This document shows, piece by piece, positions 1 to 64,000 of a DNA stretch of 64,000 nucleotides (its first letter is position 1; each line of letters opens with the position of its first letter). This DNA is from Falsiroseomonas frigidaquae (lineage in GTDB: Bacteria > Pseudomonadota > Alphaproteobacteria > Acetobacterales > Acetobacteraceae), in NCBI RefSeq assembly GCF_012163145.1, contig NZ_JAAVTX010000001.1:186001-250000 (forward strand). The letters are read 5' to 3'. Made by a program: the position numbers and the translations under genes. Under the pieces are notes generated by a model. That model was not told the DNA's origin and made no database searches. It worked only from the letters and a program-made list of their open reading frames with translations.

Positions 1-336
1 GTGGACTACAAGCGCCTGACCAAGATCGGCGAGCAGAGCGAGGCGGTGGCAGACGCGCTGTATCTGCGGAACATGCCGGAAGGCACCACGCCCAACGTCT
101 ATGACGTGCTCGGCAACAAGGTGCTGCGCCGCATCGCCACCACGCTTGCCGGCCTGCCGAAGGAACTCGCCCTGCAGGGGGTGGAGGCGCAGGCGCGCAG
201 CCTGGAACGGGGCATCAAGCTCGCGGACTTCGCCGACCCGCGCAAACGCGAGGTGCTGATCCAGCGCTACCTCGCCGTGGCGGCGGATACCGCCACCGCC
301 AACGACCCGCTCGCCGGCCTCGGCATCACCCTGTAA
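1..336 (+). CDS. DUF1217-like flagellar protein, C-terminal part
   Basis: This is an open frame truncated by the window edge; the GTG at base 1 is probably internal. The 111 visible residues resemble the C-terminal repeat of DUF1217 proteins found in alphaproteobacterial flagellar clusters: a helix ending in a hydrophobic TLAGLP segment, then an arm with ERGIKLADFADP and a final QRYLAVAA helix. The function of DUF1217 proteins is not well defined; they are usually treated as accessory flagellar proteins. The gene converges on flhG and the two reading frames overlap by 11 bases. The family call rests on pattern memory alone. Confidence 0.55.
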   Translation: MDYKRLTKIGEQSEAVADALYLRNMPEGTTPNVYDVLGNKVLRRIATTLAGLPKELALQGVEAQARSLERGIKLADFADPRKREVLIQRYLAVAADTATANDPLAGLGITL

Positions 337-1081
337 GGTCGAGCTGGCGCGCCAGCGCCACGGTATCCATCGCCGCCATCGAATTCGGGTAGCGGCACAG
401 CAGCGGCGCCTGGCGGCGAATCGCATCGGCCACGCGGTCGTCGCGGCGCAGGATCCCGGCCACCGGGATGTCACGCAGCAGGAAGGTCTGGCAGGCGCGC
501 TGCAGCGTCACGCCCGTGCGCCGGCCGGCCTGTTCGTCCCGCGCCTGGTTGATGACGATGCGCGCATCGCCATCCAGCCGGTCGTGGCCATACAGCTTCA
601 GCACGGCATAGGCATCCGTCAGGCTGGTCGGTTCATCCGTCGCGACCACCAGCAGCGTATCCGCCAGCGCGGCGAGGCGTCGCGTCGCCGCGCTCAGCCC
701 GGCGCCGAGATCCAGCACCACCGCATCCCAGCCCAGCGTAGCATCGCGCAGCATTTCGCCGACCCGTTCCACAGCCTCCGGCTTCAGCTCGGCTAGGCCG
801 CCGCTGCCGGAACGGCCCGGCATCACATCGAAGCCAGCCTCCTCATGCCGCAGCACGGCACTCTCGAAGCTGCAGCGGCCGGTGAGCACGCCGAACATGT
901 CCCGCACCGGTTGCAGGCCAAGCTGGACATCCACATTGGCCAGTCCGAAATCACCATCCACCAGCAGCACGCGCAGGCCTCGCTGTGCCAGGGCCTGTGA
1001 CAGGGTGATGGACAGCCAGGTCTTGCCGACGCCCCCCTTGCCGGAGGCAATGGCGACGATACGGCCGCGTAATGCGGTCAT
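326..1081 (-). CDS. flhG: MinD-like ATPase FlhG/FleN, flagellar number regulator
   Basis: A ParA/MinD-family ATPase of 251 residues. The deviant Walker A motif SGKGGVGKT is at residues 13-21 and the LLVDGDFGLANVDV strand (Walker A') near 39-52. FlhG proteins work with FlhF to control the number and placement of flagella, cycling between a membrane-bound ATP dimer and a cytosolic monomer. It is the last gene of the fliF-to-flhG operon. Its ATG overlaps the flhF stop by four bases, so translational coupling is likely. No FleQ-type regulator is present here; FlbD, four genes upstream, would be the sigma-54 activator. A generic MinD is less likely given the position directly after flhF. Confidence 0.85.
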   Translation of the reverse strand: MTALRGRIVAIASGKGGVGKTWLSITLSQALAQRGLRVLLVDGDFGLANVDVQLGLQPVRDMFGVLTGRCSFESAVLRHEEAGFDVMPGRSGSGGLAELKPEAVERVGEMLRDATLGWDAVVLDLGAGLSAATRRLAALADTLLVVATDEPTSLTDAYAVLKLYGHDRLDGDARIVINQARDEQAGRRTGVTLQRACQTFLLRDIPVAGILRRDDRVADAIRRQAPLLCRYPNSMAAMDTVALARQLDLTG

Positions 1082-2064
1082 GGCGAGGTTCCTTCCTGCG
1101 GAGTCGCCCCGGCATGGGAACGGCGACGCAACCTGGCAGAGAGCCAGGCGGGTTCAAGACAAGTCAGGCCATCGGCCACCTGGCCGCTGGTTCCGGCCTC
1201 GGCCAGCGCCAGCCCACCGGCGGTCGCGGCAGCCAGGATGCTGCCGATGCGGCGCGTGGCATCGAGCCGTGTCGGCACCAGGTGCCGGGCGCCAAGCGCA
1301 GCGAAGGCGCGCGCCAGATCCGCGGCTTCCGCCGCATCCAGCCCCGCCGGCAGCACCAGCGCCACAACGGCGCCGGTGGCGGCCACCAGTTCCGCCAGCA
1401 GGCGCGCCTGGTCCGGCACGAAGGGGTCGAGGCCGGCGGTGTCGATCAGCACCGGCTGGCCCGGCTGCCGGCGCCCTACCGCCGCCGCCGCAGTGGCTGG
1501 CGTCAGCGCCACTGCAAGCGTCGCACCCAGCACGCGGGTGAAGGCCGCCAGCTGTTCGGCCGCAGCGGGCCGCTCGCCATCCGCCGTGATCAGCAGCGGC
1601 GGCGCGCCGCCATCCAGCACACGGCGCGCGGCCAGCTTGGCGCAGGTCAGCGTCTTCCCGGCCCCTGAAGGTCCCGCCAGCAGCAGCGGGCGGGCGATGC
1701 CGTCCGGCAGCCTTGCGAAGCGCAGGCTGGCCTCCAGCGAAGCCTCCAGTGGCGCCGCGGACAGCCGTTCGGCCAGCGCCTGCGGCACCCGGTGGAATTC
1801 CAGCGCCGCGGCATCCCCCGGAGGGGCCCGCCTCGGCGCCGCGGGGCCGGCGGGCGCGAAATCGAAGCGGCGCGGCACCACCATGCCCTGCGGCGAGATC
1901 AGCAGCAGATCCGCCTCCGCCTCCGGCGGTTCCAGCCCGCCGGTCACCTCGACGCCGCCGGCGACATGGCGCGAGGACAGCAGCGCGGCATCCGGCCCCA
2001 GCTCCTGCCGCAGTCGTGCCATGGCCTCCGGCATCGTCGCTGCGCGCAACACGCGAATCCGCAT
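1078..2064 (-). CDS. flhF: SRP-type GTPase FlhF
   Basis: 328 residues. The N-terminal segment MRIRVLRAATMPEAMARLRQ matches the FlhF start. An Ala/Pro-rich linker follows, and the SRP-GTPase (NG) domain begins near residue 125 with the P-loop GPSGAGKT at 131-138 and a later DTAG motif. FlhF recruits early flagellar components, notably FliF, to the cell pole. The protein is shorter than many FlhF (about 370-450), mainly in the linker. It lies 3 bases after flhA and overlaps flhG by 4 bases, the classic flhA-flhF-flhG order. Confidence 0.85.
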   Translation of the reverse strand: MRIRVLRAATMPEAMARLRQELGPDAALLSSRHVAGGVEVTGGLEPPEAEADLLLISPQGMVVPRRFDFAPAGPAAPRRAPPGDAAALEFHRVPQALAERLSAAPLEASLEASLRFARLPDGIARPLLLAGPSGAGKTLTCAKLAARRVLDGGAPPLLITADGERPAAAEQLAAFTRVLGATLAVALTPATAAAAVGRRQPGQPVLIDTAGLDPFVPDQARLLAELVAATGAVVALVLPAGLDAAEAADLARAFAALGARHLVPTRLDATRRIGSILAAATAGGLALAEAGTSGQVADGLTCLEPAWLSARLRRRSHAGATPQEGTSP

Positions 2065-2067
2065 GCG

Positions 2068-4146
2068 TCAGACCTGCCCGAGCGTGCGGATGCGGGCGCG
2101 CGGGTGGATCTCGCCCTGGGCCAGCACGGTGGTCATCGGCCGGAAGCGTTCGACCACGGCGCGGACATGGGCGCGGATCGCGCCGGAGCAGACCAGCACC
2201 GGCGATTCCCCCTGCGCCGCCGCGGCATCCAGCGCGTCGCGCAGGCGGCGGATGAAATCGGTCAGCCGGGACGGCGCCATGGCAAGCTGGCGATCCTCCG
2301 CCGGGCCGACCAGCGACTCGCCGAAGGCGGCTTCCCATTCGGCGCCGAGGGAAATCAGCGGCACATGCCCGCTCGGCCCCCGCGCCGCATCGGTCAGCTG
2401 CCGCGCCAGGCGCAGCCGCACCAGCGACACGATGACGGGAATGGCGCGGGCGCCGGACGCGCTGGCTTCCTGGATGCCCTCCAGGATGGTCGGCAGGTCG
2501 CGGATCGAGACGCGTTCCAGCAGCAGCGTCTGCAGCACGCGCTGCACCGTGCCCAGGCTGACCTGCCCCGGCACCAGCTCCGCCACCAGGCGGCGCTGTT
2601 CCTCGGGCAGGTTGTCCAGCAGCTTGCGTGTATCGGCGTAGGACAGGATCTCCGCCATGTTCTCGCGCACGATCTCGGTCAGGTGCGTCGCCAGCACGCC
2701 GGCGGTGTCCACCACGGTGCAGCCGCGCGCCAGCGCTTCCTCGCGGTACTGCTCCTCGATCCACACGGCGGGCAGGCCGAAGGCGGGCTCGTTGCACTGC
2801 TCGCCGGGCAGGTCGGGCGTGCCGCCGCTGGGGTCGATCGCTAGGTGCAGCGGCGCGCGCAGGCGGCCCTGCCCGGCCTCCACCTCCTTCACCCGGACCA
2901 CATACTGGTCCGCCGCGAGCGTCAGATTGTCCTGCACGCGGACGGAGGGCAGCACGAAGCCCATCTCGGCGGCAAGCGTGCGGCGCAGCGCGCGGATCTG
3001 CTCAGTCAGCTGCGGCGCCTCACCAGCCGCGAGCGAAAGCAGGCCATAGCCCAACTCGATGCGGATCAGGTCGACGCGCAGCGCATCGGCCGTCTGGGCC
3101 TCCTCCGGCCGCGCCGTGGCGGCGGGCGCGGCGGGCGCTTCCGGCGCTGCATCCTGCGGCCCGTTCCGGCGCAGCCAGGCGAAGCCACCGGCCAGCGCCG
3201 CCAGCGCCAGGAAGGGCAGCGCCGGCATGCCGGGCATGAAGGCCATCAGCACGGCGCCACCGGCCGCGATCGCCAGCGGCTTCGGCCCGCCCGCCAGCTG
3301 CAGCGCCAGCAACTGGTCGGCGCGCCCCTCCGCCCCCGCCTTGGTGACGACGATGCCCGCGGCGACGGAAACGAGCAGCGAGGGAATCTGGCTGACCAGC
3401 CCATCGCCGACCGTCAGCAGCGAGAAGCTCTGCACCGCCTCGCCCAGCGGCATGCCGTGCCGGCCGAGACCGATTGCCATGCCACCCAGCAGGTTCACGA
3501 AGGTGACGAGGATGCCGGCGATCGCATCGCCACGGACGAATTTCGCCGCACCATCCATAGCGCCGAAGAAGGCGCTTTCCTGTTCCAGATCGCGCCGCCG
3601 GCGGCGCGATTCCGTCTCGTCGATCATGCCCGCGGACAGGTCGGCGTCGATCGCCATCTGCTTGCCGGGCATCGCATCCAGGCTGAACCGCGCGGCGACT
3701 TCCGCGATGCGGCCAGAGCCTTTCGTCACCACCATGAAGTTCACGAGCAGCAGGATGGAGAACACCACCAGCCCGACCACAACGTCGCCGCCCATCAGGA
3801 AGCCACCGAAGGCGGCCACGACCTGCCCGGCACCCCCCTCACCCTCATGCCCATGGCTGAGGATGGCGCGGGTGGTGGCGACGTTCAGGCCGAGGCGCAG
3901 CAGCGTGGTCAGCAGCAGCACCGTGGGGAAGGAAGTGAACTCCAGCGGCCGCTGCAGGAACAGCGCCACCATCAGCACCAGGATCGAGGAGGTGATGGAG
4001 ACCGCAAGCCCGAGGTCCAGCAACACCGTCGGCAGCGGCACCACCATCACCGCCAGCAGCGCCATGACGCCGAAGGCCAGCGTCAGGTCGCCACCCGGCG
4101 TCGCCTGGCGGAGCCAGCCGGACATCGCGGTGCGCGTCATCGACAT
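2068..4146 (-). CDS. flhA: flagellar export gate protein FlhA
   Basis: 692 residues, the usual length. The N-terminal half holds about eight membrane segments, starting near residue 24, and the FHIPEP-family signature region around residues 85-200, including LRLGLNVATTRAIL and MPGKQMAIDADLSAG. A Pro/Ala-rich linker at about 330-350 leads to the cytosolic C-terminal domain, which forms the nonameric ring docking export chaperones. FlhA is the inner-membrane gate of the flagellar type III export machine. It starts 6 bases after the flbD stop and ends 3 bases before flhF. Confidence 0.95.
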   Translation of the reverse strand: MSMTRTAMSGWLRQATPGGDLTLAFGVMALLAVMVVPLPTVLLDLGLAVSITSSILVLMVALFLQRPLEFTSFPTVLLLTTLLRLGLNVATTRAILSHGHEGEGGAGQVVAAFGGFLMGGDVVVGLVVFSILLLVNFMVVTKGSGRIAEVAARFSLDAMPGKQMAIDADLSAGMIDETESRRRRRDLEQESAFFGAMDGAAKFVRGDAIAGILVTFVNLLGGMAIGLGRHGMPLGEAVQSFSLLTVGDGLVSQIPSLLVSVAAGIVVTKAGAEGRADQLLALQLAGGPKPLAIAAGGAVLMAFMPGMPALPFLALAALAGGFAWLRRNGPQDAAPEAPAAPAATARPEEAQTADALRVDLIRIELGYGLLSLAAGEAPQLTEQIRALRRTLAAEMGFVLPSVRVQDNLTLAADQYVVRVKEVEAGQGRLRAPLHLAIDPSGGTPDLPGEQCNEPAFGLPAVWIEEQYREEALARGCTVVDTAGVLATHLTEIVRENMAEILSYADTRKLLDNLPEEQRRLVAELVPGQVSLGTVQRVLQTLLLERVSIRDLPTILEGIQEASASGARAIPVIVSLVRLRLARQLTDAARGPSGHVPLISLGAEWEAAFGESLVGPAEDRQLAMAPSRLTDFIRRLRDALDAAAAQGESPVLVCSGAIRAHVRAVVERFRPMTTVLAQGEIHPRARIRTLGQV

Positions 4147-4152
4147 GTGGCG

Positions 4153-5502
4153 TCAGTCCGCCGCGTAGCCATGTGCGGCCGGAACCGCAAGGCCGGAGGC
4201 GCGGTAGTCCTGGATCTTGTTGCGCAGCGCGCGGATCGAGATGCCGAGAATCTCCGCCGCGCGCGTGCGGTTGCCGAGGCAATGCGACAGCGTGCCGATG
4301 ATGAGATCCCGCTCCACCTCGTCCACCTTGCGGCCGACCAGGGCCTCCACCCCCGTCGCCCCGCCGGCGGCAGCGGCAGAAGGCTCGGCCGGAGTCAGTT
4401 CCACCGCCTCCGGCCCGATCTCGTGGCCTTCCGCCAGCAGCACCGCGCGATGCACGGCATTCTCCAGTTCCCGCACATTGCCCGGCCAGCGATGCGCCGC
4501 CAGCGTGGCGCGCGCGGCCGGGGAAAGCATGCGGCGCGGCAGGCCGTTGGCGTCGGCGAAGCGGCGTGCGAAATGCTCGGCCAGCGGCAGGATATCCGCC
4601 ACGCGCTCACGCAGCGCCGGCAGCCGCATGCGGACGACGTCGAGACGGAAGTACAGGTCCTCGCGAAAGCGGCCCGCACGCACCTCCGCCACCAGGTCGC
4701 GGTTGGTGGCTGCCAGGATGCGGACATCGACGCGCACCGGGCGCATGCCGCCCAGGCGATCCACCTCGCGTTCCTGGATGGCGCGCAGCAGCTTGGCCTG
4801 CAGCCGCGGGTCCATCTCCCCCACCTCGTCCAGCAGCAGCGTACCGCCATCGGCCTGTTCGAACTTGCCCTTGCGCATGGCGACGGCGCCGCTGAAGGCG
4901 CCCTTCTCATGGCCGAACAATTCGCTCTCCAGCAGCGTCTCCGGCAGCGCCGCGCAGTTCAGCGCGACGAAGGGGCCGCTGGCGCGGCGGCTGGCGGCGT
5001 GGATGTGGCGCGCCAGCACTTCCTTGCCCGTGCCGCTCTCGCCGGTGATCAGCACACTGGCATCGGCACGCGCCACCTGCGCGGCGCGTGCCAGCACCGC
5101 CAGCATCGCCGGGTCGCGCGCCACCGGCGCCACCTCCGGCCCACCAAGGCCGGACGCCGCCTCCAGCATCGCGGCGATCAGATCCGCATCCGGCGGCAGC
5201 GGCAGGAAATCCCGGGCTCCCGCCCGCACCGCGGCCACCGCCTCGGCCGAGGCTTCCTCCGGCCCGCAGGCGACCACCGGGCAGGCCATGCGTTCGGCCG
5301 CCATGCCGCGCAGCAGCGCGCCGACATCCAGCCCGACATGGCACAGCGTCAGATCCGCGCCGGGGCCACGCAGATGGGCGAGCGCGGCCGGCACGGTATC
5401 GGCCTGGGCGATGCCCGCACCGCGCGCCTGCGCCATGCGCGCCGCCACGCCGAGCGGGCCCGCCAAGGGGCCGAGGATGAGCAGCCGCGACATCACCCTC
5501 AT
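4153..5502 (-). CDS. flbD: sigma-54-dependent flagellar activator FlbD
   Basis: 449 residues. An N-terminal receiver-like domain (about 1-115) is degenerate. The AAA+ sigma-54 interaction domain follows, with Walker A GESGTGKE, the loop GAFSGA (the usual GAFTGA with Ser for Thr) and [10 protein letters not shown]. The C-terminal Fis-type helix-turn-helix contains [20 protein letters not shown]. FlbD activates middle and late flagellar genes, and its natural targets here are the two sigma-54 promoters at 11159-11174 and 15770-15785. I take the ATG at 5502, which overlaps the fliN stop as ATGA; another ATG lies three codons further on. The longer open frame upstream only reads through fliN and fliH out of frame. 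Confidence 0.9.
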
Positions 5503-5831
5503 CCCATCCGATCGGTCTTGACGATCTCGGTCATGGTGACGCCCAGCCGGTTCTCGCCGACCATCACCACCTCGCCGCGCGCCACCAGGCGGTTGTTGAC
5601 ATAGATGTCCACCGCCTCGCCCAGCTTGCGGTCCAGCTCCACCATCGCGCCGCGCCCGAGCTTCAGAAGCTGGGAGACCTGCATGGTGGCGCGGCCGAGC
5701 ACGGCACTGACCTGCACGGGGATGTCGTAGATCGCGCCGAGATCGGCCGCGCCCTGCGCCGGCCGTCGTGGCTGGCCCTCCACATCCTTCAGTTCCTCGA
5801 GCACGAATGGGCTTATGGTGTCGTTCGACAT
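5499..5831 (-). CDS. fliN: flagellar motor switch protein FliN
   Basis: 110 residues made almost entirely of one SpoA/FliN C-terminal domain. It runs from [19 protein letters not shown] through [26 protein letters not shown] to [17 protein letters not shown]. FliN forms the lower C-ring, binds CheY-P signals indirectly and docks FliH. The short acidic N-terminus (about 30 residues) is typical of alphaproteobacterial FliN. It begins 9 bases after fliH and overlaps flbD by 4 bases. No fliM lies in the window. Confidence 0.92.
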
Positions 5832-5840
5832 GTTCGCTCC

Positions 5841-6476
5841 TCAGGCCAGGCCGAGTTCGGCCAATGTCTCGTGCAAGGCATCCACCGCCGCCGCGGCCTT
5901 GCGTTCCGCGGTGCCGTCGCGCCAGGTCAGCCGCGCCTCGCCTGGCTGCAGCGCCGCATCGGCCGTCACCTCCAGCCGCGTCTCCGGCGCGAAATGCGCG
6001 GCGACCGGCACGACGAGATCGGGCGCCACGCGCAGCACGACGGAAGGTTCGGTCGCCAGGTTCGGCAGCAGCGTGGCGGCGAAGCGCTGCACCTCCGCCT
6101 GCCCCAGTTGCGCCTGCAGCGTCGGCAGCACGGCCAGCAGCGCGGCCAGGGTGGCGCGTGCCACCGCATGCGCCGCGTCCTCCGCCACGTCCCGCGCTTC
6201 CGTAGCACCGAGGGCGAGGGCGGCGGCGGCCTCGCGCAGCGCCATCGCCACGGCGGCGTCCAGGCTGCGCTCGGCTTCCTGCCGGCCGGCCTGCAGGCCG
6301 GCTTCCCGCCCTGCCGCGAAGCCTTCGGCACGCGCCGCCTCCAGCAGGCCCGGCAGCGGGTCCGGCGCCCGCGCGGGCGCCGCCTTCGCCTCCTGCGGCG
6401 CGTCGAAATCCGTCAGGCCCAGGATGTAGGGCGTGCGGCGCAACGGCGCGCGCGCGGTGGTGCCGGACTGGCTCAT
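5841..6476 (-). CDS. fliH: flagellar assembly protein FliH-like
   Basis: 211 residues with an Ala/Glu/Arg-rich helical middle (about 45-135, likely coiled coil, with AxxxG-like spacing in [19 protein letters not shown]) and a C-terminal domain ending in a long helix. FliH regulates the export ATPase FliI and tethers it to FliN in the C-ring. The assignment rests on the glycine-spaced repeat pattern and on position: between fliG (4-base ATGA overlap) and fliN (9-base gap), the standard alphaproteobacterial order. FliH sequences diverge strongly, so context carries much of the weight. Confidence 0.75.
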
Positions 6477-7486
6477 TCCACCATCGCCTCCTGCGCGCCG
6501 TCGGAGAGCTGCAATTCACCCTGCGCCGCGAGTTCCTTCGCGAGCTGCACGATGGCGGCCTGCGCCTCCTCCACGTCGCGCAGCCGCACCGGGCCGAGGG
6601 CGGAGATGTCGTCACGCAGCATACGGCCGGCGCGTTCGGACATGCCCTTGAGGAACAGCTCCCGCAGCCCTTCCGAGGCACCCTTCAGCGCGATCGCCAG
6701 CTTGTCCTTCTCCACCGCGCGCAGCAGCACCGGCATGCCCTGCGCATCCAGGCGACGCAGATCCTCGAAGGTGAACATCAGCCCGCGGATGCGCCCGGCG
6801 CTCTCGCCGGAGGCATTCTCCAGCGATGCCATCAGCCGCGCTTCCGTGGTGCGATCCAGGTTGTTGAAGATGTCCGCCATCAATTCGTGCGGATCGCGGC
6901 GGGCGGCACGCGCCAGGTTCGACATGAACTCCGCCTTCAGCGTGCGCTCGACGCCTTCCAGCGCCTCCGTCTGCGGGCTTTCCATGCGCAGCATCCGCAT
7001 CACGACTTCCATCGCGAAGGGCTCGGGCAGCAGCGCGAGGACACGCGCCGCATGGTCCGGCTTCACCCGCGACAGCACCACGGCGACGGTCTGCGGGTAT
7101 TCGTTCTTCAGGTAGTTGGCGAGCACGTTCTCATTCACGTTGCCCAGCTTGTCCCACATGGTCCGGCCTGCCGGGCCGCGCAGCTCATCCATGATCTGCG
7201 CAACGCGTTCCTTGGGCAGCGACCGCAGCAGCATGCGCTCCGTCGTCTCCCACCCGCCGATCAGCGCGCCGGCCTGGCCCATCTCCCGGCTGAACTCGTT
7301 GCAGAGATCCTCGACATCCTGCGCCGCGATGGCGCCCAGCGAGGCCATCGCGGCGGACAGGTCGCGCACCTCGTCGTCATGCATGCGGCCGAGCAGCGTG
7401 GCGGCGCGTTCCTCGCCGAGTGCGAGCATCAGCACGGCGGCCTTCTGGGCACCCGGCATGGAGCTGCGGCGCAGGGAAGAAGACAT
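6473..7486 (-). CDS. fliG: flagellar motor switch protein FliG
   Basis: 337 residues, the normal size. The N-terminal MS-ring-binding domain begins [19 protein letters not shown], the middle domain carries the EHPQT-type motif as [16 protein letters not shown], and the C-terminal torque domain contains [20 protein letters not shown] and [19 protein letters not shown] with alternating charges. FliG couples MotA to rotor rotation. The start ATG shares one base with the fliF stop (TAATG), implying coupled translation that would balance the two ring proteins; fliH follows with an ATGA overlap. Confidence 0.95.
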
Positions 7487-9150
7487 TACTTGCGGTCCTC
7501 CGGCGCCAGCCAGCGACGCACCAGCGCCAGCGCCTCATCCGGATGCTTCTCCACCAGCCCGGCGACGCGCTGGAGGGAAGAAGCCTTGAGCTGGCCTTCC
7601 ACCATGGCGACATCCACCAGCTCCTCCTCGGCAGCCGCCTCGCCGACCAGCCGCGCCGTGGTGGGGCCGCCGGCCTGCGCGGGTGCAGGCAGCGAAGCCG
7701 CGGCCATCGCATCGCCGATCGCGCCCGCCGGGCGCGGCTCCAGCGTCGCCGTCAGGCGGGACACCATCGGGCGGCCCAGCAGCAGCAGCGCGGCCAGCGC
7801 CACCACCGCCACCAGCCCGCTTTCCGCCAGGCGCGTGACCAGCGCCGGAGTCAGCAGCCCGGCGACCAGGCCCGGGGCCTCCTCCATCGCCGCCATCTCC
7901 GGCTGCGCGAAGCGCAGGCTCACCACTTCCAGCCGGTCGCCGCGCCGCTCGTCGTAGCCGATGGCACCCCGCACCAGGGCGGAGATGCGCTCCAGCTCCT
8001 CCGGCGTGCGTTCGCGGAACTGCGGCGTGCCGGTGGCCGTCGCGGCGGGCTCGGTGACGCCGTCCACCATCACGGCGACCGACAGGCGCCGCAGCATCGG
8101 GAACTGGCGCAGCGTGTTGCGCGTGGTGCGGCCGATCTCGAAGTTGGTGGTTTCCTCCTGCCGGCTCTCGACATTCTGCGGCCCGGCATTCTGCGTCGCC
8201 GGCGCGCCCGGAAGCTGGTTGGCGACGGAGGTGTTCTGCGCCTCCCCGCTGCGGTTGCTCTGGGTGTTGGAGGTGGTGCTGCGCGGCACCTGGTTGTCCG
8301 GGTCGAAGCGTTCCTCCGTTGTCTGCACACGATCCGTGTCCAGCTCCACCGTCGCCTCGACACGCACGCGCCCGGCGCCGATACTGCGTTCCAGCATCTC
8401 CTCGACATTGCGCGCGATGCGGATTTCCTGGGCGCGGCGCAGTTCCTCGTTGCTCATCGCCACGCCCTGCTCGGAGCCCGGCAGCGCCTGCCCGCCGCGC
8501 GCCAGCAATTCGGCGCGGCCATCGACGATCGAGACATTCTGCGGCCGCAGTCCCGGCACGGCGGCGGAGACCAGGTGCAGCACCGCCTGCACGCCTTCGC
8601 GGTCCAGCCGGGCGCCGCCGCGCATCTGCAGCACCACGCTGGCCTGCGCCTCGCCGCGTTCGCGGGAGAATGGCTCGCGGCGCGGCAGCACCAGATGCAC
8701 GCGTGCGCCAGCCACACCGGTCAGCGTGCGGATGGAGCGCGCGATCTCGCCTTCCAGCGCGCGCAGCCGGTTCAGGTCCTGCTGGAACGGCGTCGCCGTC
8801 AGGCCGCCCTGGCGGTCGAAGATCTCGTAGCCGAGCGATCCACCGGCCGGAATGCCATCGCGCGCCAGCTGCAGCCGCAGACGCGGCACCTGGTCCAGCG
8901 GCACCAGCACCTCCGTGCCGTTCACGCCGATGCGGTGCGGCACGCGGGCACGTTCCAGCGCGGCGACGACCTGCGACGCATCGCGCTGGTCGAGATCGCC
9001 ATAGAGCAGCCCCATCGGCGGCTCCGCCGTGCGAATCGCGAGGAAGCCGATCAGGCCAAGGGTCACGACCGCGATGCCGCCGAGCGCCGCCAGGCGCATC
9101 GGGCCGAGGCCGCGCAGCACGGCCAGGAGGTTGCCGAGGCCGCCCATCAC
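7486..9150 (-). CDS. fliF: flagellar MS-ring protein FliF
   Basis: 554 residues. There is one transmembrane helix near residues 18-42 and a second near 435-460. Between them lie the ring-building motifs, including GLLYGDLDQRDASQVVAALE and DPRQGGLTATPFQQ-like text, and a low-complexity Asn/Gln/Thr linker. The short cytosolic tail after the second helix is the FliG-binding region. FliF is the first structural piece of the basal body. It heads the eight-gene minus-strand operon; a CtrA-like box lies 90 bases upstream at 9240-9254. Confidence 0.94.
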   Translation of the reverse strand: MMGGLGNLLAVLRGLGPMRLAALGGIAVVTLGLIGFLAIRTAEPPMGLLYGDLDQRDASQVVAALERARVPHRIGVNGTEVLVPLDQVPRLRLQLARDGIPAGGSLGYEIFDRQGGLTATPFQQDLNRLRALEGEIARSIRTLTGVAGARVHLVLPRREPFSRERGEAQASVVLQMRGGARLDREGVQAVLHLVSAAVPGLRPQNVSIVDGRAELLARGGQALPGSEQGVAMSNEELRRAQEIRIARNVEEMLERSIGAGRVRVEATVELDTDRVQTTEERFDPDNQVPRSTTSNTQSNRSGEAQNTSVANQLPGAPATQNAGPQNVESRQEETTNFEIGRTTRNTLRQFPMLRRLSVAVMVDGVTEPAATATGTPQFRERTPEELERISALVRGAIGYDERRGDRLEVVSLRFAQPEMAAMEEAPGLVAGLLTPALVTRLAESGLVAVVALAALLLLGRPMVSRLTATLEPRPAGAIGDAMAAASLPAPAQAGGPTTARLVGEAAAEEELVDVAMVEGQLKASSLQRVAGLVEKHPDEALALVRRWLAPEDRK

Positions 9151-9239
9151 CGCCTCGCCTGCCTGATCCGCCGCGCCTGCCGCATCGATGCCCCCGTCGC
9201 CGCGTCCTGCCGCGTGGTGGGCAGGTTCTGCCGGGTGCC

Positions 9240-9254
9240 TTTACCTGCTGTTAA
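9240..9254 (-). promoter_or_regulatory. CtrA-like box upstream of fliF
   Basis: On the minus strand this reads TTAACAGCAGGTAAA, which is TTAA-N7-TAAA: one base off the CtrA consensus TTAA-N7-TTAA. It lies 90 bases upstream of the fliF ATG in the 134-base gap before flgD. In Caulobacter, CtrA directly controls early flagellar operons, so position and target fit. It is a short motif read by eye, so chance occurrence is possible. Confidence 0.4.
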
Positions 9255-9284
9255 CCAGCGTCCTCGCCTGGCGGTGATCCAGGC

Positions 9285-9983
9285 TCACTGCAGGCGGCGC
9301 AGCGCCTCGACGCCCACGGTCAGGCCGCCGATGGCAAGCTGCACGGTGGTGGAATCCTGAGAGACGCCGGTGATGGTGCCGGCGATCAGGCTCGGCAGCG
9401 CGCCGCGCGCCGCGCCTTCCGCATCGATGCCCGTTACGCTGAAGCTATAGCTGCCATCGGCGGCCTTCCGGCCCTGCTGGTCCATGCCGTCCCAGCTCCA
9501 GCCGGTGGCGGTGGTGCCGAGTGGCTGCACCACCTCCCGCAGCACGGCGCCGGCGGCGTTGGTGACGACGATGCGGGCGCGGTTGGCGCCATTGGCGGCA
9601 GCGATTTCGGGCAGGCGGATCTCCTGCACCTGGCCATCCTTCAGCGCGACTCGGCTGGAGGCGATCTCCGCCTGGCGCCCGACCATCGGGGTGGCCGAGA
9701 CCAGCGCGGAGGCGCGTTGCAGGCCCAGCAGGGTCTCCATGTGCTGGTTCGTCGCGATCTGCTGCTCCACCCCGGCGAATTGCGCGAGCTGCTGCGTGAA
9801 CTGCGTCGCGTCCATCGGCTGCGTCGGGTCCTGGTTGCGAAGCTGCGTGGTCAGCAGCAGCAGGAAGCTCTGCATGTCGCCGGCGATGCCACGCGCGGCG
9901 CTGGCCGCCGTGCCCGCACCGGTGCCGGTTGCCGTGCCGCTGGTGCTGGTGCTGGTGCTGGTGGTGCTCGTGGTCGTGCTCAT
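9285..9983 (-). CDS. flgD: hook-capping scaffold protein FlgD
   Basis: 232 residues. The N-terminus is a Ser/Thr-rich stretch (residues 1-20). The conserved FlgD signature follows: MQSFLLLLTTQLRNQDPTQP and the MDATQFTQQLAQFAGVEQQ segment. The C-terminal half holds the Ig/Tudor-like FLG domain with WDGMDQQGRKAADGSYSFSV. FlgD caps the growing hook and is discarded after hook completion. It follows fliK by 11 bases in the same direction; fliK ends at 9995. Confidence 0.92.
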   Translation of the reverse strand: MSTTTSTTSTSTSTSGTATGTGAGTAASAARGIAGDMQSFLLLLTTQLRNQDPTQPMDATQFTQQLAQFAGVEQQIATNQHMETLLGLQRASALVSATPMVGRQAEIASSRVALKDGQVQEIRLPEIAAANGANRARIVVTNAAGAVLREVVQPLGTTATGWSWDGMDQQGRKAADGSYSFSVTGIDAEGAARGALPSLIAGTITGVSQDSTTVQLAIGGLTVGVEALRRLQ

Positions 9984-9994
9984 CGGCGTGCTCC

Positions 9995-11005
9995 TCAGAG
10001 GGCGAGATCGAGCAGGCCGCGGGCGCGGATCTGCTCCAGGATCGGCGGCAGCGGCGCCATGCCGTGGCCAGCCTCGCCTGCCGCGGTGCGGGGCGCCGCG
10101 CCGCGCGGCGGCGGCCGGTCATCGCGCTGGCCCTGTTGCGACAGGCCGAGGTTCAGCGTGTCCTGCCGCGGCTCGATGCCGGCGGCTTGCAGCGCCTGTT
10201 CGATGGCGCCGCGGTCGCGCTGCAGCAGCGCCAGCGTCTCGGGCCGCTCCGCCAGGATGGTGACCTGAGCCGGTGCGCCATCCCGGGCGACAACGCTGAC
10301 CTCCACCGCACCAAGTTCCGCCGGCCGCAACGAGACCATGAGTCGCGACGTGCCGCCCGGCCGCGCCGCCTGCGCCACCAGCATCGGCAGCATCTGCTGC
10401 GCCGGGCTGGCCGGCGGCGGCGCGTAGAAGCGCGGCGGCGGCGCCTCGGATGCGGCTGGGGCGTCCGGAACGGTTGCTGCGGCGCGATCCGGCGCAGCTT
10501 GCACTGTCTCGACCGCCTGCTGCGGCGCGTCGGGCAGCGCTGGCGGCGGTTCGGCAACCGCCGTCGCCGCGGCGTCCGGCACGGCAATGGGCTGCTGCCG
10601 CGCAGTGGCGGGCACGGGCGGCGCAGGCTCCGCATCCTGCGCTGCCGGCGCGGGCGCCACGGCGCCGGCTGGCTGCGGCGGCGGGGCGGGCATCGACAAT
10701 TGGGGCAGCGTCGCCGGAACCGGCGATTCAGGCGGCGCCTCGCCCTCCAGGTCCGGCATTTCGGGCACCAGCATTTCGGGCACCAGCAGTTCCGGTGCCG
10801 GCATCTCCGCCATCGGTAGCTCCGCGACTGGCGGCTCCGCGACTGGCAGTTCCGCGACTGGCAGTTCCGGCGCCCGCAGGATCGCGGCGTCGAGCTGGGC
10901 GGCAAAATCGGCGGGCGTCGAGGCACCATCCGCCATCGGCGCCATGCGTGGCACGGCGAGGTCCGGTTGCGTCGGAGTGGCGGTCGGGGGTGCTGTCTGG
11001 ATCAT
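9995..11005 (-). CDS. fliK: flagellar hook-length control protein FliK
   Basis: 336 residues. A long Pro/Ala/Glu-rich, probably disordered N-terminal region (the ruler part) precedes a Flg_hook domain at about 205-300, with MVSLRPAELGAVEVSVVARDG and LQRDRGAIEQALQAAGIEP. FliK measures hook length and switches export specificity. Residues about 55-90 are an imperfect 5-residue repeat of the AELPV/PEMLV kind, encoded by a 15-base tandem repeat. The ATG at 11005 is preferred; a TTG two codons upstream also fits. It sits upstream of flgD and is divergent from flgE. Confidence 0.82.
   Translation of the reverse strand: MIQTAPPTATPTQPDLAVPRMAPMADGASTPADFAAQLDAAILRAPELPVAELPVAEPPVAELPMAEMPAPELLVPEMLVPEMPDLEGEAPPESPVPATLPQLSMPAPPPQPAGAVAPAPAAQDAEPAPPVPATARQQPIAVPDAAATAVAEPPPALPDAPQQAVETVQAAPDRAAATVPDAPAASEAPPPRFYAPPPASPAQQMLPMLVAQAARPGGTSRLMVSLRPAELGAVEVSVVARDGAPAQVTILAERPETLALLQRDRGAIEQALQAAGIEPRQDTLNLGLSQQGQRDDRPPPRGAAPRTAAGEAGHGMAPLPPILEQIRARGLLDLAL
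10750..10870. repeat. 15-base tandem repeat inside fliK
   Basis: About eight imperfect copies of a 15-base unit (for example GCGACTGGCAGTTCC on the plus strand) encode AELPV, AEPPV, AEMPA and PEMLV-type pentapeptides in the ruler region of FliK. The period is a multiple of three, so copy-number change would keep the frame and could alter ruler length. Confidence 0.7.
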
Positions 11006-11158
11006 GGGCAAGCATGAACAAGCAAGGCACGGGCCACACCGCCCTCGCTGATTCCGCCTGGCGTTTCGGCAGGGCGTAGCGTGCCGGGCAGGCAGTAATT
11101 GCCGAGTGATGTACGTCCCGTGCCGGCGTCAACCCGGCCTTCATCCTTGCCGCGGCGC

Positions 11159-11174
11159 TTGGCACGGCGCTTGC
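11159..11174 (+). promoter_or_regulatory. sigma-54 promoter of flgE
   Basis: TTGGCACGGCGCTTGC matches the -24/-12 consensus YTGGCACG-N4-TTGC in full, with ten bases between GG and GC. It lies 34 bases upstream of the flgE ATG on the same strand. Hook genes of alphaproteobacteria are typical FlbD/sigma-54 targets, and flbD is in this window. No FlbD enhancer was assigned. Confidence 0.85.
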
Positions 11175-11208
11175 GATGTGGCGACCCAACGCAGCAGAGG
11201 CGCAACAG

Positions 11209-12519
11209 ATGTCGATCTTCGGCTCCCTCAACACCGCCGTCTCGGGCATGAACGCGCAGTCCCGCGCGCTCGGGCACATCGCCGACAACGTCGCGAACAG
11301 CCAGACCATCGGCTACAAGCGCGTCGATACCAGCTTCGAGGATCTGGTCGCCGCTTCCGGCCCGACCCGTGCCGCGGGCGGCGTGCTCGCCCGCGCGGAT
11401 GCGACCAACGACATCCAGGGCGCCATCGCGCAGGTGGAGAATCCGCTGGCGCTGGCGCTCGATGGCCGCGGCTTCTTCAGCGTGGCGCGGCCGATCAGCA
11501 CGCCGGCCGGCACCGCCACCACCTTCGATCCCCGCGCGATGTACAGCCGCGCCGGTGACTTCCAGCTCAACGCGGAAGGCTACCTGGCCAATGGCAGCGG
11601 CGATGTGCTGCAGGGCTGGGTACAGGGCGCCGATGGCAACATGGATGCCGGCCGCCTGCAGCCGATCCGCGCCGACCGCACGGGCATTGCGCCGCAGCCC
11701 ACCACCTCGCTCGGCCTGTCCGCCAACCTGCCCCAGGGGGCTGCCATCGGCACCGGCGGCACGACGGAAGCGCCCTACTACGACAGCCTCGGCACGTTGC
11801 GGACGATGAACCTGACCTGGTCCCGCGCGGCGGCGGACAACACCTGGAACCTGGATCTGGCGCAGCCCGCCACCGCGGCGGGCGGCGCGGCAACACCGCT
11901 CGGCACCTACAGCGTGTCCTTCGGCAGCAATGGCGCGCCCGCCGGCACGATTGGGGAGGTGCGGGACGGCAACGGCGCCGTGCTCGGCAGCTACGCGGCT
12001 GGCATTCCCGGCGATGCGCTGATCAACCTGACCACCAATGTCGGCGGCGTGGCGCAACCCATCGCGCTGAACCTCGGCCGCTTCGGCGCCGCGGATGGCG
12101 TGACGCAATATGCCGGCGGCAGCTACGAGCTGCGGAGCATGGACCGCGATGGCGCGCCGGCCGGTGCCTTCGCCTCCATGGCCGTGCAGGATGATGGCCG
12201 CGTGGTGGTGAACTACGACAACGGCGCCAGCCGCACCATCGCGCAGGTGCCGGTGGTGACCTTCGCCGATGCCGATGCGCTGGAACGCCTCAGCGGCCAG
12301 GCCTTCGCGCTGACCCCGGAAGCCGGCGTGCAGCAGGTGGTGGCGGCCGGCACGTCCGGCTCCGCCACGCTGCAGAGCGCGGCGGTGGAAGGGGCCAATG
12401 TGGACCTGGCGGCGGAGTTCGCCCGGCTGATCGTCGCCCAGCGCGCCTATTCGGCCAGCACCAAGATCGTCACCACCAGCGACGAGATGCTGCAGGAAAC
12501 CATCAGCCTGAAGCGATGA
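11209..12519 (+). CDS. flgE: flagellar hook protein FlgE
   Basis: 436 residues. The N-terminal D0 rod segment MSIFGSLNTAVSGMNAQSRA and IADNVANSQTIGYKR, the central hook domain and the C-terminal D0 helix (VDLAAEFARLIVAQRAYSASTKIVTTSDEMLQ region) are all present. FlgE polymerises into the flexible hook, with length set by FliK and capping by FlgD, whose genes are divergent and adjacent. I chose the ATG at 11209 because it starts the conserved N-terminus and has AGAGG eight bases upstream; upstream in-frame codons lie in the promoter. Confidence 0.93.
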   Translation: MSIFGSLNTAVSGMNAQSRALGHIADNVANSQTIGYKRVDTSFEDLVAASGPTRAAGGVLARADATNDIQGAIAQVENPLALALDGRGFFSVARPISTPAGTATTFDPRAMYSRAGDFQLNAEGYLANGSGDVLQGWVQGADGNMDAGRLQPIRADRTGIAPQPTTSLGLSANLPQGAAIGTGGTTEAPYYDSLGTLRTMNLTWSRAAADNTWNLDLAQPATAAGGAATPLGTYSVSFGSNGAPAGTIGEVRDGNGAVLGSYAAGIPGDALINLTTNVGGVAQPIALNLGRFGAADGVTQYAGGSYELRSMDRDGAPAGAFASMAVQDDGRVVVNYDNGASRTIAQVPVVTFADADALERLSGQAFALTPEAGVQQVVAAGTSGSATLQSAAVEGANVDLAAEFARLIVAQRAYSASTKIVTTSDEMLQETISLKR

Positions 12520-12528
12520 GGCCCCTCC

Positions 12529-12551
12529 GGGCGCGAGCCGGTATCGCGCCC
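12529..12551. terminator. hairpin between flgE and motA
   Basis: GGGCGCGA and TCGCGCCC form a perfect 8-base-pair stem around a 7-base loop in the 55-base gap between the convergent flgE and motA genes. There is no T run on either side, so it may be a weak bidirectional terminator. Confidence 0.5.
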
Positions 12552-12574
12552 GTGAAGCCGCGGCGCCGGCGCTG

Positions 12575-13438
12575 CTACCGGCCGGCATCCTGCAGCGCCG
12601 CCTCCATGGCGGCGAAGTCCGGCATCAGGCCGGACGGCATGGTCTTCCGGCCGGCCTCCACCGCCACCTGCGGCGCATTGCCATGCAGATGCGCCACCAG
12701 CACCGCGCGGATCACCTCGAAGAAGCGTGCCTCCTCCTCCACCACGCCCTTCAGCCGCACCGCCAGCGGGCCGACCAGGCCATAGGCCAGCAGCACGCCG
12801 AGGAAGGTGCCGACCAGCGCGCTGCCGATCATGCCGCCCAGCACCGCAGGCGGCTTGTCGATCGAGCCCATGGTCTTGATCACGCCGAGCACTGCGGCGA
12901 CGATGCCCAGCGCCGGCAGCGCATCGGCGGTGTTCTGCAGCGCGTGCGCCGCGTGCAGTTCCTCGTTGCGCAGCTTGCGAAGCTCATTCGCCATGATGTC
13001 CTCGATCTGGTGCGGATCATCGGCGTTCATGCCCACCATCCGCAGGTAGTCGCAGATCAGCATCACCGCGTGCGGGTCCTTGGCGATGCGCGGGTAGGCG
13101 GAGAAGATCGGGCTTTCCTCCGGCTTCTCGATATGCGGCTCCAGCCCCGCCGCGCCCTTCTGCTGCGCCACGCGCAGCAAGCGGTGCAGCAGCGTGCCGA
13201 GGTCGAGATAATCCTGCTGGCCGTAGCGCCCGCCCTTGATCGCCTTGCCCACCGCCGCCAGCGTGTGCTTCGCATCCGCCACCGAGTTGGACATCAGGAA
13301 GCTGCCGATCGCGGCACCGCCGATGATCAGCATCTCGAAGGGCAGCGCGTGCAGGATCGGCCCCATCTGCCCGCCGGCGACGATGTAGCCGCCGAAGACG
13401 CAGGCGAGCAGGAAGACGAAGCCGCCGATCACCGTCAT
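12575..13438 (-). CDS. motA: flagellar motor stator protein MotA
   Basis: 287 residues with four membrane helices (about 4-22, 33-50, 170-190 and 200-222). The large cytosolic loop contains RLLRVAQQKGAAGLEPHIEKP and MLICDYLRMVGMNADDPHQIEDIM, a charged region that contacts FliG. MotA with MotB forms the proton-driven stator. Its ATG overlaps the motB stop by 4 bases, an unusual motB-motA order that is nevertheless clear here. It converges on flgE. Confidence 0.93.
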   Translation of the reverse strand: MTVIGGFVFLLACVFGGYIVAGGQMGPILHALPFEMLIIGGAAIGSFLMSNSVADAKHTLAAVGKAIKGGRYGQQDYLDLGTLLHRLLRVAQQKGAAGLEPHIEKPEESPIFSAYPRIAKDPHAVMLICDYLRMVGMNADDPHQIEDIMANELRKLRNEELHAAHALQNTADALPALGIVAAVLGVIKTMGSIDKPPAVLGGMIGSALVGTFLGVLLAYGLVGPLAVRLKGVVEEEARFFEVIRAVLVAHLHGNAPQVAVEAGRKTMPSGLMPDFAAMEAALQDAGR

Positions 13439-14403
13439 GGTGCGGACTCTCCCGATTCAGGTATCACCATCAGCACCGCCACGCGGCGATTGGCGGCATC
13501 CAGCGGGCTGCCCGGCACCAGCAGGTCGCGGTCGGCACGGCCGGAGACGCTTCGCATCCGCGCTTCGCCGATACCGCCCTCCACCAGCAGCCGTCGCGTC
13601 GCATTGGCGCGTTCGGCCGATAGATCCCAGTTGGAACGATCGGCGGTGCCGCGGAACGGGGCGGCATCGGTGTGGCCGGTGATCTCGATCGGGTGCGGCA
13701 GACGGCCGAGCACGCCGGCGACGCGGGCCAGCAGCGCGCGGCCGCGTTCATTCGGGGCGGCCTGGCTGGTCTGGAACACCGGCTGGCCCTCGGCATCCAC
13801 GAGCTGGATGCGAAGCCCCTCCTTCACCTCCTCCACCATCAGCTGGCGGCCGAGCTGGGCCAGCGTCGGGTCGTTGCGGACCGCCTGGCGGATCTCCTCC
13901 GCCGCGCGGGCCATCACCTCGGCCCGCCGCGCCTCGGAGCGCTGGCGCTGCGTCTCCACCTCGTTCCCGGGCGCCTGCGGCGGCTCCGGCGGGCCGGCGG
14001 CGGCGCGACGGAAGCGGGGGCGCGCCGGCTGGTCCTCCGGCGGGTCATCCTCCTCATCCTCCGCATCGGGACCGGTCGGTCCCTGGCGCAGCTGCGGCAT
14101 CACTGGCGATTCCGAGATCAGCGGGCCGTCGCTGTGCAGGCTTCGGCCGCCGAAGGGCTGGCCGGATCCGCTGGCGCCACGGGCGAATTCATTCGGCTGC
14201 GCGAAGTAATCCGCGATGCCGCGGCGCTGTGCCTCGGTCGTCGCATTCACCAGCCACATCAGCAGGAAGAAGGCCATCATCGCCGTGACGAAGTCGGCAT
14301 AGGCGATCTTCCAGGCGCCGCCGTGATGTGCGTGGTCCTCCTCCGCGGCGACGCGCTTGATGACGATGGGTGCGTTCTCGCCCGTCCGGCCCTTGCGCGG
14401 CAT
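13435..14403 (-). CDS. motB: flagellar motor stator protein MotB
   Basis: 322 residues. A single membrane helix lies at about 30-52 (WKIAYADFVTAMMAFFLLMW), carrying the proton-binding Asp in YADF. A disordered acidic/Pro-rich linker at about 85-130 follows. The C-terminal OmpA-like domain binds peptidoglycan (ITGHTDAAPFRGTADRSNWD, LSAERANATRRLL). The gene lies 12 bases after the CtrA-like regulator and overlaps motA, so the regulator, motB and motA look like one transcript. Confidence 0.93.
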   Translation of the reverse strand: MPRKGRTGENAPIVIKRVAAEEDHAHHGGAWKIAYADFVTAMMAFFLLMWLVNATTEAQRRGIADYFAQPNEFARGASGSGQPFGGRSLHSDGPLISESPVMPQLRQGPTGPDAEDEEDDPPEDQPARPRFRRAAAGPPEPPQAPGNEVETQRQRSEARRAEVMARAAEEIRQAVRNDPTLAQLGRQLMVEEVKEGLRIQLVDAEGQPVFQTSQAAPNERGRALLARVAGVLGRLPHPIEITGHTDAAPFRGTADRSNWDLSAERANATRRLLVEGGIGEARMRSVSGRADRDLLVPGSPLDAANRRVAVLMVIPESGESAP

Positions 14404-14415
14404 CCGAGGCCTCCG

Positions 14416-15252
14416 TCAGGCGCCGTGCAGGTCGAAGCCGGCGGCGGGGCGCAGATGCGCACGACGCGCACGTGGCAGGCCCGCGGCGTGGCGTGCGCGC
14501 GCGGCAGCCACGGCGGCCGGGCCGGGTTCCTCCGCCACATAGCCCAGGCCCCAGACCGTGCGGACGATCTCGGCCGCGCCGGCGGCGGCCAGCTTGCGGC
14601 GCAGCTTGCAGATGAACACGTCGATGATGCGCTGGTCCGGGCCTTCCTCCTCGCCATACAGGCGGCTCATGAAGCGGTCCTTGGTCAGCAATGCGCTGCG
14701 GCGGCTGAGCAGCGCCTCCAGCACCTCGAATTCCCGGCTGGTGACCGGAACGGAGCGGCCATCCACGCTGACGGTCTGCCGGGCCCGGTCCACAGCGACA
14801 TTGCCGCAGGTCAGCAGGGCGGCGCCATGGCCCGCGATGCGCCGCACCATGGCGGATAGCCGTGCAACGACGACGCCGACCGGGGCGGGCCCGGCGATGA
14901 CGTCGTCGGCGCCATGGTTCAGCGCCAGTTCCTCCTGCGCCGCGCTGCGCCGCGCGGCGATGACCAGCAGCGGCAGCTGGAGACCCTCACGCCGCACATC
15001 GCCGACCGCGGCGATCGCATCCTCCCGCAGCTCGGGGACATCCAGCACGATGGCATCGTAGGGGCCGCCGCGCAGCGCGCGGCTGGCGACCTGGCCGAGG
15101 CATGCCACTGGCTCCACCCTGCGGCACCCCGCCAGCAGGGCGTTGCCGAGCGGACCCAGCTCGGTGCTTCCGTCGCCGGCCAGCATCGGCGAGGCGAGCA
15201 GGATGTGCAGCGGCGCATGGCGCATCAACGGCGCGATCTCGGTGCCGGGCAT
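14416..15252 (-). CDS. CtrA-like orphan response regulator, eroded receiver (copy 1)
   Basis: 278 residues. The C-terminal winged-helix DNA-binding domain (about 145-240) is CtrA-type, with RLYGEEEGPDQRIIDVFICK, LRRKLAAAG and TVWGLGYVAEEP. The N-terminal receiver keeps a candidate acceptor Asp in IVLDVPEL, but the acidic pair is replaced (ILLASPM) and the conserved Lys is lost (DDVIAGPAP). Ordinary phosphorylation is therefore doubtful, as in the orphan flagellar regulators FtcR and Rem of other alphaproteobacteria. A basic tail of about 35 residues follows. The start at 15252 lies 4 bases after fliX; motB follows 12 bases on. No partner kinase is nearby. Confidence 0.75.
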   Translation of the reverse strand: MPGTEIAPLMRHAPLHILLASPMLAGDGSTELGPLGNALLAGCRRVEPVACLGQVASRALRGGPYDAIVLDVPELREDAIAAVGDVRREGLQLPLLVIAARRSAAQEELALNHGADDVIAGPAPVGVVVARLSAMVRRIAGHGAALLTCGNVAVDRARQTVSVDGRSVPVTSREFEVLEALLSRRSALLTKDRFMSRLYGEEEGPDQRIIDVFICKLRRKLAAAGAAEIVRTVWGLGYVAEEPGPAAVAAARARHAAGLPRARRAHLRPAAGFDLHGA

Positions 15253-15256
15253 TGCG

Positions 15257-15682
15257 TCAGGCCCCTGCCGCCGCTTCGCGCTTCGCGAGTTCCACGCGCA
15301 GGCGCAGCGCCAGCGGCCCACAGAGCCGCGCGGCCTCGCCACCTTCCCGCGCCAGGTCTTCCGCTTCCGCGGCGGCGGCCTCGATGCGCGCCATCGGCAG
15401 CGCGCCGGGATCGGCCAGCAGCAGGGCGCGCTGCAACTCGCGCAGCAGCGCCAGCGCCTGGTTCGCCACGTCGCGCGCCGGGCGGCGGTGGCGTCGTCGC
15501 GGTTCCTGGCCGTCGCCGCCCTGGATCGCGAGCAGCGCACCGGCGCCGACGGCTGCGTTGCTGGTCATGCCGCCCGCCGCGGGCAGCCCCTCCGCCAGCA
15601 GCGCGGCGAAATCGCCGCGCGCCGGCCGCAGCCGCGCAAGGCTGGCCGGCGGGGCGGCGGTTGGGGCGGCGACGCGCAGCAT
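15257..15682 (-). CDS. fliX: flagellar assembly regulator FliX
   Basis: 141 residues with the FliX layout: an N-terminal segment with RPARGDFAALLAEGLPAAGG, a basic stretch RRRHRRPARDVANQALALL, and a C-terminal helix ending LRLRVELAKREA, close to the ELRAAVELAK ending I associate with FliX. FliX links basal-body assembly to FlbD activity in Caulobacter, fitting the presence of flbD. The start at 15682 has GAGGTG about six bases upstream; a longer upstream frame has no conserved content. It heads the fliX-regulator-motB-motA run. Confidence 0.75.
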   Translation of the reverse strand: MLRVAAPTAAPPASLARLRPARGDFAALLAEGLPAAGGMTSNAAVGAGALLAIQGGDGQEPRRRHRRPARDVANQALALLRELQRALLLADPGALPMARIEAAAAEAEDLAREGGEAARLCGPLALRLRVELAKREAAAGA

Positions 15683-15769
15683 CGGGGTCACCTCGTGATC
15701 GGTTGCGGATGCCTTCTGCGGGGCGGCGGTTTCCGCGCTGTGAACGGGCGCCGATTCAGCCCGGCCGTG

Positions 15770-15785
15770 CTGGCACGCGGCTTGC
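15770..15785 (+). promoter_or_regulatory. sigma-54 promoter of the lytic transglycosylase gene
   Basis: CTGGCACGCGGCTTGC matches the -24/-12 consensus with exact GG-N10-GC spacing. The transglycosylase ATG at 15798 is only 12 bases past the -12 GC, so transcription would start at or next to the start codon and give a leaderless mRNA. Confidence 0.8.
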
Positions 15786-15797
15786 GAAGGCATCGGC

Positions 15798-16607
15798 ATG
15801 CATCGCATCCTTGGCCTCCTGCCCCTGATCCTTTTCGCCTGGATCGCGCCGTCCCAGGCGCAGACAGCGCTTTGTCGTGCCGCGATCTCCACGGCGGAGG
15901 CCGAGTACGGGGTTCCCGGACGGCTTCTGCTGGGCATCGGCCGCGTCGAGAGCGGCCGGCGCGACCCGGAGACGGGCGCCTGGGGTCCCTGGCCCTGGAC
16001 AATTAATGCCGAGGGACGCGGCACATATTACCCATCTCGTGATGCCGCCATCGCCGCGGTCCGTGCCTTGCAGGCGGAAGGCGTGCGCTCCATCGACATC
16101 GGCTGCATGCAGATCAACCTGCGCTTCCATCCGGACGCCTTTGCCAGCCTGGAGGAGGCCTTCGACCCGCTGGCAAATGCCCGCTACGCCGCGCGCTTCC
16201 TGAACACGCTGCAGTCGCGCGCCGGGGATTGGATGGTTGCCGCCGGCCACTACCATTCCCACACGCCGGATCGGGCGGATGCGTATCGCGCACGGCTGGC
16301 GCAAGTGCTGGCGGCGGAACAGCGCAGGCCCTCCGCGGACCCGGCGCCCCAGCTTGCCGCCGCGCCCGCCCTGCCGCATTCCTCACCGCGGCATGGGCTG
16401 GATCTCTACCGCAGCGCGCCGATCCCGCTGGTGCGGCATGCCGCCGCGTCGCTGCCTCCCGCACGGCCCGCGGCCGCACCGATCCCCTTGCCAAGGCCGG
16501 CGGCCGGGTCGGCACAACCGATGGCGGCGCTGCAGGTCGCGGCGCGTGCTCCGCATGTCGTCACCGCGGTAGGACCGGCCGGCATCGCCAACCGGCGGCT
16601 GTTCTGA
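15798..16607 (+). CDS. flagellar-cluster lytic transglycosylase (SLT domain)
   Basis: 269 residues. Residues 1-21 form a signal peptide (MHRILGLLPLILFAWIAPSQA), so the protein acts in the periplasm. The SLT domain covers about 25-170, with the catalytic Glu in GIGRVESG, the GCMQINLRFHPDAF motif and a C-terminal HYHSHTPDRADAYRARL segment. A Pro/Ala-rich tail of about 90 residues may mediate contacts. Such enzymes open peptidoglycan for rod insertion (compare SltF of Rhodobacter). A perfect sigma-54 promoter directly upstream places it in the FlbD regulon, and it is divergent from fliX. Confidence 0.85.
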   Translation: MHRILGLLPLILFAWIAPSQAQTALCRAAISTAEAEYGVPGRLLLGIGRVESGRRDPETGAWGPWPWTINAEGRGTYYPSRDAAIAAVRALQAEGVRSIDIGCMQINLRFHPDAFASLEEAFDPLANARYAARFLNTLQSRAGDWMVAAGHYHSHTPDRADAYRARLAQVLAAEQRRPSADPAPQLAAAPALPHSSPRHGLDLYRSAPIPLVRHAAASLPPARPAAAPIPLPRPAAGSAQPMAALQVAARAPHVVTAVGPAGIANRRLF

Positions 16608-16623
16608 TCAGCCAGGAAGCCGT

Positions 16624-17697
16624 TCAGCTGAGGAACTTGGTCAGCGACAGGTTGCCCAGCATCGCCAGCACGCGATAGCTGGCCTCGAGCTGTGCCTGTG
16701 TGCCCTGCAGCCGCGTGATGGTCTCGGCCAGGTCAACCTCCTCCAGCGCCGAGACCTGCTGCTCGACCTGCGCGCCGACTTCCTCATGGTGGATGCGCGC
16801 ATCGGCCAGGCGCCGCTCGGTCGTGCCGAGCGCGCCGGCTTCCTCCGTCACCCCCGACAGGCCGGCACGCAGCGCGCCGATCGCGCCCTGCACCACCTGG
16901 GTAAAGTCCTCGCCCAAAGCCGCCTGGTCAGGCCCGAGATTGGCCAGCACCGAAAGCCCGTACAGCAGGTCGCGTGACCAGGACCCGGTGCTGTCCGCGG
17001 CGGTGGAGGGATAAGCGGCGGCATTGCGGTTGGCGTACAGGCCGATCTCCACCGTCACCCCGGCCTCCACCGGCACGGATCGCCGCGGATCCGCGATCTC
17101 CCCCTGCGCCGCCGCGGTGGCATAGGCGGAAAACGGTGTCACGGCCGGGTCGTCGCTGGCGCCCAGCTCGCGCAGCGCGGTGCGGGTGCTGGCGCCGCTG
17201 CCTGCCGTCATGCCTTGCAGCGTCGCGCGGATCTGCGTGAACAGGCCACTTTTGGTGATCTCGCCCGGCACCGGCGACTGCGTCAGGTCGGCGCCGCCGA
17301 ACAGCGCCTCGCCGCCGTAGCGGTCGTTCAGCAGCCCGGCCACGTCCTGCAGGGCGGTGCGCGCGGATTGCGCCAGCAGCGTCGCATCCGCGGCGTTCGC
17401 GCCAAGCAGGCCGTTGGCGCTGCCGGCGAAATCGGTGGCGATCGCGGTCAGCCGCTTCAACGTCACCTGGGTCGCGGAGGCACGCGATTCGGCGGTGGCG
17501 ATGGTGCGGGTCAGCACCTCGCGCCGGGACATCTCGGCGCGCAGGTCCACGGCACGGCGCGCATCGGTGCCGAGCCCGGCGTAGCTGTCCGCCCGCTGGC
17601 CACCGGCAGCCTGGCGCATCTGCTCGTTCAGCCTGGCGCGCAATTCGCCGGACAGTGTGGTGACCCGGTCCAGCGCCGGAAAGCCGCCTACCGCCAT
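16624..17697 (-). CDS. flgL: hook-filament junction protein FlgL
   Basis: 357 residues of the flagellin family type: an N-terminal helical rod (GELRARLNEQMRQAAGGQRA, region 15-120) and a C-terminal helix ending EEVDLAETITRLQGTQAQLEASYRVLAML. FlgL forms the second junction ring between hook and filament. It lies 13 bases after flgK in the same direction, the usual flgK-flgL order. A flagellin is less likely because the C-terminus is FlgL-like and no FlaF or FlbT genes are adjacent. Confidence 0.88.
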   Translation of the reverse strand: MAVGGFPALDRVTTLSGELRARLNEQMRQAAGGQRADSYAGLGTDARRAVDLRAEMSRREVLTRTIATAESRASATQVTLKRLTAIATDFAGSANGLLGANAADATLLAQSARTALQDVAGLLNDRYGGEALFGGADLTQSPVPGEITKSGLFTQIRATLQGMTAGSGASTRTALRELGASDDPAVTPFSAYATAAAQGEIADPRRSVPVEAGVTVEIGLYANRNAAAYPSTAADSTGSWSRDLLYGLSVLANLGPDQAALGEDFTQVVQGAIGALRAGLSGVTEEAGALGTTERRLADARIHHEEVGAQVEQQVSALEEVDLAETITRLQGTQAQLEASYRVLAMLGNLSLTKFLS

Positions 17698-17710
17698 CGC
17701 CGGTCACTCC

Positions 17711-19198
17711 TCATCGCACCGCAGCCAGCAACGAATCCCACATACCCTGCACCGCGGCCATGATCCGCGCATTGGCGGCATAGGCGTTCTGCAGCGTCAC
17801 CATCGCCGCCATCTCGTTGTCCACGTCGACGCCCTGGCGCGCCTGCACCAGGGACCCGAGCCGCGCGGAATCGGCGGCCGCGCTGGTCGCCGCGCCGGCC
17901 GCCGCACCGGCCTCCGCGGCGTGGGAGGCGGTGACCGCCGCCGCATAATCCACCAGCCGCCGCGGCGGCGAGAAGTCGGAGTTGAGCTGGCCGCCCGGGC
18001 CCAGCCCGGTGCCGGGAATCGGCGCATGCTCCGTGCTGCCATCGCGCGTGTCGCCGAAGGCGAAGTCCAGCACCCGGTCGAGCAGCGCGGTGTAGCCGCT
18101 CTGGCCATCCGGGTTGGGCGGAAAAGCGGGCACGTCCGGCGTGCCGTCGCGCAGCATGGAAGGCTCGGCCGCCACCACCGGGGACAAGGTGATGCGGGCG
18201 GCGAAGCCCGGCGCGGTGGCGCTGCCGGTTGCCGGCGGCGCGCCGCCATCGGGCTCGGTGAACAGGGTCAGCCCCTGTTCGCTGAGCCGCCCGGCCAGGG
18301 TGGTGGCCAGCGTGTCCAGCTCCGCGCCCATGCCCGCAAGCGTCTCGTCGCGCAGCACCAGGCCCTCGCCGATCCGCCCGCCGCGCGGCACGTTGCTGAG
18401 CGTCGCGCCGTTCAGCGTCAGGCCGGGCAAGGTGCCGGCGGGCGCGCCGTAATAGGCGCCGGGCGCGGTCACCGCATCGGCCATGCCGAGCGGGCTGCCA
18501 TCCGGATCCAGCGGCAGGATGGCACCGCCGCGCAGGATCAGCGTCAGCCCGCCATCGCCGCCCTGCACCGGCGTGATGTCGAGCAGTCCCGAAAGCTGGT
18601 TCACCGCCGTGTCGCGCCGGTCCAGCGTATCCGCGCCGGGGCGGCCGGCGGCGCGTTCCGCCTTGGCCTGCGCGTCCAGCTTGGCGATGTCGCGCAGCAG
18701 CGCATTGGCCTGGTCCACATCGGTCCGCAGGCCGTCCTGCACCGCCTGGCGGGTGCGGGCGACGGCGCCGGAGACCTCCTGCAGCCGCTCGGCCAGGGTC
18801 GCCGCGCCGCGCAGCGCCTCGGCCTGTGCGGCGCTGTCGTTCGGCGTGGCGCGGAGCTGGGTCAGCTCATCGCGCAGCGCGCCGGTCAGGCCGCCCAGGC
18901 TGTCGCCATCCGAGGGGTTGCCCTGGAGCTGCGCCAGCGGCGACAGCGTATCCGCGCGCAGCTGCGCCGCCGCGGCACCACCACGCGCGGCGCGGGCCTC
19001 CGCCTGCAGTGCCAGGTCCACGTCACGCTGTGGTGCCAGCGTGCGGACGCCGCCGGTAGCGGATTGCTGCCCGGCGGCGGTCTTGCGCGTGTAGCCTTCC
19101 ACATCCGCGTTGGCGACGTTCTGCGCCGTCGCCTCGATCTGCCGCGTGGTGTGGCGCAGGCCGCTGGTTGCGCGCAGCAGCGCGCTGTCGAGGCTCAC
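17711..19198 (-). CDS. flgK: hook-associated protein FlgK
   Basis: 495 residues. The N-terminal D0 segment is LLRATSGLRHTTRQIEATAQ and NVANADVEGYTRK, a long variable centre follows, and the C-terminus is NEMAAMVTLQNAYAANARIM with the usual QGMWDSLL ending. FlgK is the first hook-associated ring. The gene begins 15 bases after the CtrA-like regulator that ends at 19214 and precedes flgL, so the regulator, flgK and flgL may share one transcript. Confidence 0.92.
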   Translation of the reverse strand: MSLDSALLRATSGLRHTTRQIEATAQNVANADVEGYTRKTAAGQQSATGGVRTLAPQRDVDLALQAEARAARGGAAAAQLRADTLSPLAQLQGNPSDGDSLGGLTGALRDELTQLRATPNDSAAQAEALRGAATLAERLQEVSGAVARTRQAVQDGLRTDVDQANALLRDIAKLDAQAKAERAAGRPGADTLDRRDTAVNQLSGLLDITPVQGGDGGLTLILRGGAILPLDPDGSPLGMADAVTAPGAYYGAPAGTLPGLTLNGATLSNVPRGGRIGEGLVLRDETLAGMGAELDTLATTLAGRLSEQGLTLFTEPDGGAPPATGSATAPGFAARITLSPVVAAEPSMLRDGTPDVPAFPPNPDGQSGYTALLDRVLDFAFGDTRDGSTEHAPIPGTGLGPGGQLNSDFSPPRRLVDYAAAVTASHAAEAGAAAGAATSAAADSARLGSLVQARQGVDVDNEMAAMVTLQNAYAANARIMAAVQGMWDSLLAAVR

Positions 19199-19213
19199 CT
19201 TGGCATGTGCTCC

Positions 19214-19990
19214 TCAGGCCGCCTCGGCCCAGACCTTGGCCGGGATGGTCAGGCGGCTCGGGCGGCGCAGCTTGCCGTCGGCGAAGCGGGCGCGGGCGGC
19301 TTCAACCGCCAGCGCCGGCGGCTCCTCCGCCATGTAGCCGCGGCCCCAGGCGGTGCGGATGAACTCGGCGGCGCCGGCGGCGGCCAGCTTGCGCCGCACC
19401 TTGCAGATGAAGACATCCAGCGTGCGGCTGTCCGGGCCTTCCTCGGTGCCGTAGAGGCGGGAGAGGAAGTCCGCCTTGGTCACCAGGTTGCCGCGGCGCA
19501 GGAACAGCATCTCCATCACGTCGTATTCGCGCCGGGTGATGCGCAGGTCGCGGCCATCCACGGACATCGCCATCCGCGCCTGGTCCAGCGTGACGTTGCC
19601 TATGCTGATCCAGGCCGACAGGTGGCCGAGCATGCGGCGCTGCAGGGCACGCATCCGCACGATGAGGGAGGCGTTCGGCATCGGCGCCAGCAGCACGTCA
19701 TCCGCGCCGGCGTCCAGCCCCTCCGCCTCCTGCTCCGGCGTCGCGGCACCGGCCAGCAGCAGCAGGGGGATGCCCAGGCGCTGGCGGGCCAGGCCACGCA
19801 GGCAACCGAGCACGGCGGGGGACACGCCGGCCGCCTCGATCAGCACCGCATCATAGGGCCCGGCCTGCCGGGCGGTGCCGGCGGGGTCCTCATCGAGGCC
19901 GACCATGTCCGTCATCAGCCCCTCATGCTGCAGGGAATGGCGGAGCCGCTGGCCCGAGGGGAAGGTGGAGGCCACAACCAGGATGCGCAT
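19214..19990 (-). CDS. CtrA-like orphan response regulator, Glu at the acceptor site (copy 2)
   Basis: 258 residues. The C-terminal DNA-binding domain is CtrA-type (RLYGTEEGPDSRTLDVFICK, VRRKLAAAGAAEFIRTAWGR, GYMAEEP). In the receiver domain the strand that should end in the acceptor Asp reads YDAVLIEAAG, so Glu replaces Asp, a change that can mimic phosphorylation. The acidic pair is missing (ILVVASTFP) and the Lys position is Ala (DDVLLAPMP). It is clearly a paralogue of the regulator at 14416-15252 and precedes flgK by 15 bases. The ATG at 19990 begins the first receiver strand. Confidence 0.75.
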   Translation of the reverse strand: MRILVVASTFPSGQRLRHSLQHEGLMTDMVGLDEDPAGTARQAGPYDAVLIEAAGVSPAVLGCLRGLARQRLGIPLLLLAGAATPEQEAEGLDAGADDVLLAPMPNASLIVRMRALQRRMLGHLSAWISIGNVTLDQARMAMSVDGRDLRITRREYDVMEMLFLRRGNLVTKADFLSRLYGTEEGPDSRTLDVFICKVRRKLAAAGAAEFIRTAWGRGYMAEEPPALAVEAARARFADGKLRRPSRLTIPAKVWAEAA

Positions 19991-20426
19991 ATTCGGGTCC
20001 CTTGCGATCTTCGCTGGCGACGGGCGCTGTTCGCCCGCTGTCCGTCTGCTCGTTCACACCTTCGTTAAGAGGAGCCTTCGCGGCGAGTCAGCTTTCGTAA
20101 GCGTTACGCGTAGATTGTATGGATGACGCAAGCATCAGCTTCATCACTCGGACGTTCTTCCCGGTGAAGTTGTGTCGGCGAACATCACGCTACCCGTTAA
20201 TGCGGGCCGCTAATCACCTTGAGTTGCAACGCTTTGGGCGATCGCATCCGCGCTCGGGCACGGAACGCGCGCATGGCGTGCAGAGCCGGCGCGGGTACAT
20301 CCGCCTCCGCTTCCTGACGCTTCCTGGCAGCAGACGGACGAAGGCTTACACGATCACGTGATCATGATCCGTTAAGTTTACCGACACCGGATGGTCGCCG
20401 CGGCCACGGACAAAGGAATGCCCAGG
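19991..20426. promoter_or_regulatory. 436-base divergent control region between two CtrA-like regulators
   Basis: No convincing gene is present. The region holds GTTAAG half-sites near 20075 and 20371, a perfect 12-base palindrome GATCACGTGATC at 20352-20363 followed by another GATC, and GTTAATGCGGGCCGCTAAT near 20198-20216. No full TTAA-N7-TTAA box or sigma-54 promoter was found. It must contain the promoters of the outward-facing regulators at 19990 and 20427. Confidence 0.5.
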
Positions 20427-21251
20427 ATGGTCCAGCTCCTTCTCATCGCCGACCTCGCCTCCAGCCGGAGCGACCTCGCCGCCCGGCTTTCCGCGGCCGG
20501 CGTCACCCTCCGCAGCATGACCGCGGCACAGTCGGCGGAGGCGATGACCGGCTCCGACCAGACCGGACAGGCGATGGCGGCGGAGGCCCTGCATGCCGGG
20601 GCGGACATGGTGGATGGAATCGTCATCGATTGCCCGGACCTGCGCGGAACCGCCCTGCCGCTGCTGCGCGGGCTGCGCCAGACAGGCTTGCGGCTGCCCG
20701 TCATCCTGCTGACCGCGACGCCTGCCCCGGGTGAGGAGGCGGAGGCCTTCAACCTCGGTGCCGATGCGGTGCTGGGCCGCAAGGCGCCGGCGGCGACGCT
20801 GCTGGCCCGGATCGCCGCCATCCAGCGCCGCGCCCCGGCCCGCAAGGCCGCAACCCTGCGTTGTGGCAACGTGGTGCTCGACCGCGCTTCCTCCACCCTC
20901 TCGGTGGATGGGCAGCCGGTGGAGGTGACGCCCTATGAACTGAACGTGCTGGACATGCTGATGTCCGCGCGCGGCGGCGTGCTGAGCAAGGACCGCATCT
21001 CCGAGGCGCTGCACGATGGCGATGCGGAAGCCGCGGCGGGCGTGCTGCGGGTGTTCATCTGCCGGCTGCGCCGCAAGCTGGCGGAACGCAATGCGGACGA
21101 CATCATCCGCACGGTCTGGGGGGTCGGCTACCGGGTGGAGGCGCCGGCCGCTGCGCCGGGCCACGCCGCGTCGCACCACGCCCTGCCGCGCCCCGTTGCC
21201 TCTGGCTCCGTTGCATCGGGCTCCGGCACGCCGGCCGCGGCGCGCGCCTGA
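20427..21251 (+). CDS. CtrA-like orphan response regulator (copy 3)
   Basis: 274 residues. The receiver keeps an Asp in GIVIDCPDL and a Thr in ILLTATPA but has a shifted Lys region (DAVLGRKAP) and no clear acidic pair. The C-terminal winged helix is CtrA-like (VDGQPVEVTPYELNVLDMLM, GVLRVFICRLRRKLAERN, TVWGVGYRVEAP), but the LYG motif is altered to ALHDG. The tail is Ala/His/Pro-rich. I choose the ATG at 20427, which has AAAGGA nine bases upstream; ATGs at 20391 and 20418 lack a usable spacing. It is divergent from copy 2 and is followed by an XRE gene, probably co-transcribed. Confidence 0.75.
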   Translation: MVQLLLIADLASSRSDLAARLSAAGVTLRSMTAAQSAEAMTGSDQTGQAMAAEALHAGADMVDGIVIDCPDLRGTALPLLRGLRQTGLRLPVILLTATPAPGEEAEAFNLGADAVLGRKAPAATLLARIAAIQRRAPARKAATLRCGNVVLDRASSTLSVDGQPVEVTPYELNVLDMLMSARGGVLSKDRISEALHDGDAEAAAGVLRVFICRLRRKLAERNADDIIRTVWGVGYRVEAPAAAPGHAASHHALPRPVASGSVASGSGTPAAARA

Positions 21252-21277
21252 TCCTGATGCCGAATTCGGAGGTGACC

Positions 21278-21649
21278 ATGCGTGCGGCGGACAGCGCCGA
21301 TGCCCGGCTCGGCGCGCGGGTGCGGCAGTTGCGCCGGCAACGCCGCCTGACGCAGACGGATGTCGCCCGGGTGCTCGGCGTCACCTACCAGCAGGTCCAG
21401 AAATACGAGGCCGGCCGGACCCGCCTGCCGGCCCGCATGCTGCCGCCGCTGGCGGCGCTGCTGCAGGTGGACAGCGCCAGCCTGCTGAGCGGGCTGCGTC
21501 CGGCGTCCGACGCACCCAAGCCGGAACTGTCCGAGGATGAGGCGCGGGACCGCGCCGAGCTGCTGAGCGCCTTCGCCGCCATGCCGCATGCCCCGGCACG
21601 GCGGCAGCTTCTGGCGATCGTGCGCGCCTTCGCGGCGGAGACGCGCTGA
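21278..21649 (+). CDS. XRE-family HTH regulator
   Basis: 123 residues. A Cro/C1-type helix-turn-helix occupies about 10-68 (VRQLRRQRRLTQTDVARVLG, VTYQQVQKYEAGRTRLPARM). The C-terminal part contains an acidic helix (SEDEARDRAELLSAFAAMPH) and an RRQLLAIVRAFAAETR ending, a layout seen in small alphaproteobacterial regulators near cell-cycle genes. The start at 21278 has a strong GGAGGTGACC site; an ATG seven codons upstream has none. It begins 26 bases after the CtrA-like regulator. Its last codons are part of a 24-base tandem repeat. Confidence 0.8.
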   Translation: MRAADSADARLGARVRQLRRQRRLTQTDVARVLGVTYQQVQKYEAGRTRLPARMLPPLAALLQVDSASLLSGLRPASDAPKPELSEDEARDRAELLSAFAAMPHAPARRQLLAIVRAFAAETR

Positions 21650-21729
21650 TCCAGTTCGGCGGAGACGCGCTGATCAACTTCGGCGGAGACGCGCTGATCC
21701 AGTTCGGCGGAGACGCGCTGATCGGCTTC
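21634..21729. repeat. four tandem 24-base repeats
   Basis: Four head-to-tail copies start at 21634, 21658, 21682 and 21706. Each begins GGCGGAGACGCGCTGATC and differs only in the last six bases. The first copy contains the 3' end and stop codon of the XRE gene, and the last runs into the stop codon of the convergent Bug receptor gene. The repeat has no strong dyad symmetry, so it is not an obvious terminator; slippage duplication of the gene end is the simplest origin. Confidence 0.9.
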
Positions 21730-22723
21730 AGCTCGCCCTGATATTGGCGCGGCGCACCACGCCGCCCCAGCGCTCGATCTCGGACCGCTGGAAGGTGGCG
21801 AAGGCATCCGGCCCGCTGCCGACCAGGTCCAGCCCGAGGCTGGCCGCCCGCTCCGCAACCTCCGGCACCTTGAGCGCGGCGGCGACCTCCTCATGCAGCC
21901 GGGCGATGACCGGGGCGGGCGTGCCGGCGCGGACGCTCATGCCGTACCAGTTCGTCACCTCGAAGCCCGGCAGCGTTTCCTTCGCCACCGGCACATCCGG
22001 CAGCGCTGCCAGTCGATTCGGGCCGGTCACCGCCAGGGCACGGACCCGGCCGCCGGCGATGTGCGGCTGCGCGATGGCGAGCGCATCGAACATGAACTGC
22101 GTCTGGCCCGCGATCACGTCGGTGAAGGCGGGCGCGCTGCCACGATAGGGCACGTGCACCGTCTGAATGCCGGCAGCCGCGTTCAGCAACTCGCCCGACA
22201 GATGCGGCAGCCCGCCATTGCCGGAGGAGGCGAAGTTCAGCCTGCCCGGCTGCGCCTTAGCCAGCGCGATCAGCTCCGCCAGGCTGCGCGCCGGCACCGC
22301 CGGGTTGACCACCAGCACGAAGGCCAGGCTCGCCACATGCGACAGCGGCGCGAAGTCGCGCAGCACGTCCACCGGCATCTCGGGATACAGCGCCGGGTTC
22401 ACCGCCAGATTGCCGGTGGTGCCGAAGAAGATGGCGTGACCATCGGCCTCCGCGCCCGCCACCGCCTGGGTCGCCACCAGGCCATTGGCGCCGGGGCGAT
22501 TCTCCACCACCACCGGCTGGCCCAGCCTGGCCCCCATATGCGGCGCCATCAGCCGGGCGAGGATGTCGATGCCGCCACCGGGCGGGAAGCCGATGACGAT
22601 ACGGACCGGCCGGTTGGGGAAGCCCCCCTGGGCCAAGGCGTTGGGGGCGAGGGCCGGCGCCGAGAGCAGCGGCAGCGCCATTGTTGCGCCGAACAACCCA
22701 CGGCGAGACATCGCAATCGTCAT
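21728..22723 (-). CDS. Bug/TctC-family periplasmic solute-binding protein 1
   Basis: 331 residues. The N-terminus is a signal peptide with a twin Arg (MSRRGLFGATMALPLLSAPA). The family signatures are NRPVRIVIGFPPGGGIDILARLMA, VVENRPGANG and LPHLSGELLNAAAG. Bug proteins bind organic acids or amides in the periplasm, and many occur without TctA/TctB permease genes, as here. The start at 22723 has a strong GGGAGG site nine bases upstream; an upstream ATG adds only a basic stretch. It is divergent from the BNR-repeat gene, with a palindrome in the shared 95-base control region. The ligand is unknown. Confidence 0.88.
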   Translation of the reverse strand: MTIAMSRRGLFGATMALPLLSAPALAPNALAQGGFPNRPVRIVIGFPPGGGIDILARLMAPHMGARLGQPVVVENRPGANGLVATQAVAGAEADGHAIFFGTTGNLAVNPALYPEMPVDVLRDFAPLSHVASLAFVLVVNPAVPARSLAELIALAKAQPGRLNFASSGNGGLPHLSGELLNAAAGIQTVHVPYRGSAPAFTDVIAGQTQFMFDALAIAQPHIAGGRVRALAVTGPNRLAALPDVPVAKETLPGFEVTNWYGMSVRAGTPAPVIARLHEEVAAALKVPEVAERAASLGLDLVGSGPDAFATFQRSEIERWGGVVRRANIRAS

Positions 22724-22755
22724 GTCGTCCTCCCTTCGGCGTCCTGAGCGGCGCC

Positions 22756-22790
22756 TTGACATTTCTTCTCGTATGGTGGGATTGATTTGA
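22756..22790 (+). promoter_or_regulatory. promoter with palindromic operator, divergent Bug 1/BNR control region
   Basis: A perfect -35 hexamer TTGACA (22756-22761) is followed by the imperfect palindrome TCTCGTATGGTGGGA (22767-22781) and a weak -10 near 22781-22786. The same arrangement occurs at 25759-25782 upstream of the second Bug gene, suggesting one shared regulator. Operator placement between -35 and -10 would suit a repressor. Confidence 0.5.
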
Positions 22791-22818
22791 CCAACGGGTC
22801 AAGCCTGGAGGCAACTGC

Positions 22819-23883
22819 GTGTCCGAGATCCAGCTCTATGCCGGCACGGCGGGCCATTCCGCCTGGTTCAGCGACGACCTTGGGGAAAGCTGGGTGCATC
22901 CGAACAGCCATTCCGGGATGTACCTTGAGGCCCGGGTCTGGGGCTTCGCGAGCCACCCTGCCACGCCGGGCCGGCTGTTCGCCGCCACCGACATGGGCGC
23001 CTTCCGCTGGGACGAGGCGACGGCGCGCTGGGTCCACCTGCCCTCCCCCATGGAGGATGTCTGGGCGATCGCGATCGATCCGGCCGACCCGGATGTGCTG
23101 ATCGCCGGCACCCGCCCGGCCGGCTTCTTCCGCTCCACCGATGCGGGGCAGAGCTGGGTGGCGCTGCCGGCGCCGGGCCTTGCGCCCTTCTCCGAGCAGA
23201 ACAAGGGGCCGACGCGGGTCACGCAGATCCTGTTCGACCCGGTGGATGACGGCACCGTCTGGGCCTCGGTCGAGATCGGCAGCATCTTTGTCAGCCGTGA
23301 CCGCGGCCTGACCTGGGCGGAGCGCGGCCAGGGCCTGGTTTCCGGCGACGTGCACGGGCTGGCGGTGGTGAAGCTGCCGGGCGGCGGCAAGGCGATGCTT
23401 GCCACCACCAATCGCGGCCTGCACCGCAGCGAGGATGACGGCGCCAACTGGGTGATGCAGGACCTGCCTGCACCCTGGCCCTATACCCGCGGCGTGCAGC
23501 CGCGCGCCGATGATTCTGGCGTGGTGTTCCTGGCCAATGGCAATGGTCCGCCCGGCAATGACGGCTTCCTGCTGATCTCCCGCGACCACGGCGTGACCTG
23601 GGCGGATGCCGGGCTGCCGGGGCCGGTGAACAGCACCGTCTGGTGCATCGCGACCGATGCGTCGGACCCGATGCTGGTGCTGGTCTGCACCAATCTCGGC
23701 CAGGTCTTCCGTAGCCAGGATGGCGGCGAGAGCTGGGCTCGCCTGCCGCATGAATTCGGCGAATTGCGCGCCCTGCACTGGCGCAGGCTTCCCCCCGGCA
23801 CCCGCCAGGCGGCACACTCCATCACCCGCCCGATCCTGACCGCGGCGCAGATGAACCACCCCATGGCGAGAGTTTCCGCATGA
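22819..23883 (+). CDS. BNR/Asp-box repeat beta-propeller protein
   Basis: 354 residues with six Asp-box motifs spaced through the chain: SDDLGESW, STDAGQSW, SRDRGLTW, SEDDGANW, SRDHGVTW and SQDGGESW. These mark a sialidase/VPS10-like beta-propeller. No signal peptide is visible, so a cytosolic location is likely, unusual for a sialidase; catalytic residues of GH33 were not identified. The GTG at 22819 has GGAGG upstream. It heads a run with the next two genes (4-base overlap with the CMD gene), so it may bind or process the compound they degrade. The function is not known. Confidence 0.7.
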   Translation: MSEIQLYAGTAGHSAWFSDDLGESWVHPNSHSGMYLEARVWGFASHPATPGRLFAATDMGAFRWDEATARWVHLPSPMEDVWAIAIDPADPDVLIAGTRPAGFFRSTDAGQSWVALPAPGLAPFSEQNKGPTRVTQILFDPVDDGTVWASVEIGSIFVSRDRGLTWAERGQGLVSGDVHGLAVVKLPGGGKAMLATTNRGLHRSEDDGANWVMQDLPAPWPYTRGVQPRADDSGVVFLANGNGPPGNDGFLLISRDHGVTWADAGLPGPVNSTVWCIATDASDPMLVLVCTNLGQVFRSQDGGESWARLPHEFGELRALHWRRLPPGTRQAAHSITRPILTAAQMNHPMARVSA

Positions 23884-24437
23884 CCGAACGCTTCCCCGCC
23901 ATCCCGCCCGACCAGATGACGGAGGCGCAGCGGGAGGTTGCGGCCGCGATCGCCGGCGGCCCGCGCGGTTCCGTGCGCGGCCCCTTCCTGGCGCTGCTGC
24001 ACCACCCGGCGCTGGCCATGCGGATCCAGGCGCTGGGCGAGCATCTGCGCTTCGGCACCGGCATGCCGCAATCGCTGGTCGAGTTGCTGATCCTGGTGAC
24101 GGCGCGGCGCTGGAACTGCCAGTACGAGTTCTTCGCCCATGCCCGGATCGCCCGCAACGAGGGCCTGCCCGAGCCGATCATCACCGCCATCGCGGAAGGC
24201 CGCCGGCCGGACCCCATGAATGCCGACCAGGCGATGGTGCACGACTTCGCCGTGGCGACCCATCGCGATGGCAAGCCGACCGATGCGCTGTATGCCGCCG
24301 CGGAAGCCCGGTTCGGCAAGGCCGGCGTGCTCGATCTGCTGGCGCTGGCCGGCTACTACACGATGCTGGCAATGGTGCTGAACACCGCCGACCCGGCCCT
24401 GCCGGATGGCGCCACGCCACCCCTGAAGCCGCTGTGA
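23880..24437 (+). CDS. carboxymuconolactone decarboxylase family protein
   Basis: 185 residues. The CMD/AhpD fold is suggested by FLALLHHPALAMRIQALGEHLR, then PQSLVELLILVTARRWNCQYEFFAHARIARNEG. The Cys and His lie in a NCQYEFFAH context rather than the CxxC of AhpD, so peroxidase activity is doubtful and a decarboxylase or hydrolase role is possible. The gene overlaps the BNR gene by 4 bases and the racemase family gene follows within 11 bases, so all three look co-transcribed. The substrate is unknown. Confidence 0.8.
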   Translation: MTERFPAIPPDQMTEAQREVAAAIAGGPRGSVRGPFLALLHHPALAMRIQALGEHLRFGTGMPQSLVELLILVTARRWNCQYEFFAHARIARNEGLPEPIITAIAEGRRPDPMNADQAMVHDFAVATHRDGKPTDALYAAAEARFGKAGVLDLLALAGYYTMLAMVLNTADPALPDGATPPLKPL

Positions 24438-24448
24438 GGGAGGCTGCG

Positions 24449-25129
24449 ATGCCACGCGCAATCCGGGTCGGGCTGATGGTGCCGGCCACCAACACCACGA
24501 TGGAAGGGGAGATGCTGGGCTGGCTGCCGCCAGGTTCCACCGTGACCCGCATCGGCATCCCCCGCACCACCGGCCTGCTGACGCGGGAGACGATGCCGGC
24601 CTATCGCGATGCCGCGCTGACGCTCGCCGCCGAGCATTTCTCGACGGCCACGCATGATGTGCTGGCCTATGGCTGCACCGCCGCCGGCTTCATCTCCGGC
24701 CCCGCCGGCGATGCGGAGCTGGCGCGCGAGCTCAACCGCGTGACCGGCCTGCCGGTGGTGACCACGGCGCGCGCCATGGTGCAGGGGCTGCAGCAGATCG
24801 GCGCGAAGACCATCGCCGTGGTCACGCCCTATTCGGACGAGGTGAACGCGCAGCTCGCGGAATTCCTCGCCGATGGCGGCATCGCGGTGAAGCGCATGGA
24901 CACGCTGCGCGCAAAGGACCTCGCCGCGCTCTGCGCCATCCGCGCGCCGGAAGTGGAGGCCCTGGCCCGGAAGACGATGGGCGCGGATTGCGACGCGCTG
25001 TTCATCGGCTGCTCCCAGCTTCCGACGCAGCCCTTCCTGGCGACGCTGGCGCGCGACCTGGGGCGGCCGGTGCTGTCCTCGATCAGCGCGACGGCGGAAC
25101 AGGCGCTGCTGGTGCCCGCCGCCGCCTGA
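24449..25129 (+). CDS. Asp/Glu racemase superfamily protein (maleate isomerase / arylmalonate decarboxylase type)
   Basis: 226 residues. The pattern IRVGLMVPATNTTMEGEM, then LAYGCTAAGFISGP and FIGCSQLPTQPF, gives two candidate catalytic Cys residues (GCTAAGF and GCSQLP) in the arrangement of maleate cis-trans isomerase and arylmalonate decarboxylase. These enzymes use a Cys pair to form an enediolate without cofactors. The ATG at 24449 has GGGAGG five bases upstream; the GTG at 24434 overlaps the previous stop and lacks a site. Together with the CMD-like gene it suggests breakdown of a dicarboxylic acid. Confidence 0.82.
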   Translation: MPRAIRVGLMVPATNTTMEGEMLGWLPPGSTVTRIGIPRTTGLLTRETMPAYRDAALTLAAEHFSTATHDVLAYGCTAAGFISGPAGDAELARELNRVTGLPVVTTARAMVQGLQQIGAKTIAVVTPYSDEVNAQLAEFLADGGIAVKRMDTLRAKDLAALCAIRAPEVEALARKTMGADCDALFIGCSQLPTQPFLATLARDLGRPVLSSISATAEQALLVPAAA

Positions 25130-25136
25130 ACCCTCC

Positions 25137-25745
25137 TCACCGCAGCGGCGAATGCGGCGCCGGCCGCATCAGGCTGGTCTCCACCTCCTGTATCCGCGAT
25201 GCGTGGCGGGCCAGCACGCCATCCCGTGCATGCAGGCTGGTGGCGAGGCGGGCGGCGGGGTCGGCATGCGCCAGCAGTTGCACCACCTCGTTGATCGGGC
25301 CGGCGAAGCTGGTCCAGACGGCGATCTGGCCCGGCTCCCCTTCCCGCGCCAGCGCCTCGGCCAGGGCACCGGCCTCGCCGGGGCGGGTCTGGAACAGGCG
25401 TTGCTCGTACCAATGGGGCCCGGGCGTTGCAGGCTGCGCCAGCGGCAGCACGGCGTCGAGGAAGCGCACCACCTGGCGCAGCATCAACGGCCGCACCCCG
25501 GCCAGGTAGCGGTCGCGCCATTCCGGCAGCGCCTCCAGTTCCCGTCGCAGCGCCTTGCGGGTTTCCAGCGTCTCATGCCGCCAGAGATTCACCACTGCGT
25601 TGGCGGCGCCGACCTCATTGGCCCAGAAGCCCAGCAGCGTGCCGTAGCGATCGCCACGCACCGGCACCGCCACACGCTCCGCCAATCCGAGATAGGCGGG
25701 CATGGCGCCAGGGCGCAGCGTGTAGATCCGCAACTCATCCACCAT
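25137..25745 (-). CDS. NIPSNAP family protein
   Basis: 202 residues with two NIPSNAP-like ferredoxin-fold halves: VDELRIYTLRPGAMPAYLGL at the N-terminus and HWYEQRLFQTRPGEAGALAE near residue 110. NIPSNAP proteins often accompany catabolic genes in proteobacteria, but their biochemical role is uncertain. The start at 25745 begins the conserved DELRIYTLRPG strand; the longer frame reaches back across the neighbouring promoter. It is convergent with the racemase family gene (7-base gap) and divergent from Bug receptor 2. Confidence 0.8.
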   Translation of the reverse strand: MVDELRIYTLRPGAMPAYLGLAERVAVPVRGDRYGTLLGFWANEVGAANAVVNLWRHETLETRKALRRELEALPEWRDRYLAGVRPLMLRQVVRFLDAVLPLAQPATPGPHWYEQRLFQTRPGEAGALAEALAREGEPGQIAVWTSFAGPINEVVQLLAHADPAARLATSLHARDGVLARHASRIQEVETSLMRPAPHSPLR

Positions 25746-25758
25746 GCGGCGAACCCCC

Positions 25759-25790
25759 TTGATTTTCTCCCGCATGGTGGGACAGGTTGC
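25759..25790 (+). promoter_or_regulatory. promoter with palindromic operator, divergent NIPSNAP/Bug 2 control region
   Basis: A -35-like TTGATT (25759-25764) precedes the imperfect palindrome TCCCGCATGGTGGGA (25768-25782, outer arms TCCC/GGGA). The core ATGGTGGGA is identical to the site at 22773-22781. The 79-base gap serves two divergent genes. Same regulator inferred; its identity is unknown, with the IclR protein at 29889-30707 the nearest candidate. Confidence 0.5.
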
Positions 25791-25824
25791 CGAGCCCGGC
25801 AAGTCGACCGGGGCGGAGGAAGCC

Positions 25825-26787
25825 ATGTTCCCGAGATTTCTCGGCGCCTTCTGCGCCCTGCTGCTCGCCGCCACCCCGGCGCTTGCCTTCCCCGACCGGC
25901 CGATCCGGCTGGTGGTGCCCTACGGCCCCGGCGGCATCACCGACATCGCCGCGCGCATCCTGGCGCCGCGGCTGGGCGATGAGCTGGGCCAGCAGGTGGT
26001 GGTGGACAACCGCCCGGGTGGCGCCGCGCAGATCGGCTTCGGCCTGGCGGCGCGGGCGGAGCCGGATGGCCATACGCTGGTGCTGGCGACCACTGCGCTG
26101 GCCGCCAACCCGGTGCTGTTCCGCAGCATCCCCTATGATGCGCGGCGCGACTTCACGCCGGTGTCGCTGGTGGGCCTGGTGCCGATGGTGCTGGTGGTGC
26201 ACCCCTCCTCCCCCGCCCGCACCGTGCCGGAGTTCATCGCGCTGGTGCGGTCCCGCGGCGGCGAGATGACCTATGGCTCGGCCGGCAATGGCAGCGGCAA
26301 CCACCTGTCCACCGAGATGTTCAACCACGCCGCCGGCGGGCTGCGGGCGCTGCACGTGCCCTATCGCGGCGGCGGGCAGGTGATGACGGACCTCGTCGGC
26401 AACCGGCTCGGCTATGTCTTCGCCGTGCTGCCAACGGCGCGCAGCTTCATCGTCGCCGGCCAGCTTCGCGCCATTGCCGTGACCGGCGCGGCGCGCAGCA
26501 GCGCGGTGCCGGATGTGCCGACGGTGGCGGAGGCGGCGCTGCCCGGCTTCGCGCTCAATGAATGGCTTGGCCTGCTCGGCCCGGCGGGGCTGCCGGAATC
26601 GGTGGTGGCGAAGCTGCACGGCGCGGTGGTGGCGGCGCTGCGCCATCCGGAGACGGCACAGCGCTTCCGCGACATCGGCGTGGAGGTGCAGGGCAGCACG
26701 CCGGACGGGCTGCGCGCGCATCTGGACCGGGAGCTGAACCGCTGGGCGGACCTCGCCACCCATGTCCGCTTCGAGGTGGCCGACTGA
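25825..26787 (+). CDS. Bug/TctC-family periplasmic solute-binding protein 2
   Basis: 320 residues. The signal peptide covers 1-21 (MFPRFLGAFCALLLAATPALA). The mature protein begins FPDRPIRLVVPYGPGGITDI and carries VVDNRPGGAAQIG, TYGSAGNGSGNHLSTEMFNH and LHVPYRGGGQVMTDLVGN, all Bug signatures. The ATG at 25825 has GGAGGA five bases upstream. The cupin gene starts on its stop codon, so the two are coupled. No TctA/TctB genes are nearby. The ligand is unknown. Confidence 0.9.
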   Translation: MFPRFLGAFCALLLAATPALAFPDRPIRLVVPYGPGGITDIAARILAPRLGDELGQQVVVDNRPGGAAQIGFGLAARAEPDGHTLVLATTALAANPVLFRSIPYDARRDFTPVSLVGLVPMVLVVHPSSPARTVPEFIALVRSRGGEMTYGSAGNGSGNHLSTEMFNHAAGGLRALHVPYRGGGQVMTDLVGNRLGYVFAVLPTARSFIVAGQLRAIAVTGAARSSAVPDVPTVAEAALPGFALNEWLGLLGPAGLPESVVAKLHGAVVAALRHPETAQRFRDIGVEVQGSTPDGLRAHLDRELNRWADLATHVRFEVAD

Positions 26788-27149
26788 TGCCCGCACAGGA
26801 CGCCGTGCTGCGCGAACTGGCCGAGGTGCTGTGGGAGGAAAGCCCGGGGCACCATGGCGGGGCGCTGTCGAAGATCCTGGTCGCGGCCGGCGAGGGCGGA
26901 TCGCGGGTGATCGACTACCGCATCTCCTCCTATGAACCGCGCGCGCATGTGGCGCTGCATGAGCATGCGGCGAAGGAACAGATCTACCACGTGCTGTCCG
27001 GCGAGGGCCTGCTCACGGTCGGCACGCGCAAGGTGGTGATGCGGAAGGACAGCTACGTCTTCATCCCGCCCGGGGTGCCGCATGAGCTGCACAATACGGG
27101 GCTGGGGAACCTGGTGTTCCTGGTGATCACGGCGCCTGTGGTGGTCTGA
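26787..27149 (+). CDS. small cupin-domain protein
   Basis: 120 residues forming one cupin barrel: motif 1 HEHAAKEQIYHVLSGEGLLTV (metal ligands H, H, E) and motif 2 YVFIPPGVPHELHN. Single-domain cupins of this type often bind a divalent metal and act as isomerases or ligand sensors. Its ATG overlaps the stop of the Bug receptor gene (TGATG), pointing to translational coupling and a role with the same substrate. A strong hairpin terminator follows at 27179-27204. Confidence 0.85.
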   Translation: MPAQDAVLRELAEVLWEESPGHHGGALSKILVAAGEGGSRVIDYRISSYEPRAHVALHEHAAKEQIYHVLSGEGLLTVGTRKVVMRKDSYVFIPPGVPHELHNTGLGNLVFLVITAPVVV

Positions 27150-27178
27150 GCGGGGGCTGGCGATTCACCCCCACCCAA

Positions 27179-27204
27179 CCCTCCCCCGTAAAAACGGGGG
27201 AGGG
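27179..27204 (+). terminator. Rho-independent terminator after the cupin gene
   Basis: CCCTCCCCCGT and ACGGGGGAGGG form a perfect 11-base-pair stem around AAAA, followed by CTTTTG. It lies 30 bases after the cupin stop. It is the first of several hairpins in this gap. Confidence 0.8.
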
Positions 27205-27299
27205 CTTTTGTTGCTCCCTCCCCCGCAGCGCGGGGGGTTGCGGCGCTGCCGCAACGCCGAAGGCTGGTCGGGGTGGGGGCAAAAGCGCCCCCCTCCACA
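27205..27299. repeat. compound hairpin element between convergent genes
   Basis: Further inverted repeats follow the terminator: CCCCCGC/GCGGGGG (about 27220-27237), a perfect 8-base-pair hairpin GTTGCGGC-GCT-GCCGCAAC (27237-27255), and GGGGGC/GCCCCC (about 27275-27292). An outer pair links CCCCCACCC near 27169 with GGGGTGGGGG near 27270. This could be a REP-like mosaic element or a two-way terminator for the cupin gene and the ribonucleotide reductase gene. Confidence 0.55.
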
Positions 27300-29717
27300 T
27301 CAGATCGGGCAGACCCCCGAGGCGCACTGCAGATGCGCCCCATCCACCGCTTCATGCAGCGCCGGGTCGTTGATGCCCGCCACCAGTTCCAGGAAGCGCT
27401 CCGGCGTCACTTCCTCCTCCGGCAGGTATTCGTAGCCGAGCTCGCTGTCCGGCCGGCTCGGCAGGATGGCGCAGCAGCGGATCCGCGGCTGGTGCGTCAG
27501 CACCATGTCGCGGAAGGCGGCGATGTCGTGCCGGTCGGTGTAGATCTTCAGCGTGTAGGACACCTGGTTGCCGCGCTCGGCGCCGATCCAGTGGCGCTCC
27601 AGCAGCGACAGCCAGCGATACTGCGCCTCGGGCGAGGCTTCCGGCGCCGTCACCAGCTTCTCCGCCAGGCCCAGCCGCTCGATCAGCGACAGGGTCGGGA
27701 AGCCGACGATCGACATGCCGGGGAAGGAGGACAGGCTGCGGATCGGGTAGCCACGCGCCTCGTAATCCGCCAGCAGCCGGTCGCTGTCCGGCGTCCAGCC
27801 GCCATCCTCGGCGCGCACGCCCTTGAACTGTACCCAGCGCAGGTAGTGGCGCCGTGCCGGCAGATGGGCGCCCTCCGTCAGGCCGAACAGCTTGCTGGTG
27901 GTGCCGGCCGGCTTCACCGTGGTGACGGTGTGCGGCGTCTCCAGGCCGAGTTCCTGCGCGTAGGACTCGGCCTCGTCCTTTGCCGCCGCCGAAAGCCGGT
28001 CCAGCATCGTCCAGAAGCCAGATGAACGCTCCTGGTCCAGCAACTCGGCGAAGCCCAGGCCGTAGCGCATCCAGGCCCATTCATGCAGGCCGGTCGGGCC
28101 GATGCCCATGCGGTTGGTGCGCGCGACTTCCGCGCCATACAGCGCATCCATCAGGTTGGCGCGCATCAGGAAGCGCACGCCCAGCCGCACGCTGTCCTCC
28201 ACCCGCGCATCCCAATCCTCGGCCACGTCGGCCGGCATCTCGCCGGGCGTCAGCGCCGCGTGGTCCACCGGGCAGGCCAGCAGCGGCGCGAAATCGGCGA
28301 TGACGCAGTAGCCGCCGGTGACGTGCAGCGTGATCTCGCCGCAGGGGTTGGTCGTGGCCGGGAAGCGCGCGGTGCCGGCACGCCTTGCGATCTCCGCCAG
28401 CAGGCCCACGGCGTGGTCGGCCTGGTAGCGGGCCGAGCGGACGTCGCGGCCATCCTCATGCACCGGCTTGTCCCAGGCGGTGCCGGTGCGGTGGTCTTCC
28501 AGCTTGTCGCCGTTGATGAAGCCGGGCTCGCCATTGATGTAGCCGCAGCGCGTCGCTTCCTCGAACACCGAGAAGGCGTGCTGGTGCAGCATCTGCGTGC
28601 TGCCGGCGCGCGCGGCGCGCACGCCGTCCCAGAATTCGGCATCGACCATGACGGAGTTGTTCGCCGTCCACAGCCCGCCCTCGGACTTCACGCGGATGAA
28701 GCGCAGGATGCCCGGGTCGCGCCAGGATTTCGTCGCCATGCGCGCGGCACGGCGGGCACCGCCGACCTGGACCTCCACCGAAAGGTGGTGGTCCACCATC
28801 ATCGCCTGTTCCCAGGGCTGCATGGTGCCGCTGCGGGCCGGCGCGATCACCTGCGTGCGCAGGTTCACGAAGGCGCGCATCAGCGACAACGGGCCGGAGG
28901 CCGGGCGGCCCTGCATGCCGCCGATCGGCGCCCCGCAGGGGCGGATGGCGGAGAAATCCAGCAGCAGAGTGCGGTCGGCCGCGCCTTCGAAGGCCAGGCT
29001 CTCCAGCAGTTCCACCGCCTTGCCCCAGCCTTCGCGGCTGTCATCGATGACGTGGCGAATGGCATCCGCCGGCACCGCGTCCGGATCGGCGACGAATTCG
29101 CGGGCGATGAAGCCGCGCAGCTCCGCCTCCTGCGCCGCGGTCATCGACTCGAGCGAGGTGCCCCAGGGCAGCAGGGAGAAATCGAGGCCGAAGCGGTGCA
29201 GCGTGGCACGGCTGGCCGGGAAGTCGGCATGCGCGGTGCCCAGGTGCAGCAGCAGGCGCGGCGCCTGCGCCCAATCCACCACCATCAGCTCGTCATCATA
29301 GGCGCGGCCGACGCCGCTGCCGTTCAGCAGCAGGTAGAACAGGCTGAAGGACGCTGCCGCGGTGGCGCAGTTGGTGAAGACCTCCATGTTGCGGCGCGGC
29401 TGATCCGCATCGCCGTGCTGGAGGTGCCGGCCGGAGGTGATCAGCGCGCCGGTGGCGATGGCATTGCGCAGCCGCGCCTGTTCCATGCGGTCCGCCCGGT
29501 CGCCGAGCAGCGCCATGTTGCCGGCCGCCACCCGGTCCGCCACCCGGCCGAAATCCTCGGCATCCGAGGGGCGGAACACGGTGCGCCGCGCCACCGCCAG
29601 GCCCATGCCCGCATCCAGCGCGCGCGCTTTCGCCGGCGGCCCGCCGAAGCGGGCCCCCGGGGTGCGGCGGTGGCGGAGCATCGGGGCGCCAGGCAGTGAA
29701 CCGTCCATGTCGTACAT
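27300..29717 (-). CDS. nrdJ: adenosylcobalamin-dependent (class II) ribonucleotide reductase
   Basis: About 805 residues. Class II markers are EVFTNCATAAASFSLFYLLL (first catalytic Cys region), the active-site loop PATTNPCGEITLHVTGGYC (NPCGE with radical Cys and Glu) and the C-terminal redox pair in HLQCASGVCPI. It converts ribonucleotides to deoxyribonucleotides using a B12-derived thiyl radical, independent of oxygen. The ATG at 29753 sits inside an NrdR-box palindrome, so I prefer the ATG at 29717 (or 29708, with AAGG nine bases upstream). No cobalamin riboswitch was seen. It is a single-gene unit, convergent with the cupin gene. Confidence 0.88.
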   Translation of the reverse strand: MYDMDGSLPGAPMLRHRRTPGARFGGPPAKARALDAGMGLAVARRTVFRPSDAEDFGRVADRVAAGNMALLGDRADRMEQARLRNAIATGALITSGRHLQHGDADQPRRNMEVFTNCATAAASFSLFYLLLNGSGVGRAYDDELMVVDWAQAPRLLLHLGTAHADFPASRATLHRFGLDFSLLPWGTSLESMTAAQEAELRGFIAREFVADPDAVPADAIRHVIDDSREGWGKAVELLESLAFEGAADRTLLLDFSAIRPCGAPIGGMQGRPASGPLSLMRAFVNLRTQVIAPARSGTMQPWEQAMMVDHHLSVEVQVGGARRAARMATKSWRDPGILRFIRVKSEGGLWTANNSVMVDAEFWDGVRAARAGSTQMLHQHAFSVFEEATRCGYINGEPGFINGDKLEDHRTGTAWDKPVHEDGRDVRSARYQADHAVGLLAEIARRAGTARFPATTNPCGEITLHVTGGYCVIADFAPLLACPVDHAALTPGEMPADVAEDWDARVEDSVRLGVRFLMRANLMDALYGAEVARTNRMGIGPTGLHEWAWMRYGLGFAELLDQERSSGFWTMLDRLSAAAKDEAESYAQELGLETPHTVTTVKPAGTTSKLFGLTEGAHLPARRHYLRWVQFKGVRAEDGGWTPDSDRLLADYEARGYPIRSLSSFPGMSIVGFPTLSLIERLGLAEKLVTAPEASPEAQYRWLSLLERHWIGAERGNQVSYTLKIYTDRHDIAAFRDMVLTHQPRIRCCAILPSRPDSELGYEYLPEEEVTPERFLELVAGINDPALHEAVDGAHLQCASGVCPI

Positions 29718-29745
29718 CCTTGGCCGCCGCACCAACGCGGCGGTC

Positions 29746-29792
29746 ATCACCATATATGGTGATTCGGCGACATAGTCACCACCAGATATGGT
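29746..29792 (-). promoter_or_regulatory. paired NrdR boxes upstream of nrdJ
   Basis: Box 1, ATCACCATATATGGTGAT (29746-29763), is a perfect 18-base palindrome. Box 2, ACCAGATATGGT (29781-29792), has the same core. Their centres are 32 bases apart, three helical turns, the spacing typical of NrdR operators. NrdR represses ribonucleotide reductase genes when dATP is high. The nrdR gene itself is not in the window. Confidence 0.8.
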
Positions 29793-29888
29793 CGGGCAGC
29801 CAATCCATCGGACGGCCTGGCCCAGCTTAACGCGCGCTTGCGCCCTGGCGGCGTGACACCTTGACGTGAGGCGACAGGTGCCGGCCCG

Positions 29889-30707
29889 TCAGCCCACCGC
29901 GCGTGCCGGCAGCGCCGCACTCTGCTCCTGTTCGGCGATGCGGGCGCAGGCCTCGGCCGCCGCCTCCACCACCTGTCGCGCCAGCGCCTGCCGCGCCTCG
30001 GGCGGCACCTCCTCGATCTTCGCGGCGATGCCGATGCTGCCGAGCACCCCGCCCTCCGCATTGAACAGCGGCGCCGCGATGCCGAGCACGCCCGGCATGA
30101 ATTCGGACTGGGTGATGCCGTGCCCGGCCTCCCGGATCGCACGCAGCGCGTGGCGGAAGCTTTCCCAATCGCCACCGAGTCCCGCCGCCTCGATGGTCGC
30201 GCGGTGGCGGGCGAAGATGGCGCGGAGCTGGTGCGGCGGCAGATGCGCCAGGATCACCTTGGACGCCGCGCCCGTGAACAGCGGCCGCCGCTGGCCCCGG
30301 CTGAACAGCCCGGCCGGGGCGCCCGGCGCCGGGGCATCCGCCACGCACATCACGGTGCCGGAGAACAGCAGGCAGAGCAGCCCGGTATGGCCGCTTTCCG
30401 CCGCCAGGCGCCGCATCGGCGGGATACCGCCCGCCGAGACCGGGTCGCAGAGCCGCATCGTGCGGTCCAGCTCGATGATGCGCGGCCCCAGCATCCAGGC
30501 CCCGCCCGCCACCGGAGTCAGCAGCCCGGCCGCCTGCAAGGCCTTGATGTAGCGGTAGCAGGTGGAACGCGACGTGCCGGAAACCCGGATCAGATCCTCC
30601 GTCGGCCAGGCCGGGGCGGTGGGCGTGAACAGGTCGAGCAGGCCCAGCATCTTCTCAAGGCTGCTGGCCCCGCGTCGCGCTTCAACGCCTGAAGAAAATC
30701 CCGTCAT
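29889..30707 (-). CDS. IclR-family transcriptional regulator
   Basis: 272 residues. The N-terminal winged helix-turn-helix is at about 15-75 (LEKMLGLLDLFTPTAPAWPTED, VSGTSRSTCYRYIKALQAAG). The IclR effector-binding domain covers about 85-260, with GQRRPLFTGAASKVILAHLP and GITQSEFMPGVLGIAAPLFN. IclR proteins sense small acids and usually control a divergent catabolic operon, here the aldolase to amidohydrolase run starting at 30786. I choose the ATG at 30707; a TTG three codons upstream is possible. Palindromes in the 78-base divergent gap are candidate operators. Confidence 0.9.
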   Translation of the reverse strand: MTGFSSGVEARRGASSLEKMLGLLDLFTPTAPAWPTEDLIRVSGTSRSTCYRYIKALQAAGLLTPVAGGAWMLGPRIIELDRTMRLCDPVSAGGIPPMRRLAAESGHTGLLCLLFSGTVMCVADAPAPGAPAGLFSRGQRRPLFTGAASKVILAHLPPHQLRAIFARHRATIEAAGLGGDWESFRHALRAIREAGHGITQSEFMPGVLGIAAPLFNAEGGVLGSIGIAAKIEEVPPEARQALARQVVEAAAEACARIAEQEQSAALPARAVG

Positions 30708-30724
30708 GCTGGACAATCCGAAAA

Positions 30725-30744
30725 CCCGCGATTAGCGTCGCGGG
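30725..30744. promoter_or_regulatory. candidate operator in the iclR/aldolase divergent gap
   Basis: CCCGCGA-TTAGCG-TCGCGGG is a perfect inverted repeat with 7-base arms, centred between the IclR gene start and the aldolase start. It suits binding of an IclR dimer that controls both directions. Confidence 0.5.
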
Positions 30745-30785
30745 CAGTTGGGGGGAGAACGACCATTTCCGGATCAGGTATAGCC

Positions 30786-31562
30786 GTGAACGCGGCGCGG
30801 CGCAGGCTGGAGGCGGGCGGGCTGGTCCTGTGCATGGGGCTGCGCCAGGCGCGCAGCGTGGATATCGGCCAGATGGTCGCCGCCTGCGGCTTCGAATCCC
30901 TGTATGTGGACATGGAACACAGCCCGATCGGGCTGGAGGCGGTCTCCGCCATCTGCACCGCCGCCGCCGCCTTCGGCGTCACGCCGCTGGTGCGGCCACC
31001 GGGCCATGGCGCGGAATGGATCGGCCGCATCCTGGATGGCGGCGCGCAGGGCATCATCGTGCCGCATGTGAACACGGCGGAGCAGGCCCGCGCCATCGTG
31101 GACGCTGCCCGCTTCCCGCCGCTCGGCCACCGTTCGGTGATGGGCCCCGGCCCGGGCACCGGCTACCGTGCCATGCCGCTCGCCGAGATCAACGCCACGC
31201 TGAATGCCGGCACCCTGGTGGTCTGCATGATCGAGACGCCGGAAGGCGTCGCCAATGCCGATGCCATCGCCGCCATTCCGGGGGTGGATGCGCTGCTGAT
31301 CGGCTCCAACGACCTCTGCACCGAAATGGGCATCCCCGGCGAGCTGCGGAATCCCCGGCTGCGGGACGCCTATGTCACCGTCGCCGCCGCCTGCCGCGCG
31401 CATGGCAAGGTGCTGGGCGTCGGCGGCATCCGGGGCGATGCGGAGCTGCAGAAGGACCTGATCGGCCTCGGCGCCCGCTTCCTGATCGCCGGCAACGACG
31501 TCGGCTACCTGATGGCCGCGGCGCGGGCCGATGCCGCGACCCTGCACAAGCTGCTGCCGTGA
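30786..31562 (+). CDS. HpcH/HpaI-type aldolase
   Basis: 258 residues of the HpcH/HpaI (PEP/pyruvate-binding) TIM-barrel family. Visible motifs are YVDMEHSPIGLE, the GAQGIIVPHVNTAEQAR metal/Arg region, VMGPGPGTGYR, the metal-binding CMIETPEGVANAD (Glu) and LLIGSNDLCTEMGIPGE (Asp). The class cleaves 4-hydroxy-2-oxo acids to pyruvate plus an aldehyde using a divalent metal. It starts with GTG. The next gene begins on its stop codon. It is the first gene of the run divergent from the IclR regulator. The exact substrate cannot be read from the sequence. Confidence 0.88.
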   Translation: MNAARRRLEAGGLVLCMGLRQARSVDIGQMVAACGFESLYVDMEHSPIGLEAVSAICTAAAAFGVTPLVRPPGHGAEWIGRILDGGAQGIIVPHVNTAEQARAIVDAARFPPLGHRSVMGPGPGTGYRAMPLAEINATLNAGTLVVCMIETPEGVANADAIAAIPGVDALLIGSNDLCTEMGIPGELRNPRLRDAYVTVAAACRAHGKVLGVGGIRGDAELQKDLIGLGARFLIAGNDVGYLMAAARADAATLHKLLP

Positions 31563-32470
31563 CGGTCAGCGGCCGCCTGACGATCTTTTCCGCCGCCGAG
31601 CGCCCGTATTGCGAGGCGCTGCTGCGCGGCTTCGCGGCGCGGCACCCGGCGGTGGAGCTGGATTTCGTCTTCGGCATCAGCACGAAGCTGCATGACCGCT
31701 ACATGGCGGAGTATGCGGCAGGCGGCGCCACGGCGGATCTGGTCTGGTCCAGCGCCATGGACCAGGTGATGGGCCTGGTGCTGCAGGACCATGCCCAGAA
31801 GCACGGCGTGGCGCATGGCCTGCCCGCGGATGCGGATTGGCAGGGCCTGGCGCTGGCGACGACGCGGGAGCCGGTCTTCTCCCTGGCCCGGGCCGGGCTA
31901 CCCGCCGGCAGCTTCGGCGAGATCGCCGCCTATCTGCGCGCTACGCCCGGCCCGGTGGCGGTGCCCGACATCGTGGCCAACGGCCTCGGCTTCCTGGCGC
32001 TGTTGCACGCCAGCCTGGAGGACCCGGATTTCGAGGCCGGCTTCGCCGCTCTCGCCGAACGCCGGCCGGTGCCCTGCGGCTCCGCCCCGGCGCTGGTGCA
32101 GGCCATGCAGCAGGGCGTCCTGGCGGTGCATGTGCTGGGCGCCTACGCGCTGCGCGCCGCCGCCGCCGACCCGGCGCTGCATATCGCCGCCTCCGCCCGG
32201 CCGGCGCCGGCTGTGGCGCGGCTGGCCTTCATTCCCCGCCGCGCCGGCAACCCGGCGGCGGCGGCGGCCTTCCTCGCGCATATGGTCTCGCCGGAGGGCC
32301 AGGCGGCGCTGGCGGAGGGCGGCTTCTGGCCGGTGCTCCCGACGCCCCTGCTCGCCACACCGCCCCGGCCGATCGCGCCGATTCCGCTGGATGCCGGCTT
32401 CACCCGGCTGCTCGACCCCGGCCGGCGTGCCGCGCTGGTCGCAAGATGGCGCAAGGCCATGACGCCCTGA
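31559..32470 (+). CDS. extracellular solute-binding-like protein without a signal peptide
   Basis: 303 residues resembling family 1 / iron-type ABC solute-binding proteins: GRLTIFSAAERPYCEALLRGFAA at the start, DLVWSSAMDQVMGLVLQDHA, a central hinge region and FIPRRAGNPAAAAAFLAHMV with SPEGQAALAEGGFWPVLPT at the end. The GTG start at 31559 overlaps the aldolase stop, and the protein starts directly with the first beta strand, so no export signal is encoded. Either it works in the cytoplasm as a binding protein, or the true export signal is lost. No permease or ATPase is adjacent. Confidence 0.7.
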   Translation: MTVSGRLTIFSAAERPYCEALLRGFAARHPAVELDFVFGISTKLHDRYMAEYAAGGATADLVWSSAMDQVMGLVLQDHAQKHGVAHGLPADADWQGLALATTREPVFSLARAGLPAGSFGEIAAYLRATPGPVAVPDIVANGLGFLALLHASLEDPDFEAGFAALAERRPVPCGSAPALVQAMQQGVLAVHVLGAYALRAAAADPALHIAASARPAPAVARLAFIPRRAGNPAAAAAFLAHMVSPEGQAALAEGGFWPVLPTPLLATPPRPIAPIPLDAGFTRLLDPGRRAALVARWRKAMTP

Positions 32471-32492
32471 ACGAATTGGGAGGAAAACAACA

Positions 32493-33458
32493 ATGAACCG
32501 CCGCCAGATCCTGCCGCTGCTCGCCGCCCCCTTCTTCCTGCCGCGTCCCGCCGCCGCCCAGGCCTGGCCCGCCGGAACCGTGCGCATCATCGTGCCCTTC
32601 GCCCCCGGCTCCTTCACCGACATCTCCGCCCGCCTGCTGTCGCAGGAGCTGACGGCGCAGATCGGGCAATCCGTCGTGGTGGAGAATCGCGGCGGCGCCG
32701 GTGGCACGGTGGGGGCCACCACCGCCGCACGCGCCGCGCCGGATGGGCTGACGCTGCTGCTGACGGACAATTCCTTCGCCATCTCGCCCAGCCTCTATCC
32801 CTCCCTTCCCTATGACGCGCTGGGCGACCTGGTGCAGGTCAGCCGCATCGCCGACAGCCCCTCCATCCTGCTGGTCCGCCCCGGCCTCGGCGCGCGCGAC
32901 CTGACGAGGCTGGTGGAGATGGCCAAGGCGCGGCCGGGCGAACTCAGCTTCGGCTCCGGCGGCCAAGGCTCCTCCGCCCACCTGGCGATGGAGCTGCTGC
33001 TGAACGTGACCGGCACGCGCATGCTGCATGTCCCCTTCCGCGGCGTGGCGGCGGCGATCAACGAAGTGATCTCCGGCCGCGTCGACATGGCCATCGCCAG
33101 CCTCGCCTCCGGCGTCGCGCATGTGCGCGGCGGCACGCTGCACGGGCTTGGCGTGACCGGGGAAAGCCGCGCCGCGGCGCTGCCGCAGGTGCCGACCTTC
33201 ATCGAGGCCGGGGTGCCGCGCTACGACATGAAGTACTGGTGGGGCGTGGCGGTGCCGAAGGGCACGCCGGATGCGGTGGTGCGGCGCCTGAATGCCGAGA
33301 TCGGCACCGCGCTGCGCAGCCCGAAGCTGGTGGAAGCCTTCGCCGCCGCCGGCGCCATGCCGGTGCATTCCACCCCCGCCGAGATGTCCGCGCATGTCGC
33401 GCGGGAGGTGGCGCTGTGGCGGGAGGTGGTGCAGCGCGCCGGGGTGAAGCTGGAATAG
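32493..33458 (+). CDS. Bug/TctC-family periplasmic solute-binding protein 3
   Basis: 321 residues. The signal peptide is at 1-22 (MNRRQILPLLAAPFFLPRPA). The mature start is WPAGTVRIIVPFAPGSFTDI, followed by VVVENRGGAGGTVGAT, LSFGSGGQGSSAHLAMELLL and [32 protein letters not shown] ribosome site is just upstream. It sits 22 bases after the previous gene in the aldolase run, so it probably brings in the substrate or a related acid. No TctA/TctB partner genes are present. Confidence 0.9.
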   Translation: MNRRQILPLLAAPFFLPRPAAAQAWPAGTVRIIVPFAPGSFTDISARLLSQELTAQIGQSVVVENRGGAGGTVGATTAARAAPDGLTLLLTDNSFAISPSLYPSLPYDALGDLVQVSRIADSPSILLVRPGLGARDLTRLVEMAKARPGELSFGSGGQGSSAHLAMELLLNVTGTRMLHVPFRGVAAAINEVISGRVDMAIASLASGVAHVRGGTLHGLGVTGESRAAALPQVPTFIEAGVPRYDMKYWWGVAVPKGTPDAVVRRLNAEIGTALRSPKLVEAFAAAGAMPVHSTPAEMSAHVAREVALWREVVQRAGVKLE

Positions 33459-33471
33459 GAATTTCGCGAAC

Positions 33472-34344
33472 ATGCTCGACCACAAATCCGAGGGCCCGCC
33501 TGCCTTTCGCGCGCCGCCACTGTCCTGCGACGCGCATTTCCACGTCTTCGGCGACCCGGCGCGCTATCCCTACGCCTCGCCGGAGCCGCTGCGCTACGCA
33601 CCGCCAGTGGCACCGCTGCCGGACTACATGGACCTCGCCGCGCATCTAGGCATCGAGCGTTTCGTCTTCGTCCAGCCGAGCGCCTATGGCGAGGACAATG
33701 CCTGCATGCTGGATGCGATGCGCGAGGTCGGCATCGCCCGCTGCCGCGGCATCGTCGATGTGCATGAGGACGCGCCGGATGCGCTGCTGGCGGAGATGGA
33801 CGCGATCGGCGTGCGCGGCGTCCGCATCAACTACTCGCCGGTCAAGCCGCGCATCGACGGCTTCTCGGCCCAGATGCTGCCGCGCATCCGGCGGCTGGAG
33901 GCGCGCTGCCACGAACTCGGCTGGCACCTGGATTTCCTCGGCCCGGGCTGGCTGACGGCGGAACTGCTGCCGGTGCTGGCCAGCCTGAAGGTGCCCTTCA
34001 GCGTGGCGCATATGGGCATGTTCCTGGCCAAGGACGGGCCCATGCAGCCCGGATTCCAGGCCTTCATCGACCTGCTGAAGCGCGACGAGGTGCAGGGCTA
34101 CGCCAAGTTCACCGGCACCTACCGCATGGCGACGCCGCCGGATTTCGCCGATGCCGCGCCGATGGCGCGCGCCCTGGTGGAGGCGGTGCCGGAGCGCATC
34201 ATCTGGGGCAGCGACTATCCGCATCTGTCCTTCGCCCACAGCGTCGGGTCGGTGCAGCTTTTCAACCTGCTGGGCGATTGGGCGGATGAGGCGGCGCGCC
34301 GGAAAATCCTGGTGGAGAATCCGGCCCGTCTCTACGGCTTCTGA
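33472..34344 (+). CDS. amidohydrolase family 2 protein (lactonase-type)
   Basis: 290 residues. It has the HxH motif in CDAHFHVFGDPARYPY, a middle with MGMFLAKDG and the late metal or acid residue in IIWGSDYPHLSF. The PYA..PLRY pattern after the HxH is close to 2-pyrone-4,6-dicarboxylate lactonase and related sugar-acid lactonases. Such enzymes open a lactone ring upstream of an HpaI-type aldolase, so enzyme order supports a pathway with the first gene of this run. The exact substrate is inferred only at class level. Confidence 0.82.
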   Translation: MLDHKSEGPPAFRAPPLSCDAHFHVFGDPARYPYASPEPLRYAPPVAPLPDYMDLAAHLGIERFVFVQPSAYGEDNACMLDAMREVGIARCRGIVDVHEDAPDALLAEMDAIGVRGVRINYSPVKPRIDGFSAQMLPRIRRLEARCHELGWHLDFLGPGWLTAELLPVLASLKVPFSVAHMGMFLAKDGPMQPGFQAFIDLLKRDEVQGYAKFTGTYRMATPPDFADAAPMARALVEAVPERIIWGSDYPHLSFAHSVGSVQLFNLLGDWADEAARRKILVENPARLYGF

Positions 34345-34350
34345 GGCCGG

Positions 34351-35997
34351 TCAGGCCGCCCGGTCGCTGATGCGGCCGATGAGGGCGGCCAGGCGCGGCT
34401 GTTCGGCTGGTGCCGGGTGCAGGCTGGCGCCGCATTCGCCATCCCGGCCAGCATGGGTGATGAGGAGTGCGAGCTCCAGGCCTTCCACCCGCAGCCGCCC
34501 GCGCTGGCCCGCCGCGGCGTCCCGGCAGCCCCCCAGCCGGGCGCCTCGCGCCGAAAGATCCAGCACCCGCACCGCAACCGGCTTCGCGCCATCCAGCAGG
34601 AGTTCCGCCGGCAGGTCGGCCGGGTGGCGCGGGTGGCGGCGGCGGTTGACGCTGCCGGTGGAGGTACGCACGGCGTGGATCACCGCCGTGCGCAGCTTCG
34701 CCACCGCCTCGTCCAGCGTCCCGGCGGTGACCTGCACGGCATTGGCCTGACGGTCCGATTCGCGCACCGCCTCGCGCACCGCATCGGTGCGCTCCGACAT
34801 CTCATGCGCCGCCGCCGCCGTCTGGCCGATGCTGCGGGCGATCTCGGCGGTGGCCTCGCCCTGCTGCTGCACGGCGTCCGAGACATTGGCCACGACGCGG
34901 TCGATCTCGCCGATCCGCTCCACCATCTCCGCCACCGCCGCCACCGCCTGGCTGGTTGCCTCGCGGATCCCGCTGATCTGCCGGCTGATATCCTCGGTGG
35001 ATCGCGCCGTCTGGGTGGCGAGCTGCTTCACCTCGCTGGCCACCACGGCGAAGCCCTTGCCGGCCTCCCCGGCCCGCGCCGCCTCGATCGTCGCGTTCAG
35101 CGCCAGCAGGTTGGTCTTGCTGGCGATGTCGGCGATGATGCCGGCGACATGGCTGATCTGCTCGGCCTGCTGCGACAGCGCCTCGATGCTGCCGCGCGCC
35201 CCCTGCCCGGCCGCCACCGCCTGCTGCGCCGCACTGCCGGAGAGCGTGACCTGGCGCGTGATCTCGCCGATCGAGGCGGTGAGCTCCTCCGCCGCCGCGG
35301 CAACGGTCTGCGCGGTGCCGCGCGTCTGCCCGGCGGCAGCGGCGGCATCATCCGCGTTGCTGCCGGTGCGCGAGGCGGTGGCGGACATCTCGCGCGCCGT
35401 GCGCGCCATTTCGCTCGTCAGCTTGCTGACCTGCGTTACCGCCGCCCCGGCCTCCCGCTCGACGGTCTCCGCCATGCCGACCAGCGCCGCATCGCGGCTT
35501 TCGGCTTCCGCCGCCGTGTAGGTCTCGAGCAGCAATTCCAGGTCGAGCCAGGTGACGCGCCCCAGCGCATCACGCACCGCCGCTTCGCGCCGCTGCCGCG
35601 CCCGGCCGAAGAAGGTCGTGCCGCGGGCCGCGCCCTGCTGCCGCGCCAGTTCCTGCAGGAGGCCACTCATCACGCTGTGGTGGCAGATGGCGACGGCGTA
35701 GCCCGGAACGCCGTTCTGGTAGAAGGCGGCGGCCAGCCGGCCCGCCGATTCGACGAAGCCGTCGCCGATCGCGCCCGTCACCACGCGCTGCCAATGCGCC
35801 AGGCGCACCGCATGCACCTCCGGCTTCATCAGCGCCGCGCGCATCTCCGGCCAGGGGCTGAAGGTGTCGTGCAGGGAGAGCAGCAGCGCCGGCAGCCGGT
35901 CCTCGGCGAAGCCCCGCAACGTGCCGAGTGTTGCGGTATCTGCGGGCGTCAGACCGAAGGCAGCCAGCCGCTTGTCCTGGTCGGAACTCTGGGTCAT
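34351..35997 (-). CDS. globin-coupled-like chemoreceptor with C-terminal PilZ-like domain
   Basis: 548 residues, no membrane helix. Residues about 10-165 align by eye with globin-coupled sensors ([14 protein letters not shown], then [20 protein letters not shown]). At the proximal-His position the expected IGxxHxRIG reads [12 protein letters not shown], so Phe replaces His. The MCP signalling domain covers about 170-430, with the hairpin tip [20 protein letters not shown]. The tail (about 445-548) carries [12 protein letters not shown] and [11 protein letters not shown], the RxxxR and DxSxxG motifs of PilZ. The start at 35997 is chosen because the domain begins there; no strong ribosome site is seen. 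Confidence 0.7.
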
Positions 35998-36131
35998 GCG
36001 TCGCTGCCAAGATGGGGTGCAGCTTCCTGCCACGGAAGGTATTGGCAATCCGTCAATTCGCGGTGCTGGGATGGCGTCGGCGGCCGGCCCGCATGATGCT
36101 GCATCGAACGAACCGAGAGGAACCGCCCGGC

Positions 36132-37175
36132 ATGACCACCCCCCGCCACGACCCCGCCACGCTGACCGGCCTGGCCCGCGACCTGTGCCGCGCCGCCGGT
36201 CTGGATGCCGCGAAATCCGAGGCGGTGGCGGTGACGCTGGTGGAAGCCGACCTGCTGGGCCACGCCACCCATGGCCTCGCCCTGCTGCCGCGCTACCTGG
36301 ATGATGCGACCTCCGGCGGCATGGCGCGGGATGGGGAGCCGGAGGTGGTGCGCGACCGCGGCGCCACCCTCACCTGGAATGGCCGCCGCCTGCCGGGGCC
36401 GTGGCTGGTGCACAAGGCGCTGGATGTCGCGCTGGAACGGGCCGTGACCTATGGCACCTGCAGCGTCGCGATCGGCGACAGCCACCATATCGGCTGCCTC
36501 GCCGCCTACCTGACCCGCGCGACGGAGCGCGGCTTCATGCTGGTGCTATCCTCCTCCGCCTCCGCCGCCGCGGCCGTCGCGCCCTTCGGCGGCATCACCG
36601 GCGTGCTGGCGCCGGACCCGGTGGCGGCGGGCATCCCCACCGATGGGGACCCGCTCCTGATGGATGTCAGCGCCTCCATCACCACCATCAACATGGCCGG
36701 GCAGTTGCAGAAGGCCGGCGTGCAATACGCGCATCCCTGGGTGCAGGACGCCGCCGGCAACCCGAGCACGGACCCGGCCGTGCTGGCGCAGGGCGGCACG
36801 CTGCTGCCGGCGGGCGGGCTGGACCATGGCCAGAAGGGCTATGCCTGGGCGCTGATGAACGAGGCGCTGACCCAGGGCCTGTCCGGCTATGGCCGCGCCG
36901 ACAAGCCGACCGGCTGGACCGCCAGCGTGCTGCTGCAGGTCTATGATCCGGAGGCTTTCGCCGGCCAGGCCGCCTTCCTGCGGCAGACCAGCCACACCGC
37001 CGCCGCCTGCCGCGCCGCGACGCCCCGCCCGGGGGTCAGCCGCGTGCGCCTGCCGGGCGAATCCGGCCTGGCGCATCGCCGCGCCGCGCTGAAGGACGGC
37101 CTGGCCCTTTCGCCCGCCATCCTGGCGGGGCTGCGCGGCGCCGCGGCGAAGCTCGGCGTCGTGATGCCCGCCTGA
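36132..37175 (+). CDS. malate/L-lactate dehydrogenase (LDH2) family oxidoreductase
   Basis: 347 residues of the Ldh2/YiaK fold: [20 protein letters not shown] near the N-terminus with the catalytic His, [40 protein letters not shown] and the C-terminal [19 protein letters not shown]. These NAD(P)-dependent enzymes reduce or oxidise 2-hydroxy/2-oxo acids such as malate, sulfolactate or 2,3-diketogulonate. The ATG at 36132 has GAGAGGAA upstream. It stands alone, divergent from the chemoreceptor. The substrate is not determined. Confidence 0.88.
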
Positions 37176-37207
37176 CGCGTCGCAGTGCTCCGCGATGCCC
37201 GCCTGCC

Positions 37208-37831
37208 TCAGCGCCGCGGCATGCCGGGCATGCCCTGCAGCGCCTGCGGCATGCCCTGGGGCATCTGCATGGTCTGGTAGCCCTGCGGCCGGCGGAAACG
37301 CGCCGGGTCCTGCGCGCCATAGGCGACGCGGGTTGCCTCCATGCTGCCGGATTCACCACCCGAGGTGCCCTGCGCCCGCAGCATCACGCCATCCGGCGTG
37401 ATGCAGGCAGTACCGCGGTCATCGCCGTCCTGGAAGTTCCAGACGTTGCAGGCATGGCCGGCCACGGTGTCCCGGCCGGTCTGGCGGAACTGGCCACGCG
37501 TCGGCAGCCCGGCAGTGGCCTGGTCCATCGGGATGTCCATCAGCATCCGCATCTGCTCCATCACCATGAAGCCGCGCTGCGCCCGGTGGTCGGCCACCAT
37601 GTAGCCCATGCCGCCCATATCCACGCGCATGGTCTGCTGGCTGGCGAGCCAGGACATGGTCATCGCCGGCATCCCCGACTGTGCGCGCGCGCCCGTGACG
37701 CGATAGGTAACGGCGACGTCACGCGCGGGGAACAATTGCGGGCGATCCTGGGCCGCGGCCTCCGGCGTCGGCAGGCCGGCAGCCAGGGCGAGGGCTGCGA
37801 CGGCAAGGGCGGCGAGGCGTGTGGTGCGCAT
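37208..37831 (-). CDS. exported Met-rich protein, DUF4412-like
   Basis: 207 residues. A signal peptide is at 1-27 (MRTTRLAALAVAALALAAGL, then AAAQ). The mature part has strands DVAVTYRVTGARAQSG and MRVDMGGMGYMVADHRAQRG, with GHACNVWNFQDGDDRGTACI carrying two Cys. Methionines are frequent (MVMEQMRMLMDIPMD and the tail QMPQGMPQALQGMPGMPRR). The layout resembles DUF4412 periplasmic or lipoprotein-like proteins. Met-rich stretches can bind Cu(I), but that is speculative. The start at 37831 gives the signal peptide; the longer frame does not add conserved sequence. Confidence 0.65.
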   Translation of the reverse strand: MRTTRLAALAVAALALAAGLPTPEAAAQDRPQLFPARDVAVTYRVTGARAQSGMPAMTMSWLASQQTMRVDMGGMGYMVADHRAQRGFMVMEQMRMLMDIPMDQATAGLPTRGQFRQTGRDTVAGHACNVWNFQDGDDRGTACITPDGVMLRAQGTSGGESGSMEATRVAYGAQDPARFRRPQGYQTMQMPQGMPQALQGMPGMPRR

Positions 37832-37955
37832 GGCTTTGGGTCTCCGTCCGTGTCCGACGGACGCTCCCCCGGCCGTCACCCCGCCGTCAAGCAAGGCACG
37901 GCTGGCGCGAAACCGCATGAAACGACGATTACGTATTGTTCATCTATTGCGGCCG

Positions 37956-37971
37956 TTCACCGATTGGTGAA
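37956..37971. promoter_or_regulatory. inverted repeat upstream of the chemoreceptor gene
   Basis: TTCACC-GATT-GGTGAA is a perfect 6-base inverted repeat 46 bases upstream of the chemoreceptor ATG, in the divergent 186-base gap. Possible operator. Confidence 0.3.
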
Positions 37972-38017
37972 GTCGTGATCGCTACGCTGCGTCGCACCTG
38001 TCCTGGAGCCTCGCCTG

Positions 38018-39700
38018 ATGCTGTCCCGCATGTCGATCCGTGAACGCCTGATCGCCTCCTTCGCGTTCCTGCTGCTCTGTGTCGTCGGGATCGGCGGCTT
38101 CAGCATCAACCGGATGCAGGCGATCGACGGGGCTTCGTCGGAGATCGTCGAGAACTGGCTGCCGAGCATCCAGGCGCTCGGCAAGATCCGCGGTTCCATG
38201 TCCGACATCCGCATCGGCGTGCTGAACCACGTCAATTCCCAGGATGCAGCGCGGATGCGGACGCTGGAGGAGCAGATCGAGCGCCTGTCGCGCGAGCTGA
38301 CGGAAGGGCAGAGGGTCTATGAGCGTTTGATCAGCAGCCCCGAGGAGCAGCGCATATACGATGGCTCGGCCGAGGCCATCGCCACCTACAAGCGCGAGAT
38401 CCCCACGGTGATCGCCCTGTCGCGCGGCGGCCAGCAGGCCGAAGCCGGCACGGCCGTCACCCGGCTTCTGGTGCCGGCAGGCAATGCCGTCGCGCAGACG
38501 CTGGGACAGCTGGAGGAGTTGAACGCGGCCGGCGCGGCCGCCGCCAGCGACGCCGCGACCGCAACCTTCGCCAGCGCCCGCATGCTGATCCTGGTCGCCA
38601 TCGGCGCCATGTTCGTGCTCGGCCTGGTCGTGGCCATCACCATCCTGCGCGCCATCGGCAAGGGCATCTCCGACGTTCTGGCGCCCATGCAGCGCCTCTC
38701 CCAGGGCGATCTGGACGCCAAGGTGCCGGATCTCGCCGAACGCACGGAGATGGGCCGCATCGCCGCGGCGCTGCGCGTGTTCAAGGCGGCGCTGGAAGAA
38801 AAGCAGCGCGCCGACGCCGCGATCCGGCAGGAAGAACAGGCCAAGGCACGCCGCGCCGAAATCATGGCCACCCTCGTCGCCGGCTTCGAAGCCGATGCCG
38901 CGGAGGCGCTGCAGGGCGTCGCCGCCGCCACCACCCAGCTCGACGCCATGGCGGGCAGCATGACCAAGACGGCGCGGGACGGTGAAAGCCGCGCCGCCTC
39001 GGTCGCCGCCGCCGCCGAGCAGGCCTCCGCCAGCGTGCAGAACGTGGCCGCCGCCGCCGAGCAGCTCGGCGCCTCCATCGCCGAGATCGCCCGCCGGGTG
39101 ACCGACAGCGCCACCGCCGCGCGCAATGCCTCCGACGGCGCGCGGGCCAGCGACGCGGCCATCACCGGCCTGTCCGAATCGGCACAGCGCATCGGCGACG
39201 TGGTGCGGCTGATCGCCGACATCGCCGGCCAGACCAACCTGCTCGCCCTGAATGCCACCATCGAGGCGGCGCGCGCCGGCGAGCACGGCAAGGGCTTCGC
39301 CGTGGTCGCCAGCGAGGTGAAGGCGCTCGCCGCGCAGACCGCCAGCGCGACGGAACAGATCGGCGCACAGATCGCCACCATGCAGGCGGAAACCCGCGGC
39401 GCGGTGGACGCCATCCGCGGCATCGCGGCGACCATCGACCAGGTGGACCAGATCACCGTCCAGGTCGCCGCGGCGGCCGAGGAACAGGCCAGCGCGACGC
39501 AGGAAATCGTCCGCGCGGTGGCGGAGGCCGCAACCGGCACGCAGGAAGTGTCCCGCTTCACGGGTGAACTCTCGCAGGGCGCGGTGGCGACCGGGGAGGC
39601 GGCGACGCAGGTCGGCCATTCCTCGGGCGAGCTGACCCAGCGTTCCCAGCGGCTGCGGACCCAGGTGGACGCCTTCCTCTCCGGCATCCGCGCCGCCTGA
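38018..39700 (+). CDS. methyl-accepting chemotaxis protein (4HB-HAMP-MCP)
   Basis: 560 residues. Membrane helix 1 is at about 10-30 ([20 protein letters not shown]), a four-helix-bundle sensor follows at about 32-190, membrane helix 2 is at about 192-212, and a HAMP domain ([20 protein letters not shown]) follows. The signalling domain covers about 290-540, with the hairpin [20 protein letters not shown]. It senses a periplasmic ligand and controls CheA. It stands alone in its own transcript with GGAG nine bases upstream. No che genes lie in the window. Confidence 0.93.
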
Positions 39701-39739
39701 CGGCTGCAATCCGCGGCGATCCCGTGCCAGGATCGCCGC

Positions 39740-40114
39740 ATGGTTGCCTCCCCCACCGCACGGCTACGCCGCCTCTGCCTCACCTTGCCCGAAGCGGCGG
39801 AGGTGGAGACCTGGGAACAGCCCACCTTCCGCGTGCGCGGCCGCATCTTCGCCATGCTGCACCAGGGCGAGCACGGCCTGGCCGTCTGGTTCAAGGCGCC
39901 GCCGGGCAGCCAGGAAGTGCTGACCGAGGCGGCGCCGGACCGCTTCTTCCGGCCTCCCTATCTCGGCCACAAGGGATGGGTGGCGTTGCGGCTCGGCGGC
40001 GCGGTGGATTGGGATGAGGCGGAGGCGCTGATACGGCGCAGCTATTCCCTGATCGCGCCGAAGCGGCTGGCGGCGCAGGCCGCCGGCCACGCCGCCACGC
40101 AGCACGGCGGCTGA
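39740..40114 (+). CDS. MmcQ/YjbR family protein
   Basis: 124 residues of the MmcQ/YjbR (CyaY-like, double-wing) fold: LRRLCLTLPEAAEVETWEQP, TFRVRGRIFAML, GLAVWFKAPPGSQEVL and GWVALRLGGAVDWDEAEALI with a final RRSYSLIAPKRL. The family may bind DNA, but its role is not established. It starts 39 bases after the chemoreceptor gene; CAGGA lies eight bases upstream. Confidence 0.85.
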   Translation: MVASPTARLRRLCLTLPEAAEVETWEQPTFRVRGRIFAMLHQGEHGLAVWFKAPPGSQEVLTEAAPDRFFRPPYLGHKGWVALRLGGAVDWDEAEALIRRSYSLIAPKRLAAQAAGHAATQHGG

Positions 40115-40130
40115 CCGGCGGGGCGCGGCT

Positions 40131-40868
40131 TCAGAAGGCGATGCGCCAGCCGCCCTGCCGTTCCACCAGCACACCCCGCCCCGCCAGCGCCTGCAGCGCA
40201 CGGCGGCATTCCTCCGGCGGCAGGCGGCCTTCCAGAAGGGCGACCAGCCGCGCCTCCGACGGCGCCACACGGCCAAAGGCCGCCTCGAAATCCTCCGTCG
40301 CGAGGGCGTCATGGTTGCGGACGCACAGCTCGGCCGAAGCCTCATGCACGGCTTCGAGAACCAGGCGTTCGGCAGGATCGGTGATCCGCTCCAGGCCATT
40401 GACCAGGATCCGCACCAGCGCGACCAGGCTCAGCCCGGCCCAGGCGGCCAGCAGGCGCGGGTACCCGGAAGTGGTGAGGAGCACGAGGATGAGCGCCAGC
40501 GCATCCCGCAACCCGGCTTCCGCAGTGGCGCGCACCTTGTAGACGACATGGGCGTCGACCCGGAGCTGCGCCATCGGGCCATACACCGGCGGTTCGAGCA
40601 GCCGGGACTCGACGCGCTCGGCCAGAAGCGCATCCGTGGCGCGCCGCATATCCTGCAGGGAGGATCCGAATTGATCGCCCCTGCCCGTGCCGCCGCTGCT
40701 CGCCAGGGCTTGCCGCAGCCCCTGCTCCGCCCAGCTTCCGAGCGCAGCCCTGCGGCGGCCGGCACGTTCCCAGATGTCGTCCTGGATCTGGAGATCGGTC
40801 TGCCACGCTCCCGATTCGAGAAGCGCCAGCGCTTCAGCCCGTCCAAGCCGGTCCACCGCCCGGGTCAT
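40131..40868 (-). CDS. hypothetical protein with two membrane helices
   Basis: 245 residues that I do not recognise. Two hydrophobic stretches (about 122-140 and 143-160, LRDALALILVLLTTSGYPRL then AWAGLSLVALVRILVNGLE) look like a membrane hairpin. The N-terminal half is helical and charged, and the C-terminal 60 residues resemble a winged-helix shape (ALQALAGRGVLVERQGGWRI). It is convergent with the YjbR gene (16-base gap) and lies 47 bases beyond the ftsK stop in the same direction. Codon use is like its neighbours. Confidence 0.6.
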   Translation of the reverse strand: MTRAVDRLGRAEALALLESGAWQTDLQIQDDIWERAGRRRAALGSWAEQGLRQALASSGGTGRGDQFGSSLQDMRRATDALLAERVESRLLEPPVYGPMAQLRVDAHVVYKVRATAEAGLRDALALILVLLTTSGYPRLLAAWAGLSLVALVRILVNGLERITDPAERLVLEAVHEASAELCVRNHDALATEDFEAAFGRVAPSEARLVALLEGRLPPEECRRALQALAGRGVLVERQGGWRIAF

Positions 40869-40915
40869 CTGCCCGCCTCCTACGCCTCCCGACTGGCCCC
40901 CAAATGGCGCCCGGC

Positions 40916-43489
40916 CTAATCGCGTGGCCCGGGCGCCAGCACCTCCCGCTTGCCGACATGGTTGGCCGCGCCGACCACGCCGTTCTTCTCCATCTGCTCG
41001 ATCAGCTTCGCCGCGCGGTTGTAGCCGATGTTGAGGTGGCGCTGCACGAAGCTGGTGCTGGCCTTGCCCTCCCGCGTCACCAGATCCACCGCCTGGTCGT
41101 AGAGCGAGGCCTCGCCATCGGTGTTGCCGCCCATCATGCCGGAGGCATCCGGCCCGGCCGCATCCTCATCCACCTCCGTCACCTCCTCGATGTAGGAGGG
41201 CTCGGCCTGTTCGCGCAGGAAGGCGACCACCGCCTCGACTTCCTCATCCGAGACGAAGGGCCCGTGCACGCGGCTGATGCGGCCACCGCCGGCCATGTGC
41301 AGCATGTCGCCCTGGCCCAGCAGCTGCTCCGCGCCCATCTCGCCGAGGATGGTGCGGCTGTCGATCTTGGACGTGACCTGGAAGCTGATGCGGGTCGGGA
41401 AGTTCGCCTTGATGGTGCCGGTGATGACGTCCACCGAAGGCCGCTGCGTCGCCATGATCACATGGATGCCGGCTGCGCGCGCCATCTGCGCCAGGCGCTG
41501 CACCGCGGCCTCGATATCCTTGCCGGCGACGATCATCAGGTCCGCCATCTCGTCGATGACCACGACGATCATCGGCAGCGGCTCCAGCGCCAAGGGCTGG
41601 TCCTCGAACAGCGGCTTGTTGGTCTCCGGATCGAAGCCGACCTGCACGCGGCGGGTCAGCACCTCGCCCCGGGCGCGGGCGGCTTCCGCCTTCTCGTTGT
41701 AGCCGCCGATATTGCGGACGCCGAGCTGGGACATGGCGCGATAGCGCTTCTCCATCTCCCGCACCGTCCACTTCAGCGCACCGATCGCCTTGGCCGGCTC
41801 GGTCACGACCGGGGCGAGCAGATGCGGGATGCGGTCATAGACCGACAGTTCCAGCATCTTCGGGTCGATCATGATGAAGCGGCACTCATCCGGGGTGAAC
41901 CGGTAGAGCAGCGACAGGATCATGGTGTTGATGCCGACCGACTTGCCCGAGCCGGTGGTGCCCGCGATCAGCAGATGCGGCATCCGGGCGAGGTCGGCGA
42001 TGACCGGCGCGCCGCCGATATCCTTGCCGAGTGCCAGCGGCAGCTTGGCCTGGTGGCGGTGCCAGTCCTCCGCCATCATCATCTCGGAGAAATACACCAT
42101 CTCCCGCTTGCTGTTCGGCAGCTCGATGCCGATCACGTTGCGGCCCGGCACCGTGGCGATACGCACGGCGGTGACGGACATGGACCGCGCGATATCATCC
42201 GCCAGGCCGATGACGCGGGCCGACTTGGTGCCGGGGGCCGGTTCCAGCTCATACAGCGTGACCACCGGGCCGGGGCGGATCTCGGCGATGCGGCCGCGCA
42301 CGCCGTAATCCTCCAGCACCGTCTCCAGCATCCGCGCATTGCCCTGCAGCGCTTCCTCCGAAGGGCCGGCGGCGCGGCGGGCGGGCGGCGGCGTGAGCAG
42401 CGACAGCGGCGGGTAGCGCCAGGTGCCATCCGGCAGGTCCAGGCTGATCTGGCGGGCATTGGCCACGGGCTTGGGCGGCGCGGCGCGGTCCGCCACACGT
42501 GGTGAAGCGAGCTTGGCGCGGGCCGCGGCTGCGGCCGCCGGGCGCGGCGGGGCTTCCTCCCGCGGCGCGGCTTCGGTGGCGGTCTGCTCGGCGAAGGACG
42601 GCTCGCGGCGCCGCGGCGGCGCGGCATCCTCGACCAGCGCATCGGCATTCCGCAGCATCTCGGCCAGCGGCGTCTCCCGCTCCCGCCGCCGCCGCACCGC
42701 GCCGCCGACGGCGCGGCCGACCGCCTTGAAGGGCCAGGCGGCGGCACGGGCGAAGAAGCCGGGCGGCACCTGTTCCCCCACATGTTCCCCCATCTGGCGT
42801 GCGCGGGCGGCGGTGAGGCGGACGGTGGCGCTGGCGGCACTACCTGCGCTGCCGGCGGCGGAGCCGGCCACGGCGCCGGCGCGGCGCCATTCGCCCAGCG
42901 TCAGCCCGAGCGCCACGAAGACCAGCAGCGCCGTCAGCGTCGCCAGCACCAGATGCGCGATGCCGGCACCGACCGGGCCGAGCAGGTCGCGCATCAGCCC
43001 CATCAGCGCCTGCGCCACCACCGGCCCTGCCGCACCGCCCGGCCCGGCGGCGGCCGGCACATCGGTCGGCAGCGGCAACAGGATCAGCGTGGCGGCCAGC
43101 AGCGGCAGCGCCGCCAGCAGGCAGGCCAGGCGCAGCGCGAAGGGCGCCAGGCCGCGATGCGTCGCCAGCCGCCAGGCCCAGGTCATCAGGCAGGCCACCA
43201 GCAGGAAGGCGGCGTAGCCGAAGGCCTGCAGCAGCAGGTCCGCCGCATGGGCGCCGATCGGCCCGGCCAGGTTGCCGGTCAGCTGGGAAGTGGCGGTGGA
43301 GAAGGACGGGTCGGCCGGGTCGTAGCTGGCCAGCGCCACGCCCAGCACCAGCCCGAACACCACCAGCACCAGCGCCACAAGCTCCGCCAGGCGGCGCTGC
43401 AGCGCGGCCTTGAGGGCGGGGGAGGCGAAGCGGCGCCCGGCGGCGGCGAGCCGGTCGCCCACGGCCGGGGTGCTGGCGGTGCGGGCCAT
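40916..43489 (-). CDS. ftsK: DNA translocase FtsK
   Basis: 857 residues. Four or five N-terminal membrane helices (about 35-190) anchor it at the septum, an Ala/Pro/Arg linker runs to about 390, and the RecA-like motor follows with Walker [15 protein letters not shown] and Walker B region [19 protein letters not shown]. The C-terminal gamma winged helix is intact ([40 protein letters not shown]) and would read KOPS sites and activate XerCD. The start at 43489 (MARTAS) precedes the first helix; the longer frame covers the upstream gap. Confidence 0.95.
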
Positions 43490-43619
43490 CTGGGGTGGTT
43501 CCTGAAGCTTTGCGGGAACTCTACACCGGAAGCCTCTCGGATTGAACGGTGTTGCAAGGCGCGCCGCACCGCCGGGCGCCGGGTGTGTCCCCGCCGCCGC
43601 CGCTGTCGCGGGGTGCCGA

Positions 43620-44033
43620 TCAATCCGCGGGAGGTTTGTTGCCGCGCAGCTTCTTGACGCCGGAGCGCAGCTTCTTGCCCTCCAGCCGGCGCATCTGCGC
43701 GCCGTAGCTGGGCTTGGTGGCGCGGCGGGTCGGCGGCGGCGGCTCGGCGGCCTTGGCCAGCAGTTCGTCCAGCCTTTCCCGCGCATCGGTCCGGTTGCGG
43801 TCCTGGGTCCGGAAGCGCTGCGCCTGGATCACCAGCACGCCATCCTGGGTGATCCGCCGGCCGGCCAGCGTCGCCAGCCGGCGCGCCATGTATTCGCCCA
43901 TGTCGAGCCGGTTGAGGTTGAGCCGCAGCTCCACCGCCGTCTCCACCTTGTTAACGTTCTGGCCGCCGGGGCCGGACGAACGCACGAAGCGTTCCTCCAG
44001 CGCGTCGTCCGGGATGTGCGGGATGCGGGCCAT
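43620..44033 (-). CDS. arfB: alternative ribosome-rescue factor ArfB
   Basis: 137 residues with the release-factor-like GGQ domain: [20 protein letters not shown] carries the catalytic GGQ, followed by [20 protein letters not shown]. The C-terminal tail is basic ([20 protein letters not shown]), as needed to enter the empty mRNA channel of stalled ribosomes. ArfB hydrolyses peptidyl-tRNA on non-stop complexes. The length fits ArfB (about 140), not RF1 or RF2. The ATG at 44033 gives the normal N-terminus. Confidence 0.9.
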
Positions 44034-44076
44034 GCCGCGCCTCATGGCGCGTCCCATCACGGCGCGCAAATGAAAA

Positions 44077-44104
44077 GGGCGCCGGGGATTGCTCCCCGGC
44101 GCCC
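44077..44104 (-). terminator. Rho-independent terminator of amtB
   Basis: A perfect 11-base-pair stem GGGCGCCGGGG/CCCCGGCGCCC with a 6-base loop. On the minus strand it is followed at once by TTTTCATTTG. It lies 22 bases beyond the amtB stop. Confidence 0.88.
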
Positions 44105-44125
44105 GTTCAGGTCCAGCCCGCTGGC

Positions 44126-45475
44126 TCAGCCGAGGCGTTCGCCGTGCAGCGTCACGTCCAGGCCCTCGCGCTCCTCCTCCTCCGTCACGCGGAGGCCGAC
44201 GATGGCGTCCACGATCTTGAGCAGGATGAAGGTGGCGATCGCCGTGAAGACGAAGACCGCCGCCACCGCATAGACCTGCAGCAGGAACTGCTCGAAGGAT
44301 CCGCTGATGCCGGCCGGCGATGCCGGGGTGCCCGACAGCGGGCCATAGGCGAAGACGCCCGTCAGCAGCGCACCGGCGATGCCGCAGATGCCGTGCACGC
44401 CGAAGGCGTCCAGGCTGTCGTCATAGCCGCACCAGTGCTTCAGCGCGGTCGCGCCCCAGAAGCCGGCGAGGCCAGCCACCAGGCCGATGACCAGCGCGGA
44501 ACCCGGCAGCACGAAGCCCGCCGCCGGGGTGATGGCAACCAGCCCCGCCACTGCGCCGGAGATCGCGCCGAGCACGGAAGGCTTGCCCTTGGTCGCCCAT
44601 TCGGCCGCCAGCCAGGCCAGCACCGCACCGGCCGCGGCCACCTGCGTCACCAGCATCGCCATGCCGGCGCGCGCACCGGCACCGACGGCGGAGCCGGCGT
44701 TGAAGCCGAACCAGCCCACCCACAGCATGCTCGCGCCGATCACGGCGAAGGCCAGGTTGTAGGGGGACATGTTCTCGGTGCCGTAGCCGACCCGCTTGCC
44801 GAGCACGACCGCCGCCACCAGGCCCGCCACGCCGGCATTGATGTGCACGACGGTGCCACCGGCGAAATCCAGCGCGCCGAGCGCGAAGATCCAGCCATTC
44901 GGGTGCCAGACCCAATGTGCCACGGGCGAATAGACCAGCAGCGTCCACAGCGTGACGAACAGCATCAGCGCGGAGAACTTCATGCGGTCCGCCACCGCGC
45001 CGGTGATCAGCGCGGCGGTGATGATGGCGAAGGTCATCTGGAAGGTGACGAAGACGCTTTCCGGAATGGTGGTCGCCACCGCGCCGTCACCCGAGCCCAG
45101 CACGAAGGGGGCATCCCAGCCCTCACCCATGCCGGACAGCAGCACCTTGGACAGGTCGCCGATATAGGCATTGCCCTCGCCGAAGGCCAGGCTGTAGCCC
45201 AGCAGCATCCACAGCACGCCGACCAGGCCGCAGACCGCGAAGGACTGCATCATGGTCGCCAGCACGTTCTTCTTGCGGACCATGCCCGCATAGAACAGCG
45301 CCAGGCCGGGCACCGTCATCATCAGCACGATGGCCGTGCTGGTCAGCATCCAGGCGGTGTCGCCGGTATCAATGGTCGGCGTAGGTGCCGCCACGGCCGC
45401 ATCCTGCGCGAATGCCGCGCCGGACAGGACCAGCGCCGGCAGCGCCATGGCAGCGGCGCGCGCAATCCTCGTCAT
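44126..45475 (-). CDS. amtB: ammonium transporter AmtB
   Basis: 449 residues. The signal peptide is at about 1-23 (MTRIARAAAMALPALVLSGA), then eleven membrane helices. Family signatures include DTAWMLTSTAIVLMMTVPGL, FYAGMVRKKNVL, the His and Trp pore residues in DFAGGTVVHINAGVAGLVAA and the second His in FGVHGICGIAGALLTGVFA. It conducts ammonium across the inner membrane. It follows glnK by 61 bases in the same direction, the classic glnK-amtB operon, so GlnK will gate it when nitrogen is ample. The start at 45475 is the most likely; an ATG six codons upstream is possible. Confidence 0.95.
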   Translation of the reverse strand: MTRIARAAAMALPALVLSGAAFAQDAAVAAPTPTIDTGDTAWMLTSTAIVLMMTVPGLALFYAGMVRKKNVLATMMQSFAVCGLVGVLWMLLGYSLAFGEGNAYIGDLSKVLLSGMGEGWDAPFVLGSGDGAVATTIPESVFVTFQMTFAIITAALITGAVADRMKFSALMLFVTLWTLLVYSPVAHWVWHPNGWIFALGALDFAGGTVVHINAGVAGLVAAVVLGKRVGYGTENMSPYNLAFAVIGASMLWVGWFGFNAGSAVGAGARAGMAMLVTQVAAAGAVLAWLAAEWATKGKPSVLGAISGAVAGLVAITPAAGFVLPGSALVIGLVAGLAGFWGATALKHWCGYDDSLDAFGVHGICGIAGALLTGVFAYGPLSGTPASPAGISGSFEQFLLQVYAVAAVFVFTAIATFILLKIVDAIVGLRVTEEEEREGLDVTLHGERLG

Positions 45476-45536
45476 TCCCCCATTCCTCATCATGCCCCCG
45501 GTCCTGAACCTGGGTGTGTTGTCGCCCGACATGCCG

Positions 45537-45953
<417 letters not shown>

Positions 45954-45996
45954 TTACGTGGAGTTCCGCGCGCCCGCGCAAAGTTGCGCTGCTGCA

Positions 45997-46014
45997 CTGC
46001 GAGAAACGTGCCTA
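45997..46014 (-). promoter_or_regulatory. possible sigma-54 promoter of glnK
   Basis: On the minus strand AGGCACGTTTCTCGC has GG-N10-GC spacing, but one base of the TGG and one of the TTGC are off consensus. NtrC/sigma-54 control of glnK-amtB is common, so it is listed at low confidence. Confidence 0.3.
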
Positions 46015-46073
46015 TTTCTTGGGCAATTGCCTCGCCCTTGCCGAAACGCCCCCGCAGCGCGACTTTCCCCGCC

Positions 46074-47354
46074 ATGAGCGAGATCGAGACCACCATCTGC
46101 ATCGTCGGCGCCGGCCCGGTCGGCGCCACACTGGCCGCGACCCTGGCCGCCGCCGGCATTCCCACCGCGGTGCTGGACCGCGCACCGTTGCCGCCGATGG
46201 AGCTGCCGGATTTCGATGGCCGCGCCTATGCCATCGCGCTCACCAGCCAGCGGCTGCTGGCGGCGTCGGGCATCTGGGACCGGCTACCGGAGCCTCCGCA
46301 GCCGATTCACCACATCCGCGTGGCCGATGGCCGGCCGGGCCATGCGCCCTCCCCGCTCAAGCTGGACTTTCGGAGCGAGGAGGTGGGCCCCGACCCCTTC
46401 GGCTGGATGGTGGAGGCGCGGGCACTGCGCGTCGCGCTGAATGCCCGCCTGCCGCATCTGCCCAATCTGCGCGTCTTCGCCCCGGCCGAGGCCAGCGTCG
46501 AACGCCAGCCGGAAGGTGCCCGCATCCGCATCACCGCCGGCCCGGATGCCGGGACCACGCTGGTCGCGCGCCTGGTGGTGGCCGCCGAGGGGCGGGACAG
46601 CGCGCTGCGCCAGCAGGCCGGCATCCGCGTGCAGCGTCATGATTACGGCCAGACCGGCATGGTCGGCGCCTTCGCACATGAACGCCCGCACAATGGCACG
46701 GCGCTGGAGATGTTCCTGCCGAACGGCCCCTTCGCGCAATTGCCGCTGGCCGGCCCCGGCGGCTTCGGCACGGCGCAATTTCCGCACGCCTCCGCCTTCG
46801 TCTGGTCCGACCGGCGTGACCTGGCTGCGCGCTTCCTGGCGATGGACGACGCCGCCTTCGGGCGGGAGCTGACGCGCCGCATGGGCGACCACCTGGGCGC
46901 CATCAGGCCCATCGGCCGGCGCTGGTCCTACCCGCTGACGGCGCTGTGGGCGCAGCGGCAGACGGATACGCGGCTGGCGCTGGTCGGCGACGCCGCGCAT
47001 GGCATCCACCCGATCGCCGGCCAGGGCCTGAACCTCGGCTTCCGCGATGTCGCCGCGCTGGCGGAGGCGGTGATCGAGGCGGTGGCGGCCGGGGAGGATC
47101 CGGGCAGCACCGCCGTGCTGCGCCGCTACGAACGCCGCGCCCGGCCGGATGCCGCGATCATGCTCGGCGCGACCCATGTGCTGGAGAAGCTGTTCGGCAA
47201 CGACTTCGGACCCGTGCGCCTGGCGCGGCGCCTGGGCATCGCGGCGGTGGACCGCATGCCGCGGCTGAAGCGCGCCTTCGCGCAGCGGGCGATGGGCATG
47301 GCGGGGGCGAGCGGGCTGCTCGGCGGCCAGGGGCTGATGACGCCGCCTACCTGA
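46074..47354 (+). CDS. UbiH/UbiF/VisC-family FAD-dependent hydroxylase
   Basis: 426 residues. The FAD-binding GxGxxG is in TTICIVGAGPVGATLAATLA, the DG motif is in LVVAAEGRDSALRQQAGI, and the ribityl/pyrophosphate motif is LALVGDAAHGIHPIAGQGLN, followed by LGFRDVAALAE, the UbiH-family motif. These enzymes hydroxylate the ubiquinone ring. The ATG at 46074 starts directly before the FAD strand. It is convergent with the MFS gene (8-base overlap) and divergent from glnK. Which ring position it acts on cannot be told from sequence. Confidence 0.88.
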   Translation: MSEIETTICIVGAGPVGATLAATLAAAGIPTAVLDRAPLPPMELPDFDGRAYAIALTSQRLLAASGIWDRLPEPPQPIHHIRVADGRPGHAPSPLKLDFRSEEVGPDPFGWMVEARALRVALNARLPHLPNLRVFAPAEASVERQPEGARIRITAGPDAGTTLVARLVVAAEGRDSALRQQAGIRVQRHDYGQTGMVGAFAHERPHNGTALEMFLPNGPFAQLPLAGPGGFGTAQFPHASAFVWSDRRDLAARFLAMDDAAFGRELTRRMGDHLGAIRPIGRRWSYPLTALWAQRQTDTRLALVGDAAHGIHPIAGQGLNLGFRDVAALAEAVIEAVAAGEDPGSTAVLRRYERRARPDAAIMLGATHVLEKLFGNDFGPVRLARRLGIAAVDRMPRLKRAFAQRAMGMAGASGLLGGQGLMTPPT

Positions 47355-48627
47355 CGGACAGGATGCGCCACCCGGCGAAGGATGCGGCCAGCGCCGCGAC
47401 GGCGAGGCTCGGCACGGCGACCCAGGTGATCGCCCCCAGCAGGTCCCGCCCCATCACCTGGTCCGACACCGCGCCCATCAGCACCGGCCCGATGGCGCAG
47501 AAGGCCGCGATGATCACGCTGTAGGACGCGAAGGCGCGCGCCCGCAGCGGGGGCGGCACCAGGTCCTGCACCATGGTCGGGATGAAGGCATTGGCCAGGC
47601 AGGTCGCCAGCAGGAAGCCGGTGACCAGAACCAGCACCGCCTGCACGGAACCCAGCCAGGGCAGCAGCAGTACGCAGGGCAGCGCCAGCAGGGCGCCGAG
47701 CGCCATCACCAGCGGCCGCCCTGCCTCCTGCCGCCCCGCCGGCAACAGGCGGTCCATCAGCCCGGCCATGCCAAGGCTTGCGAGGTTGGTGGCCAGCACG
47801 ATCACCCCCAGCCATTCCCCCAGCATGCCGAGGTCGAAGCTGAAGCGCCGGGTCAGCGCCAGGGCCAGCAGCGGCATCAGCCCCTGCACGGCGATGGCGA
47901 CGCCACCGGCCGCCAGCACCAGCAGGCCGATGGTGCGGCCTTGCGCGCGCAGGAAGGCCGGCAGCGACCCGGTGGCGGCTTCGGCCGCAATGGCCCGCCG
48001 TGGCGGATCGACGGTGGCGAAGCCCAGTAGCAGCAAGGGCAGCCCAAGCCCGGCGATCATGACCATCGCCAGGCGCCAGGTCTCGAAGCCACCCAGCGTC
48101 CCGGGGAAGGCCGCGCCGAGCTGCGCCGCCTGGTCCACCAGCCAGCCGCCGAGCGCATAGCCAGACGCGGCACCGACCGACATCAGCGCCGCGAAGCTGA
48201 GATTGGCCGCCACGCGCCGTCCCGGCCGCACCAGATCGGGCAGCATCGAGTAGATCACCGGGATCAGCGCGAATTCGGTCACGCCCGCCGCGGCCCGCCC
48301 GGCGAAGAACAGCGGAAACCAGGGCGCCAGGGCGCCAAGCGCCGTCAGCGCCACCCAGGCGGCGATGAAGAACAGCAGCACGGCCTTGCGCGAATACTGG
48401 TCGGCCAGGCGTGCCAGCGGAATCGCCAGCAGGCTCGCGACCAGGATGCCGGCAATGCCGTGCAGCGCGCCGATCACCGCATCGCCCACGCCGAAGCTCG
48501 CCTGGATGGCGGGCGACAGCAGGGCGAGCAGGCCGCGATCGGTCATCTGCACGCCGGCCGCGACGCCGAGATACAGGATGGTGAGCAGGGCGGCGGGGCT
48601 GTCCGCCGCCCTGCCCTGCGTCGTCAC
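47347..48627 (-). CDS. MFS transporter
   Basis: 426 residues with twelve predicted membrane helices and the loop 2-3 motif as IPLARLADQYSRKAVLLF. It begins 10 bases after the TonB-dependent receptor stop, in the same direction, so it is probably co-transcribed and iron-controlled. It could export a siderophore or carry the stripped or whole siderophore across the inner membrane. Its stop overlaps that of the ubiH-type gene by 8 bases. The substrate is inferred only from context. Confidence 0.85.
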   Translation of the reverse strand: MTTQGRAADSPAALLTILYLGVAAGVQMTDRGLLALLSPAIQASFGVGDAVIGALHGIAGILVASLLAIPLARLADQYSRKAVLLFFIAAWVALTALGALAPWFPLFFAGRAAAGVTEFALIPVIYSMLPDLVRPGRRVAANLSFAALMSVGAASGYALGGWLVDQAAQLGAAFPGTLGGFETWRLAMVMIAGLGLPLLLLGFATVDPPRRAIAAEAATGSLPAFLRAQGRTIGLLVLAAGGVAIAVQGLMPLLALALTRRFSFDLGMLGEWLGVIVLATNLASLGMAGLMDRLLPAGRQEAGRPLVMALGALLALPCVLLLPWLGSVQAVLVLVTGFLLATCLANAFIPTMVQDLVPPPLRARAFASYSVIIAAFCAIGPVLMGAVSDQVMGRDLLGAITWVAVPSLAVAALAASFAGWRILSVR

Positions 48628-48637
48628 TTTCCCTGCC

Positions 48638-50824
48638 TCACCACTTATAGGTCAGGCTGGCGAGCACGTTCAGCCGGTTGCCGTAGAAGCAGCCGGAGGT
48701 GCCGGAGCAACGGGCGACATAGCGCGTATCGGCCAGGTTGCTGGCATTCACGCCGAACTCCAGCCCGCGCATCTCCTCGGACAGCTTCGACAGGTCGTAG
48801 CGCATGCCCGCATCGAACAAGGTGGTCGAGGGCACTACGCTGCCGCCGGTATTCACCGCGGAGGTATTGCCGAGGTAGCGCACGCCAGCGCCCACCGTCA
48901 GGCCCGAGAGCACGCGCCCGGCATCGACGAAGGTGTATTCGGCGTAGAGATTGGCGTTGGTCGCGGCCACGCCGGCCGGGCGATTGCCTTCCTCGCCGGC
49001 CGTCGAGCTGCTGGTGATCTCGGGGTCGAGCAGGCTGACGGAGCCGAGCAGGCTCCAGCCCCGGCCGAGCTCGGCGACGCCTTCGAGTTCCAGGCCGCGC
49101 ACGCGGATCTCGCCGACCGATTTCTGCTGGAAGTTGATGTCGGCGGTCAGCGAGTTCTGCTGCGTGAGCTGGAAGGCCGCGAGCTGTACGAAGCTGCGCA
49201 TGCCGGGCGGCTGGAACTTCACGCCGACCTCGTACTGCTCGCCCTCCAGCGGGTCCCAGCTGTTGCCGGCCGCATCGGTGCCGATCTGCGGCTGGAAGGA
49301 ACGGGCATAGCTGGCATAGGGCGCGAGGCCGGTGTCGGAAAGGTAGACGGCACCGAGGCGCCAGGTGAAGGCGCTGTCGTTCTGGCTGCGGGTGGTGTTG
49401 GTCACCCGGTTGTCGACGTCCGAATGGGCCCAGTCCTGCCGGATGCCGGCGACCAGCACCAGGCGGTCGATGCGCATCTGGTCCTGCAGATAGACGCCAT
49501 ACTGCGTGTTGACCTGGCGCACGCTGTCATAGGGCGCGGGCAGCGTGCCGACCGGCGTGCCATAGCTCGGCGCGAATACGTCGAGGCCGCTGGCGAAGGC
49601 GAATTGCTGCGCGTTGCGGTAGTTCACCTGGCTCGCATCGAAGCCCGCCAGCACGGTGTGCCGCACGGTGCCGGTGGCGAATTCCGCCTTCGCGTGGTTG
49701 TCCAGCTGCAGCGTGTTGACATTGATGTTGGCGCGATACGCGTAGCGGTTCAGCGTGCGCTGGTCCGCCTGCAGACCTCCGCCATAGACCTGGTCCCAGC
49801 GGATTTCCGTCTCGGCGTAGCGGAAATTCTGCTGGAAGGACCAGACGTCGTTGAAGCGGTGGTTGAACTCGTAGCCGACGCCATACTGTTCCCGGTTGAA
49901 GGCGTCGAAATCGGGTTCGCCGGTGAAGCGGCTGCGGCTGATGCGGCCGAACGGTGTCGAGGTGACGGTGCCTTCGTAGGGCAGGAACTGGTTACCCGAG
50001 GTCCGGTCGCGCTGGTAGAAGCTCATCATGGTGAGCGAGGTGTCGGCCGTCGGCTGCCAGGTCAGCGAGGGCGCGAGAAACACGCGGTCGTCCCGCACGA
50101 AGTCCACCGCCGTGTCGCTGTCCCGCACCAGGCCGGTCAGGCTGTAGGACCAGATGCCATCGCGATCGAGCGGGCCGGAGGCATGGCCCTGGCCCTGCAG
50201 GCGACCCTCGCTGCCGGCCGAGAGCCGCACCTCGCCGCGCGCGCTGTCGGTCGGGCGGCGCTGCATCATGTTCACCAGGCCGCCCGGGGCGATCTGGCCG
50301 TACAGCACGGAGGTCGGGCCGCGCAGCACCTCGTAGCGCTCCAGCCCGTAGGTCTCGAAGGCGCTGCCGGCGTAGCCCGCATTGTAGCGCAGGCCGTTCA
50401 GGAAGATGCCGTTGTCCTGCGCGTTGAAACCGCGCAGCTGGAACCAGTCGGTGCGGCTGTCGGTGCCGTAGTTCTCGCCCCGGACGCCGGCGGTGTAGCG
50501 CAGCGCCTCGCCCAGCGTCTGCGCCTGGCGCGCATCGATCTGGTCGCGCGGGATGACGGTGATGGATTGCGGGTTCTCGATCAGCGCCGTGTCGGTCTTG
50601 GTGCCGGAGATCTGCTGGCTGGCGACGAAGCCGCGGATCGGGTCCAACGCGCGTTCCGCGGCGCCGACCACGCTGGTTTCCGGCAGCAGCAGGGGCGATG
50701 CCTCGGTGGAGCCGGTGGCCGGAAGGGTGGTCTGGGCGGAAGCGGGCCAGGGAAGCTGCGCGACGATGGCGGCGGCCAGCAGCGTGGTGACGGTGCGATG
50801 CCGGTCCCGCGGGCGGATGTGCAT
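48638..50824 (-). CDS. TonB-dependent siderophore receptor (FhuA/FhuE type)
   Basis: 728 residues. The signal peptide spans about 1-29. The plug domain contains IENPQSITVIPRDQIDARQA, LRGFNAQDNGIFLNGLRYN and YGLERYEVLRGPTSVLYGQI with APGGLVNMMQRRP. The 22-strand barrel ends with the aromatic LNVLASLTYKW. It imports ferric siderophores across the outer membrane using TonB. No Ton box or N-terminal signalling domain was identified with certainty. A Fur-like box lies 69 bases upstream. A siderophore-interacting reductase-type gene precedes it at 50951-51844. Confidence 0.92.
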   Translation of the reverse strand: MHIRPRDRHRTVTTLLAAAIVAQLPWPASAQTTLPATGSTEASPLLLPETSVVGAAERALDPIRGFVASQQISGTKTDTALIENPQSITVIPRDQIDARQAQTLGEALRYTAGVRGENYGTDSRTDWFQLRGFNAQDNGIFLNGLRYNAGYAGSAFETYGLERYEVLRGPTSVLYGQIAPGGLVNMMQRRPTDSARGEVRLSAGSEGRLQGQGHASGPLDRDGIWSYSLTGLVRDSDTAVDFVRDDRVFLAPSLTWQPTADTSLTMMSFYQRDRTSGNQFLPYEGTVTSTPFGRISRSRFTGEPDFDAFNREQYGVGYEFNHRFNDVWSFQQNFRYAETEIRWDQVYGGGLQADQRTLNRYAYRANINVNTLQLDNHAKAEFATGTVRHTVLAGFDASQVNYRNAQQFAFASGLDVFAPSYGTPVGTLPAPYDSVRQVNTQYGVYLQDQMRIDRLVLVAGIRQDWAHSDVDNRVTNTTRSQNDSAFTWRLGAVYLSDTGLAPYASYARSFQPQIGTDAAGNSWDPLEGEQYEVGVKFQPPGMRSFVQLAAFQLTQQNSLTADINFQQKSVGEIRVRGLELEGVAELGRGWSLLGSVSLLDPEITSSSTAGEEGNRPAGVAATNANLYAEYTFVDAGRVLSGLTVGAGVRYLGNTSAVNTGGSVVPSTTLFDAGMRYDLSKLSEEMRGLEFGVNASNLADTRYVARCSGTSGCFYGNRLNVLASLTYKW

Positions 50825-50892
50825 GAAGAGGTCCCCATCCGAGGTTCAGCGAGCAGGGCCTTCGGCGCTGCTCCGGTCCAGGGCATAAAGTT

Positions 50893-50911
50893 GAGAATGA
50901 GACGCGTTATT
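50893..50911 (-). promoter_or_regulatory. Fur-like box upstream of the siderophore receptor
   Basis: GAGAATGAGACGCGTTATT matches 13 of 19 positions of the classical Fur consensus. It lies in the 126-base gap before the receptor gene, an AT-richer patch where iron control is expected. Confidence 0.45.
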
Positions 50912-50950
50912 AACTGAAATCCGCGCCACGACAACGGCGGGCGCGTCAGA

Positions 50951-51844
50951 TCACGCCGCCACCTGCATCTGCGCCGCCCGGGCCGGCCCCTCGCCCCGCC
51001 CCTGATCCCGCCCCTGGTCCCGGCCTTGGGCCGCCGCGCTGCGCCCGTAGTCATCCACGCTGACGCCGAAATTCCAGTAGCCCAGCACCAGCATGTCGCG
51101 GCGATCGAGGCCGCAGACCCCCCGCAGATGCTCGCCCATGGCGGTGGCGGCCGCGGATTCGGCGGCCACCCAGGCGAAGACATCCTCCCCAGGCGCCACC
51201 GCCAGCCCTGCCACGGCGCGCGCCAGCAACGAGGTCCGCCCGGCACCATGCGGGCCATGGTGCAGCCAGGTGACGGCAAGGCCGGGTGGGTGCCGCAGCT
51301 TCTGCTGCTCCTCCGGCCCCGGCACCTCGATGAAGGCATGGCCACGGGCCGTTTCCGGCAGCCCTTCCAGGATGTTCACCAGGGCCGGCAGGGCGCAGTG
51401 GTCGCCCGCCAGGATGTAGCGCGCGGCCGGGTTCACGCCGCGGCCGCCGAGGCCGGCGATGCCCACCTCATCCCCCGCCTTGGCCCGGGCCGCCCAGGCG
51501 GAGGCAATGCCGGCGTGGCCATGCAGGACGAAGTCGATGTCGAGTTCCCCCGCCGTCGCATCCAGCCGCCGCACCGTGTAGCTGCGCAGCACCGGGCGGC
51601 GATCCTCGGCCGGCCAGACCGGCTTGCCCGCCGCATCCTGCAGCGGCAGTTCCAGCCCGATACGGGGCGCCGGGGGCAGCAGCAGCTTCACATTCGGCCC
51701 GCCGCTGAGGCCGGCGATCTCCCGCCCGCCGAGGGTGATCCGCCGCATGCCGGGCGTGACCTGCACCGTGCGCAGCACCCGCAGCCGGCGAATGCCGCGC
51801 CAGCGCGTCGCCCAGGGCTCTGCCGAAACCGCGAGACCGCTCAT
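50951..51844 (-). CDS. siderophore-interacting protein (SIP), FAD-binding ferric reductase family
   Basis: 297 residues. It has the FAD-binding region RPVLRSYTVRRLDATAGELD with IDFVLHGHAGIASAWAARAK, the NAD-side GRGVNPAARYILAGDHCALP, then FAWVAAESAAATAMGEHLRG and VLGYWNFGVSVDDYGR near the end. SIPs release iron from siderophores in the cytoplasm by reduction. A short GRDQ repeat is near the C-terminus. The start at 51844 is chosen by domain; an upstream ATG adds 21 unmatched residues. It lies upstream of the receptor gene in the same direction, with its own gap and Fur-like box between them. Confidence 0.9.
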   Translation of the reverse strand: MSGLAVSAEPWATRWRGIRRLRVLRTVQVTPGMRRITLGGREIAGLSGGPNVKLLLPPAPRIGLELPLQDAAGKPVWPAEDRRPVLRSYTVRRLDATAGELDIDFVLHGHAGIASAWAARAKAGDEVGIAGLGGRGVNPAARYILAGDHCALPALVNILEGLPETARGHAFIEVPGPEEQQKLRHPPGLAVTWLHHGPHGAGRTSLLARAVAGLAVAPGEDVFAWVAAESAAATAMGEHLRGVCGLDRRDMLVLGYWNFGVSVDDYGRSAAAQGRDQGRDQGRGEGPARAAQMQVAA

Positions 51845-51947
51845 CGCCCTCGTCCATGGAAGTCGAGGAGGATAGGTGCCGCGGATGCGAATGATTTGCA
51901 ATACCAAATGGCGTGGCGCACGCCGAGCGGCACCGCCCGGCTGCGCT

Positions 51948-52358
51948 TCAGGCCCGCTTCGGCGGGTCCCGGCTCAGCCCCTTTGCGGCCAGCGCCGCCT
52001 CATAGGCCGCCCAGCGCTCGGCCTGCTGCTCACCCAGCGCGCGGAAGAAATCCCAGCTGTAGATGCCGCTGTCGTGCAGGTCGTCGAAGATCAGCCGCAC
52101 GGCGTAATGCCCCACCGGCTCGATCTTCATGATGCCGACATGCCGCCGGCCGGCCACCGTCACGCGCTGGCCCGGCCCATGCCCCTGCACCTCGGCGGAG
52201 GGGCTTTCGACGCGCAGGTATTCCGCCGGCAGGGCGAAGCGCACGCCGTCATCCCAGGCCAGGTGCAGGACCTGTTCCGCCCGGTTCAGGCGGATCTCGG
52301 TCAGCTTCGGCATCAGGCCGTTCGCCATCAGACCGTTCGCCATCAGACCGTTCGCCAT
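51948..52358 (-). CDS. DUF971 protein with triplicated start codons
   Basis: 136 residues from the first ATG; the conserved DUF971 domain starts at residue 16 (MPKLTEIRLNRAEQVLHLAW) and includes LPAEYLRVESPSAEVQGHGP and VGHYAVRLIFDDLHDSGIYS. DUF971 is also the N-terminal domain of gamma-butyrobetaine hydroxylases; its stand-alone role is thought to involve Fe-S or iron proteins but is not settled. Residues 1-15 are three MANGL copies from a 15-base repeat, each giving a new ATG. The first ATG overlaps the upstream stop as TGATG. The ancestral start was probably the ATG at 52313. Confidence 0.88.
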   Translation of the reverse strand: MANGLMANGLMANGLMPKLTEIRLNRAEQVLHLAWDDGVRFALPAEYLRVESPSAEVQGHGPGQRVTVAGRRHVGIMKIEPVGHYAVRLIFDDLHDSGIYSWDFFRALGEQQAERWAAYEAALAAKGLSRDPPKRA

Positions 52359-52365
52359 CAGACCG
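52311..52365. repeat. 15-base tandem repeat at a translation start
   Basis: Three full 15-base units plus a partial one (plus-strand unit CATCAGACCGTTCGC, first copy with one change). Read on the minus strand, each unit recreates TGATG, the stop/start overlap between the Trm112-like and DUF971 genes. Confidence 0.92.
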
Positions 52366-52555
52366 GCAGCTTGCGGGCCTCGTCCGGCAGCATGATGGGG
52401 ATGCCGTCACGGACCGGATAGGCAAGCCCCGCCTTCTCGCTCACCAGTTCCCCGGCCTCGCGGTCATAACGCAGCGGCCCCTTGGTCACGGGGCAGACCA
52501 GGATTTCCAGCAGTCGCGGGTCCACCGCGCCTGCGCTCGGCTCGGAGGCCGTCAT
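52358..52555 (-). CDS. Trm112-like / UPF0434 small protein
   Basis: 65 residues: [20 protein letters not shown], then [20 protein letters not shown], the Trm112/YcaR pattern. Only one of the usual Cys residues of zinc-binding Trm112 remains (CPVTKGPL), as in bacterial UPF0434. Bacterial members may act as partners of methyltransferases, but this is uncertain. Its stop shares a base with the first ATG of DUF971, so the two are coupled. Confidence 0.85.
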
Positions 52556-52586
52556 CGCATCAACTCCAGAAACAGGGGCCGTTGAT

Positions 52587-53246
52587 TTAACTCGGCCGGC
52601 CCTCGGGCGCCATGCCGTGGCTGCCCATCTGCATCAGCGCCACCAGCATCTCCGCCCGCGTCTCGGTGGAGCGGGATTCCAGCAGCGCCTGCTTCTCCGC
52701 CACCTCGAAGGGGCACAGCATGCAGAGCGTGGTGACCAGCATGGCATCGCCGGTGCCCTCCACCGCCTCCCAATTCGCCTCGATGCCGCGCGCCTTGAAA
52801 TAGACGCGCAGCGCCGCCAGCAGCGCGCCGCGGTCGATCTGCGGCGCCGGGCCGTCCAGCATCAGGTCCGGCGCGTAGTCGCCATATTCCACCCGGGCGC
52901 GCCGGTAGCCGCGGCGCAGCCCCACCTCCTCGATGATGCGGTAGCGGATGATGCCGGTCAGCGTGATCAGGAAGCGCCCATCATCCGTCTCGGCGAAGGA
53001 GGTCAGGCGGCCGAGGCAGCCGACCTGGTAGATCTGGCTGCCGATCTCGGTGCGCGGCAGGCCGGGGTCCGGCTGCACCATGCCGAGGAACCGTCCCCCC
53101 GCCAGCGCATCCTCCGTCATCGCCAGGTAGCGCGGCTCGAAGATGTTCAGCGGCAGTCGCCCGCCGGGCAGCATCAGCGCCCCGGCGAGCGGGAAGATGG
53201 GGATCTCCGACGGCAAGGCGTCGAAGGCGGGATGGAAGGCGGACAT
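52587..53246 (-). CDS. LON substrate-binding-domain protein
   Basis: 219 residues consisting of a Lon N-terminal (PUA-like) domain, with no ATPase or protease part: [60 protein letters not shown]-like text and [14 protein letters not shown]. Such proteins are common in alphaproteobacteria beside a CnoX-like thioredoxin gene, as here; the role may be in protein quality control. The ATG at 53246 has CGGAG upstream; the GTG at 53264 would lie in the neighbouring hairpin. Confidence 0.85.
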
Positions 53247-53260
53247 ATGCTCCGTTTCAG

Positions 53261-53287
53261 CCACCGCGCGGTCCGGCCGCGCGGTGG
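53261..53287. terminator. strong hairpin between the CnoX-like and LON-domain genes
   Basis: CCACCGCGCGG and CCGCGCGGTGG form a perfect 11-base-pair stem around a 5-base loop, in the 84-base gap. There is no T run on the minus strand; it could end or attenuate transcription from the upstream thioredoxin-like gene. Confidence 0.6.
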
Positions 53288-53330
53288 TCCCTGTTTCCCC
53301 CGCGCGGCGCGTGTCTCCGGCCGGGTCGCC

Positions 53331-54284
53331 TTAGCGAAACAGAAGGGTGGAGAGCTTCCGGCGTCCCGCAAGGGTGGCGGGGTCGTCGAATCCCCAGGCC
53401 TCGAAGAACTTCAGCAATTGCTTGCGGGCGGCTTCGTCGTTCCAGGCGCGGTCGCGCTTGATGGCGACCATCAGCGCGTCCACCGCCTCGCCCCGCTTGT
53501 CCATGGCGTTCAGCGCCACGGCCAGGTCGATGCGGGCGGCGTGGTCATCCGGGTCGGCTTCCAGCCGGCGCTCGAACTCGCCCAGCTTCTCCCGCGCCTC
53601 GCGCCCTTCCCGGGCGAGCTGGAGCTGGGAGCGGACGGAGGCGATCTCGGCATGGCCGGCGATCTTCTCCGGCACCTGGTCCAGCACCTCCTGCGCCTGT
53701 TCTTCCTCGCCCAGGGCCATCAGGCAGCGGGCGAGGCCGGCCATCGCCTCGGGGTTTTCCGGCTCGGCCTCGGCCAGCTGGCCGAACAGCTCGGCCGCCG
53801 CGGCATGTTCGCCGGCCTCCACCAGCGCCTTCGCCTCCGCCAGCAGGTCGGCGCCGGGAAGCTGGCCGCCGGAGACCTTCAGCAGGTTCTCGATGAACTT
53901 CTTCACCTCGCCTTCCGGCAGCGCGCCCTGGAACAGGTCGGCGATCTGGCCCTGGGCGAAGCCCACCACGGTGGGCACGGATTGCAGCGGCAGGCCCATC
54001 TGCGCGAGCTGGGCGACCAGCTGCTTGTTCTTGTCGATGTCGATCTTGACCAGCTTCACCCGGCCGCCGGCGGCCCGCACCACCTTCTCCAGCGTCGGGG
54101 TCAGCGTCTTGCAGGGGCCGCACCAGGTGGCCCAGAAATCGACCAGCACGGGCGTCTCGCGGCTGGCCTCGATGACGTCGGCCATGAAGGTGCGCTGGTC
54201 GCCATCCTTCACCGGGTCCGGCGTACCATTCGGCATGGCGCCACCAGGCGCCGGTTGGCGGGTCGGGTCGAAGATCAGGTCCAT
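53331..54284 (-). CDS. thioredoxin-TPR co-chaperone CnoX (YbbN)-like
   Basis: 317 residues. The thioredoxin domain covers about 25-130 with the active site WATWCGPCKTL (both Cys present), followed by SVPTVVGFAQGQIADLFQGA. TPR-like repeats run from about 150 to 300 (AEAKALVEAGEHAAAAELFG, AMAGLARCLMALGEEEQAQE and later). CnoX proteins guard folding clients from over-oxidation and hand them to GroEL. The ATG at 54284 has AGAGGA ten bases upstream. It precedes the LON-domain gene. Confidence 0.9.
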   Translation of the reverse strand: MDLIFDPTRQPAPGGAMPNGTPDPVKDGDQRTFMADVIEASRETPVLVDFWATWCGPCKTLTPTLEKVVRAAGGRVKLVKIDIDKNKQLVAQLAQMGLPLQSVPTVVGFAQGQIADLFQGALPEGEVKKFIENLLKVSGGQLPGADLLAEAKALVEAGEHAAAAELFGQLAEAEPENPEAMAGLARCLMALGEEEQAQEVLDQVPEKIAGHAEIASVRSQLQLAREGREAREKLGEFERRLEADPDDHAARIDLAVALNAMDKRGEAVDALMVAIKRDRAWNDEAARKQLLKFFEAWGFDDPATLAGRRKLSTLLFR

Positions 54285-54355
54285 GGCAGGCAATTCCTCT
54301 CGCTTGGGCGCATAGATGCGTGATGCACGGCGCGAAGCAAGCGCTTGACGGCCGA

Positions 54356-54865
54356 TCACGCCGGATTGGGCATCTCGACCAGCTCCGGCGCATGGCCGAG
54401 GTCACGCAGGAAGCGCAGCAGGTCGTCCGGGCGGATGGCGGTGGTCATGGTGTTGGTCAGCGGGTGGACATGGATCCACGCGAAGCCCTGCATCAGCCCG
54501 CGGTCGAACACCGCCCGCACCGCCCCCGGCGCCGCGTTGACCAGGCCGAAGGGGGTGACGGAGCCGGGCTCCACGCCGAGTTGCGCCCTCAGCGCATCCG
54601 CATCCGCGAAGCCGCTGCGCGGCAGGCCGAGCGCGCGGACCAGCGCGTTGACCTTCACCGGCCGGTCCTCCTCGATCACCGCCAGCAGGAAGGGGCCGGC
54701 GGCCTTTTCCGGCTTGAGGAACAGGTTCCGCACATGCCCGCCCGGCAGGCTTGGGCGCAGCGCCTTGCTCTCGGCCACGGTAAAGACCGGCGGGTGGGTG
54801 ACGGTGGGCGCCTCGATCCCCAGCGCGGCGAGGCGGGCGAGCAGGCCCTCGGGCGATTCCATCAA
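54356..54865 (-). CDS. YbaK/ProX-type aminoacyl-tRNA deacylase
   Basis: 169 residues of the YbaK/INS editing fold: HPPVFTVAESKALRPSLPGG, HVRNLFLKPEKAAGPFLLAV and GVEPGSVTPFGLVNAAPGAV, then WIHVHPLTNTMTTAIRPDDL. The pattern fits ProX (PrdX), which removes Ala from mischarged tRNA-Pro, rather than Cys-specific YbaK. Its ATG overlaps the apaG stop (ATGA). Confidence 0.88.
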   Translation of the reverse strand: MMESPEGLLARLAALGIEAPTVTHPPVFTVAESKALRPSLPGGHVRNLFLKPEKAAGPFLLAVIEEDRPVKVNALVRALGLPRSGFADADALRAQLGVEPGSVTPFGLVNAAPGAVRAVFDRGLMQGFAWIHVHPLTNTMTTAIRPDDLLRFLRDLGHAPELVEMPNPA

Positions 54866-55275
54866 TGCAGCCGGCTGGCCGGCTGGTGCGGGCTGTCCAG
54901 GCTGAAGGCGGGCACCGTCACGTCGAAGGCCTCCCGCGTTTCCGTCACCACCATGTGGTAGGTGCCGGCCATGAAGCCGGAGGGGGTGTGGAGCGGGGTG
55001 CCGGAGGTGTATTCGAAGCGCTCCCCCGGCGCGAGCACCGGCTGTTCGCCGACCACCCCCTCCCCATGCACCTGCTGGCTGCGGCCCAGCGCATCCGTGA
55101 TGTGCCAGCTCCGCTTCAGAAGCTGCACCGTCTCCGTGCCCTCGTTCTGGATCGCGATGCGGTAGGCCCAGACGAAGTGGCCGCGCTCCGGCTCCGACTG
55201 GTCCTCCAGATAGAAGCTGCGGACCGTCACACGGATGCCGCGGGTGGTTTCACTGAACTCATTGGCCCTGGCCAT
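54862..55275 (-). CDS. apaG: ApaG-domain protein
   Basis: 137 residues with a single ApaG fibronectin-like domain: IRVTVRSFYLEDQSEPERGH, FVWAYRIAIQNEGTETVQLL, WHITDALGRSQQVHGEGVVG and FEYTSGTPLHTPSGFMAGTY. ApaG occurs widely but its biochemical role is not settled. It is followed at once by the ProX-like gene. Confidence 0.92.
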   Translation of the reverse strand: MARANEFSETTRGIRVTVRSFYLEDQSEPERGHFVWAYRIAIQNEGTETVQLLKRSWHITDALGRSQQVHGEGVVGEQPVLAPGERFEYTSGTPLHTPSGFMAGTYHMVVTETREAFDVTVPAFSLDSPHQPASRLH

Positions 55276-55286
55276 CGCGGATCTCC

Positions 55287-55308
55287 CCGGCCGCTCATTC
55301 TCGGCCGG
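55287..55308. terminator. hairpin between the GMC oxidoreductase gene and apaG
   Basis: CCGGCCG and CGGCCGG form a 7-base-pair stem with an 8-base loop in the 45-base gap; no T run. Confidence 0.4.
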
Positions 55309-55320
55309 ATGCGGCCTGCG

Positions 55321-56895
55321 TCAACCGCGCGACGCCTCGGCGCGCATGCGCCGCGCCAGCGCCTCCCCGATCATCACGCAGGTGAAGTGGAGATTGGCGC
55401 GGCAGTCGCTCGGCATGATGGAGGCATCCGCCACGCGCAGCCCCGCCACCCCGCGCACCCGGAGGTCCGGGTCCACCACGCCGCGCGGTTCCTCATGCGC
55501 CGTCATGCGGCAGGTGCCGGCGGCGTGCTGGATGTCGCCGGCCTCGGCCAGCATGATGGCGTCCAGCTCCGCATCCGGCAGGGCGGCGGCGGCCGGCATG
55601 GAAAGTCCGGTTTCGCCGAAGGTGATCTCCCGCGCCAGGCCGGAAAGCGGGGCCAGCGCCGTCAGCAGGGCCAGGCGGCGCACGCCGTCGCGCATCCGGG
55701 CGCGGTCGCGCGGATCGTCCAGCATGTTCTCCTCCACCACCGGCTGCGCCTCCGGATCCGCAGAGGTCAGCGCCAGCGTGCCGCGGGAGAAGGCATCGTA
55801 CAGCGCGATGCCGATCGCGCCGGCCTCCGCCGGGCCGCCATCCCCGGTCAGGCCGCGATGGTTGTAGGCGATCATGATCATGTCCCGCTCGCCGCCCATG
55901 CCGCTGCTGTAGGTCAGGCAGCAATTGGTGTGGCGGGCATCGGCACCCTGGGCGCGGTACTCGGGCCTGAGCGCCAGGCTGGCGCGCAGGATGGGGTGGT
56001 CCATCAGGTTCCGGCCGACCCAGGGCAGGTCCTGCACCATATCGATCCCGAGCCGCGCGAGATCCGCCGCCGGGCCGATGCCGGACCTCATCAGGATGGC
56101 CGGGCTGTGGATGGCCCCCGCGCACAGCACCACCTCCCGCGCCAGGATCTCCTGCCATTCCCCGCCATCAAAGCGCACGCGGACGCCGCAGGCGCGGCCA
56201 TCCCGCACCAACACCCGGTCCACCATCGCGCCGCCGCGGATGGTCAGGTTGGGGCGGCCGCGGGCCGGCTCCAGGTAGCCATCATTGGTGGTGACGCGCT
56301 GGCCGCCGCGCAGGTTGATCGGGTTGCAGGAAATGCCCTCCCCCTCCGGCGCGTTGAGGTCGGGCTTCCAGCGGTAACCGGCGGTCAGCGCCGCATCGCG
56401 CAGGCCAAGGTCCACCGCGCCCCAGTTCTCCGGTGGCATGCGGAACACCGGCAGCGGGCCACCCTGGCGGATGCCCGGCGCAACACCTGTGTCCGCATCA
56501 TCCTCGATCGCATCGAAGATCGGCAGCACATCGGCCGCCGACCAGCCCTCGCATCCCGCTTCCGCCCAGGCGTCGAAGGCGGCCGGCACGCCGCGGATGG
56601 CGATCTGCGCGTTGACGGTGGAGGACCCACCCATCGCCTTGCCGCGCCAGTAGAAGCGCGGTTCCTGCGCGCGGGTGCGGCGCGTCATCAGCCCCGGCCA
56701 CTGCCATTCCGCCTGATGCGCCGGGTCGTGCATGAAGGGGATGATGTTGGCGCTGCGGAGCGCCGCCGGTGCCTCCGCCGCGCGCCAGTCCCGCCCCGCC
56801 TCCAGCAGCAGAACCTTGCGGTGCCCGTCTTCGGAAAGCCGCGCGGCGAGCGGGGCGCCGGCAGACCCGGCACCGACCACGATGACGTCATGCAT
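55321..56895 (-). CDS. GMC-family FAD oxidoreductase (choline/alcohol dehydrogenase-like)
   Basis: 524 residues. The FAD dinucleotide motif VIVVGAGSAGAPLAARLSED is at the N-terminus, GMC signature 1 is WRGKAMGGSSTVNAQIAIRG, signature 2 is GAIHSPAILMRSGIGP, and the catalytic His-containing C-terminus has DIQHAAGTCRM and ADASIMPSDCRANLHFTCVM. The class oxidises alcohols, sugars or choline. The ATG at 56895 is 4 bases after the substrate-binding gene stop, so both are in one transcript. The substrate is not determined. Confidence 0.9.
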   Translation of the reverse strand: MHDVIVVGAGSAGAPLAARLSEDGHRKVLLLEAGRDWRAAEAPAALRSANIIPFMHDPAHQAEWQWPGLMTRRTRAQEPRFYWRGKAMGGSSTVNAQIAIRGVPAAFDAWAEAGCEGWSAADVLPIFDAIEDDADTGVAPGIRQGGPLPVFRMPPENWGAVDLGLRDAALTAGYRWKPDLNAPEGEGISCNPINLRGGQRVTTNDGYLEPARGRPNLTIRGGAMVDRVLVRDGRACGVRVRFDGGEWQEILAREVVLCAGAIHSPAILMRSGIGPAADLARLGIDMVQDLPWVGRNLMDHPILRASLALRPEYRAQGADARHTNCCLTYSSGMGGERDMIMIAYNHRGLTGDGGPAEAGAIGIALYDAFSRGTLALTSADPEAQPVVEENMLDDPRDRARMRDGVRRLALLTALAPLSGLAREITFGETGLSMPAAAALPDAELDAIMLAEAGDIQHAAGTCRMTAHEEPRGVVDPDLRVRGVAGLRVADASIMPSDCRANLHFTCVMIGEALARRMRAEASRG

Positions 56896-56899
56896 GCGG

Positions 56900-58474
56900 C
56901 TATCGCTTCCCCACATTCCAGAACAGCGGGATCGCCGAGGGGATCAGGTTCTCCAACTGCACGCGGGAGGCTGCGGGCTGCGCGAACTGGCCCCAGGGCA
57001 CGGCGATGCCCTGTTCGTAGATGATCGCCTGCATCTGCGCCGCGATCGCCTGCCGGGCTTCCAGCGTCGGCGCCGCGGCGAAGGCGGCGAACAGCGGCGT
57101 CAGGCGCTCCTCGCAATGGAAGCCGCCGGTGGTCGCATTGGTACAGTTGAAGCCGATCACGGAATTGGTCAGCGGGTTGTGCAGATCGACGCCCAGCGCA
57201 TGCACGCCGAAGACGCTCCATCCCTCACGCCGCGTGCGTCGGGCAAGGACGGAAGCCCAGTCCATCACCTGCATGTCCACGGTGAAGCCGGCGCGGCGCA
57301 GCCGGTCCGCCAGGATTTCCGAGGAAATCTTCGCGGCTTCCAGGTCGTTGGCGACGAGGACGACGACGGGCTCCCCGGCATAGCGCGTCTGCGCCAGGGC
57401 AGCGCGCGCGGCCTCGATGGAGGGGCTGCGCATCGGCTCCGTGCCGATGTCGGATTCGTAGGGCGATCCGCAGATGAAGAAGGCGTTGCAGGTGCGGGCG
57501 TAGCGGTCCGACAGGCCGAAGCCCGCCATCACCTCGCTTTGGTCCACCAGATGCAGCAGCACGCGGCGCACCGCCGGGTCGGCGAAGGGGCCGGAGGCGG
57601 CGTTGGTGCGATAATGGCCGGTGAACTGGTCGAGCCCCGTAAAACTCTGCACCCGGATGCCCCCATCGCGCTCCAGCAGGGCCAGCATGTCGAAGGGTGC
57701 GTATTGGATGAAATCGACCTCGCCGGCGCGCATGGCGGCGGTGGCGGTCTGGCCATCCGGGATCACGCGGATATCCAGCGCCGCGATCCGCACCTGCTTG
57801 CCGCCGGCCAGATGGTCCGCGGGTTCCGCGCGCGGCACGTAGCGCGCATTGCGGCGCAGCAGCATGCGGTCGCCGGTGCGGTGGTCCGCCTGGGCATAGG
57901 TGAAGGGGCCGGAGCCGATGATCTCCGTGATCCGCTCCGTCCCCGGCGTGCGGGCCAGCCGCTCCGGCAGGATGAAGGGAACCGGGGAGGAGGTGGTGCC
58001 AAGCGCATCCAGCACCAGGCCGAAGGGCTGGCTCAGCACCAGGGTGAAGCGCTTCGCGTCATTCGCCTGCAGCGAGGCGGTGGCCGCCATCAACCGGCCG
58101 CCAAGCGCGGAACGGCTGCCCCAGCGCCGCAGCGAGGCCACCACATCCGCCGCCGTGACCGGCGCGCCATCGTGAAAGGCCAGGCCATCGCGCAGCGTGA
58201 AGGACCAGGTGAGGCCGTCCTCGGACCGGGTCCAGTCCTGCACCATCTGCGGCTGGATGCGGCCCTGGCTGTCCGCGGCGAACAGCGTGTCGAAGACCAT
58301 GTAGCCGAAGGTGCGGGTGATATAGGCGGGGGTGAAATGCGGATCGAGCGTGACGATCTCGGCTTCCAGCACCGCCGTCAGAGTCTGGCTCTGGGCCTGG
58401 GGCGCCGCCACCGGCAGCAGGGGCACTGCCAGGATCGGCAGAAGGCGGAGCCAGCGGCGGAGCTTGGGTGGCAT
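56900..58474 (-). CDS. ABC transporter substrate-binding protein, family 5 (peptide/nickel type)
   Basis: 524 residues. The signal peptide ends near residue 29 (LLPVAAPQAQSQ). The family 5 pattern is TLDPHFTPAYITRTFGYMVF with LVQDWTRSEDGLTWSFTLRD-like text (here QMVQDWTRSEDGLTW) and DGLAFHDGAPVTAADVVASL. It would bind peptides or other compounds in the periplasm, but no permease or ATPase genes follow. The GMC oxidoreductase comes directly after it, suggesting a shared substrate. The ATG at 58474 has GAGGTG upstream. Confidence 0.92.
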   Translation of the reverse strand: MPPKLRRWLRLLPILAVPLLPVAAPQAQSQTLTAVLEAEIVTLDPHFTPAYITRTFGYMVFDTLFAADSQGRIQPQMVQDWTRSEDGLTWSFTLRDGLAFHDGAPVTAADVVASLRRWGSRSALGGRLMAATASLQANDAKRFTLVLSQPFGLVLDALGTTSSPVPFILPERLARTPGTERITEIIGSGPFTYAQADHRTGDRMLLRRNARYVPRAEPADHLAGGKQVRIAALDIRVIPDGQTATAAMRAGEVDFIQYAPFDMLALLERDGGIRVQSFTGLDQFTGHYRTNAASGPFADPAVRRVLLHLVDQSEVMAGFGLSDRYARTCNAFFICGSPYESDIGTEPMRSPSIEAARAALAQTRYAGEPVVVLVANDLEAAKISSEILADRLRRAGFTVDMQVMDWASVLARRTRREGWSVFGVHALGVDLHNPLTNSVIGFNCTNATTGGFHCEERLTPLFAAFAAAPTLEARQAIAAQMQAIIYEQGIAVPWGQFAQPAASRVQLENLIPSAIPLFWNVGKR

Positions 58475-58560
58475 CGCGGCACCTCGGATCGGGTTGCCGG
58501 CGAGTGTAGGAACGGGTTCCGCAGCGTGTAAACCGGATCTGTTGCAGCGCAGCAGAAAAC

Positions 58561-59169
58561 TCAGCCGCGCCGCAGCGCCACCGCCAGCCCGGCCCCCATC
58601 AGCACGCCGCCGCCCACCCGGTTCAGCACCCGGCGCACGGAAGGCCGCCGCACGGCGCCGGACAACCGCCCGGCGAGCGCCGCATAGATCGCCGCATTGG
58701 CCGCGCCCAGCGTCACGAAGGTGGCGACCAGCACCACGGCCTGCGCCAGGAACGGCCGCGCCGGGTCGATGAATTGCGGCACGAAGGCCACGAAGAACAC
58801 GATGCCCTTCGGGTTCAGCGCCGTGACCAGCCAAGCCTGGCGCAGCGCCTGCCCGCCGGCCAGTGGCGGCACCGCGCCTGCCTGCACCGGCGCGCGCCAC
58901 ATCTTCACCCCCAGCCACACCAGATACGCCGCGCCGACCCATTTCAGCGCGGTGAACAGCGCGGCGGAAGTGGCGAGGATGGCGCCGAGGCCAGCCAGCG
59001 ACAGGGTCATCGCCGTCAGGTCGCCCAGCGCCACGCCGGCCACCAGCGGCAGCGCGTTGCGCGCGCCGCCGCCGAGGCTCTGGCCGATCACCAGCAGGAT
59101 GGTCGGCCCCGGGATCAGCAGCATGACCGTGGCCGCTGCGCAGAAGGCCAGCCAGATGTCGAGGTCCAT
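58561..59169 (-). CDS. LysE-family amino acid exporter
   Basis: 202 residues with about six membrane helices: FCAAATVMLLIPGPTILLVI (helix 1 with the family PGP motif), GVALGDLTAMTLSLAGLGAI, ALKWVGAAYLVWLGVKMWRA and TALNPKGIVFFVAFVPQFID. It probably exports an amino acid or derivative such as homoserine lactone or threonine. It follows metZ by 19 bases in the same direction, so it may relieve excess methionine-pathway intermediates. The ATG at 59169 has GGAGGAAG upstream. Confidence 0.9.
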   Translation of the reverse strand: MDLDIWLAFCAAATVMLLIPGPTILLVIGQSLGGGARNALPLVAGVALGDLTAMTLSLAGLGAILATSAALFTALKWVGAAYLVWLGVKMWRAPVQAGAVPPLAGGQALRQAWLVTALNPKGIVFFVAFVPQFIDPARPFLAQAVVLVATFVTLGAANAAIYAALAGRLSGAVRRPSVRRVLNRVGGGVLMGAGLAVALRRG

Positions 59170-59188
59170 CGCAGCCTGCTTCCTCCGG

Positions 59189-60577
59189 TTACTTCTTTCG
59201 GCTCGGCGCTTCCGGCAGGTCGCCCACCATCTCGAACAGCGTCGCATCGGCCTGCGGCTTCGGCTTGGCGGGCTTCTTCGCGGGGCGCGGCGGCGGCGGC
59301 GGCGGCTCCGCTTCCGCCGCGGCGGGTGCGGCGGCGGGTGTCTCGATCACCACCTTGGCGCGCTTGGTGGGCTTCGGCGCCGGGGCGATGGCATCCAGCG
59401 CCTCCGACAGGTCGGCGATCAGGTCGGCCACATCCTCCAGCCCCACCGACAGGCGGATGGTGCCGTCGGTGATGCCGAGCTTGGTGCGTTCCTCCGCGCC
59501 GACGCGCATATGCGTGGTGGTTGCGGGATGCGTCACCAGGGACTTCGCATCGCCCAGGTTGTTCGAGACGTCGATCAGCTTCAGCGCGTCCAGGAAGCGG
59601 AAGGCCTCCGGCTTGCCGCCCTTCACGTCGAAGGTCACCAGGCTGCCGCCGGCGGCCATCTGCGCCTTGGCGAGGGCCTGCTGCGGATGGTCGATGCGGA
59701 AGGGGTACAGCACGCGCGCGATCTCCACCCGCTCCGCCAGGAAATCGGCGATGGCGGCGGCGGCGCGGCACATGGCGGGCAGCCGCAGGTGCAGCGTCTC
59801 CAGCCCCTTCAGGATGACCCAGGCGTTGAACGGGCTGATCGAGGGGCCGGTGTTGCGGATGAAGGGCTGCAGCACCTCATCGACCCACTTCTTCTTCCCC
59901 ATCACGGCGCCGCCGAGCACGCGGCCCTGGCCGTCCATGTGCTTGGTCAGCGAATAGACGACGACATCGGCGCCGAAATCCATCGGCTTCTGCAGCAGCG
60001 GCGTGGCGAAGACATTGTCCACCACCACCAGCGCGCCGGCCGCATGCGCCAGGTCGCAGACCGCGGCGAGGTCCACCAGGTCCAGCATCGGGTTGGAGGG
60101 CGTCTCCAGCAGGACCAGGGTGGCCGGCGTCTCGAACGCCGCCTTCCATTCCTCGAGGTTGCCGCCATCGACGAAGGTGGTGGAGATGCCGTAGCGCGGC
60201 AGCAGGGTGGAGACGATCCAGTGGCAGGACCCGAACAGCGCACGGGACGCCACCACCCGGTCCCCGGCCTTCAGGTGCGACAGCAGGGCCGCATGCACCG
60301 CGGCCATGCCGGTGGCGGTCAGGCGGCAGGCCTCCGCGCCTTCCAGCGCCGCCAGCCGGTCTTCCAGCATGGTGACGGTGGGGTTGCCGAAGCGGGAATA
60401 CTGGTAGTGCTGGGTGGTGCCGAGGAAGGTATCCTCCGCCTGGCCGGCGCTTTCATAGACGAAGCCGGAGGTGAGGTAGAGCGCCTCCGACGTCTCGTCG
60501 TGGTTGGAGCGCATCTGCCCACCGCGCACCAGCAGCGTGGCGGGGCGGAGCGGACGGTCGGGCAGGGTTCTGGCCAT
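59189..60577 (-). CDS. metZ: O-succinylhomoserine sulfhydrylase MetZ
   Basis: 462 residues of the Cys/Met-metabolism PLP family: LYLTSGFVYESAGQAEDTFL, YQYSRFGNPTVTMLEDRLAA, PLP Lys in VVYSLTKHMDGQGRVLGG and HPATTTHMRVGAEERTKLGI. MetZ makes homocysteine from O-succinylhomoserine and sulfide. The catalytic domain ends near residue 395; a tail of about 65 residues, Pro/Ala/Lys-rich with a run of prolines, is extra. The ATG at 60577 has AGGTG eight bases upstream; a GTG at 60586 directly abuts an upstream ORF stop. A SAM-II-like riboswitch precedes it. Confidence 0.92.
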   Translation of the reverse strand: MARTLPDRPLRPATLLVRGGQMRSNHDETSEALYLTSGFVYESAGQAEDTFLGTTQHYQYSRFGNPTVTMLEDRLAALEGAEACRLTATGMAAVHAALLSHLKAGDRVVASRALFGSCHWIVSTLLPRYGISTTFVDGGNLEEWKAAFETPATLVLLETPSNPMLDLVDLAAVCDLAHAAGALVVVDNVFATPLLQKPMDFGADVVVYSLTKHMDGQGRVLGGAVMGKKKWVDEVLQPFIRNTGPSISPFNAWVILKGLETLHLRLPAMCRAAAAIADFLAERVEIARVLYPFRIDHPQQALAKAQMAAGGSLVTFDVKGGKPEAFRFLDALKLIDVSNNLGDAKSLVTHPATTTHMRVGAEERTKLGITDGTIRLSVGLEDVADLIADLSEALDAIAPAPKPTKRAKVVIETPAAAPAAAEAEPPPPPPRPAKKPAKPKPQADATLFEMVGDLPEAPSRKK

Positions 60578-60586
60578 AAGGGACAC

Positions 60587-60655
60587 CTAAAAGCTGCAGC
60601 ACGGCGGCTGCGACCACAGGACGTCCGGCCCCCTTCCGGGGCAACAGGACCGCAT
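60587..60655 (-). CDS. possible Cys-rich 22-residue leader peptide upstream of metZ
   Basis: ATG at 60655 to TAG at 60587 encodes 22 residues with four Cys in two pairs (RSCCPG near the start and PPCCSF at the end). Its stop lies next to a GTG and overlaps the AGGTG ribosome site of metZ. GGGG lies about eight bases upstream of its ATG. The arrangement suggests translational coupling or Cys-dependent attenuation. It could also be a chance frame. Confidence 0.4.
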   Translation of the reverse strand: MRSCCPGRGPDVLWSQPPCCSF

Positions 60656-60671
60656 ATGACGGACCCCGCGA

Positions 60672-60759
60672 CCCTTTAGCGCGCTTGTTTTCGGAGGAAC
60701 CAGATCCTCCGCCCGGTACACCGGGACCTCGCCGCAATCAGGCCGGACAAATCGCGAGG
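60672..60759 (-). ncRNA. SAM-II-like riboswitch with an internal insertion
   Basis: On the minus strand a 6-base-pair P1 stem (CCTCGC/GCGAGG, 60754-60759 with 60727-60732) encloses GATTTGTCCGGCCTGATTGC, close to the SAM-II loop GAUUU..CCG..AUUGC. The downstream pseudoknot strand is GAAAACAAGCGCGCTAAAGG, ending in the conserved GCTAAA. Between them are two extra hairpins (CCCGG/CCGGG at 60712-60725 and GGAGGA/TCCTCC at 60693-60710), as in long-loop SAM-II variants. SAM-II riboswitches are typical upstream of metA, metX and metZ in alphaproteobacteria. Confidence 0.72.
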
Positions 60760-60835
60760 GGCGCATGAGCGCCTGGGCATGGCTTACGAGCGGGGCGGGC
60801 GGCGGTCAAGCAGCGTGTGACAGCTGTGGGGCAGC

Positions 60836-60865
60836 TTGCAGGGTTGGGGCGGAGGCGGATATAGA
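60836..60865 (+). promoter_or_regulatory. sigma-70-type promoter of the tRNA-like fragment
   Basis: TTGCAG (60836-60841), 18 bases, then TATAGA (60860-60865), with the expected transcription start a few bases before the tRNA-like 5' end at 60875. It looks like an intact stable-RNA promoter. Confidence 0.5.
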
Positions 60866-60874
60866 GGCAGGGCT

Positions 60875-60925
60875 GCGGGCGTAGTTCAGAGATAGAAGAA
60901 CGCATCCGCAGTTTTCTGCGGCCCC
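60875..60925 (+). pseudogene. tRNA-Gly-like 5' fragment
   Basis: GCGGGCGTAGTTCAGAGATA is close to the first half of bacterial tRNA-Gly (acceptor strand GCGGGCG, TA, D-arm GTTC...GAAC), but the D-arm has about three extra bases and the sequence departs from tRNA after CGCATCC. Then comes a perfect hairpin CCGCAG-TTTT-CTGCGG (60906-60921). No anticodon arm, T-arm or CCA end follows. It is probably the remnant of a tRNA gene broken by integration or deletion. Confidence 0.5.
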
Positions 60926-60926
60926 G

Positions 60927-60965
60927 CCTGGCAAAAATCCGCTAAGCGTTCCGGTGGTTGCCAGG
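60927..60965. repeat. inverted repeat downstream of the tRNA-like fragment
   Basis: CCTGGCAA (60927-60934) and TTGCCAGG (60958-60965) are perfect 8-base arms around a 23-base loop that itself contains CGCTAAGCG. Candidate attachment or recombination site remnant, or a small structured RNA. Confidence 0.4.
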
Positions 60966-61214
60966 GATTTGACCGGCGCATGTTCTTGCCCCGTTCATGG
61001 CAGACATCTTGCACCGATGTCTCGCCGCCGATCCGTGGCAAACGGAAGCCTTACCCTTCGGTCGCTCGCGGCGCGGATGGGTTACGGCGCCCCAGGCCTG
61101 GCGGCCGGGGTTGCGCTGCACTCGGCCGATGGGGGCGAGCCTCCATCCCGCTCCTGCCTCATCTGCTAACGCACGGTACTTGCGGCAGAGCGATGAGTGA
61201 CCTGCGCGCCGCAG
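60966..61214. other. stretch without a convincing gene
   Basis: Short overlapping frames exist on both strands but none has a family resemblance, a good ribosome site or consistent codon use. Nothing else was recognised. Confidence 0.4.
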
Positions 61215-61364
61215 TTACTTTTTCTTGGTCACCGGACGGCTTGTTGCCTGTGTGAGTGCGGAGGCAGCGACCGACTTCACGGCAGGCGAACTCTTCGGTG
61301 AAGACAGCAACTCCGACGCAGTGGACGCCACGCGGGGTGAGGTAACTTCAGTTCTCTTGGCCAT
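61215..61364 (-). CDS. small basic Ser/Ala-rich protein, 49 residues
   Basis: ATG at 61364 to TAA at 61215. An AGGAGA ribosome site lies about eight bases upstream, behind an AT-rich TACTAAAT stretch that could be a -10 element. The chain starts MAKRTEV, has two similar Ser-rich halves (SPRVASTASELLSS and SPAVKSVAASALTQ) and ends PVTKKK. I recall similar short alphaproteobacterial proteins of the type SPxVASxASxxL...KSVAxSALxQ, with no known role. Codons such as AGA, ACT, GTT, TCA and TTG are unlike the GC-rich neighbours and suggest transfer. Confidence 0.7.
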   Translation of the reverse strand: MAKRTEVTSPRVASTASELLSSPKSSPAVKSVAASALTQATSRPVTKKK

Positions 61365-61408
61365 GGGCCTGTCTCCTATTTAGTATTGTTGGCGGCGAGA
61401 TGAGGGTG

Positions 61409-61434
61409 CCCGCCGGCCCTGTAGGACCGGCGGG
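61409..61434 (-). terminator. hairpin between two small genes
   Basis: CCCGCCGG/CCGGCGGG arms extended by CCT/AGG across one mismatch, with a 2-base loop; it lies just past the stop of the 50-residue gene. No T run. Confidence 0.45.
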
Positions 61435-61439
61435 AGCCC

Positions 61440-61592
61440 CTACCCGGTGGGCTCGAGCCCGACCCAAATGACCATCGGCCAACCCTGGTAGCCGTAGTCC
61501 CGCGCTTTCAGCACAAGACCGCTACTGGTGGTCCGAGTGGCCCTGAAGATCAGGCCGAAACCCGGGAGGAGCTGCTGCCGAGCTTTCGCCAC
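61440..61592 (-). CDS. small hypothetical protein, 50 residues
   Basis: GTG at 61592 to TAG at 61440, preceded by a full AAGGAGGTG Shine-Dalgarno site five bases upstream. The sequence starts MAKARQQLLPGFGLIFRATR and ends with an aromatic segment DYGYQGWPMVIWVGLEPTG. No signal peptide or known family was recognised. It has the same orientation as the 49-residue gene 75 bases downstream. The strong ribosome site is the main support. Confidence 0.6.
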   Translation of the reverse strand: MAKARQQLLPGFGLIFRATRTTSSGLVLKARDYGYQGWPMVIWVGLEPTG

Positions 61593-61871
61593 GTCAGCAC
61601 CTCCTTGACTGCGAGAACAGAAGACGGTTGCCGGCTGCGACTCGGGCGACTACTGTCGCCCGCGTTCCTGGTCGGCGGACGACAACCGCCCCCCGCGAGG
61701 GTTCTCGTGATCCTCGCGGGGTACCTTCACCCACGCCATTGCGACGTGGCTCAGGGTCGGGGCAGACGGTGTTCGCGGTTAGGCAAATCCGACCATTCCC
61801 CCACTCTCATGTGCCCATGGGCTAAGCGGCACCAGCGATCTTTCAGGACACCACGAGCTGCAGTGGCAGAC
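61593..61871. other. gene-free stretch with a strong hairpin
   Basis: A perfect 10-base-pair stem CCCCGCGAGG/CCTCGCGGGG with an 11-base loop lies at 61691-61721. No U tract follows on either strand. Only very short frames occur otherwise. Confidence 0.4.
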
Positions 61872-62384
61872 TCAAGCGGCCATGTTCTTTAAGATCGTCT
61901 TCATTGGAATCATCAGCGTGGATGGCGTTAGTGGCGACGGCTTGAAGCCGTACTTCATGTAGAACGCTTCAGCTTTCGGATTGATGGCATGCACCAAGAG
62001 TGCCGCGCTGCCTATCTCTTCTGAGGCCGCAAGGCTTCTTCGCATTGCCTCACGAAGCATGGCAGCACCGATGCCACCACCATGGTAAGCCCTGTGAACC
62101 GCCAGACGTGCCAAGATCGTAATGGGTGCTGGATCGGGCATCTGGCGTCTCACGTCTCGGATGCAATCGGAGTGGGCAACCGAGCCAGCGGCCAGCGTAA
62201 AGAAGGCCACCACGTCGGTCTCGCCCTCATGGGTCAGCACGAAGGTCCTGCTTGCGCGACTGACCTGGTTCGCCAACGCCCATCGCCGAAGCCAGTCATC
62301 CAGCACCGCTTCGCCGCAATCGAAGTTGCACAGCTTGTGGTCGCCTTGAAGCGGGTGGGGCGACCGCAGGCGCGCGGACGCCAC
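61872..62384 (-). CDS. GNAT acetyltransferase toxin, TacT type
   Basis: 170 residues. The pattern LRSPHPLQGDHKLCNFDCGE, AVLDDWLRRWALANQVSRAS, RTFVL, VAFFTLAAGSVAH, the acetyl-CoA loop ITILARLAVHRAYHGGGIGA and AFYMKYGFKPSPL is that of TacT/AtaT toxins, which acetylate aminoacyl-tRNAs and block translation. It lies directly after a DUF1778 gene, the expected antitoxin. The GTG at 62384 is chosen: it lies 11 bases after the antitoxin stop and just before the conserved RLRSPHPL start; the longer frame overlaps the antitoxin. Confidence 0.88.
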   Translation of the reverse strand: MASARLRSPHPLQGDHKLCNFDCGEAVLDDWLRRWALANQVSRASRTFVLTHEGETDVVAFFTLAAGSVAHSDCIRDVRRQMPDPAPITILARLAVHRAYHGGGIGAAMLREAMRRSLAASEEIGSAALLVHAINPKAEAFYMKYGFKPSPLTPSTLMIPMKTILKNMAA

Positions 62385-62395
62385 CGTTAGGGGAA

Positions 62396-62701
62396 CTATT
62401 TTTCCCAAGGGGCCCTCTTTTGCAGAAGACGCTTCAGCGCCGGGTTGTCCTCCGGCGGAGCGTCCAGCGCCGCCGTAAAAGCCTTCCATCGCTCTTCAAC
62501 GACAAAGAACTGCCGCTGATCAAGTAGTGTGTCTACAGCTGCCTTTCGGGCACTCTCCAGCATGAACGCTGTACGCGTTTTGCCCTGCATTTTGGCGGCC
62601 CGATCAATCAGTTCAGAGTCTTCCTTGCGCGCGCGGAGGTTGATTTTCACCTCCTGGGAGCCTTCATTGTCGTCGTCCCGCTCCCTGCGCAATGCGGTCA
62701 T
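62396..62701 (-). CDS. DUF1778 antitoxin, TacA type
   Basis: 101 residues. The N-terminal ribbon-helix-helix is VKINLRARKEDSELIDRAAK and MQGKTRTAFMLESARKAAVD; the C-terminal toxin-neutralising part is FFVVEERWKAFTAALDAPPE with DNPALKRLL. TacA antitoxins bind the toxin and repress their own promoter. The ATG at 62701 has AGGAGA six bases upstream; an ATG eight codons earlier is less well placed. Confidence 0.88.
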   Translation of the reverse strand: MTALRRERDDDNEGSQEVKINLRARKEDSELIDRAAKMQGKTRTAFMLESARKAAVDTLLDQRQFFVVEERWKAFTAALDAPPEDNPALKRLLQKRAPWEK

Positions 62702-63108
62702 AGGTGTCTCCTGTGGGTCTGTCATGGCGCGTCGCCTTTGGCGTTGTGCGCACGGCGTGCATACACGTGGCGTGCGGACAACGTCAATACATATTGATGG
62801 TTCCGCCTCCTGCGCTGCAGAAATTGCAGCACCCCTTGCGGACCTCGCCGCGGCTGGGGCGTGTCATTGGCTCGGCAGCAAGACGTCCCTGGTGGCGCAT
62901 CCCGATCACGCCAAGCCTCCACGGCGCGCCGCGATACGGTGCAACTCTCCCTGCCGTAGGGCCGCCCGCAAGGGCGGGATCGCGATACGAGGTTCCTGGG
63001 AGGCCTCACCGGCGCGCTACCACCAGCCCCGAAACGCAGAAAGCCCCGCCCGACACACGACCAGGCGGGGTTTCCATGGTGGACAGTACTTGCGAGGACG
63101 CCCGATAG
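62702..63108. promoter_or_regulatory. control region of the toxin-antitoxin pair, then non-coding sequence
   Basis: A perfect inverted repeat TCAATA-CA-TATTGA (62784-62797) overlaps the minus-strand -35 TTGACG (62782-62787), with TATGCA 18 bases on, so antitoxin autoregulation is likely. Further on, CCGCCC-GCAA-GGGCGG (62962-62977) is a short GNRA-type hairpin flanked by two copies of CGCGATACG. No gene was recognised in 62800-63040. Confidence 0.5.
63040..63076 (-). terminator. Rho-independent-type terminator
   Basis: CCCCGCC/GGCGGGG arms with flanking GAAA/TTTC around a 13-base loop; on the minus strand the stem is followed by CTTTCTG. It lies 33 bases beyond the stop of the peptidoglycan-binding remnant. 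Confidence 0.6.
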
Positions 63109-63252
63109 CTACAGCCCCAGCCCCAGCGCCCGTGCCGTCGCCGACCCCACCACGCCATCCGGCGCCAGCCCCATCTGCGCCTGGAACTTCTGCACCGCGA
63201 TCTCTCTCACCCGGCCGAACAGGCCATCGTGCACCAGCTTGTCGGCGCGGAA
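63109..63252 (-). pseudogene. peptidoglycan-binding domain remnant
   Basis: The last 46 residues of an open frame contain DGLFGRVREIAVQKFQAQMG and LAPDGVVGSATARALGLGL, the C-terminal repeat of a PG_binding_1 domain. The sequence upstream in the same frame does not look like the rest of such a protein, and no catalytic domain is found in any frame. It is probably the tail of a lysozyme or endolysin gene whose 5' part was lost. Confidence 0.6.
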
Positions 63253-63392
63253 GGTCAGGACAGATCCGCGAGCGTTGGCGGTCCGAGACAGCCGACAGAT
63301 CAGCGCGCCGAGGCCGCATCGACCAGCCCCATACAGACAGAGGTAAACTATCTGGGATAGAGGCCTCGCCCCCCCGCGCAAACAGGTCAGGT

Positions 63393-63515
63393 ATGCGAAA
63401 TTTGCTCTCGTATGTTCTCGTGCTCGTCATCCTGCTGGCCTGTGCCTCAGCATGGATGATGCGAGATCGGAATATGGCAAGCTGGTCCACGATCCCGTAT
63501 GATCCATTTCCATAA
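63393..63515 (+). CDS. predicted exported 40-residue peptide, copy A (TIPYDPFP end)
   Basis: 40 residues. Residues 1-20 form a signal peptide or membrane helix (MRNLLSYVLVLVILLACASA), with an AxA-type site after residue 20 and a possible lipobox LLAC at 14-17. The remaining 20 residues start WMMRDRN and end STIPYDPFP. Copy B at 63692-63814 has exactly the same length and 15 identical positions without gaps. A weak AGGT-type ribosome site precedes the ATG. No known family was recognised. Confidence 0.6.
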   Translation: MRNLLSYVLVLVILLACASAWMMRDRNMASWSTIPYDPFP

Positions 63516-63691
63516 CGGCGAAACCGTGCGCCGCATGCGAGCCGGTGTCGCCAACCGCTTAGTGGGGCGCGAGAGCACGCCATCGCTCGGCCGAAGCAGC
63601 ACGGCGGAATTGGACGTCAAACGCACCGGAGGTAGACGAGACCAGAATTTGTGCTGGATGCAGCCGGCCTCACCACCTCTTCAGGCATGCC

Positions 63692-63814
63692 ATGCGGCTC
63701 CCGCTCTGGCACGCCCTTCTGGCACTAGTCCTGATCGCGTCCGGCTCTGCTTCAGTGGTGCCCGCCAAAGAAATCGAGAGGCTGTTCACTATCCCCTACG
63801 ACCCTCGTCCCTGA
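63692..63814 (+). CDS. predicted exported 40-residue peptide, copy B (TIPYDPRP end)
   Basis: 40 residues. Residues 1-20 (MRLPLWHALLALVLIASGSA) form a signal peptide with a GSA site at the same position as in copy A. The remaining 20 residues start SVVPAKE and end FTIPYDPRP. The shared parts with copy A are the MR start, the hydrophobic core, the SA at the cleavage site and the TIPYDPxP tail. The 3' end overlaps, by 26 bases, the stop end of a minus-strand frame. CAGG lies about seven bases upstream. Confidence 0.55.
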   Translation: MRLPLWHALLALVLIASGSASVVPAKEIERLFTIPYDPRP

Positions 63815-64000
63815 CCGCTTCGTCCGGAGGCCCGCCCGGCAGATCGACGGCGTGAGCGAGCAGCGGCGGGAGGGCCAACCCATTCTTCGTGCGGCGCTGC
63901 TCGTGAAACTCAGCGCGCTGCAGGAGCAAGTTTAGGTCCTCGCGAGTGATGTCGAAGGTTTCACCAACATCTGCCAGCGCCTTGTCGATGGCGTCCGGGT
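63789..64000 (-). CDS. unidentified protein, C-terminal part (runs off the window)
   Basis: An open frame without a start in the window ends at TAG 63789-63791. About 70 residues are visible, with an acidic helical part (DKALADVGETFDITREDLN), then LLLQRAEFHEQRRTKNGLAL and PPLLAHAVDLPGG, and a charged tail. The composition looks like a real soluble protein, but no family was recognised. Its tail overlaps the 3' end of peptide gene B on the other strand. Confidence 0.5.
   Translation of the reverse strand, partial: PDAIDKALADVGETFDITREDLNLLLQRAEFHEQRRTKNGLALPPLLAHAVDLPGGPPDEAVRDEGRRG

Follow-up and report, generated by a model that had tools for sequence, protein, structure and literature searches.

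Near the end of the window (the whole stretch of 64,000 nucleotides that was analysed) lie two neighbouring open reading frames, each opening with a hydrophobic segment and each closing with the residues PYDPxP, and similar small genes in two related genera suggest that they belong to an undescribed small-protein family. What might such proteins be doing? Tentatively, and at somewhat less than an even chance, we take them for microproteins that are exported or anchored in the membrane, members of a sparsely distributed and in part mobile family of the Acetobacteraceae in which the PYDPxP tail is the working part.

The two frames, here ORF1 and ORF2, would then be diverged tandem duplicates of a single small gene, and the family would consist of Acetobacteraceae proteins of 40 to about 60 residues that are brought to the inner membrane by a short N-terminal hydrophobic segment of the Sec type. 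That segment would either be cleaved past a small-x-Ala site or be retained as an anchor with the N-terminus in and the C-terminus out; after it would come a variable stretch and then the fixed C-terminal P-Y-D-P-x-P. Placed on the periplasmic side, the tail would probably act as a ligand; its docking partner would most likely be a protein of the membrane or the periplasm, and the microprotein would modulate the activity of that protein.

Two small ORFs with one tail

The preliminary description had reported two plus-strand frames of 40 residues each, 176 bases apart, with 15 of 40 positions identical without gaps. Coordinates, strand, lengths and the spacing of 176 bases all check out, and the identities and the two tails came out the same when they were derived afresh.

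63393..63515, plus strand: ORF1, 40 codons, MRNLLSYVLVLVILLACASAWMMRDRNMASWSTIPYDPFP, stop TAA
63402..63452, plus strand: ORF1 hydrophobic segment to ASA (residues about 4-20), best Kyte-Doolittle 15-mer mean 2.93
63489..63512, plus strand: ORF1 tail TIPYDPFP, from the sequence
63692..63814, plus strand: ORF2, 40 codons, MRLPLWHALLALVLIASGSASVVPAKEIERLFTIPYDPRP, stop TGA
63701..63751, plus strand: ORF2 hydrophobic segment to GSA (residues 4-20), Kyte-Doolittle 15-mer 2.33; helix 4-20 in the AlphaFold2 model
63788..63811, plus strand: ORF2 tail TIPYDPRP, from the sequence

The small-x-Ala site claimed for both peptides is likewise there, at residues 18-20 (ASA in ORF1, GSA in ORF2), and cleavage at residue 20 is what a rule of thumb would predict. 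When AlphaFold2 is given all eight sequences of the set described below, it builds a helix from residue 4 to 20, a short helix from 25 to 31 and an unstructured tail, with a mean pLDDT of 72 and a pTM of 0.32; the model is compatible with an exported or anchored microprotein, but weak. A frame of 328 codons that ends in ORF1, and that might have made ORF1 a piece of a larger protein, runs antisense to an endolysin remnant and was rejected.

How alike the two ORFs are, and how alike chance would make them

The pattern ATHCCNTAYGAYCCNNNNCCNTRR matches twice in the window as against never in 100 shuffles of the window, and in the whole genome of 6.08 Mb it matches at those same two places only. 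To gauge chance, frames of 40 codons or more were taken from a stretch of 800 kb on the home contig and paired at random; 6 of 59,993,571 pairs reached the information score of the tail: one is ORF1/ORF2 itself, four involve one repeated tail, and one is another pair. The same 800 kb hold 52,416 same-strand frame pairs no more than 1 kb apart, and the chance expectation for a local tail match is about 0.001-0.005 per 800 kb, or about 1e-4 per window, which is small for any one window but not negligible over thousands of them, and thus within reach of a very large scan. If matching residues are simply counted, over frames of 8 codons or more, three other local pairs in 800 kb agree at 7 of 8 tail residues (SPAAGASA/SPAACASA, RAAVPAGR/RAAVPARR and PAASKIGL/PAASKMGL, with 15-18 of 24 bases alike); the ORF1/ORF2 match is unusual because the residues I, Y and D are rare.

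Outside the tail the evidence for kinship is modest, with 7 of 31 residues identical between positions 2 and 32 (shuffle mean 3.3, P 0.027). A single BLASTP comparison of the two peptides gives an E value of 8e-8. The DNA looks as one would expect of duplicates held together at the protein level. Identities at codon positions 1, 2 and 3 number 27, 25 and 15 of 41; at an offset of 299 bases, windows within the ORFs are identical at 30-33 of 60 positions as against 13-28 around them; and 6 of the 7 shared tail codons differ synonymously. By the NG86 method pN is 0.35, pS is 0.77 and dS is saturated; given the last two values, and with no repeat reported between the ORFs, a DNA-level repeat was rejected as the source of the likeness. 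The earlier suggestion that the ORFs look like diverged duplicates under protein-level constraint, with the tail as the conserved part, is supported.

Searches for relatives

The full TIPYDPxP tail, which the preliminary description had taken for the conserved motif, was not found on any relative, whether among 15 congeners, among 397 other genomes of the family or in a scan of GTDB species; a shorter PYDPxP tail does occur on similar small genes in two other genera. A pattern search of the 15 congeners found no copy of the full tail, and pattern and profile searches together found neither ORF in any of them, which is odd for an old duplication unless the genes were acquired. The single strict match in the 397 family genomes has a stop inside, and no small signal-bearing gene turned up there. 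The GTDB scan, which asked for S or T before IPYDPxP and is blind to tails such as KPYDPLP, RPYDPLP and QPYDPLP (the relaxed tail was sought in 344 family genomes), gave 14 stretches, none convincing as a small signal-bearing gene. Two of them are the C-termini of short-chain dehydrogenases by Pfam, from Chitinophaga (L028) and Pinibacter (L035), which are identical to TIPYDPRP, apparently by coincidence; an archaeal frame of 32 codons (L027) passes the hydrophobicity cut and is without a well placed start; and the remainder have no hydrophobic segment, are interrupted by a stop within the frame or shortly before it, or have TGG at the end.

A profile built from ORF1 and ORF2 yielded no convincing relative in 398 genomes of the family or 385 of the class. 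The matches ranked under the window pair are partial and weak (per-genome values of 2.4e-4 and 2.6e-4 at best, with hundreds of genomes searched), and when all loci gathered up to that point were scanned for a hydrophobic segment with a PYDPxP-like end, none of these matches came up. Searches with tblastn gave no match on plasmids for ORF2, one peptide of genus g64 and one of genus g25 (the two other genera), and none in phages for ORF1 or one g64 peptide. In viral contigs the strict patterns hit 1 and 2 stretches with no signal-bearing small ORF among them, PYDP[LF]P-TGA hit 16 stretches (8 distinct frames, 6 of them scorable, none passing the hydrophobicity cut), and the profile of the window pair (A1) hit 44, none of which was confirmed.

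It was a looser tail that brought the other genes to light. A search of 388 family genomes with one mismatch permitted gave an ORF (L135) with a hydrophobic segment and KPYDPLP-stop. Outside the window it marked 26 places; 17 were read, and 9 were left out, 4 for an internal stop and 5 for TGG or CGG at the end. Another search added 13 places, 4 of them read. Asking 344 family genomes for PYDPxP and a stop gave 20 places, 2 of which are the window's own ORFs. The remaining 18 comprise 5 with TGG in place of the stop, 3 with an internal stop and 10 frames with a real stop; a hydrophobic 15-mer of 2.19 or more is present in 6 of these 10, all 6 being among the 9 that have 30 or more open codons, as against 0.65-0.9% of the frames on an 800 kb stretch of the home contig. 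Four of the five genomes drawn from g25 carry such an ORF (G039, G126, G221 and G281; the fifth, G179, has no match), and in g64 there are two paralogues in G199, a match without a hydrophobic segment in G152 and no match in G078. Counted by genus, tail and hydrophobic segment go together in 2 of 5 cases, for which chance would be about 1e-3. The PYDPxP tail itself is not enriched, a reversed control pattern giving about 54 matches (frames unread) against 20 in the same 344 genomes; enrichment is seen only for the tail combined with a hydrophobic segment.

ORF1, ORF2 and the six further ORFs thus all end in P-Y-D-P-x-P and a stop, and all eight are short with one N-terminal hydrophobic segment (Kyte-Doolittle 15-mer 2.19-2.93). 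Only P, Y, D, P and the last P are invariant among them. As for homology outside the tail, the A1 profile (E cut 0.05) missed the g25 and g64 genes in a draw of family genomes expected to contain them, and the window pair is therefore tied to these genes by tail and layout only, common descent being conjectural. On visual inspection several members show plausible cleavage sites (ASA|W, GSA|S, AFA|D, AYA|D and AIA|E), and the last 20 residues carry a net charge of -1 to +1 in all eight.

That no known family fits, as had been proposed, was borne out by sequence searches of Pfam, NCBIfam, PHROGs and the PDB. For none of the eight did a family rise above noise in the first three (best values 0.11, 0.019 and 0.063, the NCBIfam value belonging to a large secretion protein family hit by two members), and the best PDB sequence, at 0.66, is no match above noise either. 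In the literature we found no small PYDPxP proteins; text matches to "IPYDP" concern dengue and are irrelevant, and "PYDPLP" gave none.

Selection on the relatives

If the relatives are genes, one might hope to see purifying selection between homologues, and we see it in the two pairs that can be measured well: the G199 paralogues (NG86 dN/dS 0.19/0.74, about 0.26) and the syntenic G126 and G039 (0.36/0.68, about 0.52). G126/G221 gives 0.47/1.60, and G126/G281 gives 0.57/0.57, which is no constraint. Between G126 and G039, 49 codons align without a gap where the flanks need long ones, and the likeness extends upstream of the ATG to a common GTG that would give 60 residues, which leaves the g25 starts uncertain. 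The two G199 genes (a and b) are likewise ungapped within the ORF, where blocks are alike at 27-33 of 40 positions as against 16-20 of 40 before it, and they share a stretch of 11 bases past the stop.

Genomic setting

Around the window pair the following genes were recognised; they are its surroundings and are not counted in the proposed family.

61872..62725, minus strand: overlapping genes for a GNAT acetyltransferase and a TacA-type antitoxin, upstream of the ORFs (Pfam)
63109..63381, minus strand: remnant of a phage endolysin C-terminus (PG_binding_1, Pfam), just upstream of ORF1
63789..64000, minus strand: convergent gene for an HPP-family membrane protein (PF04982), of which only the 3' part falls within the window; the final 26 bases of the gene overlap the end of ORF2

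The alignment of the HPP protein with a homologue in G013 stops at residue 247 of 270, so that ORF2 overlaps the unaligned end. GC3 is 0.65-0.71 in the GNAT, TacA and HPP genes, 0.71 in ORF2 and 0.585 in ORF1, as against 0.92 in the native gene upstream, and because of this low GC3 the stretch around the ORFs looks acquired. By Pfam the GNAT and TacA genes form a TacA-TacT-like toxin-antitoxin module, and over a stretch of 111 bases the DNA of the endolysin remnant is 84% alike to that of a prophage endolysin some 2.8 kb off (C9:252047-252157). In the neighbouring prophage, home contig C9 has repeats at multiples of 78 bases with WSRSSAAP-like frame ends (about 261042-262212, or L004 about 12540-13710), within a long tape-measure-like frame. 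An Rfam search of window positions 60500-64000 with E up to 1 gave a sole match, to the SAM_alpha riboswitch (60726-60759, minus strand; 29.4 bits, under the gathering threshold of 36), upstream of the gene for a PLP enzyme of Cys/Met metabolism (59189-60586).

With neighbours predicted as frames of at least 80 codons under a GC3 filter, the next gene downstream lies on the opposite strand at seven of seven places (the window, G126, G039, G221, G281 and two in G199; six if G126 and G039 are taken as one), and there is accordingly no downstream cistron. Pfam supports five of the seven convergent genes (that of G039 through its likeness to that of G126), those of G221 and G199b being the exceptions. 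The G126 and G039 ORFs sit in the same gap, with a hydrolase of the beta-lactamase fold on one side and a class A penicillin-binding protein on the other. Within a few kb of the ORFs of G281 and G199b, phrog_4756 proteins are encoded that are homologous, at 45% identity. The surroundings of G199b also include a resolvase and an integrase, as well as a GAF/HWE histidine kinase at about 0.9 kb from the peptide gene. The phrog_4756 proteins (L175:5263-6999 and L179:2940-4613; 560-580 residues) are of unassigned function in PHROGs and have HNH or weak GIY-YIG type genes as neighbours.

Other readings

One might imagine instead that the segment is always cleaved and that a mature peptide of about 15-26 residues leaves the cell as a secreted signal or bacteriocin-like molecule, its PYDPxP recognised by a receptor or target. 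The by-eye cleavage sites, the two copies in each of two genomes, the phage-like, resolvase or integrase genes near G281 and G199b and the histidine kinase beside the latter would all suit such a peptide, which we nevertheless consider unlikely, if not very much so: the Pfam-scanned subset of neighbours includes no exporter, immunity or receptor family, and the near-neutral charge of the last 20 residues is unlike that of cationic antimicrobial peptides. A stronger form, in which mobile and repeatedly duplicated Acetobacteraceae peptides of this size are read by a dedicated receptor, is doubtful. The receptor would read the tail, leaving the rest of the peptide (the export signal apart, which is also kept) free to vary.

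Could the window pair be no genes at all, but two unrelated non-coding frames in a decayed stretch of lower GC, with only the g25 and g64 genes real? The missing counterparts of the full tail in congeners and other scans, the low GC3 of ORF1 beside the native gene, and a chance match attainable in a large scan all lean that way. We rate it rather unlikely, since the codon-position pattern, the BLASTP score and the equal length speak against it, two other genera have PYDPxP after hydrophobic segments, and real neighbours (TacA, GNAT, HPP) have a GC3 as low as 0.65-0.71.

The nearest anatomical analogy in print is with leader or arrest peptides, but the features that define these fail here. The arrest peptides that monitor Sec and YidC (including ApdP, the RQH family, NSP-stop and NAP-stop; PMC10987492) have an N-terminal localisation signal, a short conserved motif at the C-terminal end and a proline before the stop, a layout that our set, with its putative export signal, resembles. 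One could thus suppose that the Pro-stop tail stalls the terminating ribosome until export or another cue relieves it, and that a neighbouring gene is so controlled. The PYDPxP set, in contrast, has another motif, a shorter chain and no RAPP-like or PP motif in any of the eight; neither secA, secDF nor yidC lies downstream, and ORF1 is followed only by ORF2. Since a convergent gene comes next at each of the seven places, such a role is disfavoured, and given the length of the ribosomal tunnel a chain of 40 residues would presumably still have its hydrophobic segment inside it at the stop codon. We regard this reading as improbable.

A small toxic membrane peptide on mobile islands, of the type I or phage-exclusion kind, is most improbable of all: the set is small, hydrophobic and doubled in two genomes, and the window locus adjoins a TacA-GNAT module and a prophage, and those of G281 and G199b lie near phrog_4756, HNH, integrase or resolvase genes, but the G126 and G039 copies occupy a conserved gap, the Rfam search yielded the riboswitch alone, and such toxins are not known to conserve a hydrophilic tail.

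Known small proteins nearest to the set

Single-span bacterial microproteins that tune membrane complexes, such as CydX, AcrZ and KdpF, resemble the set in size, in their single hydrophobic segment and in having stand-alone or end-of-unit genes; they differ in that the PYDPxP set conserves its tail and matches no sequence family in Pfam or NCBIfam. Entericidins, which are small envelope lipoproteins in tandem, recall the putatively exported twin peptides of the window, but none of the eight matches the Pfam entericidin family, and a canonical lipobox is absent by eye (the nearest being LLAC in ORF1). The CutF-like exported regulators (DUF2946; Rhodobacter capsulatus CutF; PMC9973294) are short proteins of Alphaproteobacteria that carry a Sec signal and have proline in their C-terminus. 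Our set resembles them in shortness and C-terminal proline, and its hydrophobic segments and small-x-Ala sites, read by eye, may amount to a Sec signal. The set differs in having no PP near the end, no same-strand gene within 1 kb downstream and no DUF2946 match in Pfam, and CxxxC occurs in one member of eight only (G039, Cys 13 and 17, within the hydrophobic segment).

What the family would mean

Genes of 40-60 codons are routinely overlooked, and the PYDPxP set can be found only through its tail. Were a dedicated receptor to exist, one would have a new system of peptide signalling or inter-strain recognition in the Alphaproteobacteria. For the exported or membrane-anchored microproteins that we favour, the gain would be of another kind: if they are translated, they would provide a sharply defined, testable free-C-terminus motif, PYDPxP, for small exported alphaproteobacterial proteins, with natural paralogue pairs at hand for mutational work and one clear question to put to them, namely, what reads the tail?
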